DNA from: Pseudomonas sp. stari2
Lineage (GTDB): Bacteria > Pseudomonadota > Gammaproteobacteria > Pseudomonadales > Pseudomonadaceae
Assembly (NCBI RefSeq): GCF_040760005.1
Contig: NZ_CP099760.1
Location: 2,351,501-2,415,500 of the forward strand
Reading direction: 5' to 3'
Length of the DNA stretch: 64,000 bases
A program made the position numbers and the translations under genes. Of the stretch, positions 1-64,000 are shown in pieces. How positions within the stretch are numbered: the stretch's first letter is position 1; the number at the start of each line of letters is the position of its first letter. The notes beneath the pieces are model-generated. The model did no database searches, had not been told where the DNA came from, and saw nothing but the letters and a program-made list of their open reading frames with translations.

Positions 1-27
1 AAATGGAAACAGCGCTTTAAATCTATA

Positions 28-42
28 TGAGAATTACTATAA
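28..42 (+). promoter_or_regulatory. Candidate Fur box upstream of fpvI
   Basis: The 15 bases read TGAGAAT-T-ACTATAA and match the 7-1-7 Fur half-site pattern TGATAAT-N-ATTATCA at 12 of 14 positions. The site overlaps a TATAAA at 38-43 that could be a -10 element, so bound Fur could block transcription of the sigma gene starting at 140. Iron repression of fpvI is established in P. aeruginosa; its use here is inference. Confidence 0.6.
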
Positions 43-139
43 ATTACGTGTCTGAATTTGCCACCATCGTGCCACTGCCTGTTTTGGCAGATCGCCGGTC
101 TGGCTCAAGGATCGAAACCGCACCCTGCGGCCGGGAGTC

Positions 140-622
140 ATGTTGGAAAACTACTATCGCGAGCTGGTGTGTTTCCTGAACGCCAAGCTAGGCAACCGCC
201 AGGTGGCCGAAGATGTAGTGCATGACGCTTATCTGCGGGTACTGGAGCGGTCCAGCGACACGCCGATCGAGCAGCCCCGCGCGTTTCTCTACCGCACGGC
301 TCTCAACCTGGTGATCGATGACCATCGGCGCAATGCCTCGCGTCAGGTCGAATCCCTTGATGTGCTCGATAGCGAAGAGCGCTATTTCAGTCCTTCTCCT
401 CATCACAGCCTCGATCATGGCCAGCGCCTGGCGCTGTTGCAGCGTGCACTGGCCGAGTTGCCGGCGCTGTGCCGCGAGAGCTTTTTACTGCGCAAGATAG
501 AAGGGCTGTCGCACCCGGAAATCGCCGAACACCTTGGCATTTCCAAGGCACTGGTTGAAAAACACATCGTCAACGCCATGAAACATTGCCGGGTGCGCAT
601 CAAGCAATGGGATGGACATTGA
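140..622 (+). CDS. fpvI: ECF sigma factor, FpvI type
   Basis: A 160-residue ECF sigma factor of the iron-starvation (FecI/PvdS/FpvI) class. Region 2 runs from about residue 8 to 65, with the RAFLYRTALNLVIDDHRR segment typical of 2.3-2.4. Region 4 runs from about 100 to 155, with the helix-turn-helix around HPEIAEHLGISKALVEKHI. No extra domain is present. In P. aeruginosa fpvI lies beside pvdA and is 159 residues long, and here pvdA follows directly; FpvI there drives the pyoverdine receptor gene fpvA and is held by the anti-sigma FpvR. GGGAG lies only two bases before the ATG, so the TTG at the second codon could be the true start. A Fur-like box lies upstream. The anti-sigma gene is not in the window. 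FpvI is preferred over PvdS because of length and neighbour. Confidence 0.82.
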   Translation: MLENYYRELVCFLNAKLGNRQVAEDVVHDAYLRVLERSSDTPIEQPRAFLYRTALNLVIDDHRRNASRQVESLDVLDSEERYFSPSPHHSLDHGQRLALLQRALAELPALCRESFLLRKIEGLSHPEIAEHLGISKALVEKHIVNAMKHCRVRIKQWDGH

Positions 623-633
623 TCGTTCCCGGT

Positions 634-657
634 TAAATTTTTTTTCACCGTCCTCGT
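634..657 (+). promoter_or_regulatory. PvdS-type iron-starvation (IS) box for pvdA
   Basis: TAAAT (634-638) and CGT (655-657) are separated by exactly 16 bases, the spacing of promoters read by the pyoverdine sigma factor PvdS. The element sits about 100 bases before pvdA, a known PvdS target in P. aeruginosa. Confidence 0.8.
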
Positions 658-754
658 TCCTACTCAACAGACGATCTGCTGTCCTGCACAAGGCCGGTCA
701 GGTCACCCAGGCTTCATCCCCGCTGTTGAGGGGTTCATCCAGAGGACACTGGAA

Positions 755-2092
755 ATGACACAGGCAATTGCATCGCCCATCGTTCACGACCTGATCGGCG
801 TCGGTTTCGGCCCTTCGAACCTGGCGCTGGCCATCGCTCTGCAGGAGCGAGCCCCGACCCTGGGCGAACTGGATGTGCTGTTTCTCGACAAGCAACCGAC
901 CTACAGCTGGCACGGCAACACCCTGTCGACCCAGAGCGAGTTGCAGATTTCCTTCCTCAAGGATCTGGTGACCCTGCGCAACCCGACCAGCCCGTATTCG
1001 TTCGTCAATTACCTCAAGCACCACGGTCGTCTGGTGGACTTCATCAACCTCGGCACCTTTTACCCGTGCCGCATGGAGTACAACGACTACCTGCGCTGGG
1101 TCGCCGCGCAGTTCACCGAGCAGAGCCGTTATGGCGAAGAAGTGCTGACCATCGAGCCAGTCCTGCACAACCATCAGGTTGAAGCGTTGCGAGTGATTTC
1201 CCGTGGTGTGGACGGCCAGCAATTCGTGCGCACCGCGCGCTCGGTGGTGGTCAGCGCCGGTGGCACGCCGCGTATTCCTGAGGCGTTCAAGGCGCTGAAA
1301 GGCGATGCCCGGGTGTTCCACCACTCGCAGTATCTGGCCGAGATGGCCAAACAACCGTGCGTCAACAACCAGCCGATGAGCATCGCGATCATCGGCGCCG
1401 GCCAGAGCGCGGCGGAAGCCTTCATCGATCTGAACGATTCGTTCCCGTCGGTGCAGGTCGACATGATCCTGCGCGGCTCGGCGCTGAAGCCGGCGGACGA
1501 CAGCCCGTTCGTCAACGAAGTGTTCTCGCCGGAATTCACCGACCTGATCTTCCAGCAGAAGAGCAGCGAGCGTGAGCGTCTGGTCAACGAGTACCACAAC
1601 ACCAATTACTCGGTGGTCGATATCGACCTGATCGAGCGCATCTACGGCATCTTCTATCGGCAGAAAGTCTCCGGCGTGGCACGCCATGCGTTCCGCACCC
1701 TGACCACTGTCGAGAAAACCACTGCTACCGAGCACGGCATCGAACTGACCGTGCGCAACAACGCCACCGGCGAAGTCACCGTGCGTGCCTACGATGCAGT
1801 CGTGCTGGCCACCGGTTATGAGCGTCAGATGCACCGCAAACTGTTGGCGCCGCTGGAAGAGTACTTGGGTGATTTCGAGGTCGATCGCAACTACAAACTG
1901 ATCACCGACGAGCGCTGCAAGGCCGGTCTGTACATGCAGGGCTTCTGCCAGGCCAGCCACGGCCTGAGCGATACGCTGCTGTCGATCCTGCCGATTCGTG
2001 CGGACGAGATTGCCGGCTCGCTGTATGAGCATGGCAAGAGTCGCGGGCACAGCCGTTCGGTGTTGGATCTGTTGTTGGCGACTGCCAGCTAA
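755..2092 (+). CDS. pvdA: L-ornithine N5-monooxygenase (pyoverdine biosynthesis)
   Basis: A flavin-dependent N-hydroxylating monooxygenase that converts L-ornithine to N5-hydroxyornithine with FAD, NADPH and O2, the first committed step for the hydroxamate ligands of pyoverdine. The protein has 445 residues, the family's usual length. The FAD-binding GVGFGPSNLALAI lies near residue 15, the NADPH-binding AIIGAGQSAAEAF near 212-225, and the ATGYE motif near 352. The ATG at 755 is preceded by AGAGG at about 9 bases. It follows fpvI by 132 bases but has its own IS box, so low iron acts through PvdS. A strong terminator follows. No other pyoverdine gene is in the window. Confidence 0.95.
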   Translation: MTQAIASPIVHDLIGVGFGPSNLALAIALQERAPTLGELDVLFLDKQPTYSWHGNTLSTQSELQISFLKDLVTLRNPTSPYSFVNYLKHHGRLVDFINLGTFYPCRMEYNDYLRWVAAQFTEQSRYGEEVLTIEPVLHNHQVEALRVISRGVDGQQFVRTARSVVVSAGGTPRIPEAFKALKGDARVFHHSQYLAEMAKQPCVNNQPMSIAIIGAGQSAAEAFIDLNDSFPSVQVDMILRGSALKPADDSPFVNEVFSPEFTDLIFQQKSSERERLVNEYHNTNYSVVDIDLIERIYGIFYRQKVSGVARHAFRTLTTVEKTTATEHGIELTVRNNATGEVTVRAYDAVVLATGYERQMHRKLLAPLEEYLGDFEVDRNYKLITDERCKAGLYMQGFCQASHGLSDTLLSILPIRADEIAGSLYEHGKSRGHSRSVLDLLLATAS

Positions 2093-2102
2093 TGACTTCC
2101 TG

Positions 2103-2133
2103 ACGACTCCCGCGCCGAGCGCGGGAGTCGTTT
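2103..2133 (+). terminator. Intrinsic terminator after pvdA
   Basis: A perfect 13-bp stem (2103-2115 pairs with 2119-2131) with a CGA loop, followed by a short T run, 11 bases after the pvdA stop. It separates the iron genes from the magnesium block. Confidence 0.85.
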
Positions 2134-2144
2134 CGAGGTCAATC

Positions 2145-2161
2145 CTGAACCCTTCCTGAAT
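2145..2161 (-). promoter_or_regulatory. CTGAA direct repeat, PhoP-box-like (reverse orientation)
   Basis: CTGAAC-N5-CTGAAT on the plus strand reads ATTCAG-N5-GTTCAG on the minus strand. As I recall, the PhoP box of P. aeruginosa is a direct repeat of GTTCAG-like hexamers with 5 bases between. mgtA is a classic PhoPQ target, which makes the match suggestive. The orientation points away from mgtA and I cannot place a clear -10, so this is tentative. Confidence 0.35.
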
Positions 2162-2583
2162 GGCCCTGCATTTGCCCGACACACTTCTTTTTGCGGGTTT
2201 ACTCTCCAGGCATCGGGGCGTAAGCTTCGCGCGTTTTCATCAATAGCGGAGACCCACAGTGGGTACTTGTTCGAGTGACAGTTGTCGGCCGGTCCTTGTA
2301 ACCGGCAGATTCTCGGCAAGATAACGCGCATTCCTTTGTGCCGTTGTCTCGCCGAACAGCGAGCAGCGGCATCCCGATCATGGTCAGTTGAGACCATGTC
2401 CCGACGTCCTTCTCATCGACGCTGAAAAGAGCGTGGTTTCGACTTCATTGTCGCAATCGCAGCCCTATCGACACGCCTGTCTTTTTGACCGGCGCGCCAA
2501 CCCTTGCCGTGCCGGTTTTGCGGTGCAAGAGGGCTGGACGTACCTGCTTGACGGTTTCCCGGCTGACCATAGGGGCAACAGCC
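2162..2583 (+). promoter_or_regulatory. Long structured 5' leader region of mgtA
   Basis: About 420 bases with no long gene. They contain several stable hairpins: 2288-2293/2301-2306 (6 bp), 2340-2346/2364-2370 continued by 2348-2352/2359-2363 (12 bp with one bulged T), and 2379-2385/2392-2398 (7 bp, 6-base loop). A CCCTTGC/GCAAGAGGG pairing lies near 2508-2535. A short ORF (2259-2324) begins the series and its last third forms the first hairpin. Enterobacterial mgtA is controlled by a leader RNA with a proline-rich peptide gene; this sequence is not recognisably that leader or an M-box. A regulatory role is inference. Confidence 0.5.
2259..2324 (+). CDS. Candidate leader peptide of mgtA (21 codons)
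   Basis: A GTG-started frame of 21 codons ending in TAA, reading MGTCSSDSCRPV and continuing LVTGRFSAR. A GGAG lies exactly 7 bases before the GTG, one of the best ribosome sites in this region, which is why it is listed despite its size. The codons overlap the first leader hairpin at 2288-2306, so translation of the peptide would melt that hairpin and could steer the folding of the later ones, as in attenuation. I do not recognise the peptide. It has only one proline, unlike Salmonella MgtL. An uncharacterised upstream ORF without function is the alternative. Confidence 0.4.
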   Translation: MGTCSSDSCRPVLVTGRFSAR

Positions 2584-5283
2584 ATGAAACTTACGCTCAA
2601 GGAATTTTTCGCAGGCTTCCTGCGCACACGCCACATCGCCCGGCACTTCCGTCGCCTGGCGTTGCTGGAAACCCTCAAAGACACCACGGTCAGCCGTGAG
2701 GTGCCGCCCACCCTGGCCAATACGCTGGTGGACGCCGCCCATTGCGACAGCGGTGTGCTGCTGTCGAACCTCGGCACCCACACTGATGGCCTCACCGATT
2801 TCGAAGTCGATGTGCTGCGTGCACAGCATGGCCTCAACGAAGTCGAGCATGAGCAACCGCTGCCGTGGTGGACCCACCTGTGGCACTGCTACAAAAACCC
2901 GTTCAACCTGCTGCTGACCCTGTTGGCGGTGATCTCGTGGCTGACCGATGACCTGAAAGCCGCCATCGTGATCTTCTCCATGGTGGTGCTCTCGACCCTG
3001 CTGCGCTTCTGGCAGGAAAGCAAATCCAACCAGGCGGCCGACGCGCTCAAGGCGATGGTCAGCAACACCGCCACCGTGCTGCGCCGGGATGCGCCGCGCA
3101 CTGAACTGCCGATCAAGCAACTGGTGCCGGGCGATCTGATCGTGCTCTCGGCCGGCGACATGATTCCTGCCGATTGCCGGGTGCTCAGCGCCAAGGATCT
3201 GTTCGTCAGCCAGGCCGCGATGACCGGCGAATCGATGCCGGTGGAGAAATTCCCCCGTCAGGCGGATCGCGATACGCGCAACCCGCTGGAGCTGGACAAC
3301 ATCCTGTTCATGGGCACCAACGTGGTGTCCGGGACAGCGGTGGCGGTGATTCTCACCACCGGCAACAGCACCTATTTCGGTGCGCTGGCGCTGCGGGTCG
3401 GGGCAACGGATCGCGCGGTGACTTCGTTCCAGAGAGGTGTGAACAAGGTCAGCTGGCTGTTGATCCGCTTCATGTTCGTCATGGCGCCGCTGGTGTTGTT
3501 CATCAACGGTTTCACCAAGGGTGACTGGACCGAAGCGTTGCTGTTCGCGCTGTCGATCGCCGTGGGCCTGACCCCGGAAATGCTGCCGATGATCGTCACC
3601 TCGACCCTGGCCAAGGGTGCGGTATTCCTGTCGCGCAAGAAGGTCATCGTCAAACGCCTGGACGCGATCCAGAACTTCGGCGCCATGGACGTGCTGTGCA
3701 CCGACAAGACCGGCACGTTGACCCAGGACAAGATCTTCCTCGCGCGCAATGTCGATGTCTGGGGTGAAGACTCCGATGACGTGCTGGAAATGGCTTATCT
3801 GAACAGCTACTACCAGACCGGCCTGAAAAACCTGCTCGATGTGGCAGTGCTGGAGCACGTGGAAATCCACCGTGAACTGAAAGTCGGCACGGCGTATCGC
3901 AAGGTCGACGAGATCCCGTTCGACTTCAATCGCCGGCGCATGTCGGTGGTGGTGGAAGGACACGGCCAACCGCATCAGTTGATCTGCAAAGGCGCGGTGG
4001 AAGAAGTGTTGTCGGTGTGCACCCGGGTTCGTCACGGTGAAGTCGACGAAGCCTTGAGCGATGAATTGCTGGCGAGAATTCGTCAGGTCACAGCAGCATT
4101 CAACGCTGAAGGCTTGCGCGTGGTCGCGGTGGCGGCACGGTCGATGCCTGAAGGGCGCGACACTTACAGCCTGGGCGACGAGCAGGAGCTGACGCTGATC
4201 GGTTACGTGGCATTCCTCGATCCTCCGAAGGAAAGCACCGCGCCGGCACTCAAGGCTCTGGCCGAACACGGTGTGGCCGTAAAAGTGCTGACCGGCGACA
4301 ACGAGCTAGTGACCGCTAAGATCTGCCGTGAAGTGGGCCTGGCCCAGCAAGGCCTGTTGATGGGCAACGACATCGAACGCATGAGCGATGCGCAACTGGC
4401 AGTGGCGGTAGAAACCACCAACGTGTTCGCCAAGCTGACGCCGACCCACAAGGAACGCATCGTGCGCATCCTCAAGGGCAACGGCCATGTGGTCGGATTC
4501 ATGGGTGACGGCATCAACGACGCACCGGCCCTGCGCACCGCGGACATCGGTATTTCCGTGGACAGCGCAGTCGATATCGCCAAGGAAGCGGCCGACATCA
4601 TCCTGCTGGAAAAGAGCCTGATGGTGCTGGAGGAGGGCGTGCTGGAAGGGCGCCGGACCTTCGCCAACATGCTCAAGTACATCAAGATGACTGCCAGCTC
4701 GAACTTCGGCAACGTGTTCTCGGTACTGGTGGCCAGTGCGTTCATTCCGTTCCTGCCGATGCTGCCGATGCACCTGCTGGTGCAGAACCTGCTGTATGAC
4801 ATTTCGCAGATCGCGATCCCGTTCGACAACGTCGACGACGAAATGCTGAAACAGCCACAGCGCTGGCAGCCTGGGGATGTCGGGCGCTTCATGCTGTTCT
4901 TCGGCCCGATCAGTTCGATCTTCGACATCACAACGTTCGCCTTGATGTGGTACGTGTTCGATGCCAACACCCCGGATCACCAGACCCTGTTCCAGTCCGG
5001 CTGGTTCGTGGTGGGGCTGCTGACCCAGACGCTGATCGTGCACATGATCCGCACGCCGAAGATTCCGTTCCTGCAAAGCCGCGCGGCCATGCCGCTGCTG
5101 GTGATGACCGGAATCATCATGGCCGTGGGCATCTTCCTGCCGATGGGGCCGCTGGCGCACTACTTCAAACTGCAGGCACTGCCGTCGATGTACTTCGTGT
5201 TCCTGCCGGTGATCCTGCTGGCGTACATGGCACTGACTCAGGCTGTTAAAGGCTTTTACATCCGTCGGTTCGGCTGGCAGTAA
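2584..5283 (+). CDS. mgtA: Magnesium-transporting P-type ATPase
   Basis: A P3B-type ATPase of 899 residues that imports Mg2+ into the cytoplasm with ATP hydrolysis. The phosphorylated aspartate is D374 in CTDKTGTLT. The TGES-type actuator motif (AAMTGESMP) lies near 215 and the hinge GDGINDAP near 642. Paired membrane segments lie near 100-145, 290-340 and in the last 200 residues (LLVQNLLYDISQIAIPFDN, then four C-terminal helices). The frame is open further upstream, but MKLTLKEFF at 2584 is chosen as the start because it gives family length; CAACAGCC before the ATG is only a weak ribosome site. mgtC follows 54 bases later, as in other magnesium-starvation operons. A long leader precedes it. 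Confidence 0.95.
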   Translation: MKLTLKEFFAGFLRTRHIARHFRRLALLETLKDTTVSREVPPTLANTLVDAAHCDSGVLLSNLGTHTDGLTDFEVDVLRAQHGLNEVEHEQPLPWWTHLWHCYKNPFNLLLTLLAVISWLTDDLKAAIVIFSMVVLSTLLRFWQESKSNQAADALKAMVSNTATVLRRDAPRTELPIKQLVPGDLIVLSAGDMIPADCRVLSAKDLFVSQAAMTGESMPVEKFPRQADRDTRNPLELDNILFMGTNVVSGTAVAVILTTGNSTYFGALALRVGATDRAVTSFQRGVNKVSWLLIRFMFVMAPLVLFINGFTKGDWTEALLFALSIAVGLTPEMLPMIVTSTLAKGAVFLSRKKVIVKRLDAIQNFGAMDVLCTDKTGTLTQDKIFLARNVDVWGEDSDDVLEMAYLNSYYQTGLKNLLDVAVLEHVEIHRELKVGTAYRKVDEIPFDFNRRRMSVVVEGHGQPHQLICKGAVEEVLSVCTRVRHGEVDEALSDELLARIRQVTAAFNAEGLRVVAVAARSMPEGRDTYSLGDEQELTLIGYVAFLDPPKESTAPALKALAEHGVAVKVLTGDNELVTAKICREVGLAQQGLLMGNDIERMSDAQLAVAVETTNVFAKLTPTHKERIVRILKGNGHVVGFMGDGINDAPALRTADIGISVDSAVDIAKEAADIILLEKSLMVLEEGVLEGRRTFANMLKYIKMTASSNFGNVFSVLVASAFIPFLPMLPMHLLVQNLLYDISQIAIPFDNVDDEMLKQPQRWQPGDVGRFMLFFGPISSIFDITTFALMWYVFDANTPDHQTLFQSGWFVVGLLTQTLIVHMIRTPKIPFLQSRAAMPLLVMTGIIMAVGIFLPMGPLAHYFKLQALPSMYFVFLPVILLAYMALTQAVKGFYIRRFGWQ

Positions 5284-5294
5284 CAGGAATGACT

Positions 5295-5318
5295 CCCCCC
5301 TTGTGGGAGCAAGGGGGG
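5295..5318. repeat. Intra-operon hairpin, decayed REP-like element
   Basis: A 9-bp perfect stem, CCCCCCTTG with CAAGGGGGG, and a TGGGAG loop, placed between mgtA and mgtC. The core TTGTGGGAGCAAG resembles the TGTGGGAGC family of REP sequences common in P. fluorescens. It lacks a T tract, so it may stabilise mgtA mRNA or reduce mgtC expression rather than terminate. Confidence 0.55.
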
Positions 5319-5337
5319 CGGTTTCAAGGAGTTCAAC

Positions 5338-6054
5338 ATGCAAGCCATCAACAACATCAACCTCGATTCGCTGCTCGATACTCTGGTCAGCCTCAGCGCG
5401 GCGTTCATTCTCGGTGGGCTGATCGGTTTCGAGCGCCAGTACCGGCAACGTACGGCGGGCTTGCGCACAAACGTGCTGGTGGCGGTCGGTGCGGCGATTT
5501 TCGTCGATATGGCCAACCGGCTCGGTGGGGCCGAAGGCGCAGTCCGGGTGGTTGCCTATGTGGTGTCCGGGATCGGTTTCCTCGGCGCCGGTGTGATCAT
5601 GCGCGAAGAGGGCAACGTGCGCGGTCTCAACACCGCCGCCACGCTTTGGACTTCGGCAGCGGTCGGCGCCTGTGCCGGCGCCGACCTGCTGGCCGAAGCC
5701 GTGCTCGGCACCTTGTTCGTGCTCGCTGCCAACACCTTACTGCGGCCGATCGTCAACAACATCAACCGCCAGCCGCTGGATGTGGTCTCGGCGGAAGTTA
5801 CCAACATCGTCTACGTGATCGCCCGGCGCTCGCAGCAGACCGCTGTATTCGCCTTGCTTGAGGCCGAGCTCGAACGCAGCAACTACCCGGCCAGTGACGT
5901 CGATGTACACGCTTTCGGTGCCGATGAAATCGAGATCGAAGCCACGCTCGCAACGACATCGGTGGACGGCGATGAACTGGACGCACTGGTGAAGCGGATT
6001 TCAACTTCGAACCTGGTGGTTCAGGCGTTCTGGAGTCCGAGTACCACGGAGTAA
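5338..6054 (+). CDS. mgtC: MgtC/SapB family inner-membrane protein
   Basis: A 238-residue MgtC-family protein. Four to five hydrophobic helices occupy about residues 10-140, with the family signature GGLIGFERQYRQRTAGLRTN near 25-45 and GLNTAATLWTSAAVGAC near 97-113. The C-terminal 90 residues form a soluble ACT-like domain, so this is the full two-domain form. MgtC proteins help growth in low magnesium and in macrophages by acting on membrane ATPases; direct Mg2+ transport is not established for them. AAGGAG lies about 9 bases before the ATG. It is very likely co-transcribed with mgtA. Confidence 0.9.
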   Translation: MQAINNINLDSLLDTLVSLSAAFILGGLIGFERQYRQRTAGLRTNVLVAVGAAIFVDMANRLGGAEGAVRVVAYVVSGIGFLGAGVIMREEGNVRGLNTAATLWTSAAVGACAGADLLAEAVLGTLFVLAANTLLRPIVNNINRQPLDVVSAEVTNIVYVIARRSQQTAVFALLEAELERSNYPASDVDVHAFGADEIEIEATLATTSVDGDELDALVKRISTSNLVVQAFWSPSTTE

Positions 6055-6123
6055 GCAAGCGAATGCCCATTGTCGGGCAATGGCAAAGGTGGCCATCAAT
6101 CCGGATGAGTGACGGTTATTTTC

Positions 6124-6133
6124 GGAATAGTCC
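6124..6133. promoter_or_regulatory. Short dyad GGA-N4-TCC upstream of the signalling cluster
   Basis: The sequence TCGGAATAGTCCTACAG contains GGA-ATAG-TCC about 67 bases before the receiver gene. Dyads of this size are the kind of site NarL/BvgA-type regulators bind, and such a regulator is encoded two genes down, so autoregulation is possible. No experiment that I know of links this motif to a specific regulator. Confidence 0.3.
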
Positions 6134-6199
6134 TACAGAGCATGCCTCGATGCTTGGGTAGTCTTGCCGCCACTTGAAGCGACTGGCGGGACTTTCACG

Positions 6200-6637
6200 A
6201 TGGCCGACAAAACCTTGCGTATTTTGATCGCTGACACCCGGCACTTTCACCGGATGAAGATCGAGCGGATGTTCAATGCCCTCAATTACTACCGCATTGC
6301 ACCGGTGCAGAACTTCACCGAACTGCTGTCACTGATCGATTTCGGCTGCGAGCCGTTCGATGTACTGGTGACCGACTCTCAACTGGCAGATGGAATGCCG
6401 GATCTGCAAGGATTCCTGTTCGATCTGGCGCAAGTCCGGCATGCATTGGTCTATGGCGAAGCGCTGAACTCATCGGATGTTCCCGGATACTTTCGGCCAA
6501 AGATCACCACCTGCAACGCTGCGCTGCCCTCAATGAGCGCCATCACACAGTTGATGGCGTCGGTCGAGGCTTCCCGGGTGCGCTCTTCAGAGGGCTGCCC
6601 GGTTAAACCTCGGGTGCAATTGCATGCCGGATCATAG
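6200..6637 (+). CDS. Stand-alone atypical receiver-domain protein
   Basis: A 145-residue protein that is essentially one CheY-like receiver, with no output domain. ILIADTRHF near residues 8-16 corresponds to the first strand and VLVTDSQLADGMPD to the third, with D59 as the likely phosphoacceptor position. Only one acidic residue (D12) is present where two are usual. The Thr/Ser switch position reads HALVYGEAL, and the Lys motif is displaced (YFRPKITT), so it may be a pseudo-receiver. The C-terminal 35 residues are unlike a receiver. The ATG at 6200 gives a clean domain start; the upstream codons do not look coding. It precedes a BvgA-like regulator and a BvgS-like kinase. A role as a phosphate sink or binding partner is inference. 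Confidence 0.65.
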   Translation: MADKTLRILIADTRHFHRMKIERMFNALNYYRIAPVQNFTELLSLIDFGCEPFDVLVTDSQLADGMPDLQGFLFDLAQVRHALVYGEALNSSDVPGYFRPKITTCNAALPSMSAITQLMASVEASRVRSSEGCPVKPRVQLHAGS

Positions 6638-6772
6638 TTGAGGCGATGGCACAACTGTCAGGTTTGACAGGTGCCACAGTGGGCGTCTCGTGTAACAGTC
6701 GTCGCGCGGGCGCCATTTGTTCCGTTCAGTCAAGATCGTTGGCGTAATCATGTATTCGCACCGGGAGTGGAC

Positions 6773-7399
6773 ATGGGTTCAGTAGTGTTCGCCGAAGACC
6801 ATCCGGTGGTGGCCTTGGCCATCCGAATTCTGTTGCAGGAGTTGGGTTACAAAGAGATTCACGTTGTGTCGCGCGGAGTCGACGTCGTGCCGATGATCCG
6901 TAAACATTCGCCGGAGCTGGTCATACTCGACTTGAATCTCCCCGGTACGGGCGGACTGGCGGTGCTGGAGCGTATCCAGATCATCGGAATCGTCTGCAAG
7001 GTGGTGATTTTCACTTCGGCCGATCCGGCGCATTTCATGGTGCGTTGCCGTCAGGCGGGGGCCATGGCTTTTGTCAACAAATCTGCCGAATTGCGGCAGT
7101 TGCAGAATGCAATAAAAGCTGTCCGCTCAGGCTATAGCTACTTTCCCGAACTGCCGGCGGTCAATGCAGGACAACCCGGTGTACACAGTAATGAGAAAGC
7201 GCTGATCGAACGGCTGTCCAACCGCGAAATGTACATCCTGCTGCAACTGGCTCACGGCAAATCCAACAAACTCATCGCCGAAGAAATGAGCCTGAGCCAC
7301 AAGACCATCAGTACCTACAAGACCCGCTTGATGCTCAAGCTTGGAATGAGTTCGCTGGTGTTGCTGCGAGAGTTCGTCAAACGCAACGGTCTGTTCTGA
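6773..7399 (+). CDS. NarL/BvgA-type two-component response regulator
   Basis: A 208-residue response regulator. The N-terminal receiver (about 1-120) has E8-D9, phosphoacceptor D53 in LVILDLNLPG, a Thr switch in VVIFTSADP and Lys in AFVNKSAEL, so it looks fully competent. The C-terminal LuxR-type helix-turn-helix (about 145-205) contains LSNREMYILLQLAHGKSNK and LSHKTISTYKTRLMLKLG. The start at 6773 follows GGGAG by about 7 bases. Ten bases separate its stop from the hybrid kinase gene, so the two form an operon and a likely cognate pair resembling BvgA/BvgS, EvgA/EvgS or P. aeruginosa RocA/RocS. The regulon is unknown. Confidence 0.9.
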   Translation: MGSVVFAEDHPVVALAIRILLQELGYKEIHVVSRGVDVVPMIRKHSPELVILDLNLPGTGGLAVLERIQIIGIVCKVVIFTSADPAHFMVRCRQAGAMAFVNKSAELRQLQNAIKAVRSGYSYFPELPAVNAGQPGVHSNEKALIERLSNREMYILLQLAHGKSNKLIAEEMSLSHKTISTYKTRLMLKLGMSSLVLLREFVKRNGLF

Positions 7400-7409
7400 G
7401 GGGCTGCCG

Positions 7410-10400
7410 ATGAAAAGAGCGCAGCGTTTCGTTTGCCTGTTGCTGTTGATGTTTGCCACAGCAGTGCAGGCGATCAACGTTGCGCAGCCGCTGGAAATCA
7501 TCTCTCGCACCCGGCTGGAGGGCGTGCGGGTTCGCCTCGACGACCAGGATCGGCAGTGGCTCCGGGCACACCCGGTATTGCGCATCGGCGCTTCCGGGCC
7601 GGACTATCCTCCCTTTGAGTTGACCCGCAACCGGCATGAACTGGAAGGCCTCACGGCCGAGTACGCCGACGCGATCGCACAGGTGCTGAATGTCCGGATC
7701 GAGGTCTTGTGCTACCCCGACCGCGAAACCGCCATGGCCGCGCTCAAGGCCGGGGAACTGGACTTGCTGGGCACCTCGAACAACTTTGAGATGGCCGATC
7801 CCGACCTGATGCTTTCTCGTGCCTACGCCGAAGATCAGCCGATGTGGGTGACCCGGCTCGACGAACCGGTGCCCGATGATCTGTCAGGGAAGCGTATCGC
7901 CATAGTGGATGACTACCTGCCGGCCTCGACCATCGAAAGGGCTTACCCGCAAGCCACCTTGCAGCGTTATCGCTCGATTCTCGATGCCCTCGGCGCCGTG
8001 GCATTCGGGCGGGATGACCTGTATCTCGGCGATATCATCAGCGCCAGCTATCTGATCAACATCAACTTCCACAACGATCTGCAACTGGCCGGCCCCTCGG
8101 GTCTCGACGCCAACCCGTTCGCCTTTGCCCTGACTCGCAGCAACACACGCTTGAAACGACTGGTCGACAAGGCCTTGCTGGCCATTCCCATGGAGCAACG
8201 CCTGGCCATGGAGCTGCGCTGGAGTGCCGGGCGTGCGGACATTACGGGACAAGCGCGGGTAAGTCTCAGCAGCAGTGAAAAGGCGTGGCTCGGCCGGCAT
8301 CCGAGCGTGCGGGTCGGTGCGATCGAGGATTTCGCCCCGTTGACGTTCTTTGATGCCGAGGGAAAAGTGCAGGGGCTCACGGCGCAGTTGTTGAGCCTGA
8401 TCAGTCAGCGCAGCGGCCTGAAGTTCGAGATCGTACGGGGGCAGTCACTGGACCGACAGATCGAACAGTTGAAGGCCGGGGAGCTTGATCTGCTGCCCGT
8501 GGTGACACCCAGCAGCGAGCGTGAACTCGAAATGCGCTTCTCCCGGGCCTATCTGAACAATCCGTTCGTGCTGGTCAGCGGGGTATCGGCGTCGGGCGTG
8601 AGAACCCTGGACGACATGGCCGGCAAACGGCTGGCGATCTATCGCGGTCACCCGTTGCGCGATTATCTGCTGGAGCGAGTACCGCAGCTCAAATTGGTTG
8701 AAGTACCAAGCCCGGCTGCCGGAATGGAAGCGATTGTCAGCGGGCAGGCCGATGCCACGTTGAGTTCGTTGATGGTGGCGCGCTATCTGATTTCCCGTCA
8801 GTACCGGGGGCGTACCCGGATTGTCGGCACGGTGGGGGATCAGCCTGCCCGGATTGCATTGGCCACCGCCCCGGATGCCGTGGTGTTGTACTCGATTCTG
8901 AACAAGGCGTTGTTGAGCATTGCCCCCAAGGAACTCGACGATCTGGTCGAGCGCTGGGGCCGTGACGCGGTTGCCGATGACAGTTACTGGCAGCGCCATC
9001 GACGGGAAATTCTGTTTGGATTCGCCGGTGCGTCGGGATTGCTATTGCTGGCATTGGGCTGGATCGCTTTTCAGCGCCGACAGATTCGCCAGCGCCAGCA
9101 ATGGCTACGCCAATTGCAGGAGGCCAAGGATGCGGCCGATGACGCCAACCGTGCCAAAAGCACGTTTCTCGCGGTCATGAGCCACGAAATCCGCACACCC
9201 ATGAACGCGTTGCTGGGCATGCTCGAGCTGGCGCTCAAGCGTGCCGACGAAGGCGTGACTGATCGCCCGGCCATTGAGGTGGCATCCAGTGCGGGGCGGC
9301 AGTTATTGGCATTGATCGGCGATATTCTCGACATCGCGCGTATTGAATCCGGGCGTTTGTCACTGAGTCCCGAGCGTACCAATCTGCGCGAGGTGGTGGC
9401 CTCGGTGTGCCAGATTTTCGAAGGCCTGGCGCGGCAAAAGCATTTGTCGTGGCACGTAGAACTGGATGAGCGCAGCAACGTTGAGGTGATGCTAGATCCC
9501 CTGCGTTTCAAGCAAGTGCTGGCGAACCTGATGAGCAACGCGATCAAGTTCACCGATGACGGAGAGGTGAGCCTGCTGCTGCAAGTGTTCACCGCGCAGG
9601 ATGGACAGGTGGAAGTGGGGGTGATCATCAAAGACAGCGGTCGCGGTATCACTGCCGAGGATCAGGAGCGATTGTTCAGACCGTTCGAACAAGTCGGCAT
9701 TCATCAATCTTCGGGGCGCAGCGGTTCAGGTCTGGGGCTGGTGATCAGTCGTAACCTGTGCCAGATGATGGGCGGCGATCTGTGGATGAGCAGCGAGCCG
9801 GGTCGCGGCACACAGGTCATGCTGCGACTGGCGCTACCCGTTCTGGAACCACGTGTACAGGAGGCGCTGACGGAGCCAGCGGCGACAGAACAAAAGTCGC
9901 TCAAGGTGCTGGTGGTGGATGATCATCCGGTCAATCGCTTGTTACTGTGCCGGCAATTGAGTGAGCTCGGGCACCGCGCCGTTGACACCGGAGACGGTGA
10001 GCAGGGGCTGGCGGTGTGGCGTGGTGAATCTTTCGATGCATTGATCACCGATATCAACATGCCCGGAACCAATGGTTATGAATTGGCGCGAACGATTCGT
10101 GAAAACGAGGCGGCGACGGGCAGTGCGCCTTGCCTGATACTTGGCTTTACCGCCAATGCGCAGATCGAAGAAAAACAGCGATGCCTGGCAGCCGGCATGG
10201 ACGATTGCCTGTTCAAGCCGATTCTGCTGCGCGAGCTGAGCCATGCCTTGATGGCCGCAGGGGCCGGTGAAGCGCAGGTCGAGCACTTGGACGATCAGGG
10301 ATCGGCTGAATTCGACCTGAGTACGCTTTTGCAACTGGCGGGGGCGGACAACCCGCTGATCGGGCAATTGCGTGAGGAGGTACTGAACAGCCTGCACGCC

Positions 10401-10631
10401 GACCTCAAACGGCTGGACGTGTCAGGCCGCAAAAGAGACCGTGCAGGCTTGCGTGATCTGGCACACCACGTCACGGGCGGGGCGCGCATGATCGGTGCCG
10501 AGCGCGTGGTCTCGGCCTGCCGGATACTCGAACAGGCCTGCCGCGACGACGAGCCCGAGGCTGCACTTATGGCCGCCATTGATTCACTGCGCAAGGCCAT
10601 GCACGACCTCGCACAGCAACTTCAGGCCTGA
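7410..10631 (+). CDS. BvgS-like hybrid sensor histidine kinase
   Basis: A 1073-residue unorthodox kinase. A signal peptide covers residues 1-22. Two tandem periplasmic solute-binding (SBP_bac_3) Venus-flytrap domains lie at about 52-275 and 288-520, followed by one membrane helix at about 535-553 ([17 protein letters not shown]). A short linker without an obvious PAS domain leads to HisKA with H592 in [11 protein letters not shown]. The ATPase domain has [11 protein letters not shown] and the G boxes GRGI and SGLGLVIS. A receiver follows with phosphoacceptor D881, then a C-terminal HPt domain with H1019 in [11 protein letters not shown]. The His-Asp-His relay should end on the regulator encoded just upstream. 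BvgS usually has a PAS between membrane and kinase; its absence is a difference. The periplasmic ligand cannot be read from sequence. Confidence 0.9.
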
Positions 10632-10635
10632 TCGA

Positions 10636-11439
10636 TCAGTCCCACTGCGGCGCTATGCCTTGGGGACTGGTCAGGCGATGGCCGCGATCGAGAGTGGAAA
10701 TCAGCGCCATGTCGGCATCGCTCAGGGTCAGCGCGGTGGCGCCGAGGTTGCCTTGCAGGTTGGCGCGCTTGGTCGACGACGGAATCACCGCGTAACCCGA
10801 TTGCATCGCCCACGCCAGCGTGACTTGCGCCGGGGTAGCTTGCAGGCGTTTGGCGATCTGCACGATCAGGGGATCCTTCAGCACTTCGCCATAGGCCAGG
10901 GTCATGTATGACGTGATCTGGATGCCCTGACTCTGCGCGAACTCGACGACCTGGCGGTTTTGCAGGTACGGGTGCAACTCGATCTGGTTGGTAGCGATGT
11001 TTTCCGCGCCGACTGCTGCGATGGCTTGTTTCATCAAGTCGATTGTGAAGTTGGACACACCGATCTGCCGGGTCAGGCCCAGGCGCCTGGCCTCCAGCAG
11101 GGCACCCATGAATTCTTCGACCGGCACCTGATCTTCCGGCGACGGCCAGTGGATCAGCGTCAGGTCGAGGTAGTCGGTCTGCAGCTTTTGCAGGCTCTCC
11201 TTGAGGCTCTCGACCAGGCGCTCACCGGCAAAGTTGGCGATCCAGATCTTGCTGGTGATGAACAGTTCTTCGCGAGGGATGCCGCTGGCAACGATGGCCT
11301 GGCCGACCTCCGCTTCGTTCTCATAGATTTGCGCGGTGTCGATGACCCGGTAACCGAGTTCAAGGGCGGTGCTCACCGAATCGATGACCACCTGACCTTG
11401 CAGGCGAAACGTACCAAGACCGAAAGCGGGAACAGACAT
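10636..11439 (-). CDS. dkgB: Aldo/keto reductase, DkgB (YafB) type
   Basis: A 267-residue NADPH-dependent aldo/keto reductase, the same length as E. coli DkgB and close to it through most of its length as I recall that sequence (start [54 protein letters not shown]). The catalytic Tyr lies in AQIYENE, with Asp in RVIDTA, Lys in FITSKIWI and His in LIHWPS. DkgB reduces 2,5-diketo-gluconate and also methylglyoxal and small aldehydes. The start at 11439 is preceded by GGAG at about 7 bases; upstream in-frame codons are not conserved-looking. It is convergent with the kinase gene (4 bases apart) and divergent from the pirin gene, with a large dyad between them. Confidence 0.92.
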
Positions 11440-11541
11440 GCAGGACTCCAGGGGTGCAGTGGGAATGGGCGGGAGTATCCGCTGCTGTTTCCTTGAGAAA
11501 AACCGCTGTCGGGACAAAGTACTGTTGATCAAAAATCACGA

Positions 11542-11578
11542 ATCGTTGGATGGAGTATCGTTCCATCCGTAGAACGAT
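11542..11578. promoter_or_regulatory. Nested dyad between dkgB and the pirin gene
   Basis: GGATGGA (11548-11554) and TCCATCC (11562-11568) are perfect inverted arms 7 bases apart. Outside them ATCGTT (11542-11547) and AACGAT (11573-11578) pair as well. A second motif, ATGATCA repeated at 11622 and 11633, lies nearer the pirin gene. This looks like an operator region for the divergent pair; the regulator is not encoded next door. Confidence 0.5.
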
Positions 11579-11659
11579 GAGGCCGGTTTTGGCTGACTAG
11601 TGCTAAATACGTGGCGAATTTATGATCAGTCCATGATCAACCTCAATTCGGAGCCCACC

Positions 11660-12526
11660 ATGAAAAACCTCATCGGTATCTACACCAGCCCTCGCGGCCA
11701 CTGGGTCGGCGATGGGTTTCCGGTGCGTACCCTGTTTTCCTACGACAACCTGGGCAAGCACATCAGCCCGTTCCTGCTGCTCGATCACGCAGGTCCCGCG
11801 CATTTCACCCCGACCACTGAACGGCGTGGGGTGGGTCAGCATCCACACCGTGGTTTCGAAACCGTGACCATCGTTTATGACGGCGAAGTGGAGCACCGCG
11901 ATTCCACGGGCAGCGGTGGCAAGATCGGCCCCGGCGACGTGCAGTGGATGACCGCTGCTTCCGGAATCCTGCACGAGGAGTTTCATTCCGCAGATTTCGC
12001 CAGAACGGGTGGCAACCTGGAAATGGTGCAGCTGTGGGTCAACCTCCCGGCCAAAGACAAAATGGCCGCCCCGGGTTACCAGACTATTCTCGATAGCGAT
12101 ATCCCGAACGTCGCCCTCCGGGACGGTGCCGGCAACCTGCGTCTGATCGCGGGTGAATTCGACGGTCACAAGGGGCCTTCCCGGACCTTTACGCCAATCG
12201 ACGTCTGGGACCTGCGCCTCAATGCCGGCAAGTTGCTGACGCTGAAGCTGCACGAAGGCCGCAACACTGCGCTGGTGGTGCTGCGTGGCTCGGTCCGGAT
12301 CAACGGCGAGGAGTCGGCGGGCGTAGGGCAACTGGCGTTGTTCGAGCGTGAGGGGGACCGCCTGACGCTTGAGGCCAGCGAAGATGCGATGGTGTTGCTG
12401 CTCAGTGGCGAGCCCATCGATGAGCCGATCGTCGGTCACGGCCCGTTCGTGATGAATACCGAGCAGGAAATTCACCAGGCGTTCGTTGATTTCCAGTCTG
12501 GCCGGTTCGGACGGATGCCTGCGTAG
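11660..12526 (+). CDS. Pirin-family bicupin protein
   Basis: A 288-residue pirin. The N-terminal cupin carries the metal-binding pattern VGQHPHRGFETVTIV (about residues 55-70) and GILHEEFHS (about 102-110), which supply the three His and one Glu of the family. The C-terminal cupin (about 180-270) is intact. Bacterial pirins have been reported as quercetin dioxygenases or as modulators of central metabolism, so the exact role is open. The ATG at 11660 has GGAG 7 bases upstream and the domain begins immediately. It is divergent from dkgB, so a shared response to reactive carbonyl or oxidative stress is possible but unproven. A hairpin terminator follows. Confidence 0.85.
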   Translation: MKNLIGIYTSPRGHWVGDGFPVRTLFSYDNLGKHISPFLLLDHAGPAHFTPTTERRGVGQHPHRGFETVTIVYDGEVEHRDSTGSGGKIGPGDVQWMTAASGILHEEFHSADFARTGGNLEMVQLWVNLPAKDKMAAPGYQTILDSDIPNVALRDGAGNLRLIAGEFDGHKGPSRTFTPIDVWDLRLNAGKLLTLKLHEGRNTALVVLRGSVRINGEESAGVGQLALFEREGDRLTLEASEDAMVLLLSGEPIDEPIVGHGPFVMNTEQEIHQAFVDFQSGRFGRMPA

Positions 12527-12534
12527 ATCGACAT

Positions 12535-12570
12535 TGTGGGAGTCAGCGTGCTGGCTCCCACAGTTTTTTT
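12535..12570 (+). terminator. Terminator after pirin gene (REP-like stem)
   Basis: TGTGGGAG (12535-12542) pairs with CTCCCACA (12555-12562), the stem continues inward through CAGC/GCTG, and a T7 run follows. The TGTGGGAG core is that of Pseudomonas REP elements. Confidence 0.85.
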
Positions 12571-12672
12571 CAGAGGGGCATTCAATCGCCCTTATCCCGC
12601 CAAATCAATTGCTCCTACACTAAGCCCAATCTGTGCGATCTTCTCGCGATTGACCTCTGTCGGAGTTGTTTG

Positions 12673-14115
12673 ATGCTGTCTCTGCTGACTGAACATCCGT
12701 TGTTCTGCGCGTTGATCCTGATCCTGCTCGACCTGGGCCTGTGGCGCCTGATCAGCTCCCGGGGCAGCGAATGGAAGCTGCTGGTGCGGGTGCTGATTTT
12801 CAGCCTGTTCAGCGTGCTGCTGTTCAACGAAGGCCTCAATCCGATGGAACCAGCGCCGTGGGCCGACAACGTGCCGCTGCATCTGGCAGCGACCGGGTTG
12901 CAGATCGGCTGGTGGCTGTTCGGTGCGCGCACCCTGACGGTGTTGATCGGGGCGGTGATGATGCAGCGAGTCGGACACACCGGGCGGTTGTTGCAGGATC
13001 TGCTCGGCGCGGTGATTTTCCTGATCGCCATTATTGCAGCACTGGCCTATGTGCTGGACCTGCCGGTCAAAGGCGTGCTGGCCACGTCCGGGGCCTTGGC
13101 GATCATCGTCGGTCTGGCGTTGCAGAGCACCTTGAGCGACGTGTTCTCCGGGATTGTCTTGAACACCACCAAGCCGTACCAGCTCGATGACTGGATTTCC
13201 ATCGATGGCACCGAAGGGCGGGTCACCGACATCGATTGGCGCGCCACACGCCTGCAGACTTCTCAGGGCAGCATGGCGGTGATTCCCAACTCGCTGGCGG
13301 CCAAGGCCAAGATCATCAACTTCAGCCGGCCGAGCAACATGTTCGGCGTTTCCGTCAGCGTGCAGGTCAGCCCCCATGCTCGGCCGAATTCGGTGATCGA
13401 TGCACTGGAACGGGCGATGCAGGGCTGTCGCCCGTTGCTGGACAGCCCGGCGCCAAGCTTCGCGTTGAAGAGCTCGAGCAGTGCCGGCGCGGAGTACGAG
13501 ATCAGCGGCTTCGTGGCTTCGATGAGCGAGAAGCGTGCAGTGCGCAATCAGTTGTTCGATCTGGCTTACCGACACTTGCAGGCGTCCGGGGTCAATCTGT
13601 TGTCGAGCGATGAACCCGCCGCCCCGGCCCATCTCTCACGGCCACGGGCGCTGCTCGACAGTTCGCCGATCTTCTCGACCCTGCGCCAGGAAGAGAAAGA
13701 GACCTTCAGCCAGAACATGGCCCTGCAAACCTTCCGCGCCGGCGAGATCATTCTGGCGGGCGGCGAGGTCAGCGACCACCTGTTCATCGTCGAGTCCGGT
13801 GTGGTCTCGGTGACTTTGAACCGGCACGGCGTTCCGTTCGAATCAGGGCGCATGGGACCGGGAGAAGTGATCGGCGAGGCCGGGATTCTTTCCGATACCT
13901 CGTTGCCGGCCGACTTTTCCGCCAAGACGTTCTGCGCTCTGTACCGCATCGAGAAGTCGTATCTCAAGCCTTGCCTGGATGCTCGTCATGACATCAACGA
14001 TGCAATGAAGGCGCTGCTCGATTTCCGCCTGCTCAAGGCGCAGGCGCTGACTCAGGAAACGCCGGTAGCCGCACCGAAAAGAGGCTTCCTGCAGTGGCTG
14101 CGCAATCGCGCCTGA
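12673..14115 (+). CDS. MscS-type mechanosensitive channel with cyclic-nucleotide-binding domain
   Basis: A 480-residue membrane protein. Hydrophobic helices lie at about residues 8-25, 35-50, 75-100 and 115-140, followed by the pore-lining MscS helix GVLATSGALAIIVGLALQS near 135-155 and the beta-domain (DWISIDGTEGRVTDIDWRAT). The C-terminal part, about 330-460, is a cyclic-nucleotide-binding fold (FRAGEIILAGGEVSDHLFIV, then GPGEVIGEAGILS). Such fusions were described as MscS-like channels gated or modulated by cyclic nucleotides (bCNG). The usual Arg of the phosphate-binding cassette is not obvious, so ligand binding is uncertain. The ATG at 12673 has GGAG 7 bases upstream; the TTG one codon earlier is less likely. 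It is convergent with the GNAT gene. Confidence 0.87.
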   Translation: MLSLLTEHPLFCALILILLDLGLWRLISSRGSEWKLLVRVLIFSLFSVLLFNEGLNPMEPAPWADNVPLHLAATGLQIGWWLFGARTLTVLIGAVMMQRVGHTGRLLQDLLGAVIFLIAIIAALAYVLDLPVKGVLATSGALAIIVGLALQSTLSDVFSGIVLNTTKPYQLDDWISIDGTEGRVTDIDWRATRLQTSQGSMAVIPNSLAAKAKIINFSRPSNMFGVSVSVQVSPHARPNSVIDALERAMQGCRPLLDSPAPSFALKSSSSAGAEYEISGFVASMSEKRAVRNQLFDLAYRHLQASGVNLLSSDEPAAPAHLSRPRALLDSSPIFSTLRQEEKETFSQNMALQTFRAGEIILAGGEVSDHLFIVESGVVSVTLNRHGVPFESGRMGPGEVIGEAGILSDTSLPADFSAKTFCALYRIEKSYLKPCLDARHDINDAMKALLDFRLLKAQALTQETPVAAPKRGFLQWLRNRA

Positions 14116-14121
14116 ATCGGA

Positions 14122-14709
14122 TCAGTGGTGTTTGTATCCGGCAAGTTTCTGTTCGAGGTTCTGACGCACCTGCGGCCATTCGTCATCGATGATGCTGAAG
14201 CGCACCGAGTTGCGCTTGCGGCCGTCGGGCATGATCCGCTCGTGTCGCACGATGCCTTCCTGTTGTGCGCCCAGGCGCAGGATCGCATGGCGTGATTTCT
14301 GGTTGTTTTCGTCGGTGGTGAATTGCACGCGCACGCAATCAAGCACCTCGAAGGCGTGGCGCAGCATCAGGTACTTGGCCTCGGTGTTGACGAAGGTTTT
14401 CTGAAAGCGTGCCGCGATCCAACTGCTGCCGATCTCCAGTTTGCGATTGAGCGGGTCTATCTTCCAGAAACGAGTCGAGCCGATCACTTCACCGGTCTTT
14501 TTCAACACAATTGCAAACGGCATGACCGTGCCGGCCTCACGCCCGTCGAGGGCCTTTTTCAGATAGCTGTCGACAGTGCTCGCCGACGGCACCACGGTGA
14601 CGGTGAGATTCCATAACTCGCCGTCGGCTGCAGCGTGGAGCAGGGCGTCGGCATCGGTGTATTGGAGAGGGCGCAGGACGATGCCCTGGCCTTGCAGTGT
14701 GGTGTGCAT
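14122..14709 (-). CDS. GNAT acetyltransferase, RimJ/RimL-like
   Basis: A 195-residue N-acetyltransferase of the RimJ/RimL (Acetyltransf_3) branch. It starts with GIVLRPLQYTDADALLHAA, has the central strand GEVIGSTRFWKIDP near 72-86, and the acetyl-CoA loop region FQKTFVNTEAKYLMLRHAFE, which differs from the classical Q/RxxGxG/A as is usual in this branch. It then has VRVQFTTDENNQKSRHAILR and RLGAQQEGIVRHE. Family members acetylate protein N-termini or small amines; the substrate is unknown. It stands alone between convergent mscS and divergent xthA. Confidence 0.88.
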   Translation of the reverse strand: MHTTLQGQGIVLRPLQYTDADALLHAAADGELWNLTVTVVPSASTVDSYLKKALDGREAGTVMPFAIVLKKTGEVIGSTRFWKIDPLNRKLEIGSSWIAARFQKTFVNTEAKYLMLRHAFEVLDCVRVQFTTDENNQKSRHAILRLGAQQEGIVRHERIMPDGRKRNSVRFSIIDDEWPQVRQNLEQKLAGYKHH

Positions 14710-14828
14710 GTGGCGATTCTCGACGGATCAGGCGAGGCCCTATTACGCCGTATGGAAAGGATCCCACGCAACCGTCGCGGGGGGGCTGATGTCACAGTTT
14801 TTATCGGTCAACAGCAGGAACACGGACG

Positions 14829-15623
14829 ATGAAAAAAATGCGGATTGCCACGTTCAACGTCAACGGCCTGCGTGCCCGTCTGCCGAATCTGCTGGAGTGG
14901 CTCAGGCGCGAGCAGCCGGACATCGTCTGTTTACAGGAACTCAAAATGGTGGACGGCGCGTTTCCTGCCGCCGATCTGGAGGCCGCCGGTTACGGTGCCA
15001 TCTGGCACGGTCAGGCGTCATGGAACGGCGTGGCGATTCTTGCCCGCGATGCGCAACCGCTGGAGAGCCGGCGCGGTCTGCCCGGCGATCCTGACGATAA
15101 ACACAGTCGCTATCTCGAAGCGGCGGTGCACGGGGTGTTGGTGGGGTGCCTGTATCTGCCCAATGGCAATCCGCAACCGGGGCCGAAGTTCGATTACAAA
15201 CTGGCCTGGTTCGAGCGCCTGATCACCTACGCCCAGGCTTTGCAAAGCAGCGATCACCCGGTGGTGCTGGCCGGCGATTACAATGTAGTGCCCACTGATC
15301 TGGATATCTACAACACCCGCTCGTGGCTCAAGGATGCGCTGTTGCAACCGCAAAGCCGAGAGTGCTACCAGCGTCTGCTGGATCAGGGCTGGACGGATTC
15401 GTTGCGGCACCTGTATCCCGAAGATCGGCTGTACACGTTCTGGGATTACTTCCGCCAGCACTGGCAGAAGAACTCCGGATTGCGCATCGACCATTTGCTG
15501 CTCAATCCGGCATTGACGCCCTATTTGCTGGAGGCAGGCGTCGATGCCTGGGTGCGGAACGAGCCCCATGCCAGTGATCATGCGCCGACCTGGATTCGAA
15601 TTGGCTCACGCAAGAAACGCTGA
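14829..15623 (+). CDS. xthA: Exodeoxyribonuclease III / AP endonuclease
   Basis: A 264-residue exonuclease III that cuts DNA 5' of abasic sites and removes 3' blocking groups in base-excision repair. Signature segments appear in order: IATFNVNGLRAR at the start, IVCLQELKM with the metal-binding Glu near 37, VLAGDYNVVP with catalytic Asp/Asn near 148-152, LRIDHLLLN near 220, and the terminal SDHAPTWI with the catalytic Asp-His. The ATG at 14829 has AGGA about 10 bases upstream; an in-frame ATG three codons later is an alternative. It is a single-gene unit. Pseudomonas genomes often carry two exoIII paralogues, so the symbol is given for the family. Confidence 0.93.
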   Translation: MKKMRIATFNVNGLRARLPNLLEWLRREQPDIVCLQELKMVDGAFPAADLEAAGYGAIWHGQASWNGVAILARDAQPLESRRGLPGDPDDKHSRYLEAAVHGVLVGCLYLPNGNPQPGPKFDYKLAWFERLITYAQALQSSDHPVVLAGDYNVVPTDLDIYNTRSWLKDALLQPQSRECYQRLLDQGWTDSLRHLYPEDRLYTFWDYFRQHWQKNSGLRIDHLLLNPALTPYLLEAGVDAWVRNEPHASDHAPTWIRIGSRKKR

Positions 15624-15724
15624 CAGGCGATTGGTTATTTCAATTGTCGATCCGGGGCTCTGATCCCGTATACATGGCGACCATCGGCGGAGTGATCCGC
15701 GTCTCCATGCATAAGGACCGAGCA

Positions 15725-16552
15725 ATGAGCGAGCCACGCCTGACGAATCTGGAACAGTATCTGCAACGGTTGGGATTCGACACGCCCCCGGCACCGACCC
15801 TCGAAACGCTGCGCCTGTTGCAGTTGCGCCATACCGGGGCATTTCCCTTCGAGAATCTTTCGACGCTCAGCGGCGAACCTGTACTGATCGATCTGCCGTC
15901 AATACAGCGCAAGGTTCTGGAGGATACCCGTGGCGGTTACTGCTACGAACTCAACAATCTGTTTCTGGCCTTGTTGCTGGAGCTGGGGTTCGATGCACGA
16001 GGCATCAGCGGCCGTGTGGTCATGAATGAGCCCGAAGGCAGCTGGACGGCACGGACTCACCGTTTGAGTCTGGTGACCCTGGACGGCGTGCGGTACATCA
16101 CCGACGTGGGTTTTGGCGGCATGGTCCCGACTGCTCCGCTGATTCTGGATACCGAGGCCGAGCAGTCCACACCCCACGAGCCTTATCGCATCGAAGTGCA
16201 GGCCGATGGCTACATGTTGCGGGCCAGGGTCGCTGGCGAATGGCGGCCGATGTACCTGTTCGACCTGCAACGCCAGGAAGACATCGATTACACCCTCGGC
16301 AACTGGTACGTCTCGACTCATCCGGATTCACCGTTCGCTCAGCGCCTGATGGTCGCGCGTACCGGCGACGGCTGGCGGCGCACGTTGAACAACGGCAGTT
16401 TCGCGATCCACCGCATGGGCGCCGAGAGCGAGCGGCGTGAGGTAACGGATATCGATGAACTGATCGAACTGCTGGAAAGGGAGTTCGGCCTGCGCTTGCC
16501 GCACCAGCCCGGTGCGCGTCTGGCGCTGGCGCGCTTGATTCAACCGGTTTGA
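15725..16552 (+). CDS. nat: Arylamine N-acetyltransferase
   Basis: A 275-residue arylamine N-acetyltransferase. The catalytic triad is visible as C73 in RGGYCYELN, H112 in ARTHRLSLV and D127 in YITDVGFGG. The enzyme passes acetyl groups from acetyl-CoA to arylamines and arylhydrazines through a cysteine thioester. Length and N-terminal PFENLSTLSGEPV match bacterial NATs. The ATG at 15725 follows AAGGA at about 8 bases; the frame is open upstream but without a ribosome site. It is convergent with the brnTA pair with three bases between the stops. Confidence 0.93.
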   Translation: MSEPRLTNLEQYLQRLGFDTPPAPTLETLRLLQLRHTGAFPFENLSTLSGEPVLIDLPSIQRKVLEDTRGGYCYELNNLFLALLLELGFDARGISGRVVMNEPEGSWTARTHRLSLVTLDGVRYITDVGFGGMVPTAPLILDTEAEQSTPHEPYRIEVQADGYMLRARVAGEWRPMYLFDLQRQEDIDYTLGNWYVSTHPDSPFAQRLMVARTGDGWRRTLNNGSFAIHRMGAESERREVTDIDELIELLEREFGLRLPHQPGARLALARLIQPV

Positions 16553-16555
16553 AGT

Positions 16556-16885
16556 CTAAGGTTTTGCCTCCGGCTCCAGCACCCGGCGGATCTCGTTCAC
16601 TGCTGCCGACAGTTTTTTCTCAAGACTTTTGAGGTCGGTGGCGGTGATTCCTTGCTTGAATTGCCCGCTGGAGTGCTCGAGTTCATCGGTGGCGCCACGG
16701 CTGTTAAGTAATGCGTGGCGCAGGGTGTTGTTGATTACCGTCTGATAACCAAACCCTTCCTCTTCGGCGACCGTACGTGCGGCCTCGATGACTGCATCAT
16801 CAAGCATGATGGTGATGCGCGTCTTACCCTTGTTGGACGCCAATGCGCCGCGTTTTCCCTGAGAGAAGTCGTATTCGTCTTTCAT
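16556..16885 (-). CDS. brnA: BrnA-family antitoxin
   Basis: A 109-residue antitoxin. The core KTRITIMLDDAVIEAARTVA (about 21-40) followed by GYQTVINNTLRHALL is a ribbon-helix-helix DNA-binding unit of the BrnA type. BrnA neutralises BrnT and represses their shared promoter. The C-terminal 40 residues are charged and probably helical. The gene starts 3 bases after the end of brnT, so they are one operon with the toxin first, the usual order for this family. Confidence 0.85.
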   Translation of the reverse strand: MKDEYDFSQGKRGALASNKGKTRITIMLDDAVIEAARTVAEEEGFGYQTVINNTLRHALLNSRGATDELEHSSGQFKQGITATDLKSLEKKLSAAVNEIRRVLEPEAKP

Positions 16886-16888
16886 AGG

Positions 16889-17173
16889 TCAAGCCTCCAG
16901 AAGATATTTGCGACGTTCGCTCGGTGTAGCGACACGTGCGGAAATGATTCGAACGAAATTCGGTTCGCGGTAACTGTACGCAACAACCAGCAAACGTCCT
17001 TTGCCGTCGTTGCCGAGTGTGATCCAGCGTTGCTCGTCATGGTCGTTGTCTTCAATCGTCAGTGCTCGGTCGTCGTAGAAGACCGGTTCAGCCTCGGCGA
17101 GGCTGATCCCTCTGTGCTTGAGTTTGTTGGCAGCATTCTTGCTTTTGTCGAACTGAATCTTGAATGACTTCAT
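16889..17173 (-). CDS. brnT: BrnT-family ribonuclease toxin
   Basis: A 94-residue toxin of the BrnT family. It shows the family's sequence: FDKSKNAANKLKHRGISLAE near the N-terminus, the central VFYDD, then DEQRWITLGNDGKGRLLVVAY and the C-terminal RIISARVATPSERRKY. BrnT is a RelE-fold ribonuclease that inhibits translation. The gene is more AT-rich than its neighbours and sits in otherwise core-like sequence, which suggests acquisition. The ATG is followed upstream by an AT-rich promoter with dyads. Confidence 0.88.
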   Translation of the reverse strand: MKSFKIQFDKSKNAANKLKHRGISLAEAEPVFYDDRALTIEDNDHDEQRWITLGNDGKGRLLVVAYSYREPNFVRIISARVATPSERRKYLLEA

Positions 17174-17174
17174 T

Positions 17175-17196
17175 ATGCATACTTTATATGTATAAA
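17175..17196 (-). promoter_or_regulatory. Candidate brnTA promoter/operator
   Basis: Just upstream of brnT, ATAC (17179-17182) and GTAT (17190-17193) form inverted arms 7 bases apart, and TATGCATA-like sequence overlaps them. The position and AT richness fit a BrnA autoregulatory operator. No binding data are available. Confidence 0.4.
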
Positions 17197-17349
17197 AAAG
17201 AGTGCGACCGCGCCGTCGGTCGCCATGAACACTTCAGCCTAGGTGGATAAAAAGGGGGGGCAGTCAACGATGTGTTGCCGGATTTGTGGGGGACTAAAGC
17301 AGCGAGATAGAAGGTTGGGTGGCTAGCTAACCATTATGTGACTGATAAG

Positions 17350-17393
17350 TTGTATACAAGTATATGGACATTTGTCCTGACTCTTGCATACAG
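17350..17393. promoter_or_regulatory. Two TTGTATACAA-like palindromes before the permease gene
   Basis: TTGTATACAA (17350-17359) is a perfect 10-base palindrome, and TTGCATACAG (17384-17393) is a near copy 34 bases further on, about 36-70 bases before the permease ATG. Palindromes of this kind are typical for GntR/FadR-type repressors. No such regulator is encoded within the adjacent genes. Confidence 0.45.
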
Positions 17394-17428
17394 TGTGCGC
17401 ATAACAAAAACCAGGGAACTCCCCCACC

Positions 17429-18949
17429 ATGAAAACGCCCCATGTTTCACACCAACGGCCCGAGGACGAGAATCTCGGGGTCGGCGCGAATATGGCTTAC
17501 GGCCTGCAACACGTTCTGACCATGTATGGCGGTATCGTCGCGGTGCCATTGATCATCGGTCAGGCCGCCGGGCTTTCGCCCGCGGACATTGGTCTGTTGA
17601 TTGCTGCTTCATTGTTTGCGGGGGGGCTGGCCACGTTGCTGCAAACCCTGGGTCTACCGTTTTTCGGATGTCAGTTACCGCTGGTGCAGGGCGTGTCGTT
17701 CTCCGGTGTTGCCACGATGGTGGCGATTGTCAGCAGCGGTGGGGAGGGCGGCTTTCAGTCGGTACTTGGCGCGGTGATCGCGGCGTCGCTGATTGGCTTG
17801 CTGATCACGCCGGTGTTTTCACGAATCACCAAGTTTTTCCCGCCGCTGGTCACGGGCATCGTGATCACCACCATCGGTCTGACGCTGATGCCGGTGGCTG
17901 CACGCTGGGCCATGGGCGGCAACAGTCACGCGCCTGACTTCGGCAGCATGCAGAACATTGGTCTGGCGGCGGTCACGCTGGTGTTGGTGTTGCTGCTGAG
18001 CAAAGTCGGCAGCTCAACCATCTCGCGTCTGTCGATCCTGTTGGCCATGGTGATCGGCACGGTGCTGGCGGTGTTCCTCGGCATGGCGGACTTCTCCAAC
18101 GTCACCCAGGGCCCGATGTTCGGCTTCCCGACACCGTTCCATTTCGGCATGCCGACCTTCCACTTCGCTGCAATCCTGTCGATGTGCATCGTGGTCATGG
18201 TGACCCTGGTGGAAACCTCGGCGGACATCCTGGCGGTCGGTGAAATCATCGGCACCAAGGTCGACTCCAAGCGTCTGGGCAATGGTCTGCGGGCGGACAT
18301 GCTGTCGAGCATGTTTGCGCCGATCTTCGGCTCGTTCACCCAGAGCGCCTTCGCCCAGAACGTCGGGCTGGTGGCGGTGACCGGGATCAAGAGCCGTTAT
18401 GTGGTGGCCACCGGCGGTATCTTCCTGGTGATCCTCGGCCTGCTGCCGTTCATGGGCCGGGTCATCGCGGCAGTACCGACTTCGGTGCTCGGCGGCGCCG
18501 GTATCGTACTGTTCGGCACCGTGGCGGCGAGCGGCATTCGCACGCTGTCCAAGGTTGATTACCGCAACAACGTCAACCTGATCATCGTCGCCACCTCGAT
18601 CGGCTTCGGCATGATTCCGATTGCCGCGCCGAACTTCTACGATCACTTCCCGAGCTGGTTCGCGACCATTTTCCATTCGGGCATCAGCTCGTCGGCGATC
18701 ATGGCGATCCTGCTGAACCTGGCGTTCAACCACTTCACGGCGGGTAACTCGGATCAGCAATCGGTGTTCGCGGCGGCGGAAGAGCGGACCCTGCGTTATC
18801 GGGATCTGGCGGCGCTGCGTGAAGGCGACTACTTCAGCGATGGCAAGCTGCATGACTGCGATGGCAATGAAGTGCCGGTGATCGATCCGGATTCGGATCA
18901 CGGTCATGGCGCACCAAAGGTACATGCCAAGAGCAGCGAGCACGTCTGA
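17429..18949 (+). CDS. NCS2-family nucleobase (xanthine/urate type) permease
   Basis: A 506-residue permease of the nucleobase-cation symporter-2 family with about 14 hydrophobic helices. MAYGLQHVLTMYGGIVAVP near 22-40 contains the family's conserved helix-1 His. The signature region VTLVETSADILAVGEIIG (near 256-273) carries the substrate-binding Glu and Asp. FTQSAFAQNVGLVAVTGIKSRYVV near 308-330 is the second Q/N motif. Within the family this arrangement resembles xanthine and uric acid carriers more than uracil carriers, but the substrate is inferred. The C-terminal tail is cytoplasmic and His-rich. It is a single gene with two operator-like palindromes upstream and a strong terminator downstream. 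Confidence 0.88.
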   Translation: MKTPHVSHQRPEDENLGVGANMAYGLQHVLTMYGGIVAVPLIIGQAAGLSPADIGLLIAASLFAGGLATLLQTLGLPFFGCQLPLVQGVSFSGVATMVAIVSSGGEGGFQSVLGAVIAASLIGLLITPVFSRITKFFPPLVTGIVITTIGLTLMPVAARWAMGGNSHAPDFGSMQNIGLAAVTLVLVLLLSKVGSSTISRLSILLAMVIGTVLAVFLGMADFSNVTQGPMFGFPTPFHFGMPTFHFAAILSMCIVVMVTLVETSADILAVGEIIGTKVDSKRLGNGLRADMLSSMFAPIFGSFTQSAFAQNVGLVAVTGIKSRYVVATGGIFLVILGLLPFMGRVIAAVPTSVLGGAGIVLFGTVAASGIRTLSKVDYRNNVNLIIVATSIGFGMIPIAAPNFYDHFPSWFATIFHSGISSSAIMAILLNLAFNHFTAGNSDQQSVFAAAEERTLRYRDLAALREGDYFSDGKLHDCDGNEVPVIDPDSDHGHGAPKVHAKSSEHV

Positions 18950-18968
18950 TCGCTGTTTTTGAAACAGA

Positions 18969-19005
18969 AAAGGGCCGATCAGTCGGGAAACTGATCGGCC
19001 CTTTT
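18969..19005 (+). terminator. Terminator after the NCS2 permease gene
   Basis: A perfect 15-bp stem (18969-18983 with 18990-19004) with a CGGGAA loop, A-rich before and T-rich after, so it can work in both directions. Confidence 0.92.
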
Positions 19006-19030
19006 TATGGCGCGTACTTTTTCAACGCCC

Positions 19031-19065
19031 ACAAAAAAGCCCCTGAATCTTTCGATTCAGGGGCT
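19031..19065 (-). terminator. Terminator of tRNA-Asn
   Basis: A perfect 12-bp stem (19038-19049 with 19054-19065) around a TTTC loop. Read on the minus strand it is followed by T6, directly after the tRNA. Confidence 0.92.
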
Positions 19066-19072
19066 CTGTATT

Positions 19073-19148
<76 letters not shown>

Positions 19149-19158
19149 ATTGGTGCGT

Positions 19159-19186
19159 ATGTTACTGATTTAAAAAGACTAGTCAA
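19159..19186 (-). promoter_or_regulatory. Sigma-70 promoter of tRNA-Asn
   Basis: On the minus strand TTGACT and TAACAT are 16 bases apart, ending about 10 bases before the mature tRNA start. Confidence 0.6.
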
Positions 19187-19218
19187 GCTTTGCCGGATGT
19201 TTTTTTGCTGAGCGGCTT

Positions 19219-19419
19219 TCAGCCACCGAATGTGAAGGTGCCCATCAGCAGTTTGGCGTACAGCGCCGTGGCCGCCAGTTGCACCAGCCAAAGGGCCAGT
19301 CCACCGAGAAACACGCCGGCCGCCACTTGCAGTACCAGGCTCTTTTCGCGTTTGCCCGAGGTGCGGGGTGGATAGTAGTCCAGCTCATCGCGGTCGGCGC
19401 GCAGGTCATCGTTTTTCAT
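19219..19419 (-). CDS. Small single-helix membrane protein, function unknown
   Basis: A 66-residue protein. A charged N-terminus (MKNDDLRADRDELDYYPPR and following KREK) precedes one hydrophobic helix of about 30 residues (VLQVAAGVFLGGLALWLVQLA). Net charge suggests the N-terminus is cytoplasmic. The frame is open further upstream, but this ATG starts a compact protein. The ribosome site is weak (AGAGAA). It lies between tRNA-Asn and tyrB on the same strand. I do not recognise a named family; similar small proteins occur beside tyrB in pseudomonads as far as I recall. Confidence 0.65.
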   Translation of the reverse strand: MKNDDLRADRDELDYYPPRTSGKREKSLVLQVAAGVFLGGLALWLVQLAATALYAKLLMGTFTFGG

Positions 19420-19485
19420 GTCGATTCTCTGAATTATCGTCTGTGTGCAGTCTAGAGGGTGTTGCAGCTTTTCTTCAGACAAATA

Positions 19486-19515
19486 AAAACGGGAAGCCCG
19501 AAGGTTTCCCGTTTT
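19486..19515. terminator. Bidirectional terminator downstream of tyrB
   Basis: AAAACGGGAA pairs with TTCCCGTTTT, the inner stem extends to a CGAA loop, and A/T runs flank both sides. On the minus strand it ends the tyrB transcript. Confidence 0.85.
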
Positions 19516-19530
19516 CAGTGCAGCGTCAGA

Positions 19531-20727
19531 TCAGATGACCTGAACGATGGCGTCCGTCACGAGTTCGATGTTGCTCTGGTTCAGCGCGGCGACGCAGATG
19601 CGGCCGGTGTCCAGGGCGTAGATACCGAACTCGTTGCGCAGGCGGTGAACCTGCTCGGTGGTCAGGCCGGAGTAGGAGAACATGCCACGCTGACGGCCAA
19701 CGAAGCTGAAATCACGCTGCGGGGCTTTCTTCGCCAGCAGAGCAACCATCTGCTCGCGCATGCCGCGAATGCGCAGGCGCATTTCAGCCAGTTCGGCTTC
19801 CCACTGGGCGCGCAGTTCCGGGCTGTTCAACACAGCGGCGACAACGCTTGCACCGTGAGTTGGCGGGTTGGAGTAGTTGGTGCGGATCACGCGCTTGACC
19901 TGCGACAGAACGCGGGCGCTTTCTTCTTTCGACTCGCTGACGATCGACAGGGCGCCGACGCGCTCGCCGTACAGCGAGAACGACTTGGAGAACGAGCTCG
20001 ACACGAAGAAGGTCAGGCCGGATTCGGCGAACAGACGCACGGCAGCGGCGTCTTCGGCGATGCCGTCACCGAAACCCTGGTAAGCCATGTCGAGGAACGG
20101 CACGTGACCTTTGGCCTTGACCGCTTCCAGCACGTTGTTCCAGTCCGCCGGGCTCAGGTCGACGCCGGTCGGGTTGTGGCAGCAAGCGTGCAGCACGATG
20201 ATCGAGCCGTTCGGCAGGGCGTTGAGGTCTTCAAGCAGGCCGGCACGGTTCACGTCGTGGGTGGCGGCGTCGTAGTAACGGTAGTTCTGCACCGGGAAAC
20301 CGGCGGTTTCGAACAGCGCGCGGTGGTTTTCCCAGCTCGGGTCGCTGATTGCCACAACGGCGTTCGGCAGCAGTTGCTTGAGGAAGTCGGCACCGATTTT
20401 CAGTGCGCCGGTCCCGCCGACCGCCTGAGTGGTGACAACACGGCCAGCCGCCAGCAGTGGCGAATCATTGCCGAACAGCAGCTTTTGCACGGCCTGGTCG
20501 TAGGCCGCGATTCCGTCGATCGGCAGGTAGCCGCGGGAAGCGTGCTGGGCGGCGCGAATGGTTTCGGCTTCGATGACGGCGCGCAGGAGTGGAATTCGCC
20601 CCTCTTCGTTGCAGTACACACCCACCCCGAGGTTGACCTTATTGGTCCGGGTATCGGCGTTGAATGCTTCGTTGAGGCCCAGGATTGGATCGCGGGGTGC
20701 CATTTCGACAGCGGAGAACAGGCTCAT
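19531..20727 (-). CDS. tyrB: Aromatic amino acid aminotransferase
   Basis: A 398-residue fold-type I PLP aminotransferase of the AspC/TyrB group. The PLP lysine is in SSSFSKSFSLYGERVG, LHACCHNPTGVDLS supplies the Asn-Pro-Thr-Gly of the family, and GRICVAALN near the C-terminus holds the arginine that binds the substrate carboxylate. It interconverts tyrosine, phenylalanine or aspartate with their oxo acids. P. aeruginosa has a paralogue PhhC in the phenylalanine hydroxylase operon; this locus is next to uvrB instead. The start MSLFSAVEMAPRDPILG at 20727 agrees with the family's N-terminus. It is divergent from uvrB. Confidence 0.9.
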   Translation of the reverse strand: MSLFSAVEMAPRDPILGLNEAFNADTRTNKVNLGVGVYCNEEGRIPLLRAVIEAETIRAAQHASRGYLPIDGIAAYDQAVQKLLFGNDSPLLAAGRVVTTQAVGGTGALKIGADFLKQLLPNAVVAISDPSWENHRALFETAGFPVQNYRYYDAATHDVNRAGLLEDLNALPNGSIIVLHACCHNPTGVDLSPADWNNVLEAVKAKGHVPFLDMAYQGFGDGIAEDAAAVRLFAESGLTFFVSSSFSKSFSLYGERVGALSIVSESKEESARVLSQVKRVIRTNYSNPPTHGASVVAAVLNSPELRAQWEAELAEMRLRIRGMREQMVALLAKKAPQRDFSFVGRQRGMFSYSGLTTEQVHRLRNEFGIYALDTGRICVAALNQSNIELVTDAIVQVI

Positions 20728-21063
20728 TTTTACGGCAGCTCTAATGGAGAGTGGAGGGACGTGTGGCGCTCCAGCCGAATGCACTAGAGCGGTGCACAAA
20801 CGGGGAGCTAGTATAGAGGCCATCATCGATCAATGGCGACAGGCGAATCGGGTTTTCAGGTAAGTTTTTCCGATTATTTCTTGACCGTTAGTCGAATGGA
20901 CTTGTCGGAGACTTTACCGGATGTAGGACGTTTGCCTTGAAAGGCGAGGCAATCGGCTCCACATTCAGCACAATCTTCGTTTTTCCTTGCGCGACATCGG
21001 TCGTTTGCGGTCTTTCTCGTGGTGCTGCGGTTTGCCCGCAGCGTCGCGATTCCAGAGGTGTTT
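20728..21063. other. Divergent tyrB-uvrB intergenic region
   Basis: 336 bases without a gene. I searched by eye for a LexA box (CTGT-N8-ACAG) and found none; no CTGT occurs in the region at all. No clear promoter for uvrB could be assigned. Confidence 0.6.
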
Positions 21064-23079
21064 ATGTCTGAATTCCAGCTCGTCACCCGATTCGACCCTG
21101 CCGGCGATCAGCCTGAAGCCATTCGCCAGATGGTCGAGGGCATTGAAGCCGGGCTGGCGCACCAGACGTTGCTCGGCGTGACCGGTTCGGGCAAGACCTT
21201 CAGCATCGCCAATGTGATTGCGCAGGTGCAGCGTCCGACCCTGGTGCTGGCGCCGAACAAGACCCTGGCCGCGCAGTTGTATGGCGAGTTCAAGTCGTTC
21301 TTCCCGAACAATGCCGTCGAATACTTCGTTTCCTACTACGACTACTACCAGCCCGAAGCCTATGTGCCGTCTTCCGACACCTTCATCGAGAAGGATGCGT
21401 CGATCAACGACCACATCGAGCAGATGCGTCTGTCGGCGACCAAGGCCTTGCTGGAGCGCAAGGATGCAATCATCGTTACGACCGTGTCGTGCATTTACGG
21501 TCTGGGCAGCCCGGAAACCTATTTGAAAATGGTGTTGCACGTCGATCGTGGCGACAAGCTCGATCAGCGTGCGTTGGTGCGGCGTCTGGCCGACCTGCAA
21601 TACACCCGCAACGACATGGATTTCGCCCGGGCGACGTTTCGGGTACGCGGCGACGTGATCGACATTTATCCGGCCGAGTCCGACCTCGAAGCGATCCGGA
21701 TCGAGCTGTTCGATGACGAAGTGGAGAGCATTTCCGCGTTCGACCCGCTCACCGGCGAGGTCATCCGCAAGCTGCCGCGATTCACCTTCTACCCGAAGAG
21801 CCACTATGTGACGCCCCGGGAAACCCTGCTCGACGCCATCGAGGGGATCAAGGTCGAGTTGCAGGAGCGCCTGGAATACCTGCGCAACAACAACAAACTG
21901 GTGGAAGCTCAGCGGCTGGAGCAGCGTACCCGGTTCGACCTGGAGATGATCCTCGAACTCGGCTACTGCAACGGCATCGAGAACTACTCGCGCTACCTGT
22001 CGGGCCGTCCGGCTGGCGCGCCGCCGCCGACCCTCTACGATTACCTGCCGGCCGACGCGTTGCTGGTGATCGACGAATCCCATGTCAGCGTGCCGCAGGT
22101 CGGCGCGATGTATAAGGGCGACCGTTCACGTAAGGAAACACTGGTGGAATACGGTTTCCGCCTGCCATCGGCGCTGGATAACCGGCCGATGCGTTTCGAC
22201 GAGTGGGAAGGGGTGAGCCCGCAGACGATTTTCGTTTCGGCCACGCCCGGCAACTACGAAGCCGAGCACGCCGGTCGGGTGATCGAGCAAGTGGTGCGCC
22301 CGACCGGTCTGGTCGATCCGCAGGTTGAAGTACGACCGGCGCTGACTCAGGTCGACGATCTTTTGTCGGAAATCACCAAGCGGGTAGCGCTGGAGGAGCG
22401 GGTGCTAGTCACCACGCTGACCAAGCGCATGGCAGAAGACCTGACCGATTACCTGGCCGACCACGGCATTCGTGTGCGTTATCTGCACTCGGACATCGAC
22501 ACCGTCGAGCGGGTCGAAATCATCCGCGACCTGCGCCTGGGCACCTTCGACGTGCTGGTGGGGATCAACCTGCTGCGTGAAGGCCTGGACATGCCGGAAG
22601 TCTCGCTGGTGGCGATCCTCGATGCGGACAAGGAAGGCTTCCTGCGTTCCGAGCGTTCGCTGATCCAGACCATCGGGCGTGCGGCACGTAACCTCAATGG
22701 CCGGGCGATTCTCTACGCGGATCGCATGACCGGTTCGATGGAGCGCGCTATCGGCGAAACCGAGCGGCGTCGCGACAAGCAGATCGCCTTCAACCTGGCC
22801 AACGGCATCACGCCGAAGGGCGTGTTCAAGGACGTCGCCGACATCATGGAAGGCGCCACTGTGCCTGGCTCGCGCAGCAAGAAGCGCAAAGGCATGGCCA
22901 AGGCCGCCGAAGAAAACGCCAAGTACGAAGCCGAATTGCGCTCGCCAAGCGAGATCACCAAGCGCATCCGCCAACTGGAAGAGAAGATGTACCAGTTGGC
23001 TCGCGACCTGGAGTTCGAAGCAGCGGCGCAGATGCGCGACGAGATCGCCAAGCTGCGCGAGCGGCTTTTGGCAGTCTGA
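21064..23079 (+). CDS. uvrB: Excinuclease ABC subunit B
   Basis: A 671-residue UvrB, the damage-verifying helicase-like subunit of nucleotide excision repair that receives DNA from UvrA and recruits UvrC. Walker [10 protein letters not shown] lies near 38, the beta-hairpin segment [12 protein letters not shown] near 94, DEAD-type VIDESHVS near 338, and helicase motifs [10 protein letters not shown] and QTIGRAARN follow. The C-terminal UVR motif ([20 protein letters not shown]) binds UvrC. The ATG at 21064 follows GAGG by about 5-7 bases. It is convergent with the MFS gene. No SOS box was seen upstream. Confidence 0.97.
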
Positions 23080-23085
23080 GTCGAG

Positions 23086-24636
23086 TCAGTGTGCCTCGCC
23101 GGCCTTCAGGCCGGCGGGCAGTTTCTTGGTCAGCAAGATCGCCAGCATGCTGATCCCCAGCGCAATCCCGACGAAACGAAACGCATCGTTGTAGGCCATG
23201 ATCAGCGCCTGCTGATGAACGATCTCGCTTAATTTCCCCAGCGCCGCCGTGTCGCTGCCGAAGCGATCGGTCATCGACGCCAGGCGCTCGGCTACCTGCG
23301 GGTTGGTGGGCACCACCGCTTCACGCAGGTAATCGAAATAGGTCTTGGTGCGAGCATCCAGCAATGTCGCGAGCAGGGCGATGCCGATGGCGCCGCCGAG
23401 GTTGCGCAGGATGTTGAACAGGCTCGACGCCGAGCCCGCGTCCTGCGGCAGGATGTAAGCCGTGGCGATCAGCGAAATGGTCACCATGATCAGCGGCTGG
23501 CCGAGGGCGCGGATGATCTGGATCTGATTGAACTGCGGCCCGGCAAAGTCCGGGTTGAGCACGCCGGATGAAAAACTCGCCAATCCGAACAGGCCAAACC
23601 CCAGTGTGCATAGCCATTTGGGCGACACGAACTTCATCAGCTTCGGCACCAGCGGAATCAGGAAAAGCTGGGGCACGCCCATCCACATGATCACTTCACC
23701 GATCTGCAACGCGTTGTAATTCTGGATCTGCGCCAGGTACAGCGGCAGCAAATAGATCGAACCGTACAGTCCGACGCCCATTCCGAGGCTGGAAATGCTC
23801 GATAGACCGAAATTGCGGTTGCGCAGGATGCCCAGGTTGATCAGCGGATTGGGCTTGGAGATCTGCACAATGACGAAGGTGATCAGGCTCAGCAGGGCGA
23901 TGCTACCCAGCGTCACGATCAGGCTCGATTCCAGCCAGTCCTTGCGATGACCTTCTTCAAGAAACACCTGCAAGCAACCAAGCCCGATACCCAGTGTGAG
24001 AATGCCGGTGTAATCGGTGCTTTTCAGCAGTTCCCAATGGGCTTCTTTCTTCTCCAGGCCGTACATCAGACCGGCGATCATGATCAGGCCCGGCGGAATG
24101 TTGATATAGAAGATGTACTCCCAGCCCCAGTTTTCCGTGAGCCAGCCGCCGAGGGTCGGGCCGATGGAGGGGGCGAAAGTAGCGGTCATGGCGAACATCG
24201 CCATGCCTTTGGCGCGGTGGTGTTCGGGGAGTTTGATCAGGGTCAGGGTGAAGGCCAGCGGAATCAGCGCGCCGCCAGTGAAACCCTGCATGGCGCGGAA
24301 CACGATCATGCTGTCGAGGCTCCAGGCCATCGAACACAGCAAGGATGAAATCAGAAACCCCAGCGACACCCACACCGCCAGGCGCCGTGCTGAAAGCAAC
24401 TGCACCAGCCACGCAGTCAGCGGAATCATGATGATTTCCGCCACCAGGTACGAGGTGGAAATCCACGAGCCCTCTTCCAGGGTCGCCGACAGTGCGCCTT
24501 GAATGTCCTTGAGCGACGAGTTGGTGATCTGGATGTCGAGCACCGCCATGAAGGCGCCGAGCATCACGCTCATCACCGCGATCCAGTCCCGCCGGGTCGG
24601 CTCGCCGACCGGGCGGATCAGTTGATCACCGGCCAT
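23086..24636 (-). CDS. emrB: EmrB/QacA-type MFS drug efflux transporter (DHA2)
   Basis: A 516-residue 14-helix proton-driven exporter of the DHA2 family. The motif A/D1 region is AVLDIQITNSSLKDIQGAL near 33-51, motif C lies near FAPSIGPTLGGWLTENWGWEYIF, and the N-terminus is cytoplasmic. EmrB works with the periplasmic adaptor EmrA and an outer-membrane TolC-like channel to expel hydrophobic toxicants. The adaptor gene lies directly upstream and overlaps by 11 bases, so the pair is translationally coupled. No outer-membrane gene is present, so a shared OprM/TolC-type partner is inferred. An 8-bp GC hairpin sits within its last codons near 23097-23116. Confidence 0.9.
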   Translation of the reverse strand: MAGDQLIRPVGEPTRRDWIAVMSVMLGAFMAVLDIQITNSSLKDIQGALSATLEEGSWISTSYLVAEIIMIPLTAWLVQLLSARRLAVWVSLGFLISSLLCSMAWSLDSMIVFRAMQGFTGGALIPLAFTLTLIKLPEHHRAKGMAMFAMTATFAPSIGPTLGGWLTENWGWEYIFYINIPPGLIMIAGLMYGLEKKEAHWELLKSTDYTGILTLGIGLGCLQVFLEEGHRKDWLESSLIVTLGSIALLSLITFVIVQISKPNPLINLGILRNRNFGLSSISSLGMGVGLYGSIYLLPLYLAQIQNYNALQIGEVIMWMGVPQLFLIPLVPKLMKFVSPKWLCTLGFGLFGLASFSSGVLNPDFAGPQFNQIQIIRALGQPLIMVTISLIATAYILPQDAGSASSLFNILRNLGGAIGIALLATLLDARTKTYFDYLREAVVPTNPQVAERLASMTDRFGSDTAALGKLSEIVHQQALIMAYNDAFRFVGIALGISMLAILLTKKLPAGLKAGEAH

Positions 24637-25675
24637 TGTCTGGGGCGTCTTTGATATTCACGGTGGCGGTGACCGACATGCCCGGACGGATCTTGCCGTG
24701 CAGCGGGTTATCGGCCTTGAAGGTCAGCTTGACCGGAATCCGCTGTACGACCTTGGTGAAGTTGCCGGTGGCATTGTCCGGAGGCAACAGACTGAATTGC
24801 GCGCCGGAGGCCGCGAACAGGCTGTCGACCCTGGCTTCGATCGGCGTATCGCCATAGGCATCGAAGACCAGTTCGGCCTTCTGCCCCGGTTGCATGTGGC
24901 CGATCTGGGTTTCCTTGAAGTTGGCCTGCACCCAGATGTCTTCGTCCGGGACGATCGACAGCAGATACGCGCCGGCCTGAACAATCTGGCCATTGCGTGC
25001 GGCGCGTTGGCCGACGAGGCCGCTGATCGGTGCGTGGATTTCGCTGCGGGTCAAGTTCAGTTCGGCCTGGGCGAGGTCGGCGCGGGCGTTGGCGATCTGT
25101 GCGTCGAGGCGCTTGATCTCGGCATTCAGTGCGCTGACCTGCTGGCGCTGACTTTGCGCATCGGCCTGGGCCTTGGCCACTTGCGAGCGGGCGATGTGGT
25201 TGTCGGCGGAGAGGGTGGTGACCCGCTCCTCGGAAACGAAACCGGGTTTGCGCAGGGCTTCTGCGCGGGACAGGTCAATTTGCGAACGACCCAGTGTGGC
25301 TTGCGTAGTTGCCACTTGTGCTTCGCTGGCGGCGATCAGGCTGGCTTGTTGGGTCAGTTTGCTCTGGGCCTGCAGGCGCTCGGCTTCACGGGTGGCGAGG
25401 GCGGCATTGGCGCGATCGACGGCGAGGCGGAAGTCGTCACCTTCGAGACGGACCAGCAACTGGCCTTTTTCCACGTGCTGGTTGTCCTGCACCAGGACTT
25501 CGTCGATGCGCGCGCTCAACTGACTCGACACGCGGGTGATTTCACCTTGGACATAGGCGTTGTCGGTGCTTTCATAAAAGCGTCCTTTGAAAAACCAATG
25601 AGCGAAAAAGCCCCCGGCAATCAGCAGGACGAGCAGCAGGAAAATGAGCAGGCGACGCTTGAGTTGGGCAGGCAT
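24626..25675 (-). CDS. emrA: EmrA/HlyD-type membrane fusion protein
   Basis: A 349-residue periplasmic adaptor. A short cytoplasmic end and one membrane helix (LLIFLLLVLLIAGGFFAHWFF, about residues 8-28) are followed by the first lipoyl half (NAYVQGEITRVSSQLSARI). A long alpha-helical hairpin with heptads runs from about 95 to 195, and the second lipoyl half and beta-barrel (PISGLVGQRAARNGQIVQAG; VPDEDIWVQANFKETQIG) complete the HlyD_D23 pattern. It carries substrates from EmrB to an outer-membrane channel. The ATG at 25675 is preferred over the TTG two codons upstream. It is first gene of the emrAB pair and divergent from gltX. Confidence 0.92.
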   Translation of the reverse strand: MPAQLKRRLLIFLLLVLLIAGGFFAHWFFKGRFYESTDNAYVQGEITRVSSQLSARIDEVLVQDNQHVEKGQLLVRLEGDDFRLAVDRANAALATREAERLQAQSKLTQQASLIAASEAQVATTQATLGRSQIDLSRAEALRKPGFVSEERVTTLSADNHIARSQVAKAQADAQSQRQQVSALNAEIKRLDAQIANARADLAQAELNLTRSEIHAPISGLVGQRAARNGQIVQAGAYLLSIVPDEDIWVQANFKETQIGHMQPGQKAELVFDAYGDTPIEARVDSLFAASGAQFSLLPPDNATGNFTKVVQRIPVKLTFKADNPLHGKIRPGMSVTATVNIKDAPDNGR

Positions 25676-25905
25676 GGGCAAACTGTAGTCGAGGAATTGT
25701 AAGGAAAGTTATCTGCAGGCGAATCTGGCATACAGCCGATGAACGGTAAATGCCGTCTGCTGATATTCAGCCATTCGCCACGGCCTACGGGCGTTACAGA
25801 CGCAAAATTGGCTTAAATGCCCTGCCCGCTGGAGCGGGGCGGGTGTCGCCTGTTACCATTCGCCGCTTGATTGTTCTTTGCTTTTCATTCTTTTCGAGAC
25901 ATGCC

Positions 25906-27387
25906 ATGACCACCGTCCGCACTCGCATCGCGCCATCGCCTACCGGGGATCCCCACGTAGGTACCGCCTACATCGCATTGTTCAACTACTGCTTTGCCAA
26001 GCAGCACGGCGGTGAGTTCATCCTGCGCATTGAAGACACCGATCAGTTGCGTTCGACCCGCGAGTCCGAACAGCAGATTTTCGACGCTCTGCGCTGGCTC
26101 GGCATCGACTGGAGCGAAGGCCCGGACGTCGGCGGCCCGCACGGTCCTTACCGTCAGAGCGAGCGCGGCGATATCTACCAGAAGTACTGCCAGCAACTGG
26201 TCGACATGGGCCACGCCTTTCCGTGCTTCTGCACCGCTGAAGAACTGGACCAGATGCGCGCCGAGCAAATGGCTCGTGGCGAAACCCCGCGTTACGACGG
26301 CCGTGCATTGTTGCTGTCCAAGGAAGAAGTCGCCCGTCGCCTGGCTGCCGGCGAGCCGCACGTGATCCGCATGAAAGTGCCGACCGAAGGCGTCTGCGTG
26401 GTGCCGGACATGCTGCGTGGCGATGTCGAGATCCCGTGGGATCGCATGGATATGCAGGTGCTGATGAAGACCGACGGCCTGCCGACGTACTTCCTGGCCA
26501 ACGTGGTCGACGATCACCTGATGGGCATCACTCACGTGCTGCGCGGTGAAGAGTGGCTGCCATCGGCGCCGAAACTGATCCTGCTTTACGAATACTTCGG
26601 CTGGGAACAACCGGAGCTGTGCTACATGCCGCTGCTGCGTAACCCGGACAAGAGCAAGTTGTCCAAGCGCAAGAACCCGACCTCGGTGACGTTCTACGAG
26701 CGCATGGGCTTCATGCCTGAAGCGATGCTCAACTACTTGGGCCGCATGGGCTGGTCGATGCCGGACGAGCGCGAGAAGTTCTCGCTGCAGGAAATGGTCG
26801 ACAACTTCGACCTCAAGCGCGTGTCGCTGGGCGGGCCGATTTTCGACATCGAGAAGCTGTCGTGGCTCAACGGTCAGTGGTTGCGTGATCTGCCGGTCGA
26901 AGAGTTCGCCGCTCGCATACAGAAGTGGGCGTTCAATTCTGAATACATGATGAAGATCGCGCCGCACGTTCAGGGCCGTGTCGAAACTTTCAGCCAGGTT
27001 GCACCGCTGGCCGGATTCTTCTTCGCCGGTGGCGTGAATCCGGATGCCAAGCTGTTCGAGTCGAAAAAGCTCTCGGGTGATCAGGTTCGTCAACTGATGC
27101 AGTTGATCCTGTGGAAACTGGAAAGCCTGCGCCAGTGGGAGAAGGACAGCATCACTGCGACGATTCAGGCAGTGGTGGAATCCCTCGAGCTGAAGCTGCG
27201 TGATGCGATGCCGCTGATGTTCGCGGCAATCACCGGTCAGGCGAGTTCGGTGTCGGTGCTCGATGCAATGGAGATCCTCGGGCCGGACCTGACCCGTTTC
27301 CGTCTGCGCCAGGCGCTTGACCTGCTGGGCGGCGTGTCGAAGAAAGAAAACAAAGAGTGGGAAAAGCTGTTGGGCGCTATTGCCTGA
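25906..27387 (+). CDS. gltX: Glutamyl-tRNA synthetase
   Basis: A 493-residue class I synthetase that charges tRNA-Glu. The HIGH-type motif is [13 protein letters not shown] near residues 9-21 and the KMSKS-type loop is KLSKRKNP near 251-258. A catalytic core and an all-helical C-terminal anticodon-binding domain are both complete. The ATG at 25906 begins [14 protein letters not shown] as expected. The next transcription unit contains two copies of tRNA-Glu(TTC), the substrate of this enzyme, about 360 bases downstream. A terminator follows. Confidence 0.97.
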
Positions 27388-27409
27388 TTGCGTTTGAGTC
27401 TGCAGGACG

Positions 27410-27452
27410 CGCCGCAGGTCAGGATTTTTTGATCCCGTCCTGCGGCGTTTTC
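27410..27452 (+). terminator. Terminator after gltX
   Basis: CGCCGCAGG (27410-27418) pairs with CCTGCGGCG (27439-27447), an inner GGAT/ATCC stem sits between, and TTTT follows. Confidence 0.8.
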
Positions 27453-27497
27453 CCCCGAATTTACGGGGGGAGGGCGGTAAGTGATTGTTATGCCGAC

Positions 27498-27556
27498 AAA
27501 AAATTTTGAAATTTTTCAAAAATAAGTTTGACAGGCTTTCGATACGCCCTTAAGAT
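27498..27556 (+). promoter_or_regulatory. Strong sigma-70 promoter with UP-like element for tRNA operon
   Basis: TTGACA (27528-27533) and TAAGAT (27551-27556) are 17 bases apart, 34 bases before the first tRNA. An A/T-only stretch with the dyad TTTTGAAA/TTTTCAAAA (27498-27526) lies directly upstream like an UP element, and a GC-rich discriminator follows the -10, as in stringently controlled stable-RNA promoters. Confidence 0.85.
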
Positions 27557-27589
27557 TCGCCCCGTCCTCAGCGATGACATCAACGATGA

Positions 27590-27665
<76 letters not shown>

Positions 27666-27744
27666 ATTTACACTTCGAAGCCTGGCCACACCGGTTTCGA
27701 AGCGATCAACACTCAGCGTTGATCAGCTGTATAGAAGGGTTTGC

Positions 27745-27820
27745 GTCCCCTTCGTCTAGTGGCCTAGGACACCGCCCTTTCACGGCGGTAACAGGGGTTC
27801 GAGTCCCCTAGGGGACGCCA
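27745..27820 (+). tRNA. tRNA-Glu (anticodon TTC), copy 1
   Basis: A 76-nt cloverleaf with CCA encoded. The acceptor GTCCCCT pairs with AGGGGAC, and the anticodon loop is CTTTCAC within CCGCC/GGCGG. Identical to copy 2 (28028-28103). Confidence 0.97.
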
Positions 27821-27873
27821 GTTTTACAGAAGCGATGTTGCAAGATGTCGCTCCGCCGTGAGGCGAAAAATCC

Positions 27874-27949
27874 GGGGCTATAGCTCAGCTGGGAGAGCGC
27901 CTGCATGGCATGCAGGAGGTCAGCGGTTCGATCCCGCTTAGCTCCACCA
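27874..27949 (+). tRNA. tRNA-Ala (anticodon GGC), copy 2
   Basis: A 76-nt cloverleaf with CCA encoded. Compared with copy 1, the anticodon stem pair 28-42 is C-G instead of T-A, and T-stem pairs 49-65 and 50-64 are A-T and G-C instead of G-C and A-T. All stems stay paired. Confidence 0.97.
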
Positions 27950-28027
27950 ATTTACAGTTCAAGGTCTGGCCACACCGGCCTTGAATCGATCAGGTCTCAG
28001 CACTGATCAGTTGTACAGAAGGTTTGT

Positions 28028-28103
28028 GTCCCCTTCGTCTAGTGGCCTAGGACACCGCCCTTTCACGGCGGTAACAGGGGTTCGAGTCCCCTAGGGGACG
28101 CCA
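28028..28103 (+). tRNA. tRNA-Glu (anticodon TTC), copy 2
   Basis: A 76-nt cloverleaf with CCA encoded, identical to copy 1. The last gene of the four-tRNA operon. Confidence 0.97.
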
Positions 28104-28128
28104 CGATTACCCGCTATGCGGGATTTAT

Positions 28129-28159
28129 AAGGGTCATTCAATTATTGAATGGCCCTTTT
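28129..28159 (+). terminator. Terminator of the tRNA-Ala/Glu operon
   Basis: A 13-bp stem (28129-28141 with 28145-28157, one T-G wobble) with a TTA loop, followed by T4 including the stem end. Confidence 0.88.
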
Positions 28160-28237
28160 GTTTGTCTGGCGTTTGGCCAAATCCTCTTTTTCCTTAACAC
28201 TGTGCTTCAGACCAGCGGTCACGCGCGTGACTTGCGG

Positions 28238-28260
28238 AATATTATTATGAGAATAATATT
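28238..28260. promoter_or_regulatory. Palindromic operator before the TetR gene
   Basis: AATATTATT (28238-28246) and AATAATATT (28252-28260) are perfect 9-base inverted arms around ATGAG. A further TAATATTC at about 28267-28275 pairs with the outer GAATATTA. It lies 25 bases before the TetR start codon, the typical place for autorepression. Confidence 0.75.
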
Positions 28261-28285
28261 GCTATCGTAATATTCGGAGGCGACG

Positions 28286-28825
28286 ATGAACGACAAGAAA
28301 GCTCAAACCCGCGAACGCATTCTCAAGGCCGCCAGCGCTGCACTGATCCAGCGCGGCCCGGCTGAGCCGAGCGTGGGCGAAGTGATGGGTGCGGCCGGCC
28401 TGACCGTCGGTGGCTTCTACGCACACTTCGAAAGCAAGGACGCCATGATGCTTGAGGCGTTCAAGCAATTGCTCGGTCGCCGTCGCGACCTGATTGCCGA
28501 CATGGACAGCGAGCTGACCGGTGAAGAGCGCCGCGCCCTGGTGGCCGCTTTCTACCTGTCGCGCAAGCATCGCGATTCCAGCGATTCGGCCTGCCCGATT
28601 CCGGCCTCCATTGGTGAGCTGGGGCGTCTGCCAGAAGCGTTCCGGATCGCATTGAACGAACACTTGGAATTGATGATTGCGCAGTTGGCCGCAACGCCGG
28701 AAGACACCGATAAAGCGTTGGCCGACGTGGCCTTGATGGTGGGTGGTCTGGCGCTCGCGAGGGCGTTGGGCCCTGGAGATTTATCTGATCGATTGCTGCG
28801 CGCTGCCAAGTCGGCGGTGCGTTGA
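28286..28825 (+). CDS. TetR-family transcriptional regulator
   Basis: A 179-residue regulator. The N-terminal helix-turn-helix is at about residues 8-54 (TRERILKAASAALIQRG; GLTVGGFYAHFESKDAMM), and the remaining helical part is the ligand and dimer domain. The SDSACPIPASIGELGRLPE segment near 99-117 resembles the Cys-containing loop of the subgroup with a conserved ACP motif. GGAGG lies about 7 bases before the ATG. It is the first gene ahead of an alpha/beta hydrolase and a thioesterase, so it probably controls itself and them through the palindrome just upstream. The effector is unknown. Confidence 0.9.
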   Translation: MNDKKAQTRERILKAASAALIQRGPAEPSVGEVMGAAGLTVGGFYAHFESKDAMMLEAFKQLLGRRRDLIADMDSELTGEERRALVAAFYLSRKHRDSSDSACPIPASIGELGRLPEAFRIALNEHLELMIAQLAATPEDTDKALADVALMVGGLALARALGPGDLSDRLLRAAKSAVR

Positions 28826-28855
28826 CCTGAAGGCTACAAGCCCGAGGAGAGAGCG

Positions 28856-29689
28856 ATGAGCACGTTGAAGTGGGTTCGTGGCGTTAATGGCACCTTGGGC
28901 TGGTTTGCACCGAAACTGGTGGCAAGCAAAATGCGACTGGCATTCATGACCCCTCGCGCCAATGCGCCACGGGATTGGGAATTGCCGCTGCTGGCGAAAT
29001 CCGAGCGGATCACTTTGCGTTTCGGCCTCTCTGCGCTGCGCTGGGGGCAAGGCCCAACGGTTCTGCTGATGCACGGTTGGGAGGGGCGACCAACCCAGTT
29101 TGCCGCGCTGATCACGGCGCTGGTCGAATCCGGTTACACCGTTGTTGCTCTCGACGGTCCGGCCCACGGTTGTTCGCCAGGGCGCGAAGCCAACGTCGTA
29201 CTGTTTGCCCGCGCCATGCTCGAAGCCGCTGCTGAGTTGCCACCACTGCAAGCGGTCATCGGCCACTCCATGGGTGGTGCCAGTGCCATGCTCGCGGTGC
29301 AGTTGGGGCTGCGCACCGAAACCCTGGTCAGTATTGCCGCACCGGCTCGCATTCTGGGCGTGTTGCGCGGATTTGCCCGCTACGTCGGGATGCCGCCAAG
29401 AGCTCGTTCTGCCTTCATTCGGCAAGTCGAACAGGACGTCGGCATGCGCGCCGCGACCCTCGATGTCGCTCACTATCAACTGGATATGCCAGGTCTGATC
29501 GTGCACGCCGAGGACGACACGTTCGTCTCGGTCAAGGAATCCCAACTGATCCACGAATCCTGGTTCGACAGCCGATTGCTGCGCCTGGAAGCCGGCGGCC
29601 ACCAGCGCGTGCTGGCCGACCCTCGGGTGATTGATGGCGTGTTATCACTGCTGGCCGGTCGCAGCCTTCAGGCGCGGCAATCGGCGTAG
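28856..29689 (+). CDS. Alpha/beta-fold hydrolase
   Basis: A 277-residue hydrolase. The oxyanion region is LLMHGWEGRP near 70-79, the nucleophile S138 lies in IGHSMGGAS, the acidic residue in IVHAEDDTFVS near 221 and the catalytic His in AGGHQRVL near 247. The family covers esterases and lipases; the substrate is unknown. AGGAG lies about 8 bases before the ATG, 30 bases after the TetR stop, so they are co-transcribed. The N-terminal 60 residues (MSTLKWVRGVNGTLGW and following) extend the core domain and contain no signal peptide. Confidence 0.87.
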   Translation: MSTLKWVRGVNGTLGWFAPKLVASKMRLAFMTPRANAPRDWELPLLAKSERITLRFGLSALRWGQGPTVLLMHGWEGRPTQFAALITALVESGYTVVALDGPAHGCSPGREANVVLFARAMLEAAAELPPLQAVIGHSMGGASAMLAVQLGLRTETLVSIAAPARILGVLRGFARYVGMPPRARSAFIRQVEQDVGMRAATLDVAHYQLDMPGLIVHAEDDTFVSVKESQLIHESWFDSRLLRLEAGGHQRVLADPRVIDGVLSLLAGRSLQARQSA

Positions 29690-29736
29690 TCATCCGTTAC
29701 ACTGCCCCGGTTGAATCATTTGACCGGGAGTAGGGC

Positions 29737-30198
29737 ATGGGCTGGGATCGGGCAACGCCGTTTACCATTGATCTGCAAGTGGGCGCCGAGGACATCGACG
29801 GGCTGGGGCACGCGAACAACGCGGTGTACGTGTCCTGGCTCGAACGTTGCGCCTGGCGTCACTCGCAGCGGCTGGGCCTGGATCTGGTCGAGTACCGTCG
29901 TCTGGACCGGGCGATGGCGGTAGTACGGCACGAAATCGACTATCTGGCCGCCGCCTACGAAGGCGACGAACTGCAACTGGCGACCTGGATCGTCGATTGG
30001 GATCAGCGACTGAAAATGACTCGTCACTTCCAGCTGATTCGCCCCAGCGATAACACCACGCTATTGCGCGCCCAGACCACCTTCGTCTGCATCGAGTTGT
30101 CCACCGGCAGGCCCAAGCGCATGCCCGCCGAGTTCATCGAAGGCTACGGCCCGGCCATCCAGACAGCGGACATGGGTTTAACCCGCGAAACCCAGTAA
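29737..30198 (+). CDS. Hotdog-fold acyl-CoA thioesterase (YbgC/FadM type)
   Basis: A 153-residue 4-hydroxybenzoyl-CoA thioesterase-like protein. The start of the domain, [24 protein letters not shown], holds the conserved Asp-x-x-x-H-x-N-N motif of the family, and [20 protein letters not shown] is the usual second strand region. It hydrolyses acyl-CoA esters; the preferred chain is unknown. GGGAG lies about 7 bases before the ATG. It follows the hydrolase by 47 bases and precedes dusC by 35, and could belong to either unit. Confidence 0.87.
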
Positions 30199-30233
30199 AC
30201 TGCCGCACGTTTTTCCTTGAGTGTGTGTTTCCC

Positions 30234-31193
30234 ATGCAAATTGCTCTGGCGCCGATGGAAGGGTTGGTCGACGACATCCTGCGCGATGTCCTGACCCGTG
30301 TCGGCGGTATTGACTGGTGCGTGACCGAGTTCATCCGGGTCAACGATCAGTTGCTGACCCCGGCTTATTTCCACAAGTTCGGCCCTGAACTGCTCAACGG
30401 TGCTCGCACCGCTTCCGGCGTGCCATTGCGTGTGCAGTTGCTCGGTTCCGACCCGGTGTGCCTGGCGGAAAACGCTGCGCTGGCTTGCGAACTGGGTTCT
30501 GAAGTGATCGATCTGAACTTCGGCTGCCCGGCGAAAACGGTCAACAAGTCCCGTGGCGGCGCGGTACTGCTCAAGGAGCCGGAACTGCTCAACCAGATCG
30601 TCGAGCACGTGCGACGTGCGGTGCCGGCGCACATTCCTGTCACCGCCAAGATGCGCCTGGGTTTCGACAGCCCGGACGGCTCGTTGGTGTGCGCCACGGC
30701 GCTGGCCGAGGGCGGCGCCGAGCACATCGTGGTTCACGCCCGAACCAAGATGGACGGCTACAAGCCGCCGGCCCACTGGGAGTGGATTCCGCGGGTGCAG
30801 GACGTGGTCAAGGTTCCAGTGTTCGCCAACGGTGACATCTGGAGCGTCGAGGACTGGCGCCGTTGCCGGGAAATCAGCGGTGTCGAGGACATCATGCTCG
30901 GTCGTGGTCTGGTTTCGCGTCCCGATCTGGCCAAACAGATCGCTGCCGCCCGTGCCGGCGAGGAAGTCGTCGAGATGACCTGGACCGAGCTGATGCCGCT
31001 GATCCAGGACTTCTGGCTGCAAGCCAAAGCGCAGATGACTGCGCGCCAATCGCCGGGCCGTTTGAAGCAATGGCTGGCGATGCTGACCCGCAATTATCCC
31101 GAGGCCACCGAGCTGTTTACCGTGCTTCGCCGCGAAACCGAGCCGGATCAGGTCTCGCGCTTGCTGGGTTTGCCGGTCGCCGAGGCCGCCTGA
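30234..31193 (+). CDS. dusC: tRNA-dihydrouridine(16) synthase
   Basis: A 319-residue FMN-dependent enzyme that reduces uridine 16 in the tRNA D-loop. The start [14 protein letters not shown] is characteristic of DusC. The catalytic Cys is in [16 protein letters not shown] near 98, and the FMN phosphate-binding segment is [12 protein letters not shown] then [13 protein letters not shown]. DusC is chosen over DusA/DusB from [12 protein letters not shown] at the start and length. The ATG at 30234 is used; the GTG three codons earlier is an alternative and no good ribosome site is visible for either. Confidence 0.93.
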
Positions 31194-31212
31194 AAAAATC
31201 TTCAAATAATCT

Positions 31213-31240
31213 CTTGAAAACAAAACGCAGGTCCCTATCT
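31213..31240 (+). promoter_or_regulatory. Sigma-32 heat-shock promoter of ibpA
   Basis: CTTGAAA (31213-31219) and CCCTATCT (31233-31240) are 13 bases apart, matching the sigma-32 consensus CTTGAAA-N11-16-CCCATNT with one base extra. It lies about 75 bases before the ibpA start. Confidence 0.88.
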
Positions 31241-31248
31241 AAGGGTTA

Positions 31249-31316
31249 CGCGATGCCGAATTCGGGTCGCGGAGACAAAAAAACTTGCTGATTGTTTTCA
31301 GGAGATTTGAACCATG
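31249..31316 (+). promoter_or_regulatory. ROSE-type RNA thermometer in the ibpA leader
   Basis: Hairpin 1 pairs CGCGA with TCGCG around an inner CCGAATTCGG. Hairpin 2 pairs CTTGCTGA (31284-31291) with TCAGGAG (31298-31304) and leaves G31287 bulged, so the ribosome site AGGAG is sequestered. The short UUGCU opposite AGGA with a bulged G is the defining feature of ROSE thermometers, which melt at heat-shock temperature. Confidence 0.88.
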
Positions 31317-31757
31317 AGTACTGCATTTTCCCTCGCTCCACTGTTCCGTTCCTCGGTAGGTTTCGACCGTTTCAACGACCTGTTCGAAACTGCCCTGCGC
31401 AACGAGCCAGGCAGCAGCTATCCGCCTTACAACGTCGAAAAACACGGTGACGATCAATATCGCATCGTCGTAGCGGCGGCCGGTTTCCAGGAAGAAGACC
31501 TGGAACTGCAAGTCGAGAAAGGCGTGCTGACCATCAGTGGCGGCAAGCGTGACGCGAACGAAGGCGTCACTTTCCTGCACCAGGGCATTGCCCAGCGTGC
31601 ATTCAAGCTCTCCTTCCGTCTGGCCGATCACATCGAGATCAAGGCTGCCGACCTGCGTAACGGTCTGTTGAGCATTGACCTGCTGCGAGTGATCCCGGAA
31701 GAGGCGAAAGCCAAGCGCATCCCGATCAACGGGGTGGAGAAGCCGGTCCTGCAATAA
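31314..31757 (+). CDS. ibpA: Small heat-shock protein, Hsp20/IbpA
   Basis: A 147-residue small heat-shock chaperone that binds unfolding proteins and hands them to DnaK and ClpB. The alpha-crystallin domain spans about residues 37-130 (YPPYNVEKHGDDQYRIVVAAAG; LTISGGKRD; HQGIAQRAFKLSFRLADHIE), and the C-terminal AKRIPINGVEK contains the I-x-I oligomerisation motif. The ATG at 31314 lies 9 bases after AGGAG. Transcription by sigma-32 and translation through a ROSE thermometer are both visible upstream. It is a single-gene unit with a terminator. Confidence 0.96.
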   Translation: MSTAFSLAPLFRSSVGFDRFNDLFETALRNEPGSSYPPYNVEKHGDDQYRIVVAAAGFQEEDLELQVEKGVLTISGGKRDANEGVTFLHQGIAQRAFKLSFRLADHIEIKAADLRNGLLSIDLLRVIPEEAKAKRIPINGVEKPVLQ

Positions 31758-31772
31758 GCCGACCGGGAAGAA

Positions 31773-31796
31773 GGGCGCCGAAAGGCGCCCTTTTTT
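31773..31796 (+). terminator. Terminator after ibpA
   Basis: GGGCGCC and GGCGCCC form a 7-bp stem with a GAAA tetraloop, followed by T6. Confidence 0.95.
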
Positions 31797-31803
31797 GTGC
31801 CCG

Positions 31804-34800
31804 TCATTCCAGCAATCCTTTCAACCCCTCCAGCGGCAACGGCCGACTGTGCAGATAGCCCTGGTACAAATGGCAGCCCAGCCCTTGCAGGAATTCCAGT
31901 TGCTCCGGGGTTTCCACGCCTTCGGCGATCACTTCCAGTTCCAGGCTGCGGGCCATGGCGACGATGGCGCGGATGATTTCGGCGTCGTTGGGGTCGCTGG
32001 TAGCGTCACGGATAAACGATTGATCGATCTTCAGCGTGTCCACCGGCAATCGCTTCAGGTAGGTAAGCGATGAATAGCCGGTGCCGAAATCGTCCATGGC
32101 AAAGCTCACGCCGAGTTTTTTCAGGCGACGCATTTTGCTGATGGTGTCTTCCAGGTTCTGGATGACGATGCCTTCGGTAATTTCCAGTTTCAGCAGTGAG
32201 CATGGCAGGCCGTGGCTGCTCATGCTGTGCTCGATGCGCTCCACGAAGTCGTTTTGACGGAACTGGCGGGGGCTGATGTTCACGCACAGGGTGAAGGCCA
32301 GAGGATCGATCAGCTGTTCGGCGATCAATTGCTTGAAGGCTTCGCACGCCTCGTCGAGGATCCAGGTGCCGACCTCCAGAATCAGCCCGCTGTCCTCCAG
32401 AACCTTGATGAATTCGGCGGGCGATTGCGCGCCGAGTTCCGGGTGATTCCAGCGCACCAGGGCTTCAGCGCCGATGATGCGATTGTCCCGGGCGTCGATC
32501 TGCGGTTGGTAATGAACGTCGAATTCCCCCCGGGACAGCGCCAGGCGCAAGTCGGTCTCCATGCGCAGCCGTTCGCTGGCCGCTTTCTGCATGGTGTTGT
32601 GGTACATCTGTGTGGTGTTGCGCCCGGAATCCTTGGCCCGGTACAGCGCGATGTCGGCGCGTTTGAGCAGGTCGGTCGGGGTCGAGCCGTGATCGGGAAT
32701 CAGCGCCACACCAATGCTCGGCGTCACTTGCAGGCGCTGGCCGTCGAGGAACATCGGCTCCGAGAGCAATTCGCGAATGGTGTCGGCCAACTCGCGCACC
32801 TGGGCGCTGACTTCGTTGCGTGTGCCTTCCAGGCCGCTGAGCAGCACCACGAATTCATCGCCACCGAGCCGCGCCACGGTGTCTTCCATGCGTACGCTGG
32901 CTTCAAGCCGCGCGGTGATGATTTTCAGCACCGTGTCGCCGACCGGGTGGCCGAGCGAATCGTTGATGTGTTTGAAGTGGTCGAGATCGAGAAACAGCAG
33001 CGCGCCGCGCAAGTTGTGGCGTTTGAGCAGGGCGATCTGCTGACTCAGACGATCCATCAGCAGCGCGCGATTGGGCAGGTTGGTCAGCGGGTCGTGATAG
33101 GCCAGATGACGGATCTGCGCTTCGGCATTCTTCAGCAGGCTGACGTCACGGGCGGTCAGCAACAGGCAGGCGGTTTCGTTGAGGGTGATCGGTTCGACCG
33201 AGACTTCCACCGTCAGGATCTCGCCGCGCTTGTTGCGCCCGAGCATTTCCTGATGATGCACGCGGCCCTTGATCTGCAGTTCGGCGAGCAGTGCCGAACG
33301 CTGTTTTTCTTCGGCCCAGATACCGACCTGATACACGGTTTTGCCCACCACTTCGTCGGCGCGATAGCCGGTCAGGCGGCAGAAACCGTCGTTGACCTCC
33401 ATATAGCGTCCGGTGTCGCGTTCGGTGATGGTGATGGCGTCGGGGCTCGAGTGAAACGCCTTGGCGAACTTCTCTTCACTGGCCTTGAGCGCCGCTTCCG
33501 AGCGCTGTTGTTGGGTGATGTCACGCAACGTGGTGACGATGCACGGCTGGTTGCCGACGCTGATCTGGCGGCTGGAAATTACACACGTCAGCGACTGGCC
33601 ATCCTTGTGCCGGACGATGATCGCAACATTACTCAAGCCCTGTTCGCGGATCACCCGTTCGATGCGCTGCAGGCTTTTCGCCGAGGCATCCCACAGGCCG
33701 ATTTCTTCGGCGGTGTGGCCGATGACGTCAGTGGCGCTCCAGCCGAAGGTCTGGCTGAAGCTGGAGTTGATTTCGATGAATTCCCCGGTTTCCTGGCGGG
33801 TCACGCAGATCGGGTCGGGGCTGACCTGGAACAGCGTGGCGAATTTTTCTTCCGAAGCCACCAGCCGTTGTTCGCGTTCGACTTGATCGGTGATGTCGAG
33901 CAGGGTGCCGGCCATCCGCAGCGGCGCACCGTTTTCGTCACGATAGAGGCGGGCACGGCTTTCCAGATAGCGCGAACTGCCATCGGGCAGTTGCACGCGG
34001 TAGGTCAGTTGATAATTGCCCGCCGGGCCCTCGCGCAGGCTGCGATAGGCGTCGCGCATGCTGTCGCGCTCTTCGCCGGGCACCCCTTCGAAAAATTCGT
34101 CGAACGATTCATGAAACGGAATCGGCTCCAGTCCGTGCAATTGCGCGGCCCGGGCCGAGCCGTAAAGCATGCCGCTGGGAATGTGCCAGTCCCAGGTGCC
34201 GAGCTGGGCAGAGTCCAGCGCCAGATCGAGACGTTCCTGGCTGTCCTTGAGCGCGTGCTCGGCGGCTTTGCGTTCGGTGGTGTCGAGAAACGTGCTTAAC
34301 AGGTACGGCTGGCCTTCGAGCTCGACCTTTTGCGCACTGAGAATACCGTCATGGACTTGACCATTGCTGGCGCGAAACTGCACTTCCATGCTGATCAGTT
34401 CGCCCTTGGCCTTGGTTTTCTTGACCAGTTCTGCTCGTTGCTCGGGATGCACCCACAGGCCCAGTTCCAGGGTAGTGCGCCCAATAGCGCTTTGTACCGG
34501 CCAGCCGAACAGACTTTCGAAGTACTGGTTGGCCTCGCTGATCAGGCCGTCTTCCTGGCGGGTCAGCAGCACCATGTTCGGGCACAGGTGAAACAGTGTG
34601 GCGAAACGCTTCTCCGAACTGGTGAGGGCTTGTTCCCGTTGCCGCTGGTGGGTGATTTCACGGATCACCCCGATCATTCGGGGCCGGCCGTTCTTGTCGG
34701 GCAGCAGGCTGCCATTGATCTCCAGCCAGTGCAGGCTGCCATCGGGCCAGCGGATGCGGTGGTGCATCGCCTGTTCCAGCGGCGCGCCGGCGATGACCGC

Positions 34801-35082
34801 GTGGAAGGCGCGAACGGTTTTCGCCCGGTCTTCCGGCGGCAGCAGGTCGAGGTATTCCAGGTCTTCGGGCAACGGCTGCCGTGGATCGAAGCCGAACAAG
34901 GCCTGGGTGCCCCGCGACCAACTGATCTGCCCGCGTTCGATGTCCCAATACCAGGCGCCGAGTCGGGCGCCATTGAGCGCCGCGAGCAATTGTGGCGCGC
35001 TCTCCCAGCTCTGCTCGGAACGCCGTGGATCAATGGCCTGAATACGCGGCATCGGCGGAATACGGTCAACAGATTTCGGCAT
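31804..35082 (-). CDS. PAS-rich GGDEF/EAL cyclic-di-GMP protein
   Basis: A 1092-residue soluble protein with no membrane helix. Five PAS-type sensor domains follow in series (about 30-145, 155-275, 285-405, 410-530, 535-655), each ending in a PAC-like TLLDITDQ or TTLRDITQQ stretch. A diguanylate cyclase domain has an intact GGDEF at 740-744, and an EAL phosphodiesterase domain has EAL at 873-875, with LEITEGIV and MDDFGTGYSSL present. Both output domains look active, so the net effect on cyclic-di-GMP must depend on PAS inputs; heme, flavin or other ligands cannot be read from sequence. The ATG at 35082 has a weak ribosome site; an alternative start at residue 11 is possible. It is a single gene, convergent with ibpA. 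Confidence 0.92.
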   Translation of the reverse strand: MPKSVDRIPPMPRIQAIDPRRSEQSWESAPQLLAALNGARLGAWYWDIERGQISWSRGTQALFGFDPRQPLPEDLEYLDLLPPEDRAKTVRAFHAVIAGAPLEQAMHHRIRWPDGSLHWLEINGSLLPDKNGRPRMIGVIREITHQRQREQALTSSEKRFATLFHLCPNMVLLTRQEDGLISEANQYFESLFGWPVQSAIGRTTLELGLWVHPEQRAELVKKTKAKGELISMEVQFRASNGQVHDGILSAQKVELEGQPYLLSTFLDTTERKAAEHALKDSQERLDLALDSAQLGTWDWHIPSGMLYGSARAAQLHGLEPIPFHESFDEFFEGVPGEERDSMRDAYRSLREGPAGNYQLTYRVQLPDGSSRYLESRARLYRDENGAPLRMAGTLLDITDQVEREQRLVASEEKFATLFQVSPDPICVTRQETGEFIEINSSFSQTFGWSATDVIGHTAEEIGLWDASAKSLQRIERVIREQGLSNVAIIVRHKDGQSLTCVISSRQISVGNQPCIVTTLRDITQQQRSEAALKASEEKFAKAFHSSPDAITITERDTGRYMEVNDGFCRLTGYRADEVVGKTVYQVGIWAEEKQRSALLAELQIKGRVHHQEMLGRNKRGEILTVEVSVEPITLNETACLLLTARDVSLLKNAEAQIRHLAYHDPLTNLPNRALLMDRLSQQIALLKRHNLRGALLFLDLDHFKHINDSLGHPVGDTVLKIITARLEASVRMEDTVARLGGDEFVVLLSGLEGTRNEVSAQVRELADTIRELLSEPMFLDGQRLQVTPSIGVALIPDHGSTPTDLLKRADIALYRAKDSGRNTTQMYHNTMQKAASERLRMETDLRLALSRGEFDVHYQPQIDARDNRIIGAEALVRWNHPELGAQSPAEFIKVLEDSGLILEVGTWILDEACEAFKQLIAEQLIDPLAFTLCVNISPRQFRQNDFVERIEHSMSSHGLPCSLLKLEITEGIVIQNLEDTISKMRRLKKLGVSFAMDDFGTGYSSLTYLKRLPVDTLKIDQSFIRDATSDPNDAEIIRAIVAMARSLELEVIAEGVETPEQLEFLQGLGCHLYQGYLHSRPLPLEGLKGLLE

Positions 35083-35150
35083 TGTTAAGTGGCCTTGAGC
35101 TGAATTGGGCGTTAGGCACAGGGACGACAGCTCTATAGGAGTAGCACAAG

Positions 35151-36041
35151 TCAGCCGAGAGTCCCTGGCAGATCGATTTGCGCGTCCAGCAGGGCCATAA
35201 ACGCCCGTGCAGCATTCGACAGCGTCCGTTCGGTGTGCAGGATATAGCCTAGCTGGCGACTGAGCTGTATGCCCGGCAAAGGTATGCGCGCCACCTGTTC
35301 ATCGAGCATGGTGCGCGGCAAAACGCTCCAGGCCAGACCAATCGACACCATCATCTTGATGGTTTCCAGATAGTTAGTGCTCATTGCGATGTTCGGCGTC
35401 AGCCCCTGGGCCTCGAACAGACGTTGGACAATATGGTGGGTAAAGGTGTTGCCGCCGGGGAAAACCGCCGGATGACCGGCAATGTCCGCCAATGTGACAG
35501 CGCCGTTGCTGATCAATGTGTGTTCCGGGGCGACCACGAAATCCAGCGGGTCATCCCAGACCGGCGTGGCTTTGACCAGTGTGTGTGGCTCCGGTGCCAG
35601 GGTAATGACCGCCAGTTCTGCGCGGCCATGGAGAATTTCCTCGTAGGCCACTTCCGAATCGAGGAACTGAATATCCAGCGCTACCTGTGGGTAACGGCGG
35701 GTGTACTCCCTCAGCAAGGGCGGCAAACGGTGCAGACCGATGTGGTGACTGGTGGCCAGGGTCAGGCGGCCCGAGACTTCTCCGGTCAGGTTGGTCAGGG
35801 CGCGGCGGGTGTCGTCCAGCACGTTGAGAATCTGATAGGCCCGTGGCAGCAGAGCCCGGCCGGCCTCGGTCAGGCCCACTTCACGGCCCAACCGGTCGAA
35901 CAGCCGCACATTCAATTGCTGTTCCAGCCCGGCGATGCGTTTGCTGATCGCCGGTTGCGTCAGGTGCAGGCGTTCACCGGCGCCGGAGAAGCTTCCGGAC
36001 TCGGCAATCGCGATAAAAGCATTGAGGTTGGCCAGATCCAT
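35151..36041 (-). CDS. LysR-family regulator divergent from leuCD
   Basis: A 296-residue LysR regulator. The winged helix-turn-helix is at about residues 1-60 (NLNAFIAIAESGSFSGAGE; LTQPAISKRIAGLEQQL), followed by the periplasmic-binding-like effector domain (about 90-290). The start MDLANLNAF at 36041 is the typical LysR N-terminus, although the frame is open 10 codons further. Divergent arrangement with leuC, 140 bases apart, suggests control of leucine biosynthesis genes; the same arrangement (PA3122/leuC) is recalled for P. aeruginosa. The effector is probably a pathway intermediate, by analogy only. Confidence 0.88.
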   Translation of the reverse strand: MDLANLNAFIAIAESGSFSGAGERLHLTQPAISKRIAGLEQQLNVRLFDRLGREVGLTEAGRALLPRAYQILNVLDDTRRALTNLTGEVSGRLTLATSHHIGLHRLPPLLREYTRRYPQVALDIQFLDSEVAYEEILHGRAELAVITLAPEPHTLVKATPVWDDPLDFVVAPEHTLISNGAVTLADIAGHPAVFPGGNTFTHHIVQRLFEAQGLTPNIAMSTNYLETIKMMVSIGLAWSVLPRTMLDEQVARIPLPGIQLSRQLGYILHTERTLSNAARAFMALLDAQIDLPGTLG

Positions 36042-36079
36042 GTTCGTATTCCAGTTGGTTATCCAAAGCATAAAAAATA

Positions 36080-36096
36080 TGAATTTGAGTTATTCA
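36080..36096. promoter_or_regulatory. Inverted repeat TGAAT-N7-ATTCA in the LysR-leuC intergenic region
   Basis: Perfect 5-base arms with a 7-base centre, flanked by AT-rich sequence; TTAT-N7-ATAA overlaps about 15 bases upstream. The spacing fits the T-N11-A rule of LysR sites. It sits between the two start codons. Confidence 0.55.
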
Positions 36097-36181
36097 ATCT
36101 AACCCCATAGGATCGGCCTCACAAGCCAAAGGGTTATTGATAAGCCCAGGGCATAGAAACAAGCTGATGAGGAAACGTCTG

Positions 36182-37600
36182 ATGGCCGGCAAAACGCTCT
36201 ACGACAAGCTCTGGGATTCGCATTTGGTCAAGCAGCGCGACGATGGTTCGGCGCTGATCTACATCGATCGTCACATCATCCACGAAGTGACCTCACCGCA
36301 AGCCTTCGAAGGCCTGCGTCTGGCCGGGCGCAAGCCATGGCGCATCGATGCCAACATCGCCACCCCGGACCACAACGTTCCGACCACCCCGGAGCGTAAG
36401 GGTGGCATCAGCGCCATTGCCGATCAGGTCTCGCGTTTGCAGGTTCAGACCCTCGACGACAACTGCGATGAATACGGCATCGTCGAATTCAAGATGAACG
36501 ACGTCCGCCAGGGCATCGTCCACGTGATCAGCCCGGAGCAGGGTGCGACCTTGCCGGGCATGACCGTGGTCTGCGGCGACTCGCACACCTCGACCCACGG
36601 CGCGTTCGGCGCATTGGCTCACGGTATCGGCACTTCCGAGGTCGAGCACGTGCTCGCTACTCAGTGCCTGGTTGCCAAGAAAATGAAGAACATGCTGGTG
36701 CGTGTCGAAGGCCAATTGCCGTTCGGCGTGACCGCCAAGGACATCGTTCTCGCCGTGATCGGCAAGATCGGCACCGCCGGCGGCAATGGCCATGCCATTG
36801 AGTTCGCCGGCAGTGCGATCCGCGATCTGTCCATCGAAGGCCGCATGACCATCTGCAACATGTCCATCGAAGCCGGCGCCCGTGTGGGCCTGGTGGCAGC
36901 GGACCAAAAGACTGTGGATTACGTCAAGGGCCGTCCGTTCGCACCGAAAGGCGCCGAGTGGGATCTGGCGGTCGAATCCTGGAAAGACCTGGTGTCCGAC
37001 GCTGACGCGCATTTCGACACCGTAGTCGAACTCGACGCTGCGCAGATCAAGCCGCAAGTCAGCTGGGGCACTTCGCCGGAAATGGTATTGGCCGTTGATC
37101 AGAACGTGCCGGACCCGACTAAAGAGATGGATCTGGTCAAACGCGACTCGATTGTCCGCGCCTTGAAATACATGGGTCTGACTGCCAATCAGGCGATCAC
37201 CGACATCCAGCTCGATCGCGTATTCATCGGCTCCTGCACCAACTCGCGGATCGAAGACTTGCGCGCTGCTGCGGTGATCGCCAAGGGCCGCAAGGTCGCA
37301 TCGACCATCAAACAAGCCATCGTGGTCCCGGGCTCGGGTCTGGTGAAGGCGCAGGCCGAGGCCGAAGGTCTGGACAAGATCTTCCTCGAGGCCGGTTTCG
37401 AATGGCGCGAGCCGGGTTGCTCGATGTGCCTGGCGATGAACCCGGACCGTTTGGAGTCCGGCGAGCATTGCGCCTCGACGTCCAACCGTAACTTCGAAGG
37501 TCGTCAGGGTGCCGGTGGCCGTACCCACCTCGTCAGCCCGGCCATGGCCGCTGCGGCGGCGGTGAACGGTCGTTTCATCGACGTTCGTGAATTGATCTGA
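36182..37600 (+). CDS. leuC: 3-isopropylmalate dehydratase large subunit
   Basis: A 472-residue aconitase-family subunit that holds a 4Fe-4S cluster and, with LeuD, isomerises 2-isopropylmalate to 3-isopropylmalate. Cluster cysteines are in IGSCTNSR and PGCSMC; the substrate region [14 protein letters not shown] is near 128. [14 protein letters not shown] is the expected N-terminus; the ATG at 36182 has GAGGA about 9 bases upstream. It is followed by leuD after 10 bases. An adjacent divergent LysR gene probably controls it. Confidence 0.97.
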
Positions 37601-37610
37601 GGAGCGCAGC

Positions 37611-38255
37611 ATGAAAGCTTTTACCCAGCACACCGGCCTTGTCGCACCTCTGGATCGTGCCAACGTCGACACCGACCAGATCATCCCGAAGCAGTTCTTG
37701 AAATCGATCAAGCGCACCGGCTTCGGCCCGAACCTGTTCGACGAGTGGCGTTACCTGGATGTCGGCCAGCCGTATCAGGACAACTCCAAGCGCCCGCTGA
37801 ACAAGGAATTCGTGCTCAACGCCGAGCGTTATCAAGGCGCCAGCGTGTTGCTGGCCCGCGAGAACTTCGGTTGCGGTTCCAGCCGTGAACACGCGCCTTG
37901 GGCGCTGGAAGAATACGGTTTCCGCAGCATCATCGCGCCGAGCTATGCCGATATCTTCTTCAACAACAGCTTCAAGAACGGCTTGCTGCCGATCATCTTG
38001 AGCGACGCCGAAGTCGACGAGCTGTTCAAACAGGTCGAGGCCGAGCCGGGCTATCAGTTGCAGATCGATCTGCACGAGCAGACCGTGACCAGCCCGAACG
38101 GCAAGGTCTATCGCTTCGAGATCGACGCCTTCCGCAAACACTGCCTGCTCAACGGCCTGGACGACATCGGCCTGACCCTGCAGGACGGCGATGCGATTGC
38201 CGCGTTCGAAGCCAAGCATCGTGCGAGCCAGCCTTGGTTGTTCCGCGACGCGTGA
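37611..38255 (+). CDS. leuD: 3-isopropylmalate dehydratase small subunit
   Basis: A 214-residue swivel-domain subunit, partner of LeuC. The conserved stretches [19 protein letters not shown] near 17-35 and [16 protein letters not shown] near 84-99 are intact. GAGGAGC lies about 7 bases before the ATG. It is in the same operon as leuC; a methyltransferase gene and leuB follow in the same direction. Confidence 0.97.
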
Positions 38256-38291
38256 ATTTGAAAGGTTGAAACCCCAACGAAGGAAGTACTC

Positions 38292-39059
38292 ATGACCAGC
38301 ACCGCCCAGCACAGTCAGGTTGTACAAAAGCAATTCGGTGAACAGGCCGCCGCCTACCTGAGCAGCGCCGTTCACGCTCAAGGCACTGAATTTGCGCTGC
38401 TACAGGCTGAACTGGCGGGGCAGGGCGAGGCGCGGGTGCTGGACTTGGGTTGCGGCGCCGGGCACGTGAGTTTTCACGTCGCTTCGCTGGTGAAGGAAGT
38501 GGTGGCCTACGACTTGTCGCAGCAGATGCTTGATGTAGTGGCCGCCGCTGCCGTTGATCGCGGTTTGAGCAATGTGTCCACGGTCAACGGCGCCGCCGAG
38601 CACCTGCCGTTCGCTGATGGCGAGTTCGATTTCGTGTTCAGCCGCTACTCGGCGCATCACTGGAGTGACCTCGGCGTGGCCCTGCGCGAAGTGCGTCGGG
38701 TGCTGAAGCCGGGTGGCGTGGCGGCGTTCATTGATGTGCTGTCGCCGGGCAGTCCGCTGTTCGACACCTATTTGCAGAGCGTCGAAGTGCTGCGCGACAC
38801 CAGCCATGTACGCGATTATTCTGCCGGTGAGTGGCTGCGCCAGGTCAGCGAGGCTGGTCTGCACACCCGCAGCACCACGCGTCAGCGCCTGCGTCTGGAG
38901 TACAACAGTTGGGTCGAGCGTATGCGTACGCCCGAGGTGATGCGTGCCGCGATCCGCGAGTTGCAGCGGTCGATGGGCAACGAAGTGCGCGAATATTTTG
39001 AGATTGAGGCCGATGGTTCGTTCAGTACAGATGTACTGGTGCTTTGGGCTGAGAAGTAA
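38292..39059 (+). CDS. Class I SAM-dependent methyltransferase in the leu cluster
   Basis: A 255-residue methyltransferase of the UbiE/BioC-like Methyltransf_11 type. Motif I is VLDLGCGAGHVSFHV near 49-63, motif II-like FDFVFSRYSAHHW near 113-125, and VLKPGGVAAFIDVLSP near 139-154. The substrate is unknown; E. coli YafE is a related orphan. It sits between leuD and leuB (37 and 69 bases) in an arrangement recalled for P. aeruginosa (PA3119), so its position is conserved, but no role in leucine synthesis follows. AAGGAAG precedes the ATG by about 6 bases. Confidence 0.88.
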   Translation: MTSTAQHSQVVQKQFGEQAAAYLSSAVHAQGTEFALLQAELAGQGEARVLDLGCGAGHVSFHVASLVKEVVAYDLSQQMLDVVAAAAVDRGLSNVSTVNGAAEHLPFADGEFDFVFSRYSAHHWSDLGVALREVRRVLKPGGVAAFIDVLSPGSPLFDTYLQSVEVLRDTSHVRDYSAGEWLRQVSEAGLHTRSTTRQRLRLEYNSWVERMRTPEVMRAAIRELQRSMGNEVREYFEIEADGSFSTDVLVLWAEK

Positions 39060-39128
39060 TCTTGGAACGATAAGAATTTTTCCGGGCGCGCCAGTCGATG
39101 GCGCACCGACTGAAGACACGAGGAAAGC

Positions 39129-40211
39129 ATGAGCAAGCAGATTCTGATTCTCCCAGGCGACGGTATTGGTCCGGAAATCATGGCCGAAGCGGTCAAGGTG
39201 CTGGAACTGGCCAACGACAAGTACAGCCTGGGCTTCGAGCTGAGCCATGACGTGATCGGTGGCGCCGCCATCGACAAGCACGGTGTGCCGCTGGCCGATG
39301 AAACCCTCGATCGCGCCCGCGCCGCCGACGCTGTGCTGCTGGGCGCCGTGGGCGGCCCGAAATGGGACACCATCGAGCGTGACATCCGCCCTGAGCGCGG
39401 CCTGCTGAAAATCCGTGCGCAACTGGGCCTGTTCGGCAACCTGCGCCCGGCGATCCTGTACCCGCAACTGGCAGACGCATCGAGCCTGAAACCGGAAATC
39501 GTTTCCGGTCTGGACATTCTGATCGTCCGTGAGCTGACCGGTGGCATCTATTTCGGTGCGCCGCGTGGCACCCGTACCCTGGAAAACGGCGAGCGTCAGT
39601 CCTACGACACCCTGCCGTACAGTGAAAGCGAAATCCGCCGCATCGCCCGCGTCGGTTTCGACATGGCCATGGTTCGTGGCAAAAAGCTGTGCTCGGTGGA
39701 CAAGGCCAACGTGCTGGCGTCCAGCCAACTGTGGCGTGAAGTGGTCGAGCAGGTGGCCAAGGATTACCCTGAAGTCGAACTGAGCCATATGTACGTCGAC
39801 AACGCCGCCATGCAACTGGTGCGCGCGCCGAAGCAGTTCGATGTGATCGTCACCGACAACATGTTCGGCGACATCCTGTCCGACGAAGCGTCGATGCTCA
39901 CCGGCTCCATCGGCATGCTGCCCTCGGCCTCGCTGGACGCCAACAACAAGGGCATGTACGAGCCTTGCCACGGTTCGGCGCCGGACATCGCCGGCAAAGG
40001 CATCGCCAACCCGCTGGCGACCATTCTGTCGGTGTCGATGATGCTGCGTTACAGCTTCAATCTGCACGAAGCGGCGGATGCCATCGAGAAAGCGGTCAGT
40101 GTGGTGCTGGATCAGGGCCTGCGCACCGGCGACATCTTTTCGACCGGTTGCACTAAAGTCGGTACGCAGGAAATGGGTGACGCAGTAGTCGCCGCGCTGC
40201 GGAATCTGTAA
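39129..40211 (+). CDS. leuB: 3-isopropylmalate dehydrogenase
   Basis: A 360-residue NAD+-dependent decarboxylating dehydrogenase, the third step of leucine synthesis. Segments visible are [17 protein letters not shown] at the start, the substrate-binding Arg positions in [22 protein letters not shown], the Lys in DKANVLASS, the acidic [13 protein letters not shown], and the NAD site [24 protein letters not shown] precedes the ATG. It is the last leu gene; asd follows by 66 bases. Confidence 0.97.
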
Positions 40212-40277
40212 TCTCTCGGGCCCGCTGCGAAATTCAATACAAAGCAGCGGCCCACTTTTCAAGAAGGTGTAGTTGCG

Positions 40278-41390
40278 ATGAAACGTGTAGGTCTGATCGG
40301 TTGGCGCGGTATGGTCGGTTCCGTGCTCATGCAGCGGATGCTGGAAGAGCAGGATTTCGATCTTATCGAGCCGGTGTTTTTCACCACTTCCAATGTCGGT
40401 GGCCAAGGCCCGTCCGTGGGCAAGGACATTGCTCCGCTCAAGGACGCTTACAGCATTGAAGAGCTGAAGACCCTCGACGTGATCCTGACCTGCCAGGGCG
40501 GCGACTACACCAGCGAAGTGTTCCCGAAGCTGCGCGAAGCCGGCTGGCAGGGTTACTGGATCGACGCGGCCTCGAGCCTGCGGATGAACGACGACGCCGT
40601 CATCATCCTCGACCCGGTCAACCGCAAGGTCATCGACCAGCAGCTCGACGCGGGTACCAAGAACTACATCGGCGGCAACTGCACCGTCAGCCTGATGCTG
40701 ATGGGGCTGGGCGGTCTGTTCGAGGCCGGTCTGGTGGAGTGGATGAGCGCCATGACCTATCAGGCGGCCTCCGGTGCCGGCGCGCAGAACATGCGTGAAC
40801 TGATCAAGCAGATGGGCGCGACCCACGCCGCTGTCGCCGATCAACTGGCCGATCCTGCCAGCGCGATCCTCGACATCGACCGTCGTGTGGCCGAAGCCAT
40901 GCGCAGCGACGCTTACCCGACCGAAAGCTTCGGCGTACCGCTGGCCGGCAGCCTGATCCCGTGGATCGACAAGGAATTGCCGAACGGCCAGAGCCGCGAA
41001 GAGTGGAAGGCCCAGGCCGAGACCAACAAGATCCTCGGCCGCTTCAAGAGCCCGATCCCGGTCGACGGTATCTGCGTGCGCATCGGCGCCATGCGCTGCC
41101 ACAGCCAGGCGCTGACCATCAAACTGAACAAAGACGTGCCGATCGCCGACATCGAAGGGCTGATCAGCCAGCACAACCCTTGGGTCAAGCTGGTGCCGAA
41201 CAACCGTGAAATCAGCATGCAGGAGCTGAGCCCGACGAAAGTCACCGGCACCCTGAACGTACCGGTCGGTCGTCTGCGCAAGCTGAACATGGGTTCGCAG
41301 TTCGTTGGCGCGTTCACCGTCGGCGACCAGTTGCTGTGGGGCGCGGCCGAACCGCTGCGCCGCATGCTGCGGATCCTGCTTGAGCGTTGA
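40278..41390 (+). CDS. asd: Aspartate-semialdehyde dehydrogenase
   Basis: A 370-residue enzyme that reduces aspartyl-4-phosphate to aspartate semialdehyde with NADPH, the branch point to lysine/diaminopimelate, threonine and methionine. The N-terminus [17 protein letters not shown] is the NADP site, the catalytic Cys is in [12 protein letters not shown] near 135, and the catalytic His lies in [16 protein letters not shown]. The length agrees with the proteobacterial form. AAGAAGGTG lies upstream of the ATG. A terminator follows, so the paralogue downstream has its own promoter. Confidence 0.97.
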
Positions 41391-41409
41391 TCGCTTGATG
41401 CAATGAAAG

Positions 41410-41444
41410 AACCCGTGCCTTGCAAGAGGCGCGGGTTTTTTTTT
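41410..41444 (+). terminator. Terminator after asd
   Basis: An 11-bp stem (41410-41420 with 41427-41437, one wobble) with loop TGCAAG and a run of nine T. Confidence 0.93.
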
Positions 41445-41503
41445 GCCTGTCCGGCAGCCACCCGGTAAAGTGCCGCTCCCCCCGTTCCACCAGAGGTCGC
41501 ACC

Positions 41504-42514
41504 ATGAGCCAGCCCATTGATATTGCCGTGATCGGCGCCACCGGTATTGTCGGCGAAACCCTTGTGCAGATTCTCGAGGAGCGCGACTTCCCGGTCGGCA
41601 ACCTGCACCTGCTGGCCAGCAGTGAATCCGCCGGCAGCTCGGTGCTTTTTCGCAACAAGAACGTGCGTGTGCGCGAAGTCGACGAGTTCGATTTCAGCAA
41701 GGTCAAACTGGCGTTCTTTGCCGCCGGCCCGGCCATCACCCTGAGCTACGCGGCTCGTGCTCATGCGGCGGGTTGCTCGCTGGTGGATCTGTCCGGCGCC
41801 TTGTCGGCAGATCAGGCGCCGCAAGTGGTGCCGGAGGTCAATTTCGATGTACTGGCTGGTTTGAAAGTGCCGTTCCAGGTCAGCAGCCCGAGTCCGTCGG
41901 CCACCACGCTGGCGGTGGTGCTGGCGCCGTTGCTTGATCTGGTCGATCTGCAATATGTGCATGTCACCGCCAGTCTGGCCGTTTCTGCCCAAGGCCGTGA
42001 GGCGGTTTCCGAGCTGGCTCGCCAGACGACGGAGCTGCTGAACATGCGTCCGCTGGAGCCGACATTCTTCGATCGGCAGGTGGCGTTCAACCTGTTGGCT
42101 CAGGTCGGTACGCCGGACACGCACGGCCACACGCTGCTGGAAAAGCGTCTGGTGCGCGAGCTGCGCCAGGTGCTGGCCAAACCTTCATTAAAGATTTCCG
42201 CAACTTGCGTTCAAGCCCCGGTGTTTTTTGGCGATAGCTTTAGCGTGACCTTGCAGTCAGCGAACGCGGTCGACCTGGAAAAGGTCAATACCGCGCTTGA
42301 AGATGCCGAGGGGATCGAGCTGGTCGAGGCCGGTGATTATCCGACCGCGGTCGGTGACGCGGTGGGGCAGGACGTGGTCTATGTCGGGCGGGTGCGTAGC
42401 GGTGTCGACGAGCCGTCGGAACTTAATCTGTGGCTGACGTCAGATAACGTACGCAAAGGCGCGGCGCTCAACGCGGTGCAAGTGGCCGAGTTGTTGATAA
42501 AAGGCCTGCTGTAA
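41504..42514 (+). CDS. usg: Asd paralogue (USG-1 type) lacking the catalytic cysteine
   Basis: A 336-residue protein of the aspartate-semialdehyde dehydrogenase fold with N-terminal AVIGATGIVGETLVQILEER. Where active enzymes of this form read NPNCST, it reads SPSPSA near 130-135, so the nucleophilic Cys is replaced by Pro and the dehydrogenase reaction is not expected. E. coli USG-1 and P. aeruginosa PA3116 are recalled as equivalents; their function is not known to me. The ATG at 41504 with AGAGG 8 bases upstream is taken. It lies between asd and fimV, a conserved order. Confidence 0.85.
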   Translation: MSQPIDIAVIGATGIVGETLVQILEERDFPVGNLHLLASSESAGSSVLFRNKNVRVREVDEFDFSKVKLAFFAAGPAITLSYAARAHAAGCSLVDLSGALSADQAPQVVPEVNFDVLAGLKVPFQVSSPSPSATTLAVVLAPLLDLVDLQYVHVTASLAVSAQGREAVSELARQTTELLNMRPLEPTFFDRQVAFNLLAQVGTPDTHGHTLLEKRLVRELRQVLAKPSLKISATCVQAPVFFGDSFSVTLQSANAVDLEKVNTALEDAEGIELVEAGDYPTAVGDAVGQDVVYVGRVRSGVDEPSELNLWLTSDNVRKGAALNAVQVAELLIKGLL

Positions 42515-42723
42515 AAGATACTTGGCAACAATTTGTCGACTGATTCTAGCCGGGCGCTATGCTTGGCCAGACCGCTTGATGACGTAATACCCTCCGGGAC
42601 TTTCCGGGGCATCAAAGAAATGATCGCGCGCGGCATGCTGTCGTCGTCGCGCGCAATGCCTTACGGCAGCGACAATCAACATCTTCTCGCTCGCCGAGGA
42701 ACGTTCAAACAAAGGAAGAGGCT

Positions 42724-45375
42724 ATGGTTCAAGTTCGCAAACTGGTGTTAGCAATAGCGGCCGCCTCGGCGCTGTCCTCCGGTATGGCGCATGCCCTCGG
42801 GCTCGGGGAGCTGACCCTGAAGTCGACCCTGAACCAGCCGCTGGTGGCGGAAATCGAGCTGCTCGATGTCAAGGATCTCACTGCTGCCGAAGTGGTGCCG
42901 AGCCTGGCCTCGCCGGAAGATTTCGCCAAGGCCGGCGTCGATCGCCAGGCCTTCCTCAATGATCTGACCTTCACCCCGGTGCTCAACGCCAGCGGCAAAA
43001 GCGTGCTGCGCGTAACCTCGAGCAAGCCGCTGTCGGAACCGATGGTGAAATTCCTCGTGCAGGTGATGTGGCCGAACGGCCGCCTGTTGCGCGATTACAG
43101 CGTATTGCTGGACCCATCGAAATTCTCGCCGCAGACCGCCGATGCCGCTGCGCAACCGGCGCCGTCGCAGACGATCACCGCACCAACTACCGGCGCCACG
43201 CATCCGAGCCACACCACCACGCCGCGCGATACCCTGTGGGAAATCGCGGCCAAGGCGCGCACCGGCGGTTCGATCCAGCAGACCATGCTGGCAATTCAGG
43301 CGCTGAACCCTGACGCATTCATCGACGGCAACATCAACCGCCTGAAAACCGGCCAGGTGCTGCGCCTGCCGGATCAGGTGCAAAGCACTGCGCTGCCGCA
43401 GTCGAAAGCGATTGCCGAGGTTGCCGCGCAGAACGAAGCCTGGCGTCAGGGGCGTCGTTACGTGGCCAAGCCGGGCGCCGGTCAGCAACAGCTCGATGCT
43501 ACCAAGCGTGGTCGCGCCAATGCCGGCGGTGCGCAGAATGCCAAGGACAACCTGAGCCTCGTTTCCGCCGAAAGCGGCAAGGCTCGCGGCAAGGGGCCGG
43601 CTGGTGACGCCAAGGCTCTGAGCAACAAGCTGGCGGTGACCCAGGAAAGCCTCGATACGACCCGTCGTGACAACGCAGAACTGAAAAGCCGCATGGCTGA
43701 CCTGCAAAGCCAGCTGGACAAACTGCAACGCCTGATCGAGCTGAAGAACAATCAACTGGCGAAAATGCAGGCTGAAGGCCCGGGCACTGCTCCGGCGCCG
43801 GCAACTGACGCGGCTGCGCCAGCCGTTGCGCCGGTTCCGGCCATTACTGCGGAACTGGCTGCAACTCCACCGGCGACGCCGGCCGAGGCGGCACCTGCCG
43901 CACCTGCGCCTGAAGCCGCCGCACCGGCACCGGTTGAGCCGGTGGTCGAGCCGAAGTCTGCTGCCGACCAAGACAAGACCTTCAACGAACTGCTGACCAA
44001 CCCGATCCTGCTGGGTCTGGTCGGTGGTGGCGCGGTGGTGTTCCTGCTTCTGCTGTTGCTGCTGGCCCGTCGTCGCAAAGCGCAACAGGAAGCCGAGAAA
44101 CATCTGCGCATGGCTCGCGCCCTGGAAGAACAGTCGTTCTCGCCTGAACTTGATCTGCCGGAAGACAGCTTTGAAGGCCTGGAAGTCCCTGCGGCAAGCG
44201 TCAAGCTCACGCCTGCGCCAGCTCCGGCACCGGCACCGGCACCTGCCCCTGTGGTGGCTCCGGTGGTGATGGCCGAGCCGATCGCCGCACCGCTGGTGGC
44301 GCCGGCGGCCGAGCGCTCCGACGACGTGTTGGACAAGGCGCAGTCGCATATCGATGGCGGTCGTCTGAATCAGGCGGCAGCGTTGCTGGAGGAGGGCGTC
44401 AGCCTGGAACCGCAGCGCAGTGATTTGCGTCTGAAGCTGATGGAAGTCTACGGTCGCCAGGGTGATCGTGATGCTTTCGTCGGTCAGGAGCGCCAACTGG
44501 TTGCCAATGGCGACAACTTCGCCAAGGTCGAAGAACTGAAAAAACGCTTCCCGGCTATGGCGGTCGTTGCGGCTGCCGGTCTGGCGGCAGCGGCTATCGC
44601 TGCCGAACTGGATGCGGAGTACGTCAAGGAATTGCTGCTTGATGAGCCAGAAGCGCCTGCCGCCAAGGTGGACGACGATCTGGACAGCGCTTTTGACCTG
44701 AGCCTGGATGATCTCGACAACATCAAACCGGTGGAGCCTGTTGCGCCGGTGGCGGCCGTCGAACCTGAAGCGCCGGTAGAGCTGGACGAATTCCCGGCCG
44801 ATGACGACCTGAGCTTCGAGTCGGTGCTGCAGCAACAGACCGAAATCAAGGAAAACCTCGACGACCTGTCTGACTTCGATCTGGACCTGGATCTCGGTGC
44901 CGATCCTGTGCCGGTTGAACTGGCTGACGACGATTTCCTGCTGGATCTCGACGAGAGCGTGAAGGATCTGCCGTCGGTCGAGCCGCCAGTGGTGGCTGAA
45001 GCGCCTCTGGATGATCTGGAGCTGCCAGCCGATTTCGACCTGTCCCTGGCCGACGAAATGGATGCGACCCCGTCTGAGCCGGATGCCTTCGCCGCCGAGC
45101 TGGACGACGTCAATGCCGAGCTGGATCGCCTCTCGAGCAGCATGAACGAGCCGAGCTTCACTGAATCCGACGCAGCGTTGGGCGGTGATCTGAACGACGA
45201 GGACTTCGACTTCCTCGCCGGTACCGACGAAGCCGCCACCAAGCTCGATCTGGCTCAGGCCTACATCGACATGGGCGACAACGACGGCGCGCGCGACATC
45301 CTCAACGAAGTGCTCAGTGAGGGTGACGATAAGCAGAAGAGCGAAGCGAAGGAAATGCTTTCGCATCTGGCTTGA
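42724..45375 (+). CDS. fimV: Polar hub protein FimV
   Basis: An 883-residue inner-membrane hub that recruits type IV pili and chemosensory proteins to the cell pole and raises cAMP in P. aeruginosa. A signal peptide covers about 1-25 (ending AHALG) and the FimV N-terminal domain about 25-135. A LysM peptidoglycan-binding domain is at about 160-218 (TPRDTLWEIAAKA) and a coiled coil at about 300-345. An Ala/Pro-rich segment precedes the membrane helix at about 427-450. A very acidic cytoplasmic region with TPR-like repeats follows, and the conserved C-terminal FimV domain is at about 835-883 (LDLAQAYIDMGDNDGARDIL). GGAAGAGG precedes the ATG. It is a single gene with terminator. Confidence 0.95.
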   Translation: MVQVRKLVLAIAAASALSSGMAHALGLGELTLKSTLNQPLVAEIELLDVKDLTAAEVVPSLASPEDFAKAGVDRQAFLNDLTFTPVLNASGKSVLRVTSSKPLSEPMVKFLVQVMWPNGRLLRDYSVLLDPSKFSPQTADAAAQPAPSQTITAPTTGATHPSHTTTPRDTLWEIAAKARTGGSIQQTMLAIQALNPDAFIDGNINRLKTGQVLRLPDQVQSTALPQSKAIAEVAAQNEAWRQGRRYVAKPGAGQQQLDATKRGRANAGGAQNAKDNLSLVSAESGKARGKGPAGDAKALSNKLAVTQESLDTTRRDNAELKSRMADLQSQLDKLQRLIELKNNQLAKMQAEGPGTAPAPATDAAAPAVAPVPAITAELAATPPATPAEAAPAAPAPEAAAPAPVEPVVEPKSAADQDKTFNELLTNPILLGLVGGGAVVFLLLLLLLARRRKAQQEAEKHLRMARALEEQSFSPELDLPEDSFEGLEVPAASVKLTPAPAPAPAPAPAPVVAPVVMAEPIAAPLVAPAAERSDDVLDKAQSHIDGGRLNQAAALLEEGVSLEPQRSDLRLKLMEVYGRQGDRDAFVGQERQLVANGDNFAKVEELKKRFPAMAVVAAAGLAAAAIAAELDAEYVKELLLDEPEAPAAKVDDDLDSAFDLSLDDLDNIKPVEPVAPVAAVEPEAPVELDEFPADDDLSFESVLQQQTEIKENLDDLSDFDLDLDLGADPVPVELADDDFLLDLDESVKDLPSVEPPVVAEAPLDDLELPADFDLSLADEMDATPSEPDAFAAELDDVNAELDRLSSSMNEPSFTESDAALGGDLNDEDFDFLAGTDEAATKLDLAQAYIDMGDNDGARDILNEVLSEGDDKQKSEAKEMLSHLA

Positions 45376-45394
45376 TATTGAGCTAAACCAAAAG

Positions 45395-45422
45395 CGGCAG
45401 CCCATTTAAGGCTGCCGTTTTT
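45395..45422 (+). terminator. Terminator after fimV
   Basis: CGGCAGCC and GGCTGCCG form an 8-bp stem with loop CATTTAA, followed by T5. Confidence 0.9.
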
Positions 45423-45457
45423 GTTCGTGCTGGATTCTATGGTGCTTGAGCTAATGC

Positions 45458-45479
45458 CATCGCTGGCTTGCCAGCGATG
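45458..45479. repeat. REP-type palindrome between fimV and truA
   Basis: CATCGCTGG and CCAGCGATG are perfect 9-base arms around CTTG. This GCTGGCTTGCCAGC palindrome is a familiar P. fluorescens REP core. No RAYT transposase gene is in the window. Confidence 0.7.
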
Positions 45480-45568
45480 AGGTCGGGTTGGTCGATGGAG
45501 AACTCTCTGGTATCCCCGGATAGCCGCCTTATAATGCTCGCCTTTGTAGATCAGCAGGCTGTACCGAC

Positions 45569-46423
45569 TTGGCAAACATAGATAACCCGGCCGCCGAAAT
45601 GGCCCCCGAAGGCTTTTTTCGTGTCGCCTTGGGCGTTGAATACAAGGGCTCGCGCTACAGCGGCTGGCAGCGTCAGTCCACGGGTGTGCTCACGGTGCAG
45701 GAAACCCTGGAGAAAGCCTTGTCGAAGGTCGCGAACTCGCCGGTTTCGCTGCAATGCGCCGGGCGCACGGACGCCGGTGTGCATGCCTGCGGGCAAGTCG
45801 TGCATTTCGACACCCAGGTCGACCGCTCGCTGAAAGCCTGGGTCATGGGGGCCAATATCAATCTGCCCCACGACATCAGTGTCAGTTGGGCGAAGGTCAT
45901 GCCTGCGCACTTCCATGCGCGGTTCAAGGCCATTGCCCGGCGCTATCGCTACGTGATCTACAACGATCAGATCCGTCCGGCGCATCTCAATGAAGAAATC
46001 ACCTGGAATCACCGTCCGCTGGACGTGGAGCGCATGGCTGAGGCCGCGCAGTATCTGATTGGTACCCATGATTTCAGCGCGTTTCGGGCAGGGCAGTGTC
46101 AGGCCAAGTCTCCGATCAAGCAGATGCATCATCTGCGCGTGACTCGTCACGGCAAGATGATCGTGCTGGACATCCGTGCCAACGCCTTTCTGCACCACAT
46201 GGTGCGTAACATCGCCGGGGTGCTGATGACGATCGGTGCCGGCGAACGGCCGCCGGAGTGGATGAAAGAGGTCCTTGAGAGCCGCGAGCGGCGCTCCGGC
46301 GGCGTCACAGCGCACCCGTTCGGGCTGTACCTGGTGCAGGTCGAGTACCACGATGAGTTCCCGTTGCCCGAGCGTTTCATCGGGCCACATTTCCTTACGG
46401 GTTTCTCGGAACTTGACGGCTGA
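45569..46423 (+). CDS. truA: tRNA pseudouridine(38-40) synthase
   Basis: A 284-residue pseudouridine synthase acting on positions 38-40 of the tRNA anticodon arm. The catalytic Asp lies in [15 protein letters not shown] near 67, and [18 protein letters not shown] near 19-36 and [16 protein letters not shown] near 211-226 are intact. The longest reading starts at a TTG (45569) with AGCAGG about 12 bases upstream; the first in-frame ATG is at 45599 without a ribosome site, so the start is uncertain. Downstream trpF is in the same direction, 64 bases on. Confidence 0.93.
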
Positions 46424-46487
46424 CGCCCTCGAATGCATTTGTTACCATCCGGGACTTTCCCGGATTTGCCTTGAGGTTTTTATCGAC

Positions 46488-47102
46488 ATGTCGGCCGTTC
46501 GCAGCAAGATTTGCGGGATTACCCGCATAGAAGATGCGTTGGCAGCCGTCGAGGCCGGGGCCGATGCTATCGGGTTTGTGTTCTACGCTAAGAGTCCAAG
46601 GGCGGTAACCGTTCAGCAGGCGCGCGCGATCATCGCCGCATTGCCGCCGTTTGTGACCACGGTCGGACTGTTCGTCAATGCCGGTCGCTGCGAGCTCGGG
46701 GAAATCCTCGATGCCGTGCCACTGGATCTGCTGCAATTTCACGGTGATGAGACCGCCGCCGACTGCGAAGGCTGGCACCGTCCGTACATCAAGGCCCTGC
46801 GGGTCAAGGCAGGTGATGACATCGCCGCCGCCTGCGATGCCTACCCGAGCGCCAGCGGTGTGCTGCTCGATACTTATGTTGAAGGCGTGCCCGGTGGAAC
46901 CGGCGAGGCGTTCGACTGGTCATTGATTCCGCAGGGTTTGAGCAAGCCGCTGATTCTGGCAGGCGGACTGACGCCGGAGAACGTCGCTGATGCGGTTGCC
47001 CGGGTGCGGCCATACGCCGTGGACGTCAGCGGTGGGGTAGAGGCGAGCAAGGGCATCAAGGATCACGCAAAGATTCGGGCGTTCATCAACGCCGTACGTT
47101 GA
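46488..47102 (+). CDS. trpF: Phosphoribosylanthranilate isomerase
   Basis: A 204-residue TIM barrel for the third step of tryptophan synthesis. The catalytic Cys is C9 in SKICGITR and the catalytic Asp lies in [16 protein letters not shown] near 123-138; the phosphate-binding [10 protein letters not shown] and DVSGGVE are intact. The ATG at 46488 is near the domain start (frame open further upstream inside truA). As in other pseudomonads, trpF is separated from the remaining trp genes and lies before accD and folC. Confidence 0.97.
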
Positions 47103-47131
47103 TGTGACGGCTGGCAGACTGCCGCCGTCCA

Positions 47132-47165
47132 CAGCTCTGTAGAAAAGAGGCTGAGGGTTTTTTCG
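47132..47165 (+). terminator. Weak terminator after trpF
   Basis: CAGC-TCT pairs with AGA-GGCTG with one bulge, loop of 7 bases, followed after GAGGG by T6. Stability is modest, so it may only partly separate trpF and accD. Confidence 0.45.
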
Positions 47166-47294
47166 GGTTGTACGCAGGTCAGTTCCGCTGATCCGGCAGC
47201 CCAGACGATCATCGCCACACATGAATTTAGCTGAAGGGCATACACGGGGCCGCGAACCAGAGCGTTCGGGCCGCCGGTACTGGAGAAAGAAAGC

Positions 47295-48215
47295 ATGAGC
47301 AACTGGTTGGTAGACAAGCTGATCCCTTCGATCATGCGTTCCGAGGTCAAAAAGAGCTCGGTGCCTGAAGGTCTGTGGCACAAATGCCCGTCCTGCGAGG
47401 CTGTGCTGTATCGTCCGGAGCTGGAAAAGACCCTGGACGTTTGCCCTAAATGCAACCACCACATGCGTATTGGCGCTCGTGCGCGCATCGACATCTTCCT
47501 GGATGCCGAAGGCCGTGTTGAGCTGGGTGCCGATCTGGAACCGGTTGACCGTCTGAAATTCCGTGACGGCAAGAAGTACAAGGATCGTCTGGTGGCTGCC
47601 CAGAAGCAGACCGGCGAGAAAGACGCACTGGTTTCCATGAGTGGCACCCTGCTGGGCATGCCTGTCGTGGTTTCGGCGTTCGAATTCAGCTTCATGGGCG
47701 GCTCCATGGGCGCCATCGTCGGTGAGCGTTTCGTGCGCGCCGCCAACTACGCCCTGGAAAACCGTTGCCCGATGGTCTGCTTCTCCGCCTCCGGTGGCGC
47801 GCGGATGCAGGAAGCCCTGATCTCGTTGATGCAGATGGCCAAGACATCGGCCGTGCTGGCACGTCTGCGTGAAGAGGGCATTCCGTTCATCTCCGTACTG
47901 ACCGATCCGGTCTACGGTGGCGTTTCCGCCAGTCTGGCGATGTTGGGCGACGTTATCGTCGGCGAGCCGAAAGCCCTGATCGGCTTCGCCGGTCCGCGCG
48001 TGATCGAGCAGACCGTGCGTGAAAAACTGCCGGAAGGCTTCCAGCGCAGCGAATTCCTGCTGGAGCACGGTGCTATCGACCTGATCATCGACCGTCGCGA
48101 GCTGCGTCCACGTCTGGGCAACCTGCTGGCACAACTGACCGGTAAGCCGACACCAACCTTCGTTGCTGCGCCGATCGAGCCGATCGTCGTTCCGCCGGTG
48201 CCTGCCAACGTATGA
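47295..48215 (+). CDS. accD: Acetyl-CoA carboxylase carboxyltransferase subunit beta
   Basis: A 306-residue beta subunit that, with AccA, transfers the carboxyl from biotin to acetyl-CoA, making malonyl-CoA for fatty-acid synthesis. The N-terminal zinc ribbon is C-x2-C-x15-C-x2-C (CPSC at about 33 and CPKC at about 52), and the crotonase-like carboxyltransferase core has [16 protein letters not shown] and [23 protein letters not shown] precedes the ATG. It overlaps folC by 4 bases (ATGA). Confidence 0.97.
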
Positions 48216-49519
48216 CCGAGCGCACCCTTGGCGAGTGGCTCGCCTACCTTGAGCAGTTGCATCCCTCGGCCATCGACATGGGGCTGGAGCGTTCGCAACA
48301 GGTAGCGTCCCGTATGGGGCTGGGCCAGCCGGCGCCTCGGGTGATTACGGTCACCGGCACCAACGGCAAGGGTTCGACCTGCGCTTTCGTGGCTTCGCTG
48401 CTGCGGGCGCAGGGCCTGAGCGTTGGTGTCTACAATTCCCCGCACCTGCTGCGTTACAACGAGCGGGTGCAGCTCAATGGCGTCGAAGCCACTGATGCGC
48501 AGCTGTGCGAAGCCTTCGCTGCGGTCGAGGCTGGGCGTGGCGAAACGTCCCTGACTTACTTCGAAATGGGCACCCTGGCGGCGTTCTGGCTGTTTCAGCA
48601 GGCCGGGCTCGATGCGGTGGTGCTGGAAGTCGGTCTGGGCGGGCGTCTGGACACGGTCAACGTGGTCGATGCCGACGTCGCGCTGGTCACCAGCATTGGT
48701 GTCGATCATGCCGATTACCTGGGCAACACCCGCGAATCCGTGGCCTTCGAGAAGGCCGGGATTTTCCGTCAGGGCAAACCAGCGCTGTGCGGCGATCTGA
48801 ATCCTCCACAACCTTTGCTGGACAAGGTGCGCGAACTTGCTTGCCCGTTCTTCCTGCGTGGGCGCGATTTCGATCTCGGCATCACTGATCAATTCTGGCA
48901 GTGGCGCGGCACCGATGCTGAAGGTCAGCTCGTCGAGCTGCACGATTTGCCTTTGCTCGATCTGCCGATGGAGAACGCTGCGCTGGCGTTGCAGGCTTAT
49001 CTGCTGCTCGGTTTGCCATGGAATGCCGGGCAGATTGTTGCGGCGTTGAAGGCGACTCGCGTGGTCGGTCGTCTTGATCGTCGTTCGTTCGAATGGAATG
49101 GCAAGCGTCTGAATCTGCTGCTGGACGTTGGCCATAACCCGCATGCGGCGGAGTATCTGGCGCGGCGTCTGGCTGCGCGTCCGCCGGTCGGCAAGCGTCT
49201 GGCGGTGTTCGGCCTGTTGGCGGACAAGGATCTGGGCGGTGTCATCGGTGAGTTGAATGCCAGCGTCCAGCATTGGGCGGTGGCGCCGCTGGATTCGCCG
49301 CGGGCGCGTCCGGTGGCTGAATTGAATGACGCATTGCAGAACCTTGGCGCTTCGGTCACGTCTTATGACAGCGTGGCGGCGGCTCTGGAAGGGCAGTGTG
49401 CAGTGGCCACCAGCGACGACGAGATCTTGCTGTTCGGATCATTTTATTGTGTCGCCGAGGCCCTGGAATGGTTGTCTCGGCGCTCCACGGAGGAAGCGGC
49501 AAATGGCTTTGCTGGATAA
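48212..49519 (+). CDS. folC: Bifunctional folylpolyglutamate/dihydrofolate synthase
   Basis: A 435-residue Mur-ligase-like enzyme that adds glutamate to dihydropteroate and to folates. The P-loop is [18 protein letters not shown] near 45-62, the omega-loop [15 protein letters not shown] near 75, and the Mur-type [17 protein letters not shown] near 306 begins the C-terminal domain. Translation is coupled to accD by the ATGA overlap and to the SPOR gene by a 17-base overlap. Confidence 0.96.
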
Positions 49520-50177
49520 AGCGTACAAGCAGCGCATGGTCGGTGCCCTGGTGCTGGTGGCGCTGGCGGTGATTTTCCTGCCGATGCTGTTTTCCCGTCA
49601 GGATGAACAGCGTCAGGTAACCGTCGAGGCGCCGGCAGCGCCGCAAGCGCCTGCCGTGGCGCAAATCCAGATGGAGACAGTGGCGGTGCCTGAGCCGCAG
49701 GTTCTGCCGCAAGAGCCGGTGCCGAGTGACGACGAGGTTGCCGAGCAGGCAGCGCCAGCGGCACCGATTACACCTGCTGCGCCGACACCGGCTCCAGCAC
49801 CGGTAGCCAAGCCAGTCGCCGTTGCGCCTGCACCTGCACCTGCGCCGGTGACCAAGCCTGCTGCAGCCCCGGCCCAGCCGATCGCTGCGCTGTCTGCCAA
49901 GCCCGATACCACCCAGAGCCGCGTCGATGCCAATGGCCTGTCGGTAAGTTGGTCGGTGCAGTTGGCCAGTCTGTCGAGTCGCGCCAGCGCCGAAAGCCTG
50001 CAGAAAACCCTGCGCAGTCAGGGTTATAACGCTTACATCCGCTCCGCCGATGGCAAGAATCGTGTGTTTGTCGGTCCGCTGATCGAGCGCGCCGAAGCCG
50101 ATCGTTTGCGCGATTTGCTGAGCCGCCAGCAGAACCTCAAGGGGTTTGTGGTGCGCTTCCAGCCCGAGCGTGGCTGA
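49503..50177 (+). CDS. SPOR-domain cell-division protein (DedD-like)
   Basis: A 224-residue membrane-anchored protein. A short cytoplasmic end and one helix (MVGALVLVALAVIFLPMLF, residues 12-30) are followed by a long Ala/Pro-rich periplasmic linker (about 40-140) and a C-terminal SPOR domain (about 148-220: VSWSVQLASLSSRASAESL; AYIRSADGKNRVFVGPL). SPOR domains bind glycan strands without stem peptides at the division septum, so septal localisation is expected. GGAGG lies before the ATG within the end of folC. It corresponds in place to E. coli dedD, which also follows folC and precedes cvpA. Confidence 0.9.
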   Translation: MALLDKAYKQRMVGALVLVALAVIFLPMLFSRQDEQRQVTVEAPAAPQAPAVAQIQMETVAVPEPQVLPQEPVPSDDEVAEQAAPAAPITPAAPTPAPAPVAKPVAVAPAPAPAPVTKPAAAPAQPIAALSAKPDTTQSRVDANGLSVSWSVQLASLSSRASAESLQKTLRSQGYNAYIRSADGKNRVFVGPLIERAEADRLRDLLSRQQNLKGFVVRFQPERG

Positions 50178-50275
50178 AAACTATCACGTCGATTGAAATG
50201 CACTGACAATCGCAGCTTACCGACAGCCATGCGCTCTGCTAAAATGCGCCGCCTTATCCGTCTGTAGGCTGCACT

Positions 50276-50836
50276 GTGCCATTTACCTGGGTTGACTGGG
50301 CGATCGTTGCAATCATCGCCATCTCCGCTTTGATCAGTTTGAGCCGCGGCTTCGTCAAAGAAGCATTGTCGCTGGTGACCTGGATCATCGCAGGAGCTGT
50401 TGCCTGGATGTTCGGTGGCTCGCTGTCCGAGTACCTCGCCGGATACATTCAAACTCCATCGGCTCGTGTGATCACGGGCTGTGCCATCATGTTTGTCGCC
50501 ACACTGATCGTGGGCGCGATGATCAATTATCTTATCGGCGAGTTGGTTCGCGTCACCGGATTGTCCGGGACCGATCGATTCCTCGGCATGGCCTTCGGCG
50601 CTGCGCGTGGCGTGTTGCTGGTGGTCGTGGCGGTCGGGCTGTTGAGCCTGGGGCCGGTACAGCAGGACGGGTGGTGGAAAGAATCACAGCTCGTGCCAAA
50701 GTTTCTATTGGTCGCCGACTGGTCCAAGAACCTGATTCTCGGGTGGAGCAGTCAGTGGCTTGCCAGCGGAATCAGCGTACCCGCTGATATTCCGTTCAAG
50801 GAGCAACTCTTGCCGTCGGCCAAAACGCCTCAGTAA
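50276..50836 (+). CDS. cvpA: CvpA family membrane protein
   Basis: A 186-residue inner-membrane protein with four hydrophobic helices (about 5-22, 30-52, 62-88 and 103-122). The start is a GTG (50276) with AGGC about 5 bases before; MPFTWVDWAIVAIIAISAL and LSRGFVKEALSLVTWI are typical of CvpA. It is located directly before purF as in E. coli, where the pair is co-transcribed. CvpA was named for colicin V production; recent work relates it to envelope homeostasis. The exact role is unresolved. Confidence 0.93.
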   Translation: MPFTWVDWAIVAIIAISALISLSRGFVKEALSLVTWIIAGAVAWMFGGSLSEYLAGYIQTPSARVITGCAIMFVATLIVGAMINYLIGELVRVTGLSGTDRFLGMAFGAARGVLLVVVAVGLLSLGPVQQDGWWKESQLVPKFLLVADWSKNLILGWSSQWLASGISVPADIPFKEQLLPSAKTPQ

Positions 50837-50877
50837 GTGTTGTTCAGTTCAGATCCATTAAGTAGGGGTTGCGTCGC

Positions 50878-52383
50878 ATGTGTGGCATCGTCGGTATCGT
50901 CGGTAAGTCGAACGTCAATCAGGCGCTGTATGACGCGCTAACCGTGCTCCAGCACCGCGGCCAGGACGCTGCCGGTATCGTGACCAGCCATGATGGCCGG
51001 TTGTTCTTGCGCAAGGACAATGGCCTGGTGCGTGACGTGTTTCAACAGCGTCACATGCAGCGCCTGGTCGGCCACATGGGTATCGGCCACGTCCGTTACC
51101 CGACTGCCGGCAGCTCGACGTCGGCCGAGGCTCAGCCGTTCTACGTCAACTCGCCGTACGGCATCACCCTGGCGCACAACGGTAACCTGACCAACGTTGA
51201 ACAGTTGGCCAAAGAGATCTACGAATCCGATCTGCGTCACGTCAACACCAGTTCCGACTCGGAAGTGTTGCTCAACGTGTTCGCCCACGAGCTGGCCCAG
51301 CGCGGTAAGCTGCAGCCGACCGAAGAAGACGTGTTTGCCGCCGTGACCGACGTGCACAACCGTTGCGTCGGTGGTTACGCTGTCGTGGCTATGGTGACCG
51401 GTTACGGCATCGTCGGTTTCCGTGACCCGCACGGCATTCGCCCGATCGTGTTCGGCCAGCGTCACACCGACGAAGGCGTCGAGTACATGATCGCCTCCGA
51501 AAGCGTTTCGCTGGACGTGCTCGGCTTCACCCTGATTCGCGACCTGGCGCCAGGCGAGGCGGTCTACATCACTGAAGACGGCAAGCTGCACACCCGTCAG
51601 TGCGCGACCAACCCGTCCCTGACCCCTTGCATCTTCGAACACGTCTACCTGGCGCGTCCGGATTCGATCATCGACGGCGTATCGGTCTACAAGGCCCGTC
51701 TGCGCATGGGTGAGAAGCTGGCTGAAAAGATCCTGCGCGAACGTCCTGAGCACGACATCGACGTAGTCATCCCGATTCCGGACACCAGCCGCACTGCCGC
51801 GCTGGAGCTGGCGAACCATCTGGGCGTGAAATTCCGCGAAGGCTTCGTCAAGAACCGTTACATCGGCCGTACCTTCATCATGCCCGGCCAGGCTGCGCGC
51901 AAGAAGTCGGTACGCCAGAAGCTCAACGCCATCGAGCTGGAATTCCGCGGCAAGAACGTGATGCTGGTGGATGACTCGATCGTTCGCGGCACCACCTGCA
52001 AGCAGATCATCCAGATGGCCCGCGAAGCCGGCGCGAAAAACGTCTACTTCTGCTCGGCTGCTCCGGCTGTGCGCTTCCCGAACGTGTACGGCATCGACAT
52101 GCCGAGTGCACACGAACTGATCGCGCACAATCGTTCGACTCAGGATGTGGCTGACCTGATCGGCGCTGACTGGCTGATCTATCAGGATCTGCCTGACTTG
52201 ATCGAAGCGGTCGGCGGCGGCAAGATCAAGATCGAAAACTTCGATTGCGCGGTGTTTGACGGCAAGTACGTCACCGGCGACGTCGATGAGGCTTACCTGA
52301 ACAAGATCGAACAGGCACGCAACGATGCCTCGAAGGTCAAGACCCAGGCGGTCAGTGCGATCATCGATCTGTACAACAACTGA
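50878..52383 (+). CDS. purF: Amidophosphoribosyltransferase
   Basis: A 501-residue enzyme for the first committed step of purine synthesis, converting PRPP and glutamine to phosphoribosylamine. MCGIVGIVG places the glutamine-hydrolysing Cys right after the initiator Met, without a propeptide, as in the E. coli form; an in-frame ATG-like start three codons earlier would bury it, so 50878 is chosen. The PRPP-binding loop is [17 protein letters not shown] near 360-376. It follows cvpA by 41 bases. A terminator follows. Confidence 0.97.
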
Positions 52384-52388
52384 GTTTC

Positions 52389-52413
52389 AACCGGCCCTTA
52401 GGGGCCGGTTTTG
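52389..52413 (+). terminator. Terminator after purF
   Basis: AACCGGCCC and GGGCCGGTT form a 9-bp stem with loop TTAG, ending in TTTT. Confidence 0.85.
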
Positions 52414-52463
52414 TATCTGGCAAAAGACTTTTATTTATCGAGAACAGGGCAAGGAGTGACAGC

Positions 52464-53675
52464 ATGAGTCAGGAATGGGATGCCGGTCGGCTGGACAGCG
52501 ACCTCGAAGGCGTAGCGTTCGATACCCTGGCCGTACGTGCCGGTCAGCACCGTACGCCGGAAGGCGAGCACGGTGATCCGATGTTCTTCACTTCCAGCTA
52601 CGTGTTCCGTACCGCCGCCGACGCCGCTGCACGGTTTGCCGGGGAAGTGCCGGGCAACGTTTACTCGCGTTACACCAACCCGACCGTTCGTTCGTTCGAA
52701 GAGCGCATTGCTGCGTTGGAAGGCGCCGAGCAAGCCGTAGCTACAGCGACGGGCATGGCCGCGATCATGGCGGTGGTGATGAGCCTGTGCAGTGCTGGCG
52801 ATCATGTGCTGGTGTCGCGTAGCGTGTTCGGTTCGACCATCAGTCTGTTCGAGAAGTATTTCAAGCGCTTCGGCGTGGAAGTCGATTACGTGCCGCTGGC
52901 GGATCTGTCGGCCTGGGATGCGGCGATCAAGTCCAACACCAAATTGCTGTTCGTCGAGTCGCCGTCCAACCCGCTGGCTGAGCTGGTGGATATCACTGCG
53001 CTGTCGGAAATCGCACACGCCAAGGGCGCGATGCTGGTGGTCGACAACTGCTTCTGCACGCCTGCGCTGCAGCAACCGCTGAAGCTCGGTGCAGACATCG
53101 TTGTGCACTCGGCCACCAAGTTCATCGATGGCCAGGGCCGTTGCATGGGCGGCGTGGTGGCCGGTCGCGGCGAGCAGATGAAAGAAATCGTCGGCTTCCT
53201 GCGCACTGCCGGCCCGACCCTGAGCCCGTTCAATGCCTGGATCTTCCTCAAAGGCCTGGAAACCCTGAATCTGCGGATGAAGGCGCACTGTGCCAACGCC
53301 CAGCAACTGGCTGAATGGCTGGAGCAGCAGGATGGCATCGAGAAAGTGCATTACGCCGGTCTCAAGAGCCATCCGCAGCACGAGCTGGCCCAGCGTCAGC
53401 AGAAGGGCTTTGGTGCGGTCGTCAGCTTCGAGGTCAAGGGTGGCAAAGAGGGCGCGTGGCGCTTTATCGATGCAACCCGTTTGATCTCGATCACTGCCAA
53501 CCTGGGTGACAGTAAAACCACCATCACCCACCCGAGCACTACCTCCCATGGTCGTCTGGCGCCGCAGGAGCGTGAAGCGGCGGGGATTCGTGACAGCCTG
53601 ATCCGCATCGCGGTCGGTCTGGAAGACGTCGCTGACCTGCAAGTCGACCTGGCGCGCGGTCTGGCGGCGTTGTGA
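52464..53675 (+). CDS. metZ: O-succinylhomoserine sulfhydrylase
   Basis: A 403-residue PLP enzyme of the Cys/Met metabolism family that makes homocysteine from O-succinylhomoserine and sulfide, the direct sulfhydrylation route of pseudomonads. The PLP lysine is in [12 protein letters not shown] near 214, and [15 protein letters not shown] and YSRYTNPTV are family stretches. The assignment as MetZ, rather than MetB, rests on the position after purF as in P. aeruginosa. AAGGAG lies about 8 bases before the ATG. The SDR gene overlaps its end. Confidence 0.93.
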
Positions 53676-54448
53676 TCGAGTTGTCCACGCCAAATACGGG
53701 CACCCATGGCCGCGTTGCGCTGGTCACGGGTGCCGCTCGCGGCATCGGTCTGGGGATCGCAGCGTGGCTGATCAGCGAAGGCTGGCAAGTGGTGCTGACA
53801 GACCTGGACCGGGCGCGTGGTTCCAAGGTCGCGAAAGTGCTGGGTGAAAACGCCTGGTTCATCGCCATGGACGTGGCGGATGAAAGCCAGGTGGCGCTCG
53901 GCGTTGCGGAAGTGCTGGGGCAGTTCGGTCGTCTGGATGCGTTGGTGTGTAACGCGGCGGTGGCCGATCCGCACAACATCACCCTGGAAAGCCTGGATCT
54001 GGCCTACTGGAACCGGGTGCTGGCGGTGAATCTCAGCGGGCCGATGTTGCTGGCCAAGCATTGCGCGCCTTATCTGCGGGCGCACAACGGGGCGATCGTC
54101 AATCTGGCCTCGACCCGAGCGGCGCAGTCAGAACCTGATACCGAAGCCTATGCGGCGAGCAAGGGCGGCTTGCTGGCGTTGACTCATGCGCTGGCAATCA
54201 GCCTTGGACCGGAGATTCGTGTCAATGCGGTCAGTCCGGGCTGGATCGATGCGCGGGATCCCTCTGCGCGGCGTGCCGAACCACTGACTGATACCGATCA
54301 TGCCCAGCATCCGGCGGGCAGGGTAGGGACAGTCGAGGATGTGGCGGCGATGGTGGCGTGGCTGCTGTCGAAGAATGCCGGGTTTGTGACGGGGCAGGAA
54401 TTCGTGGTCGACGGCGGTATGACCAAGAAGATGATTTACTCGGAATAA
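53672..54448 (+). CDS. Short-chain dehydrogenase/reductase
   Basis: A 258-residue classical SDR. The cofactor motif [11 protein letters not shown] lies near 18-28, D39-L40 after the second strand suggests NAD(H) preference, NLAS and the active-site YAASK near 151-155 (S-Y-K triad with Ser in LASTRAA) are present, and GWIDARDP is the usual post-catalytic region. The start is a GTG overlapping the metZ stop by four bases, so they are coupled. A later start at a residue near VALVTGAAR lacks a ribosome site. The substrate is unknown; the position agrees with P. aeruginosa PA3106. Confidence 0.88.
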
Positions 54449-54487
54449 CATGTTTTTGTCTTTTTGAGAAAAACTTCAATCCTGCTA

Positions 54488-54516
54488 TTGACTTAGGTTC
54501 GCTACCTGCGTAAATT
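54488..54516 (+). promoter_or_regulatory. Sigma-70 promoter of the tRNA-Val/Asp operon
   Basis: TTGACT (54488-54493) and TAAATT (54511-54516) are 17 bases apart, 22 bases before the tRNA-Val start, followed by a GC-rich discriminator. Confidence 0.8.
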
Positions 54517-54538
54517 TCGCGGCCTCGGAGATGCAAAC

Positions 54539-54614
54539 GGGTGATTAGCTCAGCTGGGAGAGCGTCTGCCTTACAAGCAGAATGTCGGCGGTTCGATCCC
54601 GTCATCACCCACCA
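54539..54614 (+). tRNA. tRNA-Val (anticodon TAC)
   Basis: A 76-nt cloverleaf with CCA encoded. The acceptor GGGTGAT pairs with ATCACCC, and the anticodon loop CTTACAA sits in CTGC/GCAG. Confidence 0.97.
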
Positions 54615-54668
54615 CTCCCGAGATACTTGCGAAAGCAAGAGGTAGGCTGAAAGTGCCTCCACCGACGC

Positions 54669-54745
54669 GCAGCGGTAGTTCAGTCGGTTAGAATACCGGC
54701 CTGTCACGCCGGGGGTCGCGGGTTCGAGTCCCGTCCGCTGCGCCA
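54669..54745 (+). tRNA. tRNA-Asp (anticodon GTC), copy 1
   Basis: A 77-nt cloverleaf with CCA encoded. The acceptor GCAGCGG pairs with CCGCTGC, and the anticodon loop is CTGTCAC. Confidence 0.97.
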
Positions 54746-54838
54746 TATTTAACGAGTCAGATACTGTCTGGTTCGCGATTGAAAAGCACCGAAGCTTTCA
54801 GTCAAACGAGTTACTTGAGCATCAGCTCAAAGCGATAC

Positions 54839-54915
54839 GCAGCGGTAGTTCAGTCGGTTAGAATACCGGCCTGTCACGCCGGGGGTCGCGGGTTCGAGTC
54901 CCGTCCGCTGCGCCA
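54839..54915 (+). tRNA. tRNA-Asp (anticodon GTC), copy 2
   Basis: A 77-nt cloverleaf identical to copy 1, 170 bases downstream. The three tRNAs share one promoter and the terminator at 54991. Confidence 0.97.
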
Positions 54916-54990
54916 TATCTGTTTCAAGGACCACTGAACGCCTTGAAACACCGAAAGCAACCGTTGGTTGATTCGGAATCGATAGCAAAG

Positions 54991-55017
54991 ACCCTGGTCG
55001 AAAGACCGGGGTTTTTT
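54991..55017 (+). terminator. Terminator of the tRNA-Val/Asp operon
   Basis: ACCCTGGTC and GACCGGGGT form a 9-bp stem (one wobble) around a GAAA tetraloop, followed by T6. Confidence 0.92.
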
Positions 55018-55292
55018 GTGTCTGAAATTTGACCTTTCCCAAATTCCTCCTCCAGTGCCTCGCGACGACTGCACGTTGTCCGCGCGGCAATATCTTCTGC
55101 GTCATCGGGTCACTGCGATGCAATGCCACATTGATTTTTGATTCTTTAGTCAATTTTTTGTAACTGGTTGTTTGCTGCGAGCGCAGAAACCTTTAAAGTT
55201 AACCTTTCGGTCAGCTTTGCACTGTCATCACGCCCTTTGTTTAGCCAAAAAGGGCTTCTGCAAGACTCGAGATTCCCAGTAGATAACCAGAA

Positions 55293-55312
55293 GGGCGGAT
55301 CCATAACCGCCC
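55293..55312 (+). promoter_or_regulatory. Hairpin abutting the ribosome site of the Mo-hydroxylase operon
   Basis: GGGCGG (55293-55298) pairs with CCGCCC (55307-55312), loop of 8 bases. The ribosome site AGAGGA starts at the next base (55313). It could stack on, or occlude, the site and so influence translation. Function is inference. Confidence 0.5.
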
Positions 55313-55324
55313 AGAGGATGATCC

Positions 55325-58156
55325 ATGTCCAACCGTGAAATATCCCGGCGCTCGTTCCTTCAGGGCGGGCTGGTGGCGGGTGTGAGCGTTACGCTCACGC
55401 CGCTCAGCAGTCAGGCGCTGGCTGCCTTGATGGAAAACAGCGTGACCGTGCCGTCCGAGCAATGGCTCGGCAACAACGGCAAGGCGCGCCAGCGTAACGA
55501 TGCCTTGTCCAAGGTCTGCGGCAGCAAAGTGTTTGCCCGCGACATCCGTTCCAAGGACATGCCGGGCTGGCCCCAGCAACAGGGCCACGCCATGTTGCTG
55601 AAAACCATCAAGGCCGACCGCATCTACGACGGCTATGACCTGTCGTGGCTCGGCGCTGATCTGCAGCCTGACCGCATCGTCACCGCTGCCGACCTGGACA
55701 AGGACGGTATCGTGTTCCCTGAGGAGCACGCCCCGGATCCTCTGCTGCCTGAGGGCAAGGTACCGATGTTCATCGGTCACCCGGTGGCTATCCTGATCTG
55801 GAACGACTTCGAGCGGTTCCGCCAGGCCAAGAACAAACTCAAATTCAATGACAAAGCGATTCGTTACGGTGCTCAAGTACCGTTCTACGAAGGCGACCCC
55901 TATGGCAGCTTCCGCTACGTGCGCGTCGGTGGCCCGACGTCGGCGGATGAAGACGAGTTCGCCAGCCTCAAGGACTCGATCCTGTTCCCGATGCTGAAAA
56001 ACCGTCGTCCGGTGTGGAATTCCCAGCCGAACCTGCACGGCAATCTGACCGAGCGCGGCCTGTTTTACGCCGACCGCATGAAGAAAGAGATCGACACCCC
56101 ACCGGACAACTGGCTGGTGTTCGACGAGCGCTACAAGACCCCGTCGATCGAACCGGCCGCGATGGAACCGGACAACGGCAACGGCTGGTACGACCCGGCC
56201 ACCAAGACCCTGCACTTCGTCGTTGCCACCCAGTGCCCGCTGGAAGCGGCAACCGAGACCGCGAAGATGATCTCGCCGTCGCGCTTCGGCCTGGCCAACC
56301 TGAACATGCACCCGGGTTACACCGTCGGTTACGGTTCCAAGGACCACAACATTTTCGTCTACTACGCGGCCCTGGCAGCGTTGTACGGCGCAGGTGTGCC
56401 GATTCGCCTGGCCAACGACCGCTACGAGCAGTTCCAGAGCGGCATCAAGCGTCACCCGTTCGACATTCGCTACCAGTTGGCGGTGGACAAGACCGACCAC
56501 AGCTTCAAGATTTTCCGCGCCGAAATGAGCGTCGATGGTGGCGGCCGGATCAACTACAGCCCGTCGGTGGCCGCTGTTGGCGCCACTGCGGCGCAGTCGA
56601 TCTACTACATGCCGCAGAACGACCTGCAGGTCACTGCTTACCATTCCCGCGCCGTTGAAGCGGGTTCGATGCGTGGTTACGGCACGCTGCAGAGCATGGC
56701 CTCCACCGAAATGATGGTCGACGAAATCGCCGATCGCCTTGGTGTCGATGCCATCGATCTGCGCCGCAAGAACGCACTGCGTTCGGGAATGAAAAACACC
56801 CAGGGCGCGATCCCGGCCGGTGCCTTGCGCCTGCACGAGATTCTCGACAAGGCTTCGCTGCACGAAGTCTGGAAAAACCGCGACGCAATCAAGAAACAGC
56901 GTGAAGCAGCAGACCCGGACAACTGGTATGGCGTGGGTTTCGCCATTTGCCAGAAAGACTTCGGCACCGGTTCCGAAGCGCCGATGGCCAGCATCGAGTT
57001 CACCGCTGAAGGACGCATTTCCCTGCGTCACATCGGTATCGAGATCGGTACCGGCATGTCCACTTCGCAAGCCCTGGTGGTCGCCGATTTCCTCGGCAGC
57101 CCGGCGCACGACGTGAAGACGGGCGAAACCGAATGGAAGGAAATGCAGCTGGTGACCGCCGGCAACCCTTACATCATGAGCCAGGCCGAGCAGGACAACT
57201 TCCTGCGTAACCCGCGTTGGGTCGGCAAGCTGGCTTCCGCGTCGTCCGCGACCAACTCTGCCTACTACTTCAGCCACGCCACCCGTGAAGCGGCGCGCGT
57301 GCTGTTCAACCACGGTCTGTGGCCTGCAGCGCTGGAGATCTGGCGTCAGGGTCCGTACGGCGGCCAGGCCAATCCTTACGTGGTGCGTCGCGAAGATGCG
57401 CATTGGGTTGACGGCAAACTGACCGCCAACGGCATGCAGCCACTGACCTTCGAAGAGTTGGCCAAGCGTGCGCACGAGCGCGGTCTGGTCACTGGCGCCA
57501 CGGTTCACGGTTTCAACCGCTGGAGCTGGGCAGAAGCCGAATACAGCATCGACGGCGTGCGCGAACGTCTGCCGCTCGACGGTCTGGCGGTGAAATACGG
57601 TGATGGTGCGCCAAAAGCGAAAAAGGCACAGATGACCAGTGCCGGTTTCCACCTGCTGGATCGGCAGAACATCGCCTATCCGGTGGTTCAACTGAATAAC
57701 GCCGCCGTGACCTACTACAGCCCGGTCGCAACGCTGGTCGAGCTGAAGGTCAACAAAGGTTCGGCAGAAGTCGAAGTGCTCAACCATCACTCGTGGCTGG
57801 AATGCGGTCGGGTGCTGGTTGAAGAACTGGTTCGTGGCCAGCTCGAAGGCGGGATCGCCATGGGCATCGGTCACGCCTTGATGGAAGAGATGCCGCTGTA
57901 CGAAGGCGGGCCGGGGGAGGGTGACTGGAACTTCAACCGTTATCGCCTGCCGATGGCGCGCCATGTGGCGGTGTGGAAGCAGACGTCGGAAATCCTGCCG
58001 CCGCTGTCCCCAAGCGACCCGTCAAAAGGCATCGCCGAAGTGGTGATGATCCCGGTGGTCGGTGCCATCGGTAACGCCGTGGCCCACGCCATCGGCAAAC
58101 GTGTCCGCGATCTTCCAATCACTGCTGCGCGCATCAAGGAGGCCCTCAATGGCTAA
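55325..58156 (+). CDS. Periplasmic molybdenum hydroxylase, large (molybdopterin) subunit
   Basis: A 943-residue xanthine-oxidase-family Mo subunit of the IorB/aldehyde-oxidoreductase branch. A Tat signal with SRRSFLQGG (R8-R9) and a hydrophobic stretch ending in SQALA directs export with cofactor bound. Mo-pterin binding regions are spread through residues 250-905. The likely catalytic Glu is E905 in SKGIAEVVMIP. The protein oxidises aldehydes or N-heterocycles with water as oxygen source; the substrate is not readable from sequence. The ATG has AGAGGA about 7 bases upstream. It overlaps the 2Fe-2S gene by 8 bases. Electrons should pass to the 2Fe-2S subunit and the cytochrome encoded downstream. 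Confidence 0.88.
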   Translation: MSNREISRRSFLQGGLVAGVSVTLTPLSSQALAALMENSVTVPSEQWLGNNGKARQRNDALSKVCGSKVFARDIRSKDMPGWPQQQGHAMLLKTIKADRIYDGYDLSWLGADLQPDRIVTAADLDKDGIVFPEEHAPDPLLPEGKVPMFIGHPVAILIWNDFERFRQAKNKLKFNDKAIRYGAQVPFYEGDPYGSFRYVRVGGPTSADEDEFASLKDSILFPMLKNRRPVWNSQPNLHGNLTERGLFYADRMKKEIDTPPDNWLVFDERYKTPSIEPAAMEPDNGNGWYDPATKTLHFVVATQCPLEAATETAKMISPSRFGLANLNMHPGYTVGYGSKDHNIFVYYAALAALYGAGVPIRLANDRYEQFQSGIKRHPFDIRYQLAVDKTDHSFKIFRAEMSVDGGGRINYSPSVAAVGATAAQSIYYMPQNDLQVTAYHSRAVEAGSMRGYGTLQSMASTEMMVDEIADRLGVDAIDLRRKNALRSGMKNTQGAIPAGALRLHEILDKASLHEVWKNRDAIKKQREAADPDNWYGVGFAICQKDFGTGSEAPMASIEFTAEGRISLRHIGIEIGTGMSTSQALVVADFLGSPAHDVKTGETEWKEMQLVTAGNPYIMSQAEQDNFLRNPRWVGKLASASSATNSAYYFSHATREAARVLFNHGLWPAALEIWRQGPYGGQANPYVVRREDAHWVDGKLTANGMQPLTFEELAKRAHERGLVTGATVHGFNRWSWAEAEYSIDGVRERLPLDGLAVKYGDGAPKAKKAQMTSAGFHLLDRQNIAYPVVQLNNAAVTYYSPVATLVELKVNKGSAEVEVLNHHSWLECGRVLVEELVRGQLEGGIAMGIGHALMEEMPLYEGGPGEGDWNFNRYRLPMARHVAVWKQTSEILPPLSPSDPSKGIAEVVMIPVVGAIGNAVAHAIGKRVRDLPITAARIKEALNG

Positions 58157-58688
58157 CCGTCCGCTTCAACTGACCCTCAACGGTCAATCCGTCGGCCCGG
58201 TGGACATCCCTGATGACCTGCCGATGATCGATTACCTGCACGAATACAAGAACCTCACCGGCTCGCGCCTGGGCTGCGGCCAGGGCATCTGCCACGCCTG
58301 TGTGGTGATCGTCGACAACCCGGACGGCACCAGCGAGGAAGTGCGCACCTGCATCACCGGCGCGCATTACTTCGAGGGCAAGAAAGTCCGCACCATCGAA
58401 GGCCACGCCAAGCGTGACGAGCAAGGCCAGGTCACCGAGCTGAACCCGATCCAGCAGCGTTTCGTCGACGAATTTGCTTTCCAGTGCAGCTACTGCGCAC
58501 CGGGCTTCGTCAACGCCGCGACCGTGCTGGTGGAAAAGCTGCAACGCCAGCCGATCGTCAAAAGCAAACTGGAACAAGTCATCGAGGACAGCCTCGGCCA
58601 TCACATCTGCCGTTGCACCGGGTATGTGCGTTACTACAACGCCACACGCAACGTGCTGACCGATCTCGGCCTGGTCAAGGAGGGTTAA
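58149..58688 (+). CDS. 2Fe-2S subunit of the molybdenum hydroxylase
   Basis: A 179-residue small subunit with two 2Fe-2S clusters. The plant-type ferredoxin cluster has GCGQGICHAC near 47-56 plus a Cys in VRTCITG, and the helical-domain cluster has FQCSYCAPGF and HICRCTGYVRY. All eight cysteines are present. There is no signal peptide, so it is probably exported attached to the Tat-tagged large subunit. The start MANRPLQLTLNGQSV at 58149 has AAGGAG just inside the end of the previous gene. It links the Mo centre to the cytochrome. Confidence 0.92.
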   Translation: MANRPLQLTLNGQSVGPVDIPDDLPMIDYLHEYKNLTGSRLGCGQGICHACVVIVDNPDGTSEEVRTCITGAHYFEGKKVRTIEGHAKRDEQGQVTELNPIQQRFVDEFAFQCSYCAPGFVNAATVLVEKLQRQPIVKSKLEQVIEDSLGHHICRCTGYVRYYNATRNVLTDLGLVKEG

Positions 58689-58690
58689 GC

Positions 58691-59926
58691 ATGAAGCGTT
58701 TATTGACCCGCCTGACCCTGGCGGTCGGGTTTGCCGTGCCTGTGCTGGCGGCGCATGCAGATGATCAGGTCAAGCGCGGCGAATACCTCGCCCGCGCCGC
58801 CGACTGCATGGCTTGCCATACAGCACCAGGCGGCGCGCCGTTTGCCGGCGGCCTGCCGATCGTGTCGCCGTTCGGCACGATCTACGGCACCAACATCACT
58901 CCAAGCAAGGAGCACGGCATCGGTCTCTACACCGATGAAGAGTTCTTCGCCGCGCTCACCGAAGGCAAGCGTCGCGACGGCGCCAATCTGTACCCGGCGA
59001 TGCCGTACACCTCGTATCACTTGATGCCGCGTGCGGATTCGGATGCGATTCATGCGTATCTGAAAACCATCGAGCCGATCGAGCGCGCCGCGCCGGTGAC
59101 GAGCCTGAGCTTTCCGTTCAACGTGCGTCCGGGCCTGATGGGCTGGAACATGATGTACGGCAAAGCCTTGAAGCTGGAGCCGGCCGAAGGTAAAAGCGAC
59201 GCTTGGAAGCGCGGCCAGTACATGGTCGAAGTGCTCGGTCATTGCGGCGAATGCCACACGCCACGCGGCTTGCCTGGCGCGATGCAACTGGACAAACGCC
59301 TGACCGGCGGCATCCTCAACGGCTACCTGGCACCGAGCCTGCTGGCGACGGATCTGGCGGCTCGCGGCTGGAATCAACAGGACCTGAGCACGTTCCTCAA
59401 ACACGGCATGAGCGCCCAAGGCACGATGTTCAACGAGATGTTCCCGGTGTTCCACAACAGCACCCAGGGCCTGAATGATCCGGATCTGGCGGCGATGGCA
59501 ACCTTCCTGCTCGGCGACAAGCCGCCGGCAGCGAAAGAGCTGAACGATGTGCCAGTAGAGAAACTCAGTGCCAGCGCTCAACGCGGCCGTCAGGAATACT
59601 TGAACGTCTGCGCCGGCTGTCACGCGGCCGGTGGCGAAGGCAAGCCGCATATCGCGGTGGCCATGCGCGGCAATACCACGCTGCGTCTGGAAGACCCGCG
59701 CAATCTGGTTCGAGTGATCGAGGACGGTATCGGCGAACAGAAATTCGCCGGATTCGAACATATGCAGCCGATGCCGGGTTTTGCCGACAAGCTCAGTGCC
59801 GAACAACTGACCGATCTGCTGAACTACCTCCGTCAGGGTTGGGGTGGGCAATCTGCTGAACTGGCGGTGGGCGATGTGCAGAAGCTTCAGGCTGACGCTC
59901 CGTCTATCGAGCGCAAGGTGCACTGA
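58691..59926 (+). CDS. Tri-heme c-type cytochrome of the molybdenum hydroxylase
   Basis: A 411-residue periplasmic cytochrome. A signal peptide (about 1-23, cleaved near AHADD) precedes three CxxCH heme sites: C39-H43 (CMACH), C185-H189 (CGECH) and C307-H311 (CAGCH), each in its own mono-heme domain. Related three-domain cytochromes are the electron acceptors of membrane-bound alcohol, gluconate and aldehyde dehydrogenases and feed ubiquinol or terminal oxidases. It starts two bases after the 2Fe-2S gene, AAGGAGG upstream, so it is surely co-translated. It replaces the NAD or FAD subunit of cytoplasmic xanthine dehydrogenases. Confidence 0.93.
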   Translation: MKRLLTRLTLAVGFAVPVLAAHADDQVKRGEYLARAADCMACHTAPGGAPFAGGLPIVSPFGTIYGTNITPSKEHGIGLYTDEEFFAALTEGKRRDGANLYPAMPYTSYHLMPRADSDAIHAYLKTIEPIERAAPVTSLSFPFNVRPGLMGWNMMYGKALKLEPAEGKSDAWKRGQYMVEVLGHCGECHTPRGLPGAMQLDKRLTGGILNGYLAPSLLATDLAARGWNQQDLSTFLKHGMSAQGTMFNEMFPVFHNSTQGLNDPDLAAMATFLLGDKPPAAKELNDVPVEKLSASAQRGRQEYLNVCAGCHAAGGEGKPHIAVAMRGNTTLRLEDPRNLVRVIEDGIGEQKFAGFEHMQPMPGFADKLSAEQLTDLLNYLRQGWGGQSAELAVGDVQKLQADAPSIERKVH

Positions 59927-59928
59927 TC

Positions 59929-60900
59929 ATGCAGCATCTCGATCTGCAGGTTGTGCGGCGGGCGCTGGAGTGGTCGGCAGCGGGGCGACGCATCTGGCTT
60001 TGCACCGTGCTGACGACCTACGGCTCGGCGCCTCGTGCGCCAGGTTCGCTGCTGGCGGTGGACGACAACGGCCAGTGGATCGGGTCGCTGTCCGGTGGTT
60101 GCGTCGAGGAAGATTTTCTCGAGCGCGTCGCCGAAGGTGCATTTCTCGATGCAATCAACGTCGTGCGTTATGGCGAAGGTGACGATCCGCGCTCGCGGGT
60201 CAGCCTGCCTTGTGGCGGCATTCTCGATGTGCTGGTAGAGAAATTTGACGCCGACTGCGATGTACAGGCGCATCTGCGTGAGCTTGAATCGGCATTGCTG
60301 GGTCAGCGCCGGTTGATTCGCGAGGTCGATCTGGCGACCGGCGCGCGTAGCCTGTTTGCCGATCACGAGCAGGGTGCGCGGATCGAGCGTGAAATCGATC
60401 GGGTACGGATTCGTATCGGCGCTGCCCAGCGTTTGCTGCTGGCGGGGTATTCCAGCGTGGCACAGGCGTGTGCCGAATTCGCAGTGGGTCTCGGTTTCGA
60501 GGTGATTCTTTGCGACCCACGTGATGAAGTGCTGGAAGGCGTGGTGCTTGATGGCGTGGAAATTCGCCGGCAACTGCCGTCGGTGTTCATCGCCGATGGC
60601 GGCTGTCACCGTGATACGGCGGTGGTGGCGTTGACCCATGATCCGCGTATCGACGATCTGGCGATGATGGAAGCGGTGCGTACAGAGGCTTTCTACATCG
60701 GCGTCATGGGCTCGCAGCAGACGTCGCAGAAGCGCTTCGAGCGTTTGCGCCGGATTGGCGGATTGGGAGATGACGAGCTGGCGCGGATTCATGCGCCGAT
60801 CGGTCTTAACCTGGGCAGCAAGACGCCGTCGGAAATCGCTTTGGCGGTGCTCGCGGATATCCTGCGGATTCGCAGCGGGATTGCGCGGGATCAGTTGTAA
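59929..60900 (+). CDS. XdhC/CoxI-family molybdenum hydroxylase maturation factor
   Basis: A 323-residue protein of the XdhC/CoxI family, which helps insert sulfurated molybdenum cofactor into hydroxylases before export. The N-terminal XdhC/CoxI domain includes LTTYGSAPRAPGSLLAV near 28-44 and IGSLSGGCVEEDFL near 51-64; the C-terminal Rossmann-like domain has LLAGYSSVAQACAEFA, CDPRDEVLE, MGSQQTSQKRFERLR and IGLNLGSKTPSEIALAVLADIL. It overlaps or abuts the cytochrome gene by two bases and lies last in the operon, so a dedicated chaperone role is the natural reading. A strong terminator follows. Confidence 0.92.
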   Translation: MQHLDLQVVRRALEWSAAGRRIWLCTVLTTYGSAPRAPGSLLAVDDNGQWIGSLSGGCVEEDFLERVAEGAFLDAINVVRYGEGDDPRSRVSLPCGGILDVLVEKFDADCDVQAHLRELESALLGQRRLIREVDLATGARSLFADHEQGARIEREIDRVRIRIGAAQRLLLAGYSSVAQACAEFAVGLGFEVILCDPRDEVLEGVVLDGVEIRRQLPSVFIADGGCHRDTAVVALTHDPRIDDLAMMEAVRTEAFYIGVMGSQQTSQKRFERLRRIGGLGDDELARIHAPIGLNLGSKTPSEIALAVLADILRIRSGIARDQL

Positions 60901-60914
60901 TCTGTGCTGAATGT

Positions 60915-60947
60915 AAAAAGGGCCGCTTTTCAGCGGCCCTTTTTTTT
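60915..60947. terminator. Bidirectional terminator between the XdhC gene and puuB
   Basis: GGGCCGC and GCGGCCC form a 7-bp stem with loop TTTTCA, with A5 before and T8 after, ending both converging transcripts. Confidence 0.93.
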
Positions 60948-60952
60948 GCGCG

Positions 60953-62236
60953 TCAGAAACCGAGTTTGTCGCGCAGTCCGTAATACCACGCGCCGAGTGC
61001 AGCAAACGGTGTGCGCAGCAGTTGCCCGCCTGGGAACGGATAGTGCGGCAGGTCGGCAAACGCATCGAAGCGCTCGGCTTGTCCACGTAGCGCCTCGGCC
61101 AGTACTTTGCCGGCCAGGTGCGTGTAGGTAACGCCGTGGCCACTGCAGCCCTGAGAATAATAGATGTTGTCGCCTAGGCGCCCGACCTGAGGCAGACGCG
61201 ACAGGGTCAGCAGGAAATTGCCGGTCCAGGCGTAGTCGATCTTAACGTCCTTGAGTTGCGGGAAAGCCTTGAGCATTTTCGGGCGGATGATCGCCTCGAT
61301 ATTCGCCGGATCCCGCGCGCCGTACACCACGCCGCCGCCGAAGATCAGCCGTTTGTCGCCAGTGAGGCGGTAATAATCGAGCAGATAATTGCAGTCCTCG
61401 ACGCAGTAGTCCTGTGGCAGCAGGGATTTCGCCAGTTCATCGCCGAGCGGTTCGGTGGTGATGACCTGAGTGCCGCACGGCATCGACTTGGCTGCCAGTT
61501 CCGGTACAAGGTTGCCCAAGTAGGCGTTGCCGGCAACGATAATGAATTTGGCCCTGACCTTGCCCTTTGGTGTATGCACGACCGGGTTGGCGCCGCGTTC
61601 GATGCGCACGGCCGGAGACTGTTCATAGATAGTGCCACCCAGGGATTCCACGGCAGAGGCTTCGCCAAGTGCCAGATTCAGCGGGTGGATGTGGCCGCCG
61701 CTCATGTCGAGCATGCCGCCGACGTATTGATCGCAGGCTACCACTTCGCGGATGCGGCGCTGATCGAGCAGTTCAAGTTGAGTGTGGCCGAAGCGTTCCC
61801 ACAGGCGCTTCTGTGATTCCAGGTGGCCCATCTGCTTGGCCGACAGGGCCGCGAATACGCCGCCGTCTTTCAAGTCGCACTGGATGTTGTACTTGCTGAC
61901 ACGATCACGAATGATCCGGCCGCCCTCGAACGCCATCTGTCCGAGCAACTGAGCCTGCTTCGGGCCGACACTGCGTTCGATCACGTCGATGTCACGGCTG
62001 TAGCTGTTGACGATTTGCCCGCCGTTGCGTCCCGATGCACCGAAGCCTACCTTGGCGGCTTCCAGCACGGTCACGCGGAAACCGTTCTCTAGCAGGAACA
62101 GGGCCGAGGAAAGTCCCGTATAGCCAGCGCCGATCACACAGACATCCGTCTCCACGTCATCCTGCAGGGCAGGGCGTGGCGGTACGGCGTTGGCCGACGC
62201 AGCGTAATAAGACTCTGGGTAAGGGGTGTTCGCCAT
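60953..62236 (-). CDS. puuB: Gamma-glutamylputrescine oxidase
   Basis: A 427-residue FAD-dependent DadA-type oxidoreductase, near in length and motifs to E. coli PuuB (426 residues). The FAD site is CVIGAGYTGLSSALFLLEN near 33-51; ASGRNGGQIVNSYSRDID near 66-83, HIHPLNLALGEA near 181, NYLLDYYRLTGDKRLIFGG near 284, and YDYAWTGNFLLTLSRLPQVG-like segments match PuuB as I recall it. It oxidises gamma-glutamylputrescine in putrescine use. It stands alone here, away from other puu genes. Upstream (62237-62340) is AT-rich with no evident operator. Confidence 0.9.
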   Translation of the reverse strand: MANTPYPESYYAASANAVPPRPALQDDVETDVCVIGAGYTGLSSALFLLENGFRVTVLEAAKVGFGASGRNGGQIVNSYSRDIDVIERSVGPKQAQLLGQMAFEGGRIIRDRVSKYNIQCDLKDGGVFAALSAKQMGHLESQKRLWERFGHTQLELLDQRRIREVVACDQYVGGMLDMSGGHIHPLNLALGEASAVESLGGTIYEQSPAVRIERGANPVVHTPKGKVRAKFIIVAGNAYLGNLVPELAAKSMPCGTQVITTEPLGDELAKSLLPQDYCVEDCNYLLDYYRLTGDKRLIFGGGVVYGARDPANIEAIIRPKMLKAFPQLKDVKIDYAWTGNFLLTLSRLPQVGRLGDNIYYSQGCSGHGVTYTHLAGKVLAEALRGQAERFDAFADLPHYPFPGGQLLRTPFAALGAWYYGLRDKLGF

Positions 62237-62379
62237 CCTGCAGCCTCTGTTTAATATATTTTACGAGTGCGACGATCCTACCCGAGTTGAAAAACCTCCG
62301 CCAGCCACCGGGAAATCTTCTTGCGATGGGTCGAAATTAAATATTTTGCATATTCATAGGGTTAGGTGAAAAAAAGGTG

Positions 62380-62407
62380 TTGACACCCCTCCGGAATTCC
62401 GTAGAAT
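62380..62407 (+). promoter_or_regulatory. Sigma-70 promoter of tRNA-Val(GAC)
   Basis: TTGACA (62380-62385) and TAGAAT (62402-62407) are 16 bases apart, 13 bases before the tRNA. The upstream stretch contains A-rich sequence. Confidence 0.85.
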
Positions 62408-62420
62408 GCCGCCTCACAGC

Positions 62421-62497
62421 AGGCACGTAGCTCAGTTGGTTAGAGCACCACCTTGACATGGTGGGGGTCGTTGGTTCGAGTCCAATCGCGCCTACCA
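62421..62497 (+). tRNA. tRNA-Val (anticodon GAC)
   Basis: A 77-nt cloverleaf with CCA encoded and anticodon loop TTGACAT in CCACC/GGTGG. The acceptor AGGCACG faces CGCGCCT, so position 5-68 is an A-C mismatch; the other six pairs are normal. Confidence 0.95.
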
Positions 62498-62526
62498 AAC
62501 AAAATCCGCTCTGCTGGGCGGTCTGG

Positions 62527-62556
62527 AAGGGCTCACCGAACGGTGGGCCCTTTTTT
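62527..62556 (+). terminator. Terminator of tRNA-Val(GAC)
   Basis: AAGGGCTCACC pairs with GGTGGGCCCTT around GAAC, with one wobble, and T6 follows. Confidence 0.92.
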
Positions 62557-62648
62557 GTTGTCTGCGATTTGTAAAGCCCGGCCCTGAAGCATCAGCTCGG
62601 TTCATGACGGCTACACTGCGGCGAACGTCATCTGTGAGGGGGGAGTGC

Positions 62649-63082
62649 GTGAGTCGCCAAGTCAGACAAGCCATCCGGGGCGATATCGAAAGCCTGTTGC
62701 AGATTGATCCTGTCGCCGGAAGAGATGACGGCCGCCGAAAATACATTGCGAGGGCTGTCCAGGCGGGGGAGTGTTGGGTTGTCTGCGAGCGGAACGATCC
62801 TGGTGCTCCCATCGGCTATGGTTGCCTGGATAGAAGTTTTTTGGGGAATGGTTTATTCCTCTTGTGGTTGTCTCCAGTGAGATCAGGCGCTCCGGCGCAG
62901 GTCGGCAAATTGTGAGCTGTATGGAGTGCCACTCCTCGGCGGAAAAGATCTTTACCTCGACCAATGTGTCCAACTTGCCGATGCGACAGCTTCTGGCAGG
63001 TCTTGGTTATCGACTCAGCGGAATGGTGGAGAATCTTGATCCGGGCGATCCCGAGCTCATTTTCGTCAAGTTCTTGAGTTAA
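62649..63082 (+). pseudogene. GNAT acetyltransferase interrupted by a one-base frameshift
   Basis: Two overlapping frames together spell one GNAT-family protein of about 145 residues. Frame 1 from the GTG at 62649 gives VSRQVRQAIRGDIESLLQID to CLDRSFLGNG; then the sense shifts to the frame ending at 63082, which gives FIPLVVVSSEIRRSGAGRQI and FTSTNVSNLPMRQLLAGLGY to GDPELIFVKFLS. The R-x-x-G-x-G/A acetyl-CoA loop is in the second part (RRSGAGRQI). The shift is at the TTT run near 62847; a fourth T would restore the frame. A sequencing or assembly error is the main alternative. It lies downstream of tRNA-Val, with GGAG before the GTG. Confidence 0.75.
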
Positions 63083-63218
63083 GCGCGTGTCGGCATTGGG
63101 TTGCGGTTTCGTGATAGTCGTACCGCCGTTCGTCGCCGAAAGCCTCGGCGTCCATTTAAAAAGTGTGGATATTTAAGGGGTTACGGTTTTTTTTAACTAT
63201 CCGGTTATCAAAAATACG
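63083..63218 (+). other. Non-coding stretch after the GNAT pseudogene
   Basis: It holds a small hairpin (CGCCGA/TCGGCG, 63134-63150) without a T tract and AT-rich sequence with a T8 run near 63188, upstream of the candidate promoter below. No gene is seen. Confidence 0.5.
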
Positions 63219-63247
63219 TTGTTACATACTGAGAAAATCAGTATTAT
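63219..63247 (+). promoter_or_regulatory. Candidate promoter of a short RNA
   Basis: TTGTTA (63219-63224) and TATTAT (63242-63247) are 17 bases apart, preceded by A-rich sequence. TATTAT matches the -10 consensus at 5 of 6 positions. A start near 63254 is expected. Confidence 0.6.
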
Positions 63248-63253
63248 CCGCCC

Positions 63254-63321
63254 CGCGTTCACCACCACGGTTTATGCATTTTTAAATCCCAAGCTTCCAT
63301 CAGCTGCTTGGGATTTTTTTT
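63254..63321 (+). ncRNA. Candidate small RNA of about 68 nt
   Basis: A transcript from the promoter at 63219-63247 would run to the terminator 63284-63321 (AAATCCCAAGC with GCTTGGGATTT, 11-bp stem and T8). The 30-base 5' part is single-stranded, C-rich and contains CACCACCAC, free to pair with ribosome sites. No ORF with a ribosome site is present in it. I do not recognise it as a named Pseudomonas sRNA. The terminator could instead serve the pseudogene upstream. Confidence 0.45.
63284..63321 (+). terminator. Intrinsic terminator with T8
   Basis: AAATCCCAAGC (63284-63294) pairs with GCTTGGGATTT (63306-63316) and a T8 run overlaps the stem end. Confidence 0.88.
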
Positions 63322-63466
63322 GCCTGCGATTTACCTCCCCCCAGGCTTTCGTCCTGCCGACGCTCTAAACCCGTGCGCCTTTCTGGCGCGGCATCGGGCA
63401 AGTCCACACTTTTTCGACTACTACTGTCTGGCCGATTTTTCATCTCAGTCTGACGGGGGTTCATCG

Positions 63467-63922
63467 ATGCTGGTCCATTGGTTTCTTGCTGCGGTTCATC
63501 TGCTGGCATTTGCCCTGGGGTTCTGGGCCGTCCTGACACGCGGAACGGCATTCAGCCGCCTGGCTGCTGGGACTGGTGAGGTTCGGCGGGTTCTGCTCGC
63601 TGACAATCTATGGGGGATATCTGCGCTGGTGCTGCTGATCACGGGTGGCATGCGAGCTTTTGGCGGTTACGAAAAGGGCGCCGATTACTATCTGCATCAG
63701 CCGCTGTTCCATTTGAAGATGACGCTGTTTGTGCTGATTCTGCTTCTGGAGCTTGCACCGATGATTACGTTGATCAAATGGCGCGTCGGTCAGGCACGCG
63801 GAACTCCCCTCGAGACTGGGCGGGCCAAGGTGTTTGCACGAATCAGTCATGCCGAAGCGCTGTTGTTGGTTCTGATGGTGATAGCGGCCACCGGGATGGC
63901 GCGTGGGGTGACGTTCGGCTAG
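63467..63922 (+). CDS. Small membrane protein, DUF2214-like
   Basis: A 151-residue protein with four hydrophobic helices: about 2-22 (MLVHWFLAAVHLLAFALGFW), 47-63, 82-104 and 127-147. The layout and sequence (NLWGISALVLLITGGMRAFGGYEKGADYYLHQPLFHLKM) agree with the DUF2214 family of predicted integral membrane proteins. The function is unknown. The ATG at 63467 has GGGGG about 8 bases upstream; the frame is open upstream but that part is not membrane-like or conserved-looking. The remaining 78 bases of the window show nothing I can assign. Confidence 0.8.
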   Translation: MLVHWFLAAVHLLAFALGFWAVLTRGTAFSRLAAGTGEVRRVLLADNLWGISALVLLITGGMRAFGGYEKGADYYLHQPLFHLKMTLFVLILLLELAPMITLIKWRVGQARGTPLETGRAKVFARISHAEALLLVLMVIAATGMARGVTFG

Positions 63923-64000
63923 GCGGGCGCGATTCCCTGCTTTTATTCGGAAACGTCCGACAGCCAGCCATTGAAATGATGGTTAGTATCGGTTGCGAAG

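Follow-up and report, generated by a model that had tools for sequence, protein, structure and literature searches.

A conserved leader ORF and mutually exclusive RNA helices upstream of Pseudomonas mgtA suggest a translation-coupled switch for Mg2+-uptake genes

RESULTS

Genes and features of the locus

The window, i.e., the whole stretch of 64,000 nucleotides (nt) analyzed here, comes from Pseudomonas sp. stari2, whose genome of 6.3 Mb is a single contig. It contains an ECF sigma gene, a lysine/ornithine monooxygenase gene (pvdA in a first-pass annotation of this DNA), mgtA and mgtC. The features of the region are collected in Table 1. The hairpin 3′ of the monooxygenase gene, which had been called the pvdA terminator, is real but lacks a good U-run, and a consensus terminator scan of positions 1800 to 3000 listed no terminator on the + strand.

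TABLE 1 Features of the mgtA leader and its surroundings (window positions; A1 and A4 are the alignments described in the text)
Feature	Position	Strand	Remarks
Perfect 10-bp hairpin 3′ of the monooxygenase gene	2105-2129		no good U-run
Sigma-70-type promoter	2198-2226	+	conserved; TTTACT 2198-2203, 17-nt spacer, TAAGCT 2221-2226
GGAG ribosome site of the leader ORF	2248-2251	+	7-nt spacer to GTG; kept in 43/48 representatives
Start hairpin CCC..GTGGG over the ORF start codon	2252-2264	+	weakest helix: 80.8% of cells paired in A1, 73.6% in A4
Leader ORF, VGTCSSDSCRPVLVTGRFSAR	2259-2324	+	21 codons; GTG start; TAA stop at 2322-2324
Hairpin A, GCCGGT/ACCGGC	2288-2306	+	within the ORF; double-sided changes in 5/6 pairs in A1, 6/6 in A4
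Strand 1, GGCAAGATAACG	2315-2326	+	overlaps last codons and stop codon of the leader ORF
Strand 2, TGCCGTTGTCTCGCC	2339-2353	+	pairs with strand 1 or strand 3
Strand 3, GCGAGCAGCGGCA	2359-2371	+	partner of strand 2
Hairpin C, CATGGTC/GACCATG	2379-2398	+	seen in Pseudomonas
Terminator-like hairpin followed by TTTT	2489-2519	+	present at the window locus (L001) and at L072
AGGGG ribosome site of mgtA	2571-2575	+	from sequence
mgtA, Mg2+-translocating P-type ATPase	2584-5283	+	TIGR01524, 1390.9 bits (cut-off 610.75)
mgtC family gene, 3′ of mgtA	5338-6054	+	PF02308, PF21770

The predicted transcription start, at about position 2233, lies upstream of the leader ORF; from the −10 box of the putative promoter, the GGAG is 21 nt and the GTG start 32 nt further on. 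Hexamers, spacing and distance to the ORF were identical in 75 of 138 loci scored, a redundant set, and a TTGACC-N18-TAGAAT variant occurred in six. Since the consensus score of the promoter, taken over the −35 and −10 hexamers, was not above that of shuffled sequences, the evidence for it lies in its constant position.

A conserved short ORF in the leader

The first-pass annotation had singled out a GTG ORF of 21 codons with GGAG 7 bases ahead of its start, and its coordinates agree with ours. Conservation was assessed in an alignment (A1) of 48 representatives picked by DNA similarity with no peptide requirement; 50 had been chosen, and two were dropped because one was cut short (L085) and the 5′ part of the other was replaced (L164). 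Frame 0 was open in all 48, with 15, 20 or 21 codons, compared with 13 and 4 sequences having at least 15 codons open in frames 1 and 2, respectively. The start codon was GTG in 42 and ATG in 6, and GGAG was found at most 16 nt from it in 43, the five sequences devoid of it being L057, L157, L161, L168 and L169. The start, ribosome site and frame of the short ORF are thus conserved, as in leader-peptide attenuators. Synonymous bias, a check proposed in the first-pass annotation, was only borderline: third positions accounted for 19 of the 41 changes in A1 (p = 0.057). In loci preselected on the peptide, third positions were the most changed in codons 2 to 8, and codon 5 had 11 changes, none of which altered the amino acid; that selection makes the set biased. 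We therefore dropped synonymous bias as proof of coding and rely on the openness of the frame instead.

The peptide of the window, which begins VGTCSSDSCRPV, contains one Asp and one Pro that are not adjacent. Distant members of the family mostly retain a ribosome site, a start codon and a Ser/Cys-rich peptide, such as VDTCSSCSSMPVQAGQAIAR (L181), VDSSSSRSCIDHSQVR (Sulfuriferula, L066) and MGTCSSDSC..SAR in the family with 50 of 145 genomes matched (see below). The peptide at L275, in another genus of the family to which Pseudomonas belongs, reads VDTCPGRLRQV. Four Pseudomonas loci (L281 to L284, in G052, G143, G296 and G191, respectively) carry an abbreviated ORF of 15 codons, VNRLSSDSCRPGLAS, preceded by GCAG rather than GGAG, and there the shortened element is close upstream of an mgtC with 88 to 90% identity. 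The peptides read were 11 to 22 codons long, without a long hydrophobic stretch. A second ORF of the window, MSRRPSHRR (2396-2425), was judged to be due to chance, as its ATG was not retained in relatives in the alignment inspected by eye.

A direct Mg2+-binding riboswitch, with the conserved RNA core as aptamer and an ORF that is incidental or serves for tuning only, would account for the structured RNA and for the strong nucleotide conservation across the ORF, synonymous sites included. We regard it as unlikely because start codon and frame are kept in 48/48 sequences and GGAG in 43/48, ORFs of other lengths in relatives (20 or 15 codons) likewise terminate in frame, and distant members change nucleotides, yet the Ser/Cys-rich peptide and usually the ribosome site stay.

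Two mutually exclusive helices with compensatory changes

As claimed in the first-pass annotation, the leader has at least three hairpins: hairpin A, the structure formed by strands 1, 2 and 3, which comprises two mutually exclusive helices, and hairpin C, whose stem shows more double changes than any other in an alignment of 27 Pseudomonas sequences. The end of the ORF had been said to overlap the first hairpin. This overlap exists, but the decisive one is that of the last codons with strand 1.

A1, which was not fitted to any structure, was tested against 500 shuffles using five measures. Helix 2:3 had 96.5% of cells paired and double changes in 6 of 12 pairs; helix 1:2 had 85.4% of cells paired and double changes in 5 of 12 pairs, its fourth pair being mismatched in 32 of 48 sequences. 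Taken together, the start hairpin, hairpin A and helix 1:2 had 85.8% of cells paired and double changes in 11 of 23 pairs. For both structures, none of the 500 shuffles reached the observed values in four measures. The value of the fifth measure (further pair types) was reached by two shuffles for the 2:3 structure and by six for the combined structure containing 1:2. Run unaided on A1, RNAalifold recovered helix 2:3, with the other helices appearing only as fragments, as expected if strand 2 has two partners.

A second alignment (A4), of 73 matches and fitted to the structure including helix 2:3, showed double changes in 18 of 23 pairs, with 166 doubly changed cells versus a shuffle mean of 44. 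On A4, helix 1:2 kept at least 9 of its 12 pairs in 52 rows and 4 to 8 pairs in 21, mostly the most distant ones. A fourth strand opposite strand 3, suggested by a fold, was rejected, as no conserved stem for such a 3:4 helix was seen in the alignment of 27 Pseudomonas sequences.

These data confirm that the combination of a conserved ORF and alternative helices in this leader is more than chance. Covariation in relatives is present in both exclusive helices and hairpin A. Alternative helices with compensatory changes, one strand of which is overlapped by the ORF, are a feature shared with leader-peptide attenuators.

Folding with a modeled ribosome

A ribosome whose front edge extends 11 nt beyond the A-site codon was modeled on the window RNA from 2233 to 2400. 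Helices 1:2 and 2:3 were predicted at 0.43 each with no ribosome. With the A site at codons 2 to 14, 1:2 prevailed (P, 0.83 to 0.89), and with the A site at codons 16 to 22, 2:3 did (P, 0.83), the flip occurring at codon 15-16. An initiating ribosome at codon 1 gave 2:3 (0.78, versus 0.06 for 1:2). In the RNA extended to the mgtA start, 1:2 was dominant without a ribosome (0.89), and the flip at codon 15-16 remained. In partial transcripts ending at 2362, 1:2 was predicted at 0.89. As strand 3 is made last, helix 1:2 would form first during transcription.

The calculations were repeated on the core alone, at equilibrium, for the 48 relatives. Helix 2:3 won in all 48 with a ribosome at the stop codon and in 42 without a ribosome. 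With an early ribosome, 1:2 won in only 24 and 2:3 in the remaining 24, in which a switch could only operate kinetically.

Distribution of the element and downstream genes

A DNA query that extended into the first 57 nt of mgtA matched 136 of 298 sampled Pseudomonas genomes (E ≤ 1e-3). Because it included the 5′ end of mgtA, coverage of the leader core was examined match by match: among the matches listed, 130 genomes had one over the core, and five of the six genomes with weaker matches (G022, G052, G143, G191 and G296, but not G208) were confirmed by covariance models. The window's genome has one clear copy; a partial second match (E = 0.59) was not counted.

Covariance models matched 2 of 369 genomes of the class, namely, the window's own and one judged to be chance, 9 of 398 genomes of the phylum, 50 of 145 genomes of one family, and, in the order of that family, 35 of 349 genomes and 26 of 148 genera. 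From named relatives, we take this order to be the Burkholderiales. Covariance searches of more than 40 genomes used stricter filters, so that some weak matches were lost, and E-values near 1e-3 are uncertain. Matches at L173 (E = 9.4e-4), L276, L278 and L279 were judged to be chance; the one at L173 falls within a reading frame whose product resembles, on inspection by eye, a short-chain dehydrogenase. Little weight is hence attached to E-values of about 1e-3, such as that of the CorA locus L245 (7e-4). Among 45 mgtA loci outside Pseudomonas, 13 of which were in the training set of the model, 26 were matched at E ≤ 0.01, all upstream of mgtA on the same strand.

A census of one locus per genomic place from the phylum, family and order covariance searches counted 78 loci outside Pseudomonas of 79 given, leaving out L255 (contig end) and matches without a retrieved locus. 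The first recognized gene codes for MgtA in 43, an OprB-family porin in 12, an ABC permease in 8, an NRAMP-type protein in 5, a protein of 255 residues in 5, MgtC in 4 and CorA in 1; the OprB, ABC and 255-residue classes were defined from these same 78 loci, L243 (OprB) and L245 (CorA) were placed by Pfam, and the NRAMP-type assignment of L219 rests on 27% identity. At L263 and L267, another ORF lies ahead of an mgtA of about 45% identity. In the 78 loci, the element is thus upstream of structurally unrelated genes, on the same strand and at a variable distance. The covariance matches in other genera and the variety of downstream genes led us to reject both a Pseudomonas-specific and a strictly mgtA-specific leader. 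The "independent solution in Pseudomonas" of the first-pass annotation holds in that this is a leader type of its own, but it is limited neither to Pseudomonas nor to mgtA.

This arrangement also bears on whether the peptide itself is the product. Small proteins such as MgtS and MgtR act in trans on a transporter, and conservation of the leader peptide over a wide range would suit such a role, the RNA helices then being ordinary leader structure. We find this most improbable: throughout the 78 loci of the census the element lies on the same strand as, and upstream of, structurally unrelated genes at variable distances, the peptides, 11 to 22 codons long, contain no extended hydrophobic stretch, and the covarying exclusive helices overlap the stop codon of the ORF.

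The NRAMP-type protein of L195 is closest among PDB entries to 7QIA/7QIC (E = 1.8e-42, versus 1.2e-18 for MntH), which the accessible part of PMC8806188 describes as the Mg2+ transporter EleNRMT. The AAA_assoc_C-type ABC system consists of a permease bearing a pair of BPD_transp_1 stretches and a PF09821-containing ATPase, as established with Pfam for L217 only; transporters of this type are found at L217, L218, L238, L242 and L244. The OprB and ABC genes adjoin at L218, L238 and L242, with the ABC genes behind the porin gene, and mgtC, OprB and mgtA genes lie in a row at L223. The CorA gene of L245 (3202-4176, − strand; Pfam CorA, 163 bits) follows a weak element match (R1 E = 7e-4). The protein of about 255 residues is encoded between the element and mgtA, or alone, at L063, L185, L226, L249, L253 and L273; those of L063 and L185 share a MITDDARIV motif, seen by eye, and belong to no Pfam family. 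Contig 308 of G1192 carries two facing copies of the element, at 67763-67889 (+) and 71483-71609 (−), about 3.6 kb apart.

Within Pseudomonas, the element precedes mgtC where the genome has no close mgtA (L124, L128, L138, L141, L144, L149, L162 and L164). We compared 45 Pseudomonas genomes. Among 22 element-positive ones, mgtA of at least 80% identity occurred in 13 and mgtC at that level in 8 others, and the remaining genome, G005, had only an mgtA fragment of 112 residues. None of 23 element-negative genomes had an mgtA of at least 80% identity, and two (G032 and G141) had mgtC. Close mgtA or mgtC was thus found in 21/22 genomes with the element versus 2/23 without it, and in the latter two the close mgtC (L211 and L212, respectively) has no element upstream. 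A second MgtA-type ATPase, of 55 to 58% identity, is present in element-positive and element-negative groups alike. The G005 locus (L129) has the element followed by a C-terminal mgtA remnant of 112 residues with 93% identity, i.e., a decayed gene with its leader kept. In a neighboring genus, which from its place in the family we infer to be that of P. aeruginosa, a shortened element precedes mgtC in two of three genomes (L274 and L275), and the third (G711) gave no match.

The region between the core and mgtA

A terminator-like hairpin is present in this region at the window locus and L072 (Table 1), and a different one at L113. No terminator-like pattern was found within 700 nt in 30 of 46 loci scanned; an intrinsic terminator as the general output was therefore rejected, and the hairpin of the window is not taken as such. 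C-over-G enrichment of the Rho type was absent in 24 of 25 downstream leaders, an excess at p < 0.05 being found in one; among the 25, the L165 leader measures just 3 nt. The core-to-gene distance was 111 to 407 nt in the Pseudomonas loci measured other than L165. At L165 (G044), the entire downstream leader is absent and the ATG of mgtA directly follows strand 3. There, helix 2:3 would cover the region ahead of the mgtA start codon, which fits 2:3 being the OFF state.

At L113, L148, L150, L152, L155 and L157, a second small ORF lies between the core and mgtA, with a GGGG or GGGA ribosome site in most. Its product is Arg/Pro-rich in the style of MgtL, e.g., MGNFFMPIRRRHHRPALPGCVRLFD (L157). 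The start context of this ORF aligns with that of mgtA in the window, as would result if, in the lineage of the window, a deletion had placed mgtA behind the ribosome site of the second ORF.

DISCUSSION

A proposed translation-coupled switch

Based on sequence comparison and modeled folding, we propose that the leader is a cis-acting, translation-coupled switch, i.e., an attenuator, for Mg2+-uptake genes, a reading to which we assign a probability of about 0.6. With ample Mg2+, the ribosome would translate the whole ORF and cover strand 1, so that 2:3 forms and the downstream gene is OFF. In low Mg2+, it may slow or drop off while translating the conserved N-terminal half of the peptide, TCSSDSxRPV. 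With the ribosome held early, strand 1 would be free, 1:2 would form first, and strand 3 would be left unpaired, the ON state. The output might be exerted through Rho, access to the downstream ribosome site or mRNA decay; as no conserved intrinsic terminator follows the core, Rho access and ribosome-site access are the leading candidates.

The accessible text of PMC4469704 reports strong induction of P. aeruginosa mgtC (PA4635), but not of PA2558, in 10 µM compared with 1 mM Mg2+, and names no leader mechanism. If L274 and L275 belong to that genus, the induction of PA4635 reported there fits the ON-in-low-Mg2+ direction.

Several observations argue against the switch. At equilibrium only 24/48 relatives flip, a ribosome at codon 1 favors 2:3 in the window RNA, and 1:2 is dominant without a ribosome in the RNA extended to mgtA. 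There is no general terminator, no general C-over-G enrichment and no conserved 3:4 helix, and the peptide has no EPDP motif. Finally, helix 1:2 keeps only 4 to 8 of 12 pairs in 21/73 sequences, and two genomes have a close mgtC free of the element.

The same kind of attenuator could instead sense another signal, such as seryl- or cysteinyl-tRNA charging, acidic pH or ATP, and adjust Mg2+ uptake in response. The Ser/Cys-rich peptides are in keeping with this, as is the further rise of P. aeruginosa mgtC expression at low pH in low Mg2+ given in the accessible part of PMC4469704. We nevertheless think it improbable, as what the known downstream families have in common is Mg2+, not serine or cysteine metabolism.

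Implications

The odds appear even to us that a single leader-peptide RNA-switch family, absent from Rfam 15, is a general Mg2+-starvation sensor of Pseudomonas and Burkholderiales and controls four mutually unrelated Mg2+-linked families (MgtA, MgtC, CorA and NRAMP-type). If so, its presence before known Mg2+ families would mark the OprB-family porin and the AAA_assoc_C ABC transporter as previously unrecognized components of Mg2+ uptake, and the element could serve as a marker for unrecognized Mg2+-uptake genes. Rfam 15 and a literature search of titles and abstracts, covering few subscription papers, yielded no description of the element, and no mechanism for mgtA or mgtC control outside enterobacteria was found in the literature searched. 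With a conserved element whose logic can be read, such control becomes directly testable. The new peptide may also render ribosomes Mg2+ sensitive without an EPDP motif.

Comparison with known systems

The first-pass annotation stated that the leader resembles neither the enterobacterial mgtA leader nor an M-box. Consistent with this, a cmscan search of positions 1 to 8000 of the window against Rfam at E ≤ 10 gave six weak, unrelated matches, none of them in 2162-2583, and nine distant loci had no match at the gathering level. The Rfam model for the enterobacterial leader is Mg_sensor. The M-box (ykoK) riboswitch precedes unrelated Mg2+ transporter families, as does the element described here, but the latter has an ORF at its heart and gave no M-box match up to an E of 10.

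In the trp leader, the position of the ribosome on the leader peptide sets the mutually exclusive pairing of RNA strands. Our element shares the leader peptide and the exclusive pairing, with control by the ribosome being modeled here. It differs in having no general terminator hairpin with a U-run, and its strand 1 is at the end of the ORF, so that full translation, not stalling, would favor 2:3. The MgtM/MgtP leader of Salmonella mgtCBR, with two ORFs, is likewise an arrangement of leader ORFs and alternative stems ahead of a Mg2+-stress gene; its signals and stems are others.

The nearest parallel is MgtL of enterobacterial mgtA, for which the accessible part of PMC11282234 describes a short leader ORF whose translation picks the RNA conformation, with expression in low Mg2+, and an acidic/proline EPDP destabilizing motif early in the peptide. 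The Pseudomonas leader also has a short ORF ahead of mgtA, with the choice of fold resting on our model. A Rho-dependent terminator in the leader is a further trait of the enterobacterial system, on which the C-over-G scan above (24 of 25 downstream leaders without enrichment) bears here. In contrast to MgtL as presented in that source, it is found in other clades, its stop codon lies inside strand 1, and the element also precedes genes for MgtC, CorA, NRAMP-type proteins, porins and ABC transporters. As it has neither an EPDP motif nor an Rfam match, we do not place it in the MgtL or M-box families. Our results support an independent translated, foldable mgtA leader, which we read as probably working like enterobacterial mgtL-mgtA, by analogy and unrelated to it in sequence.
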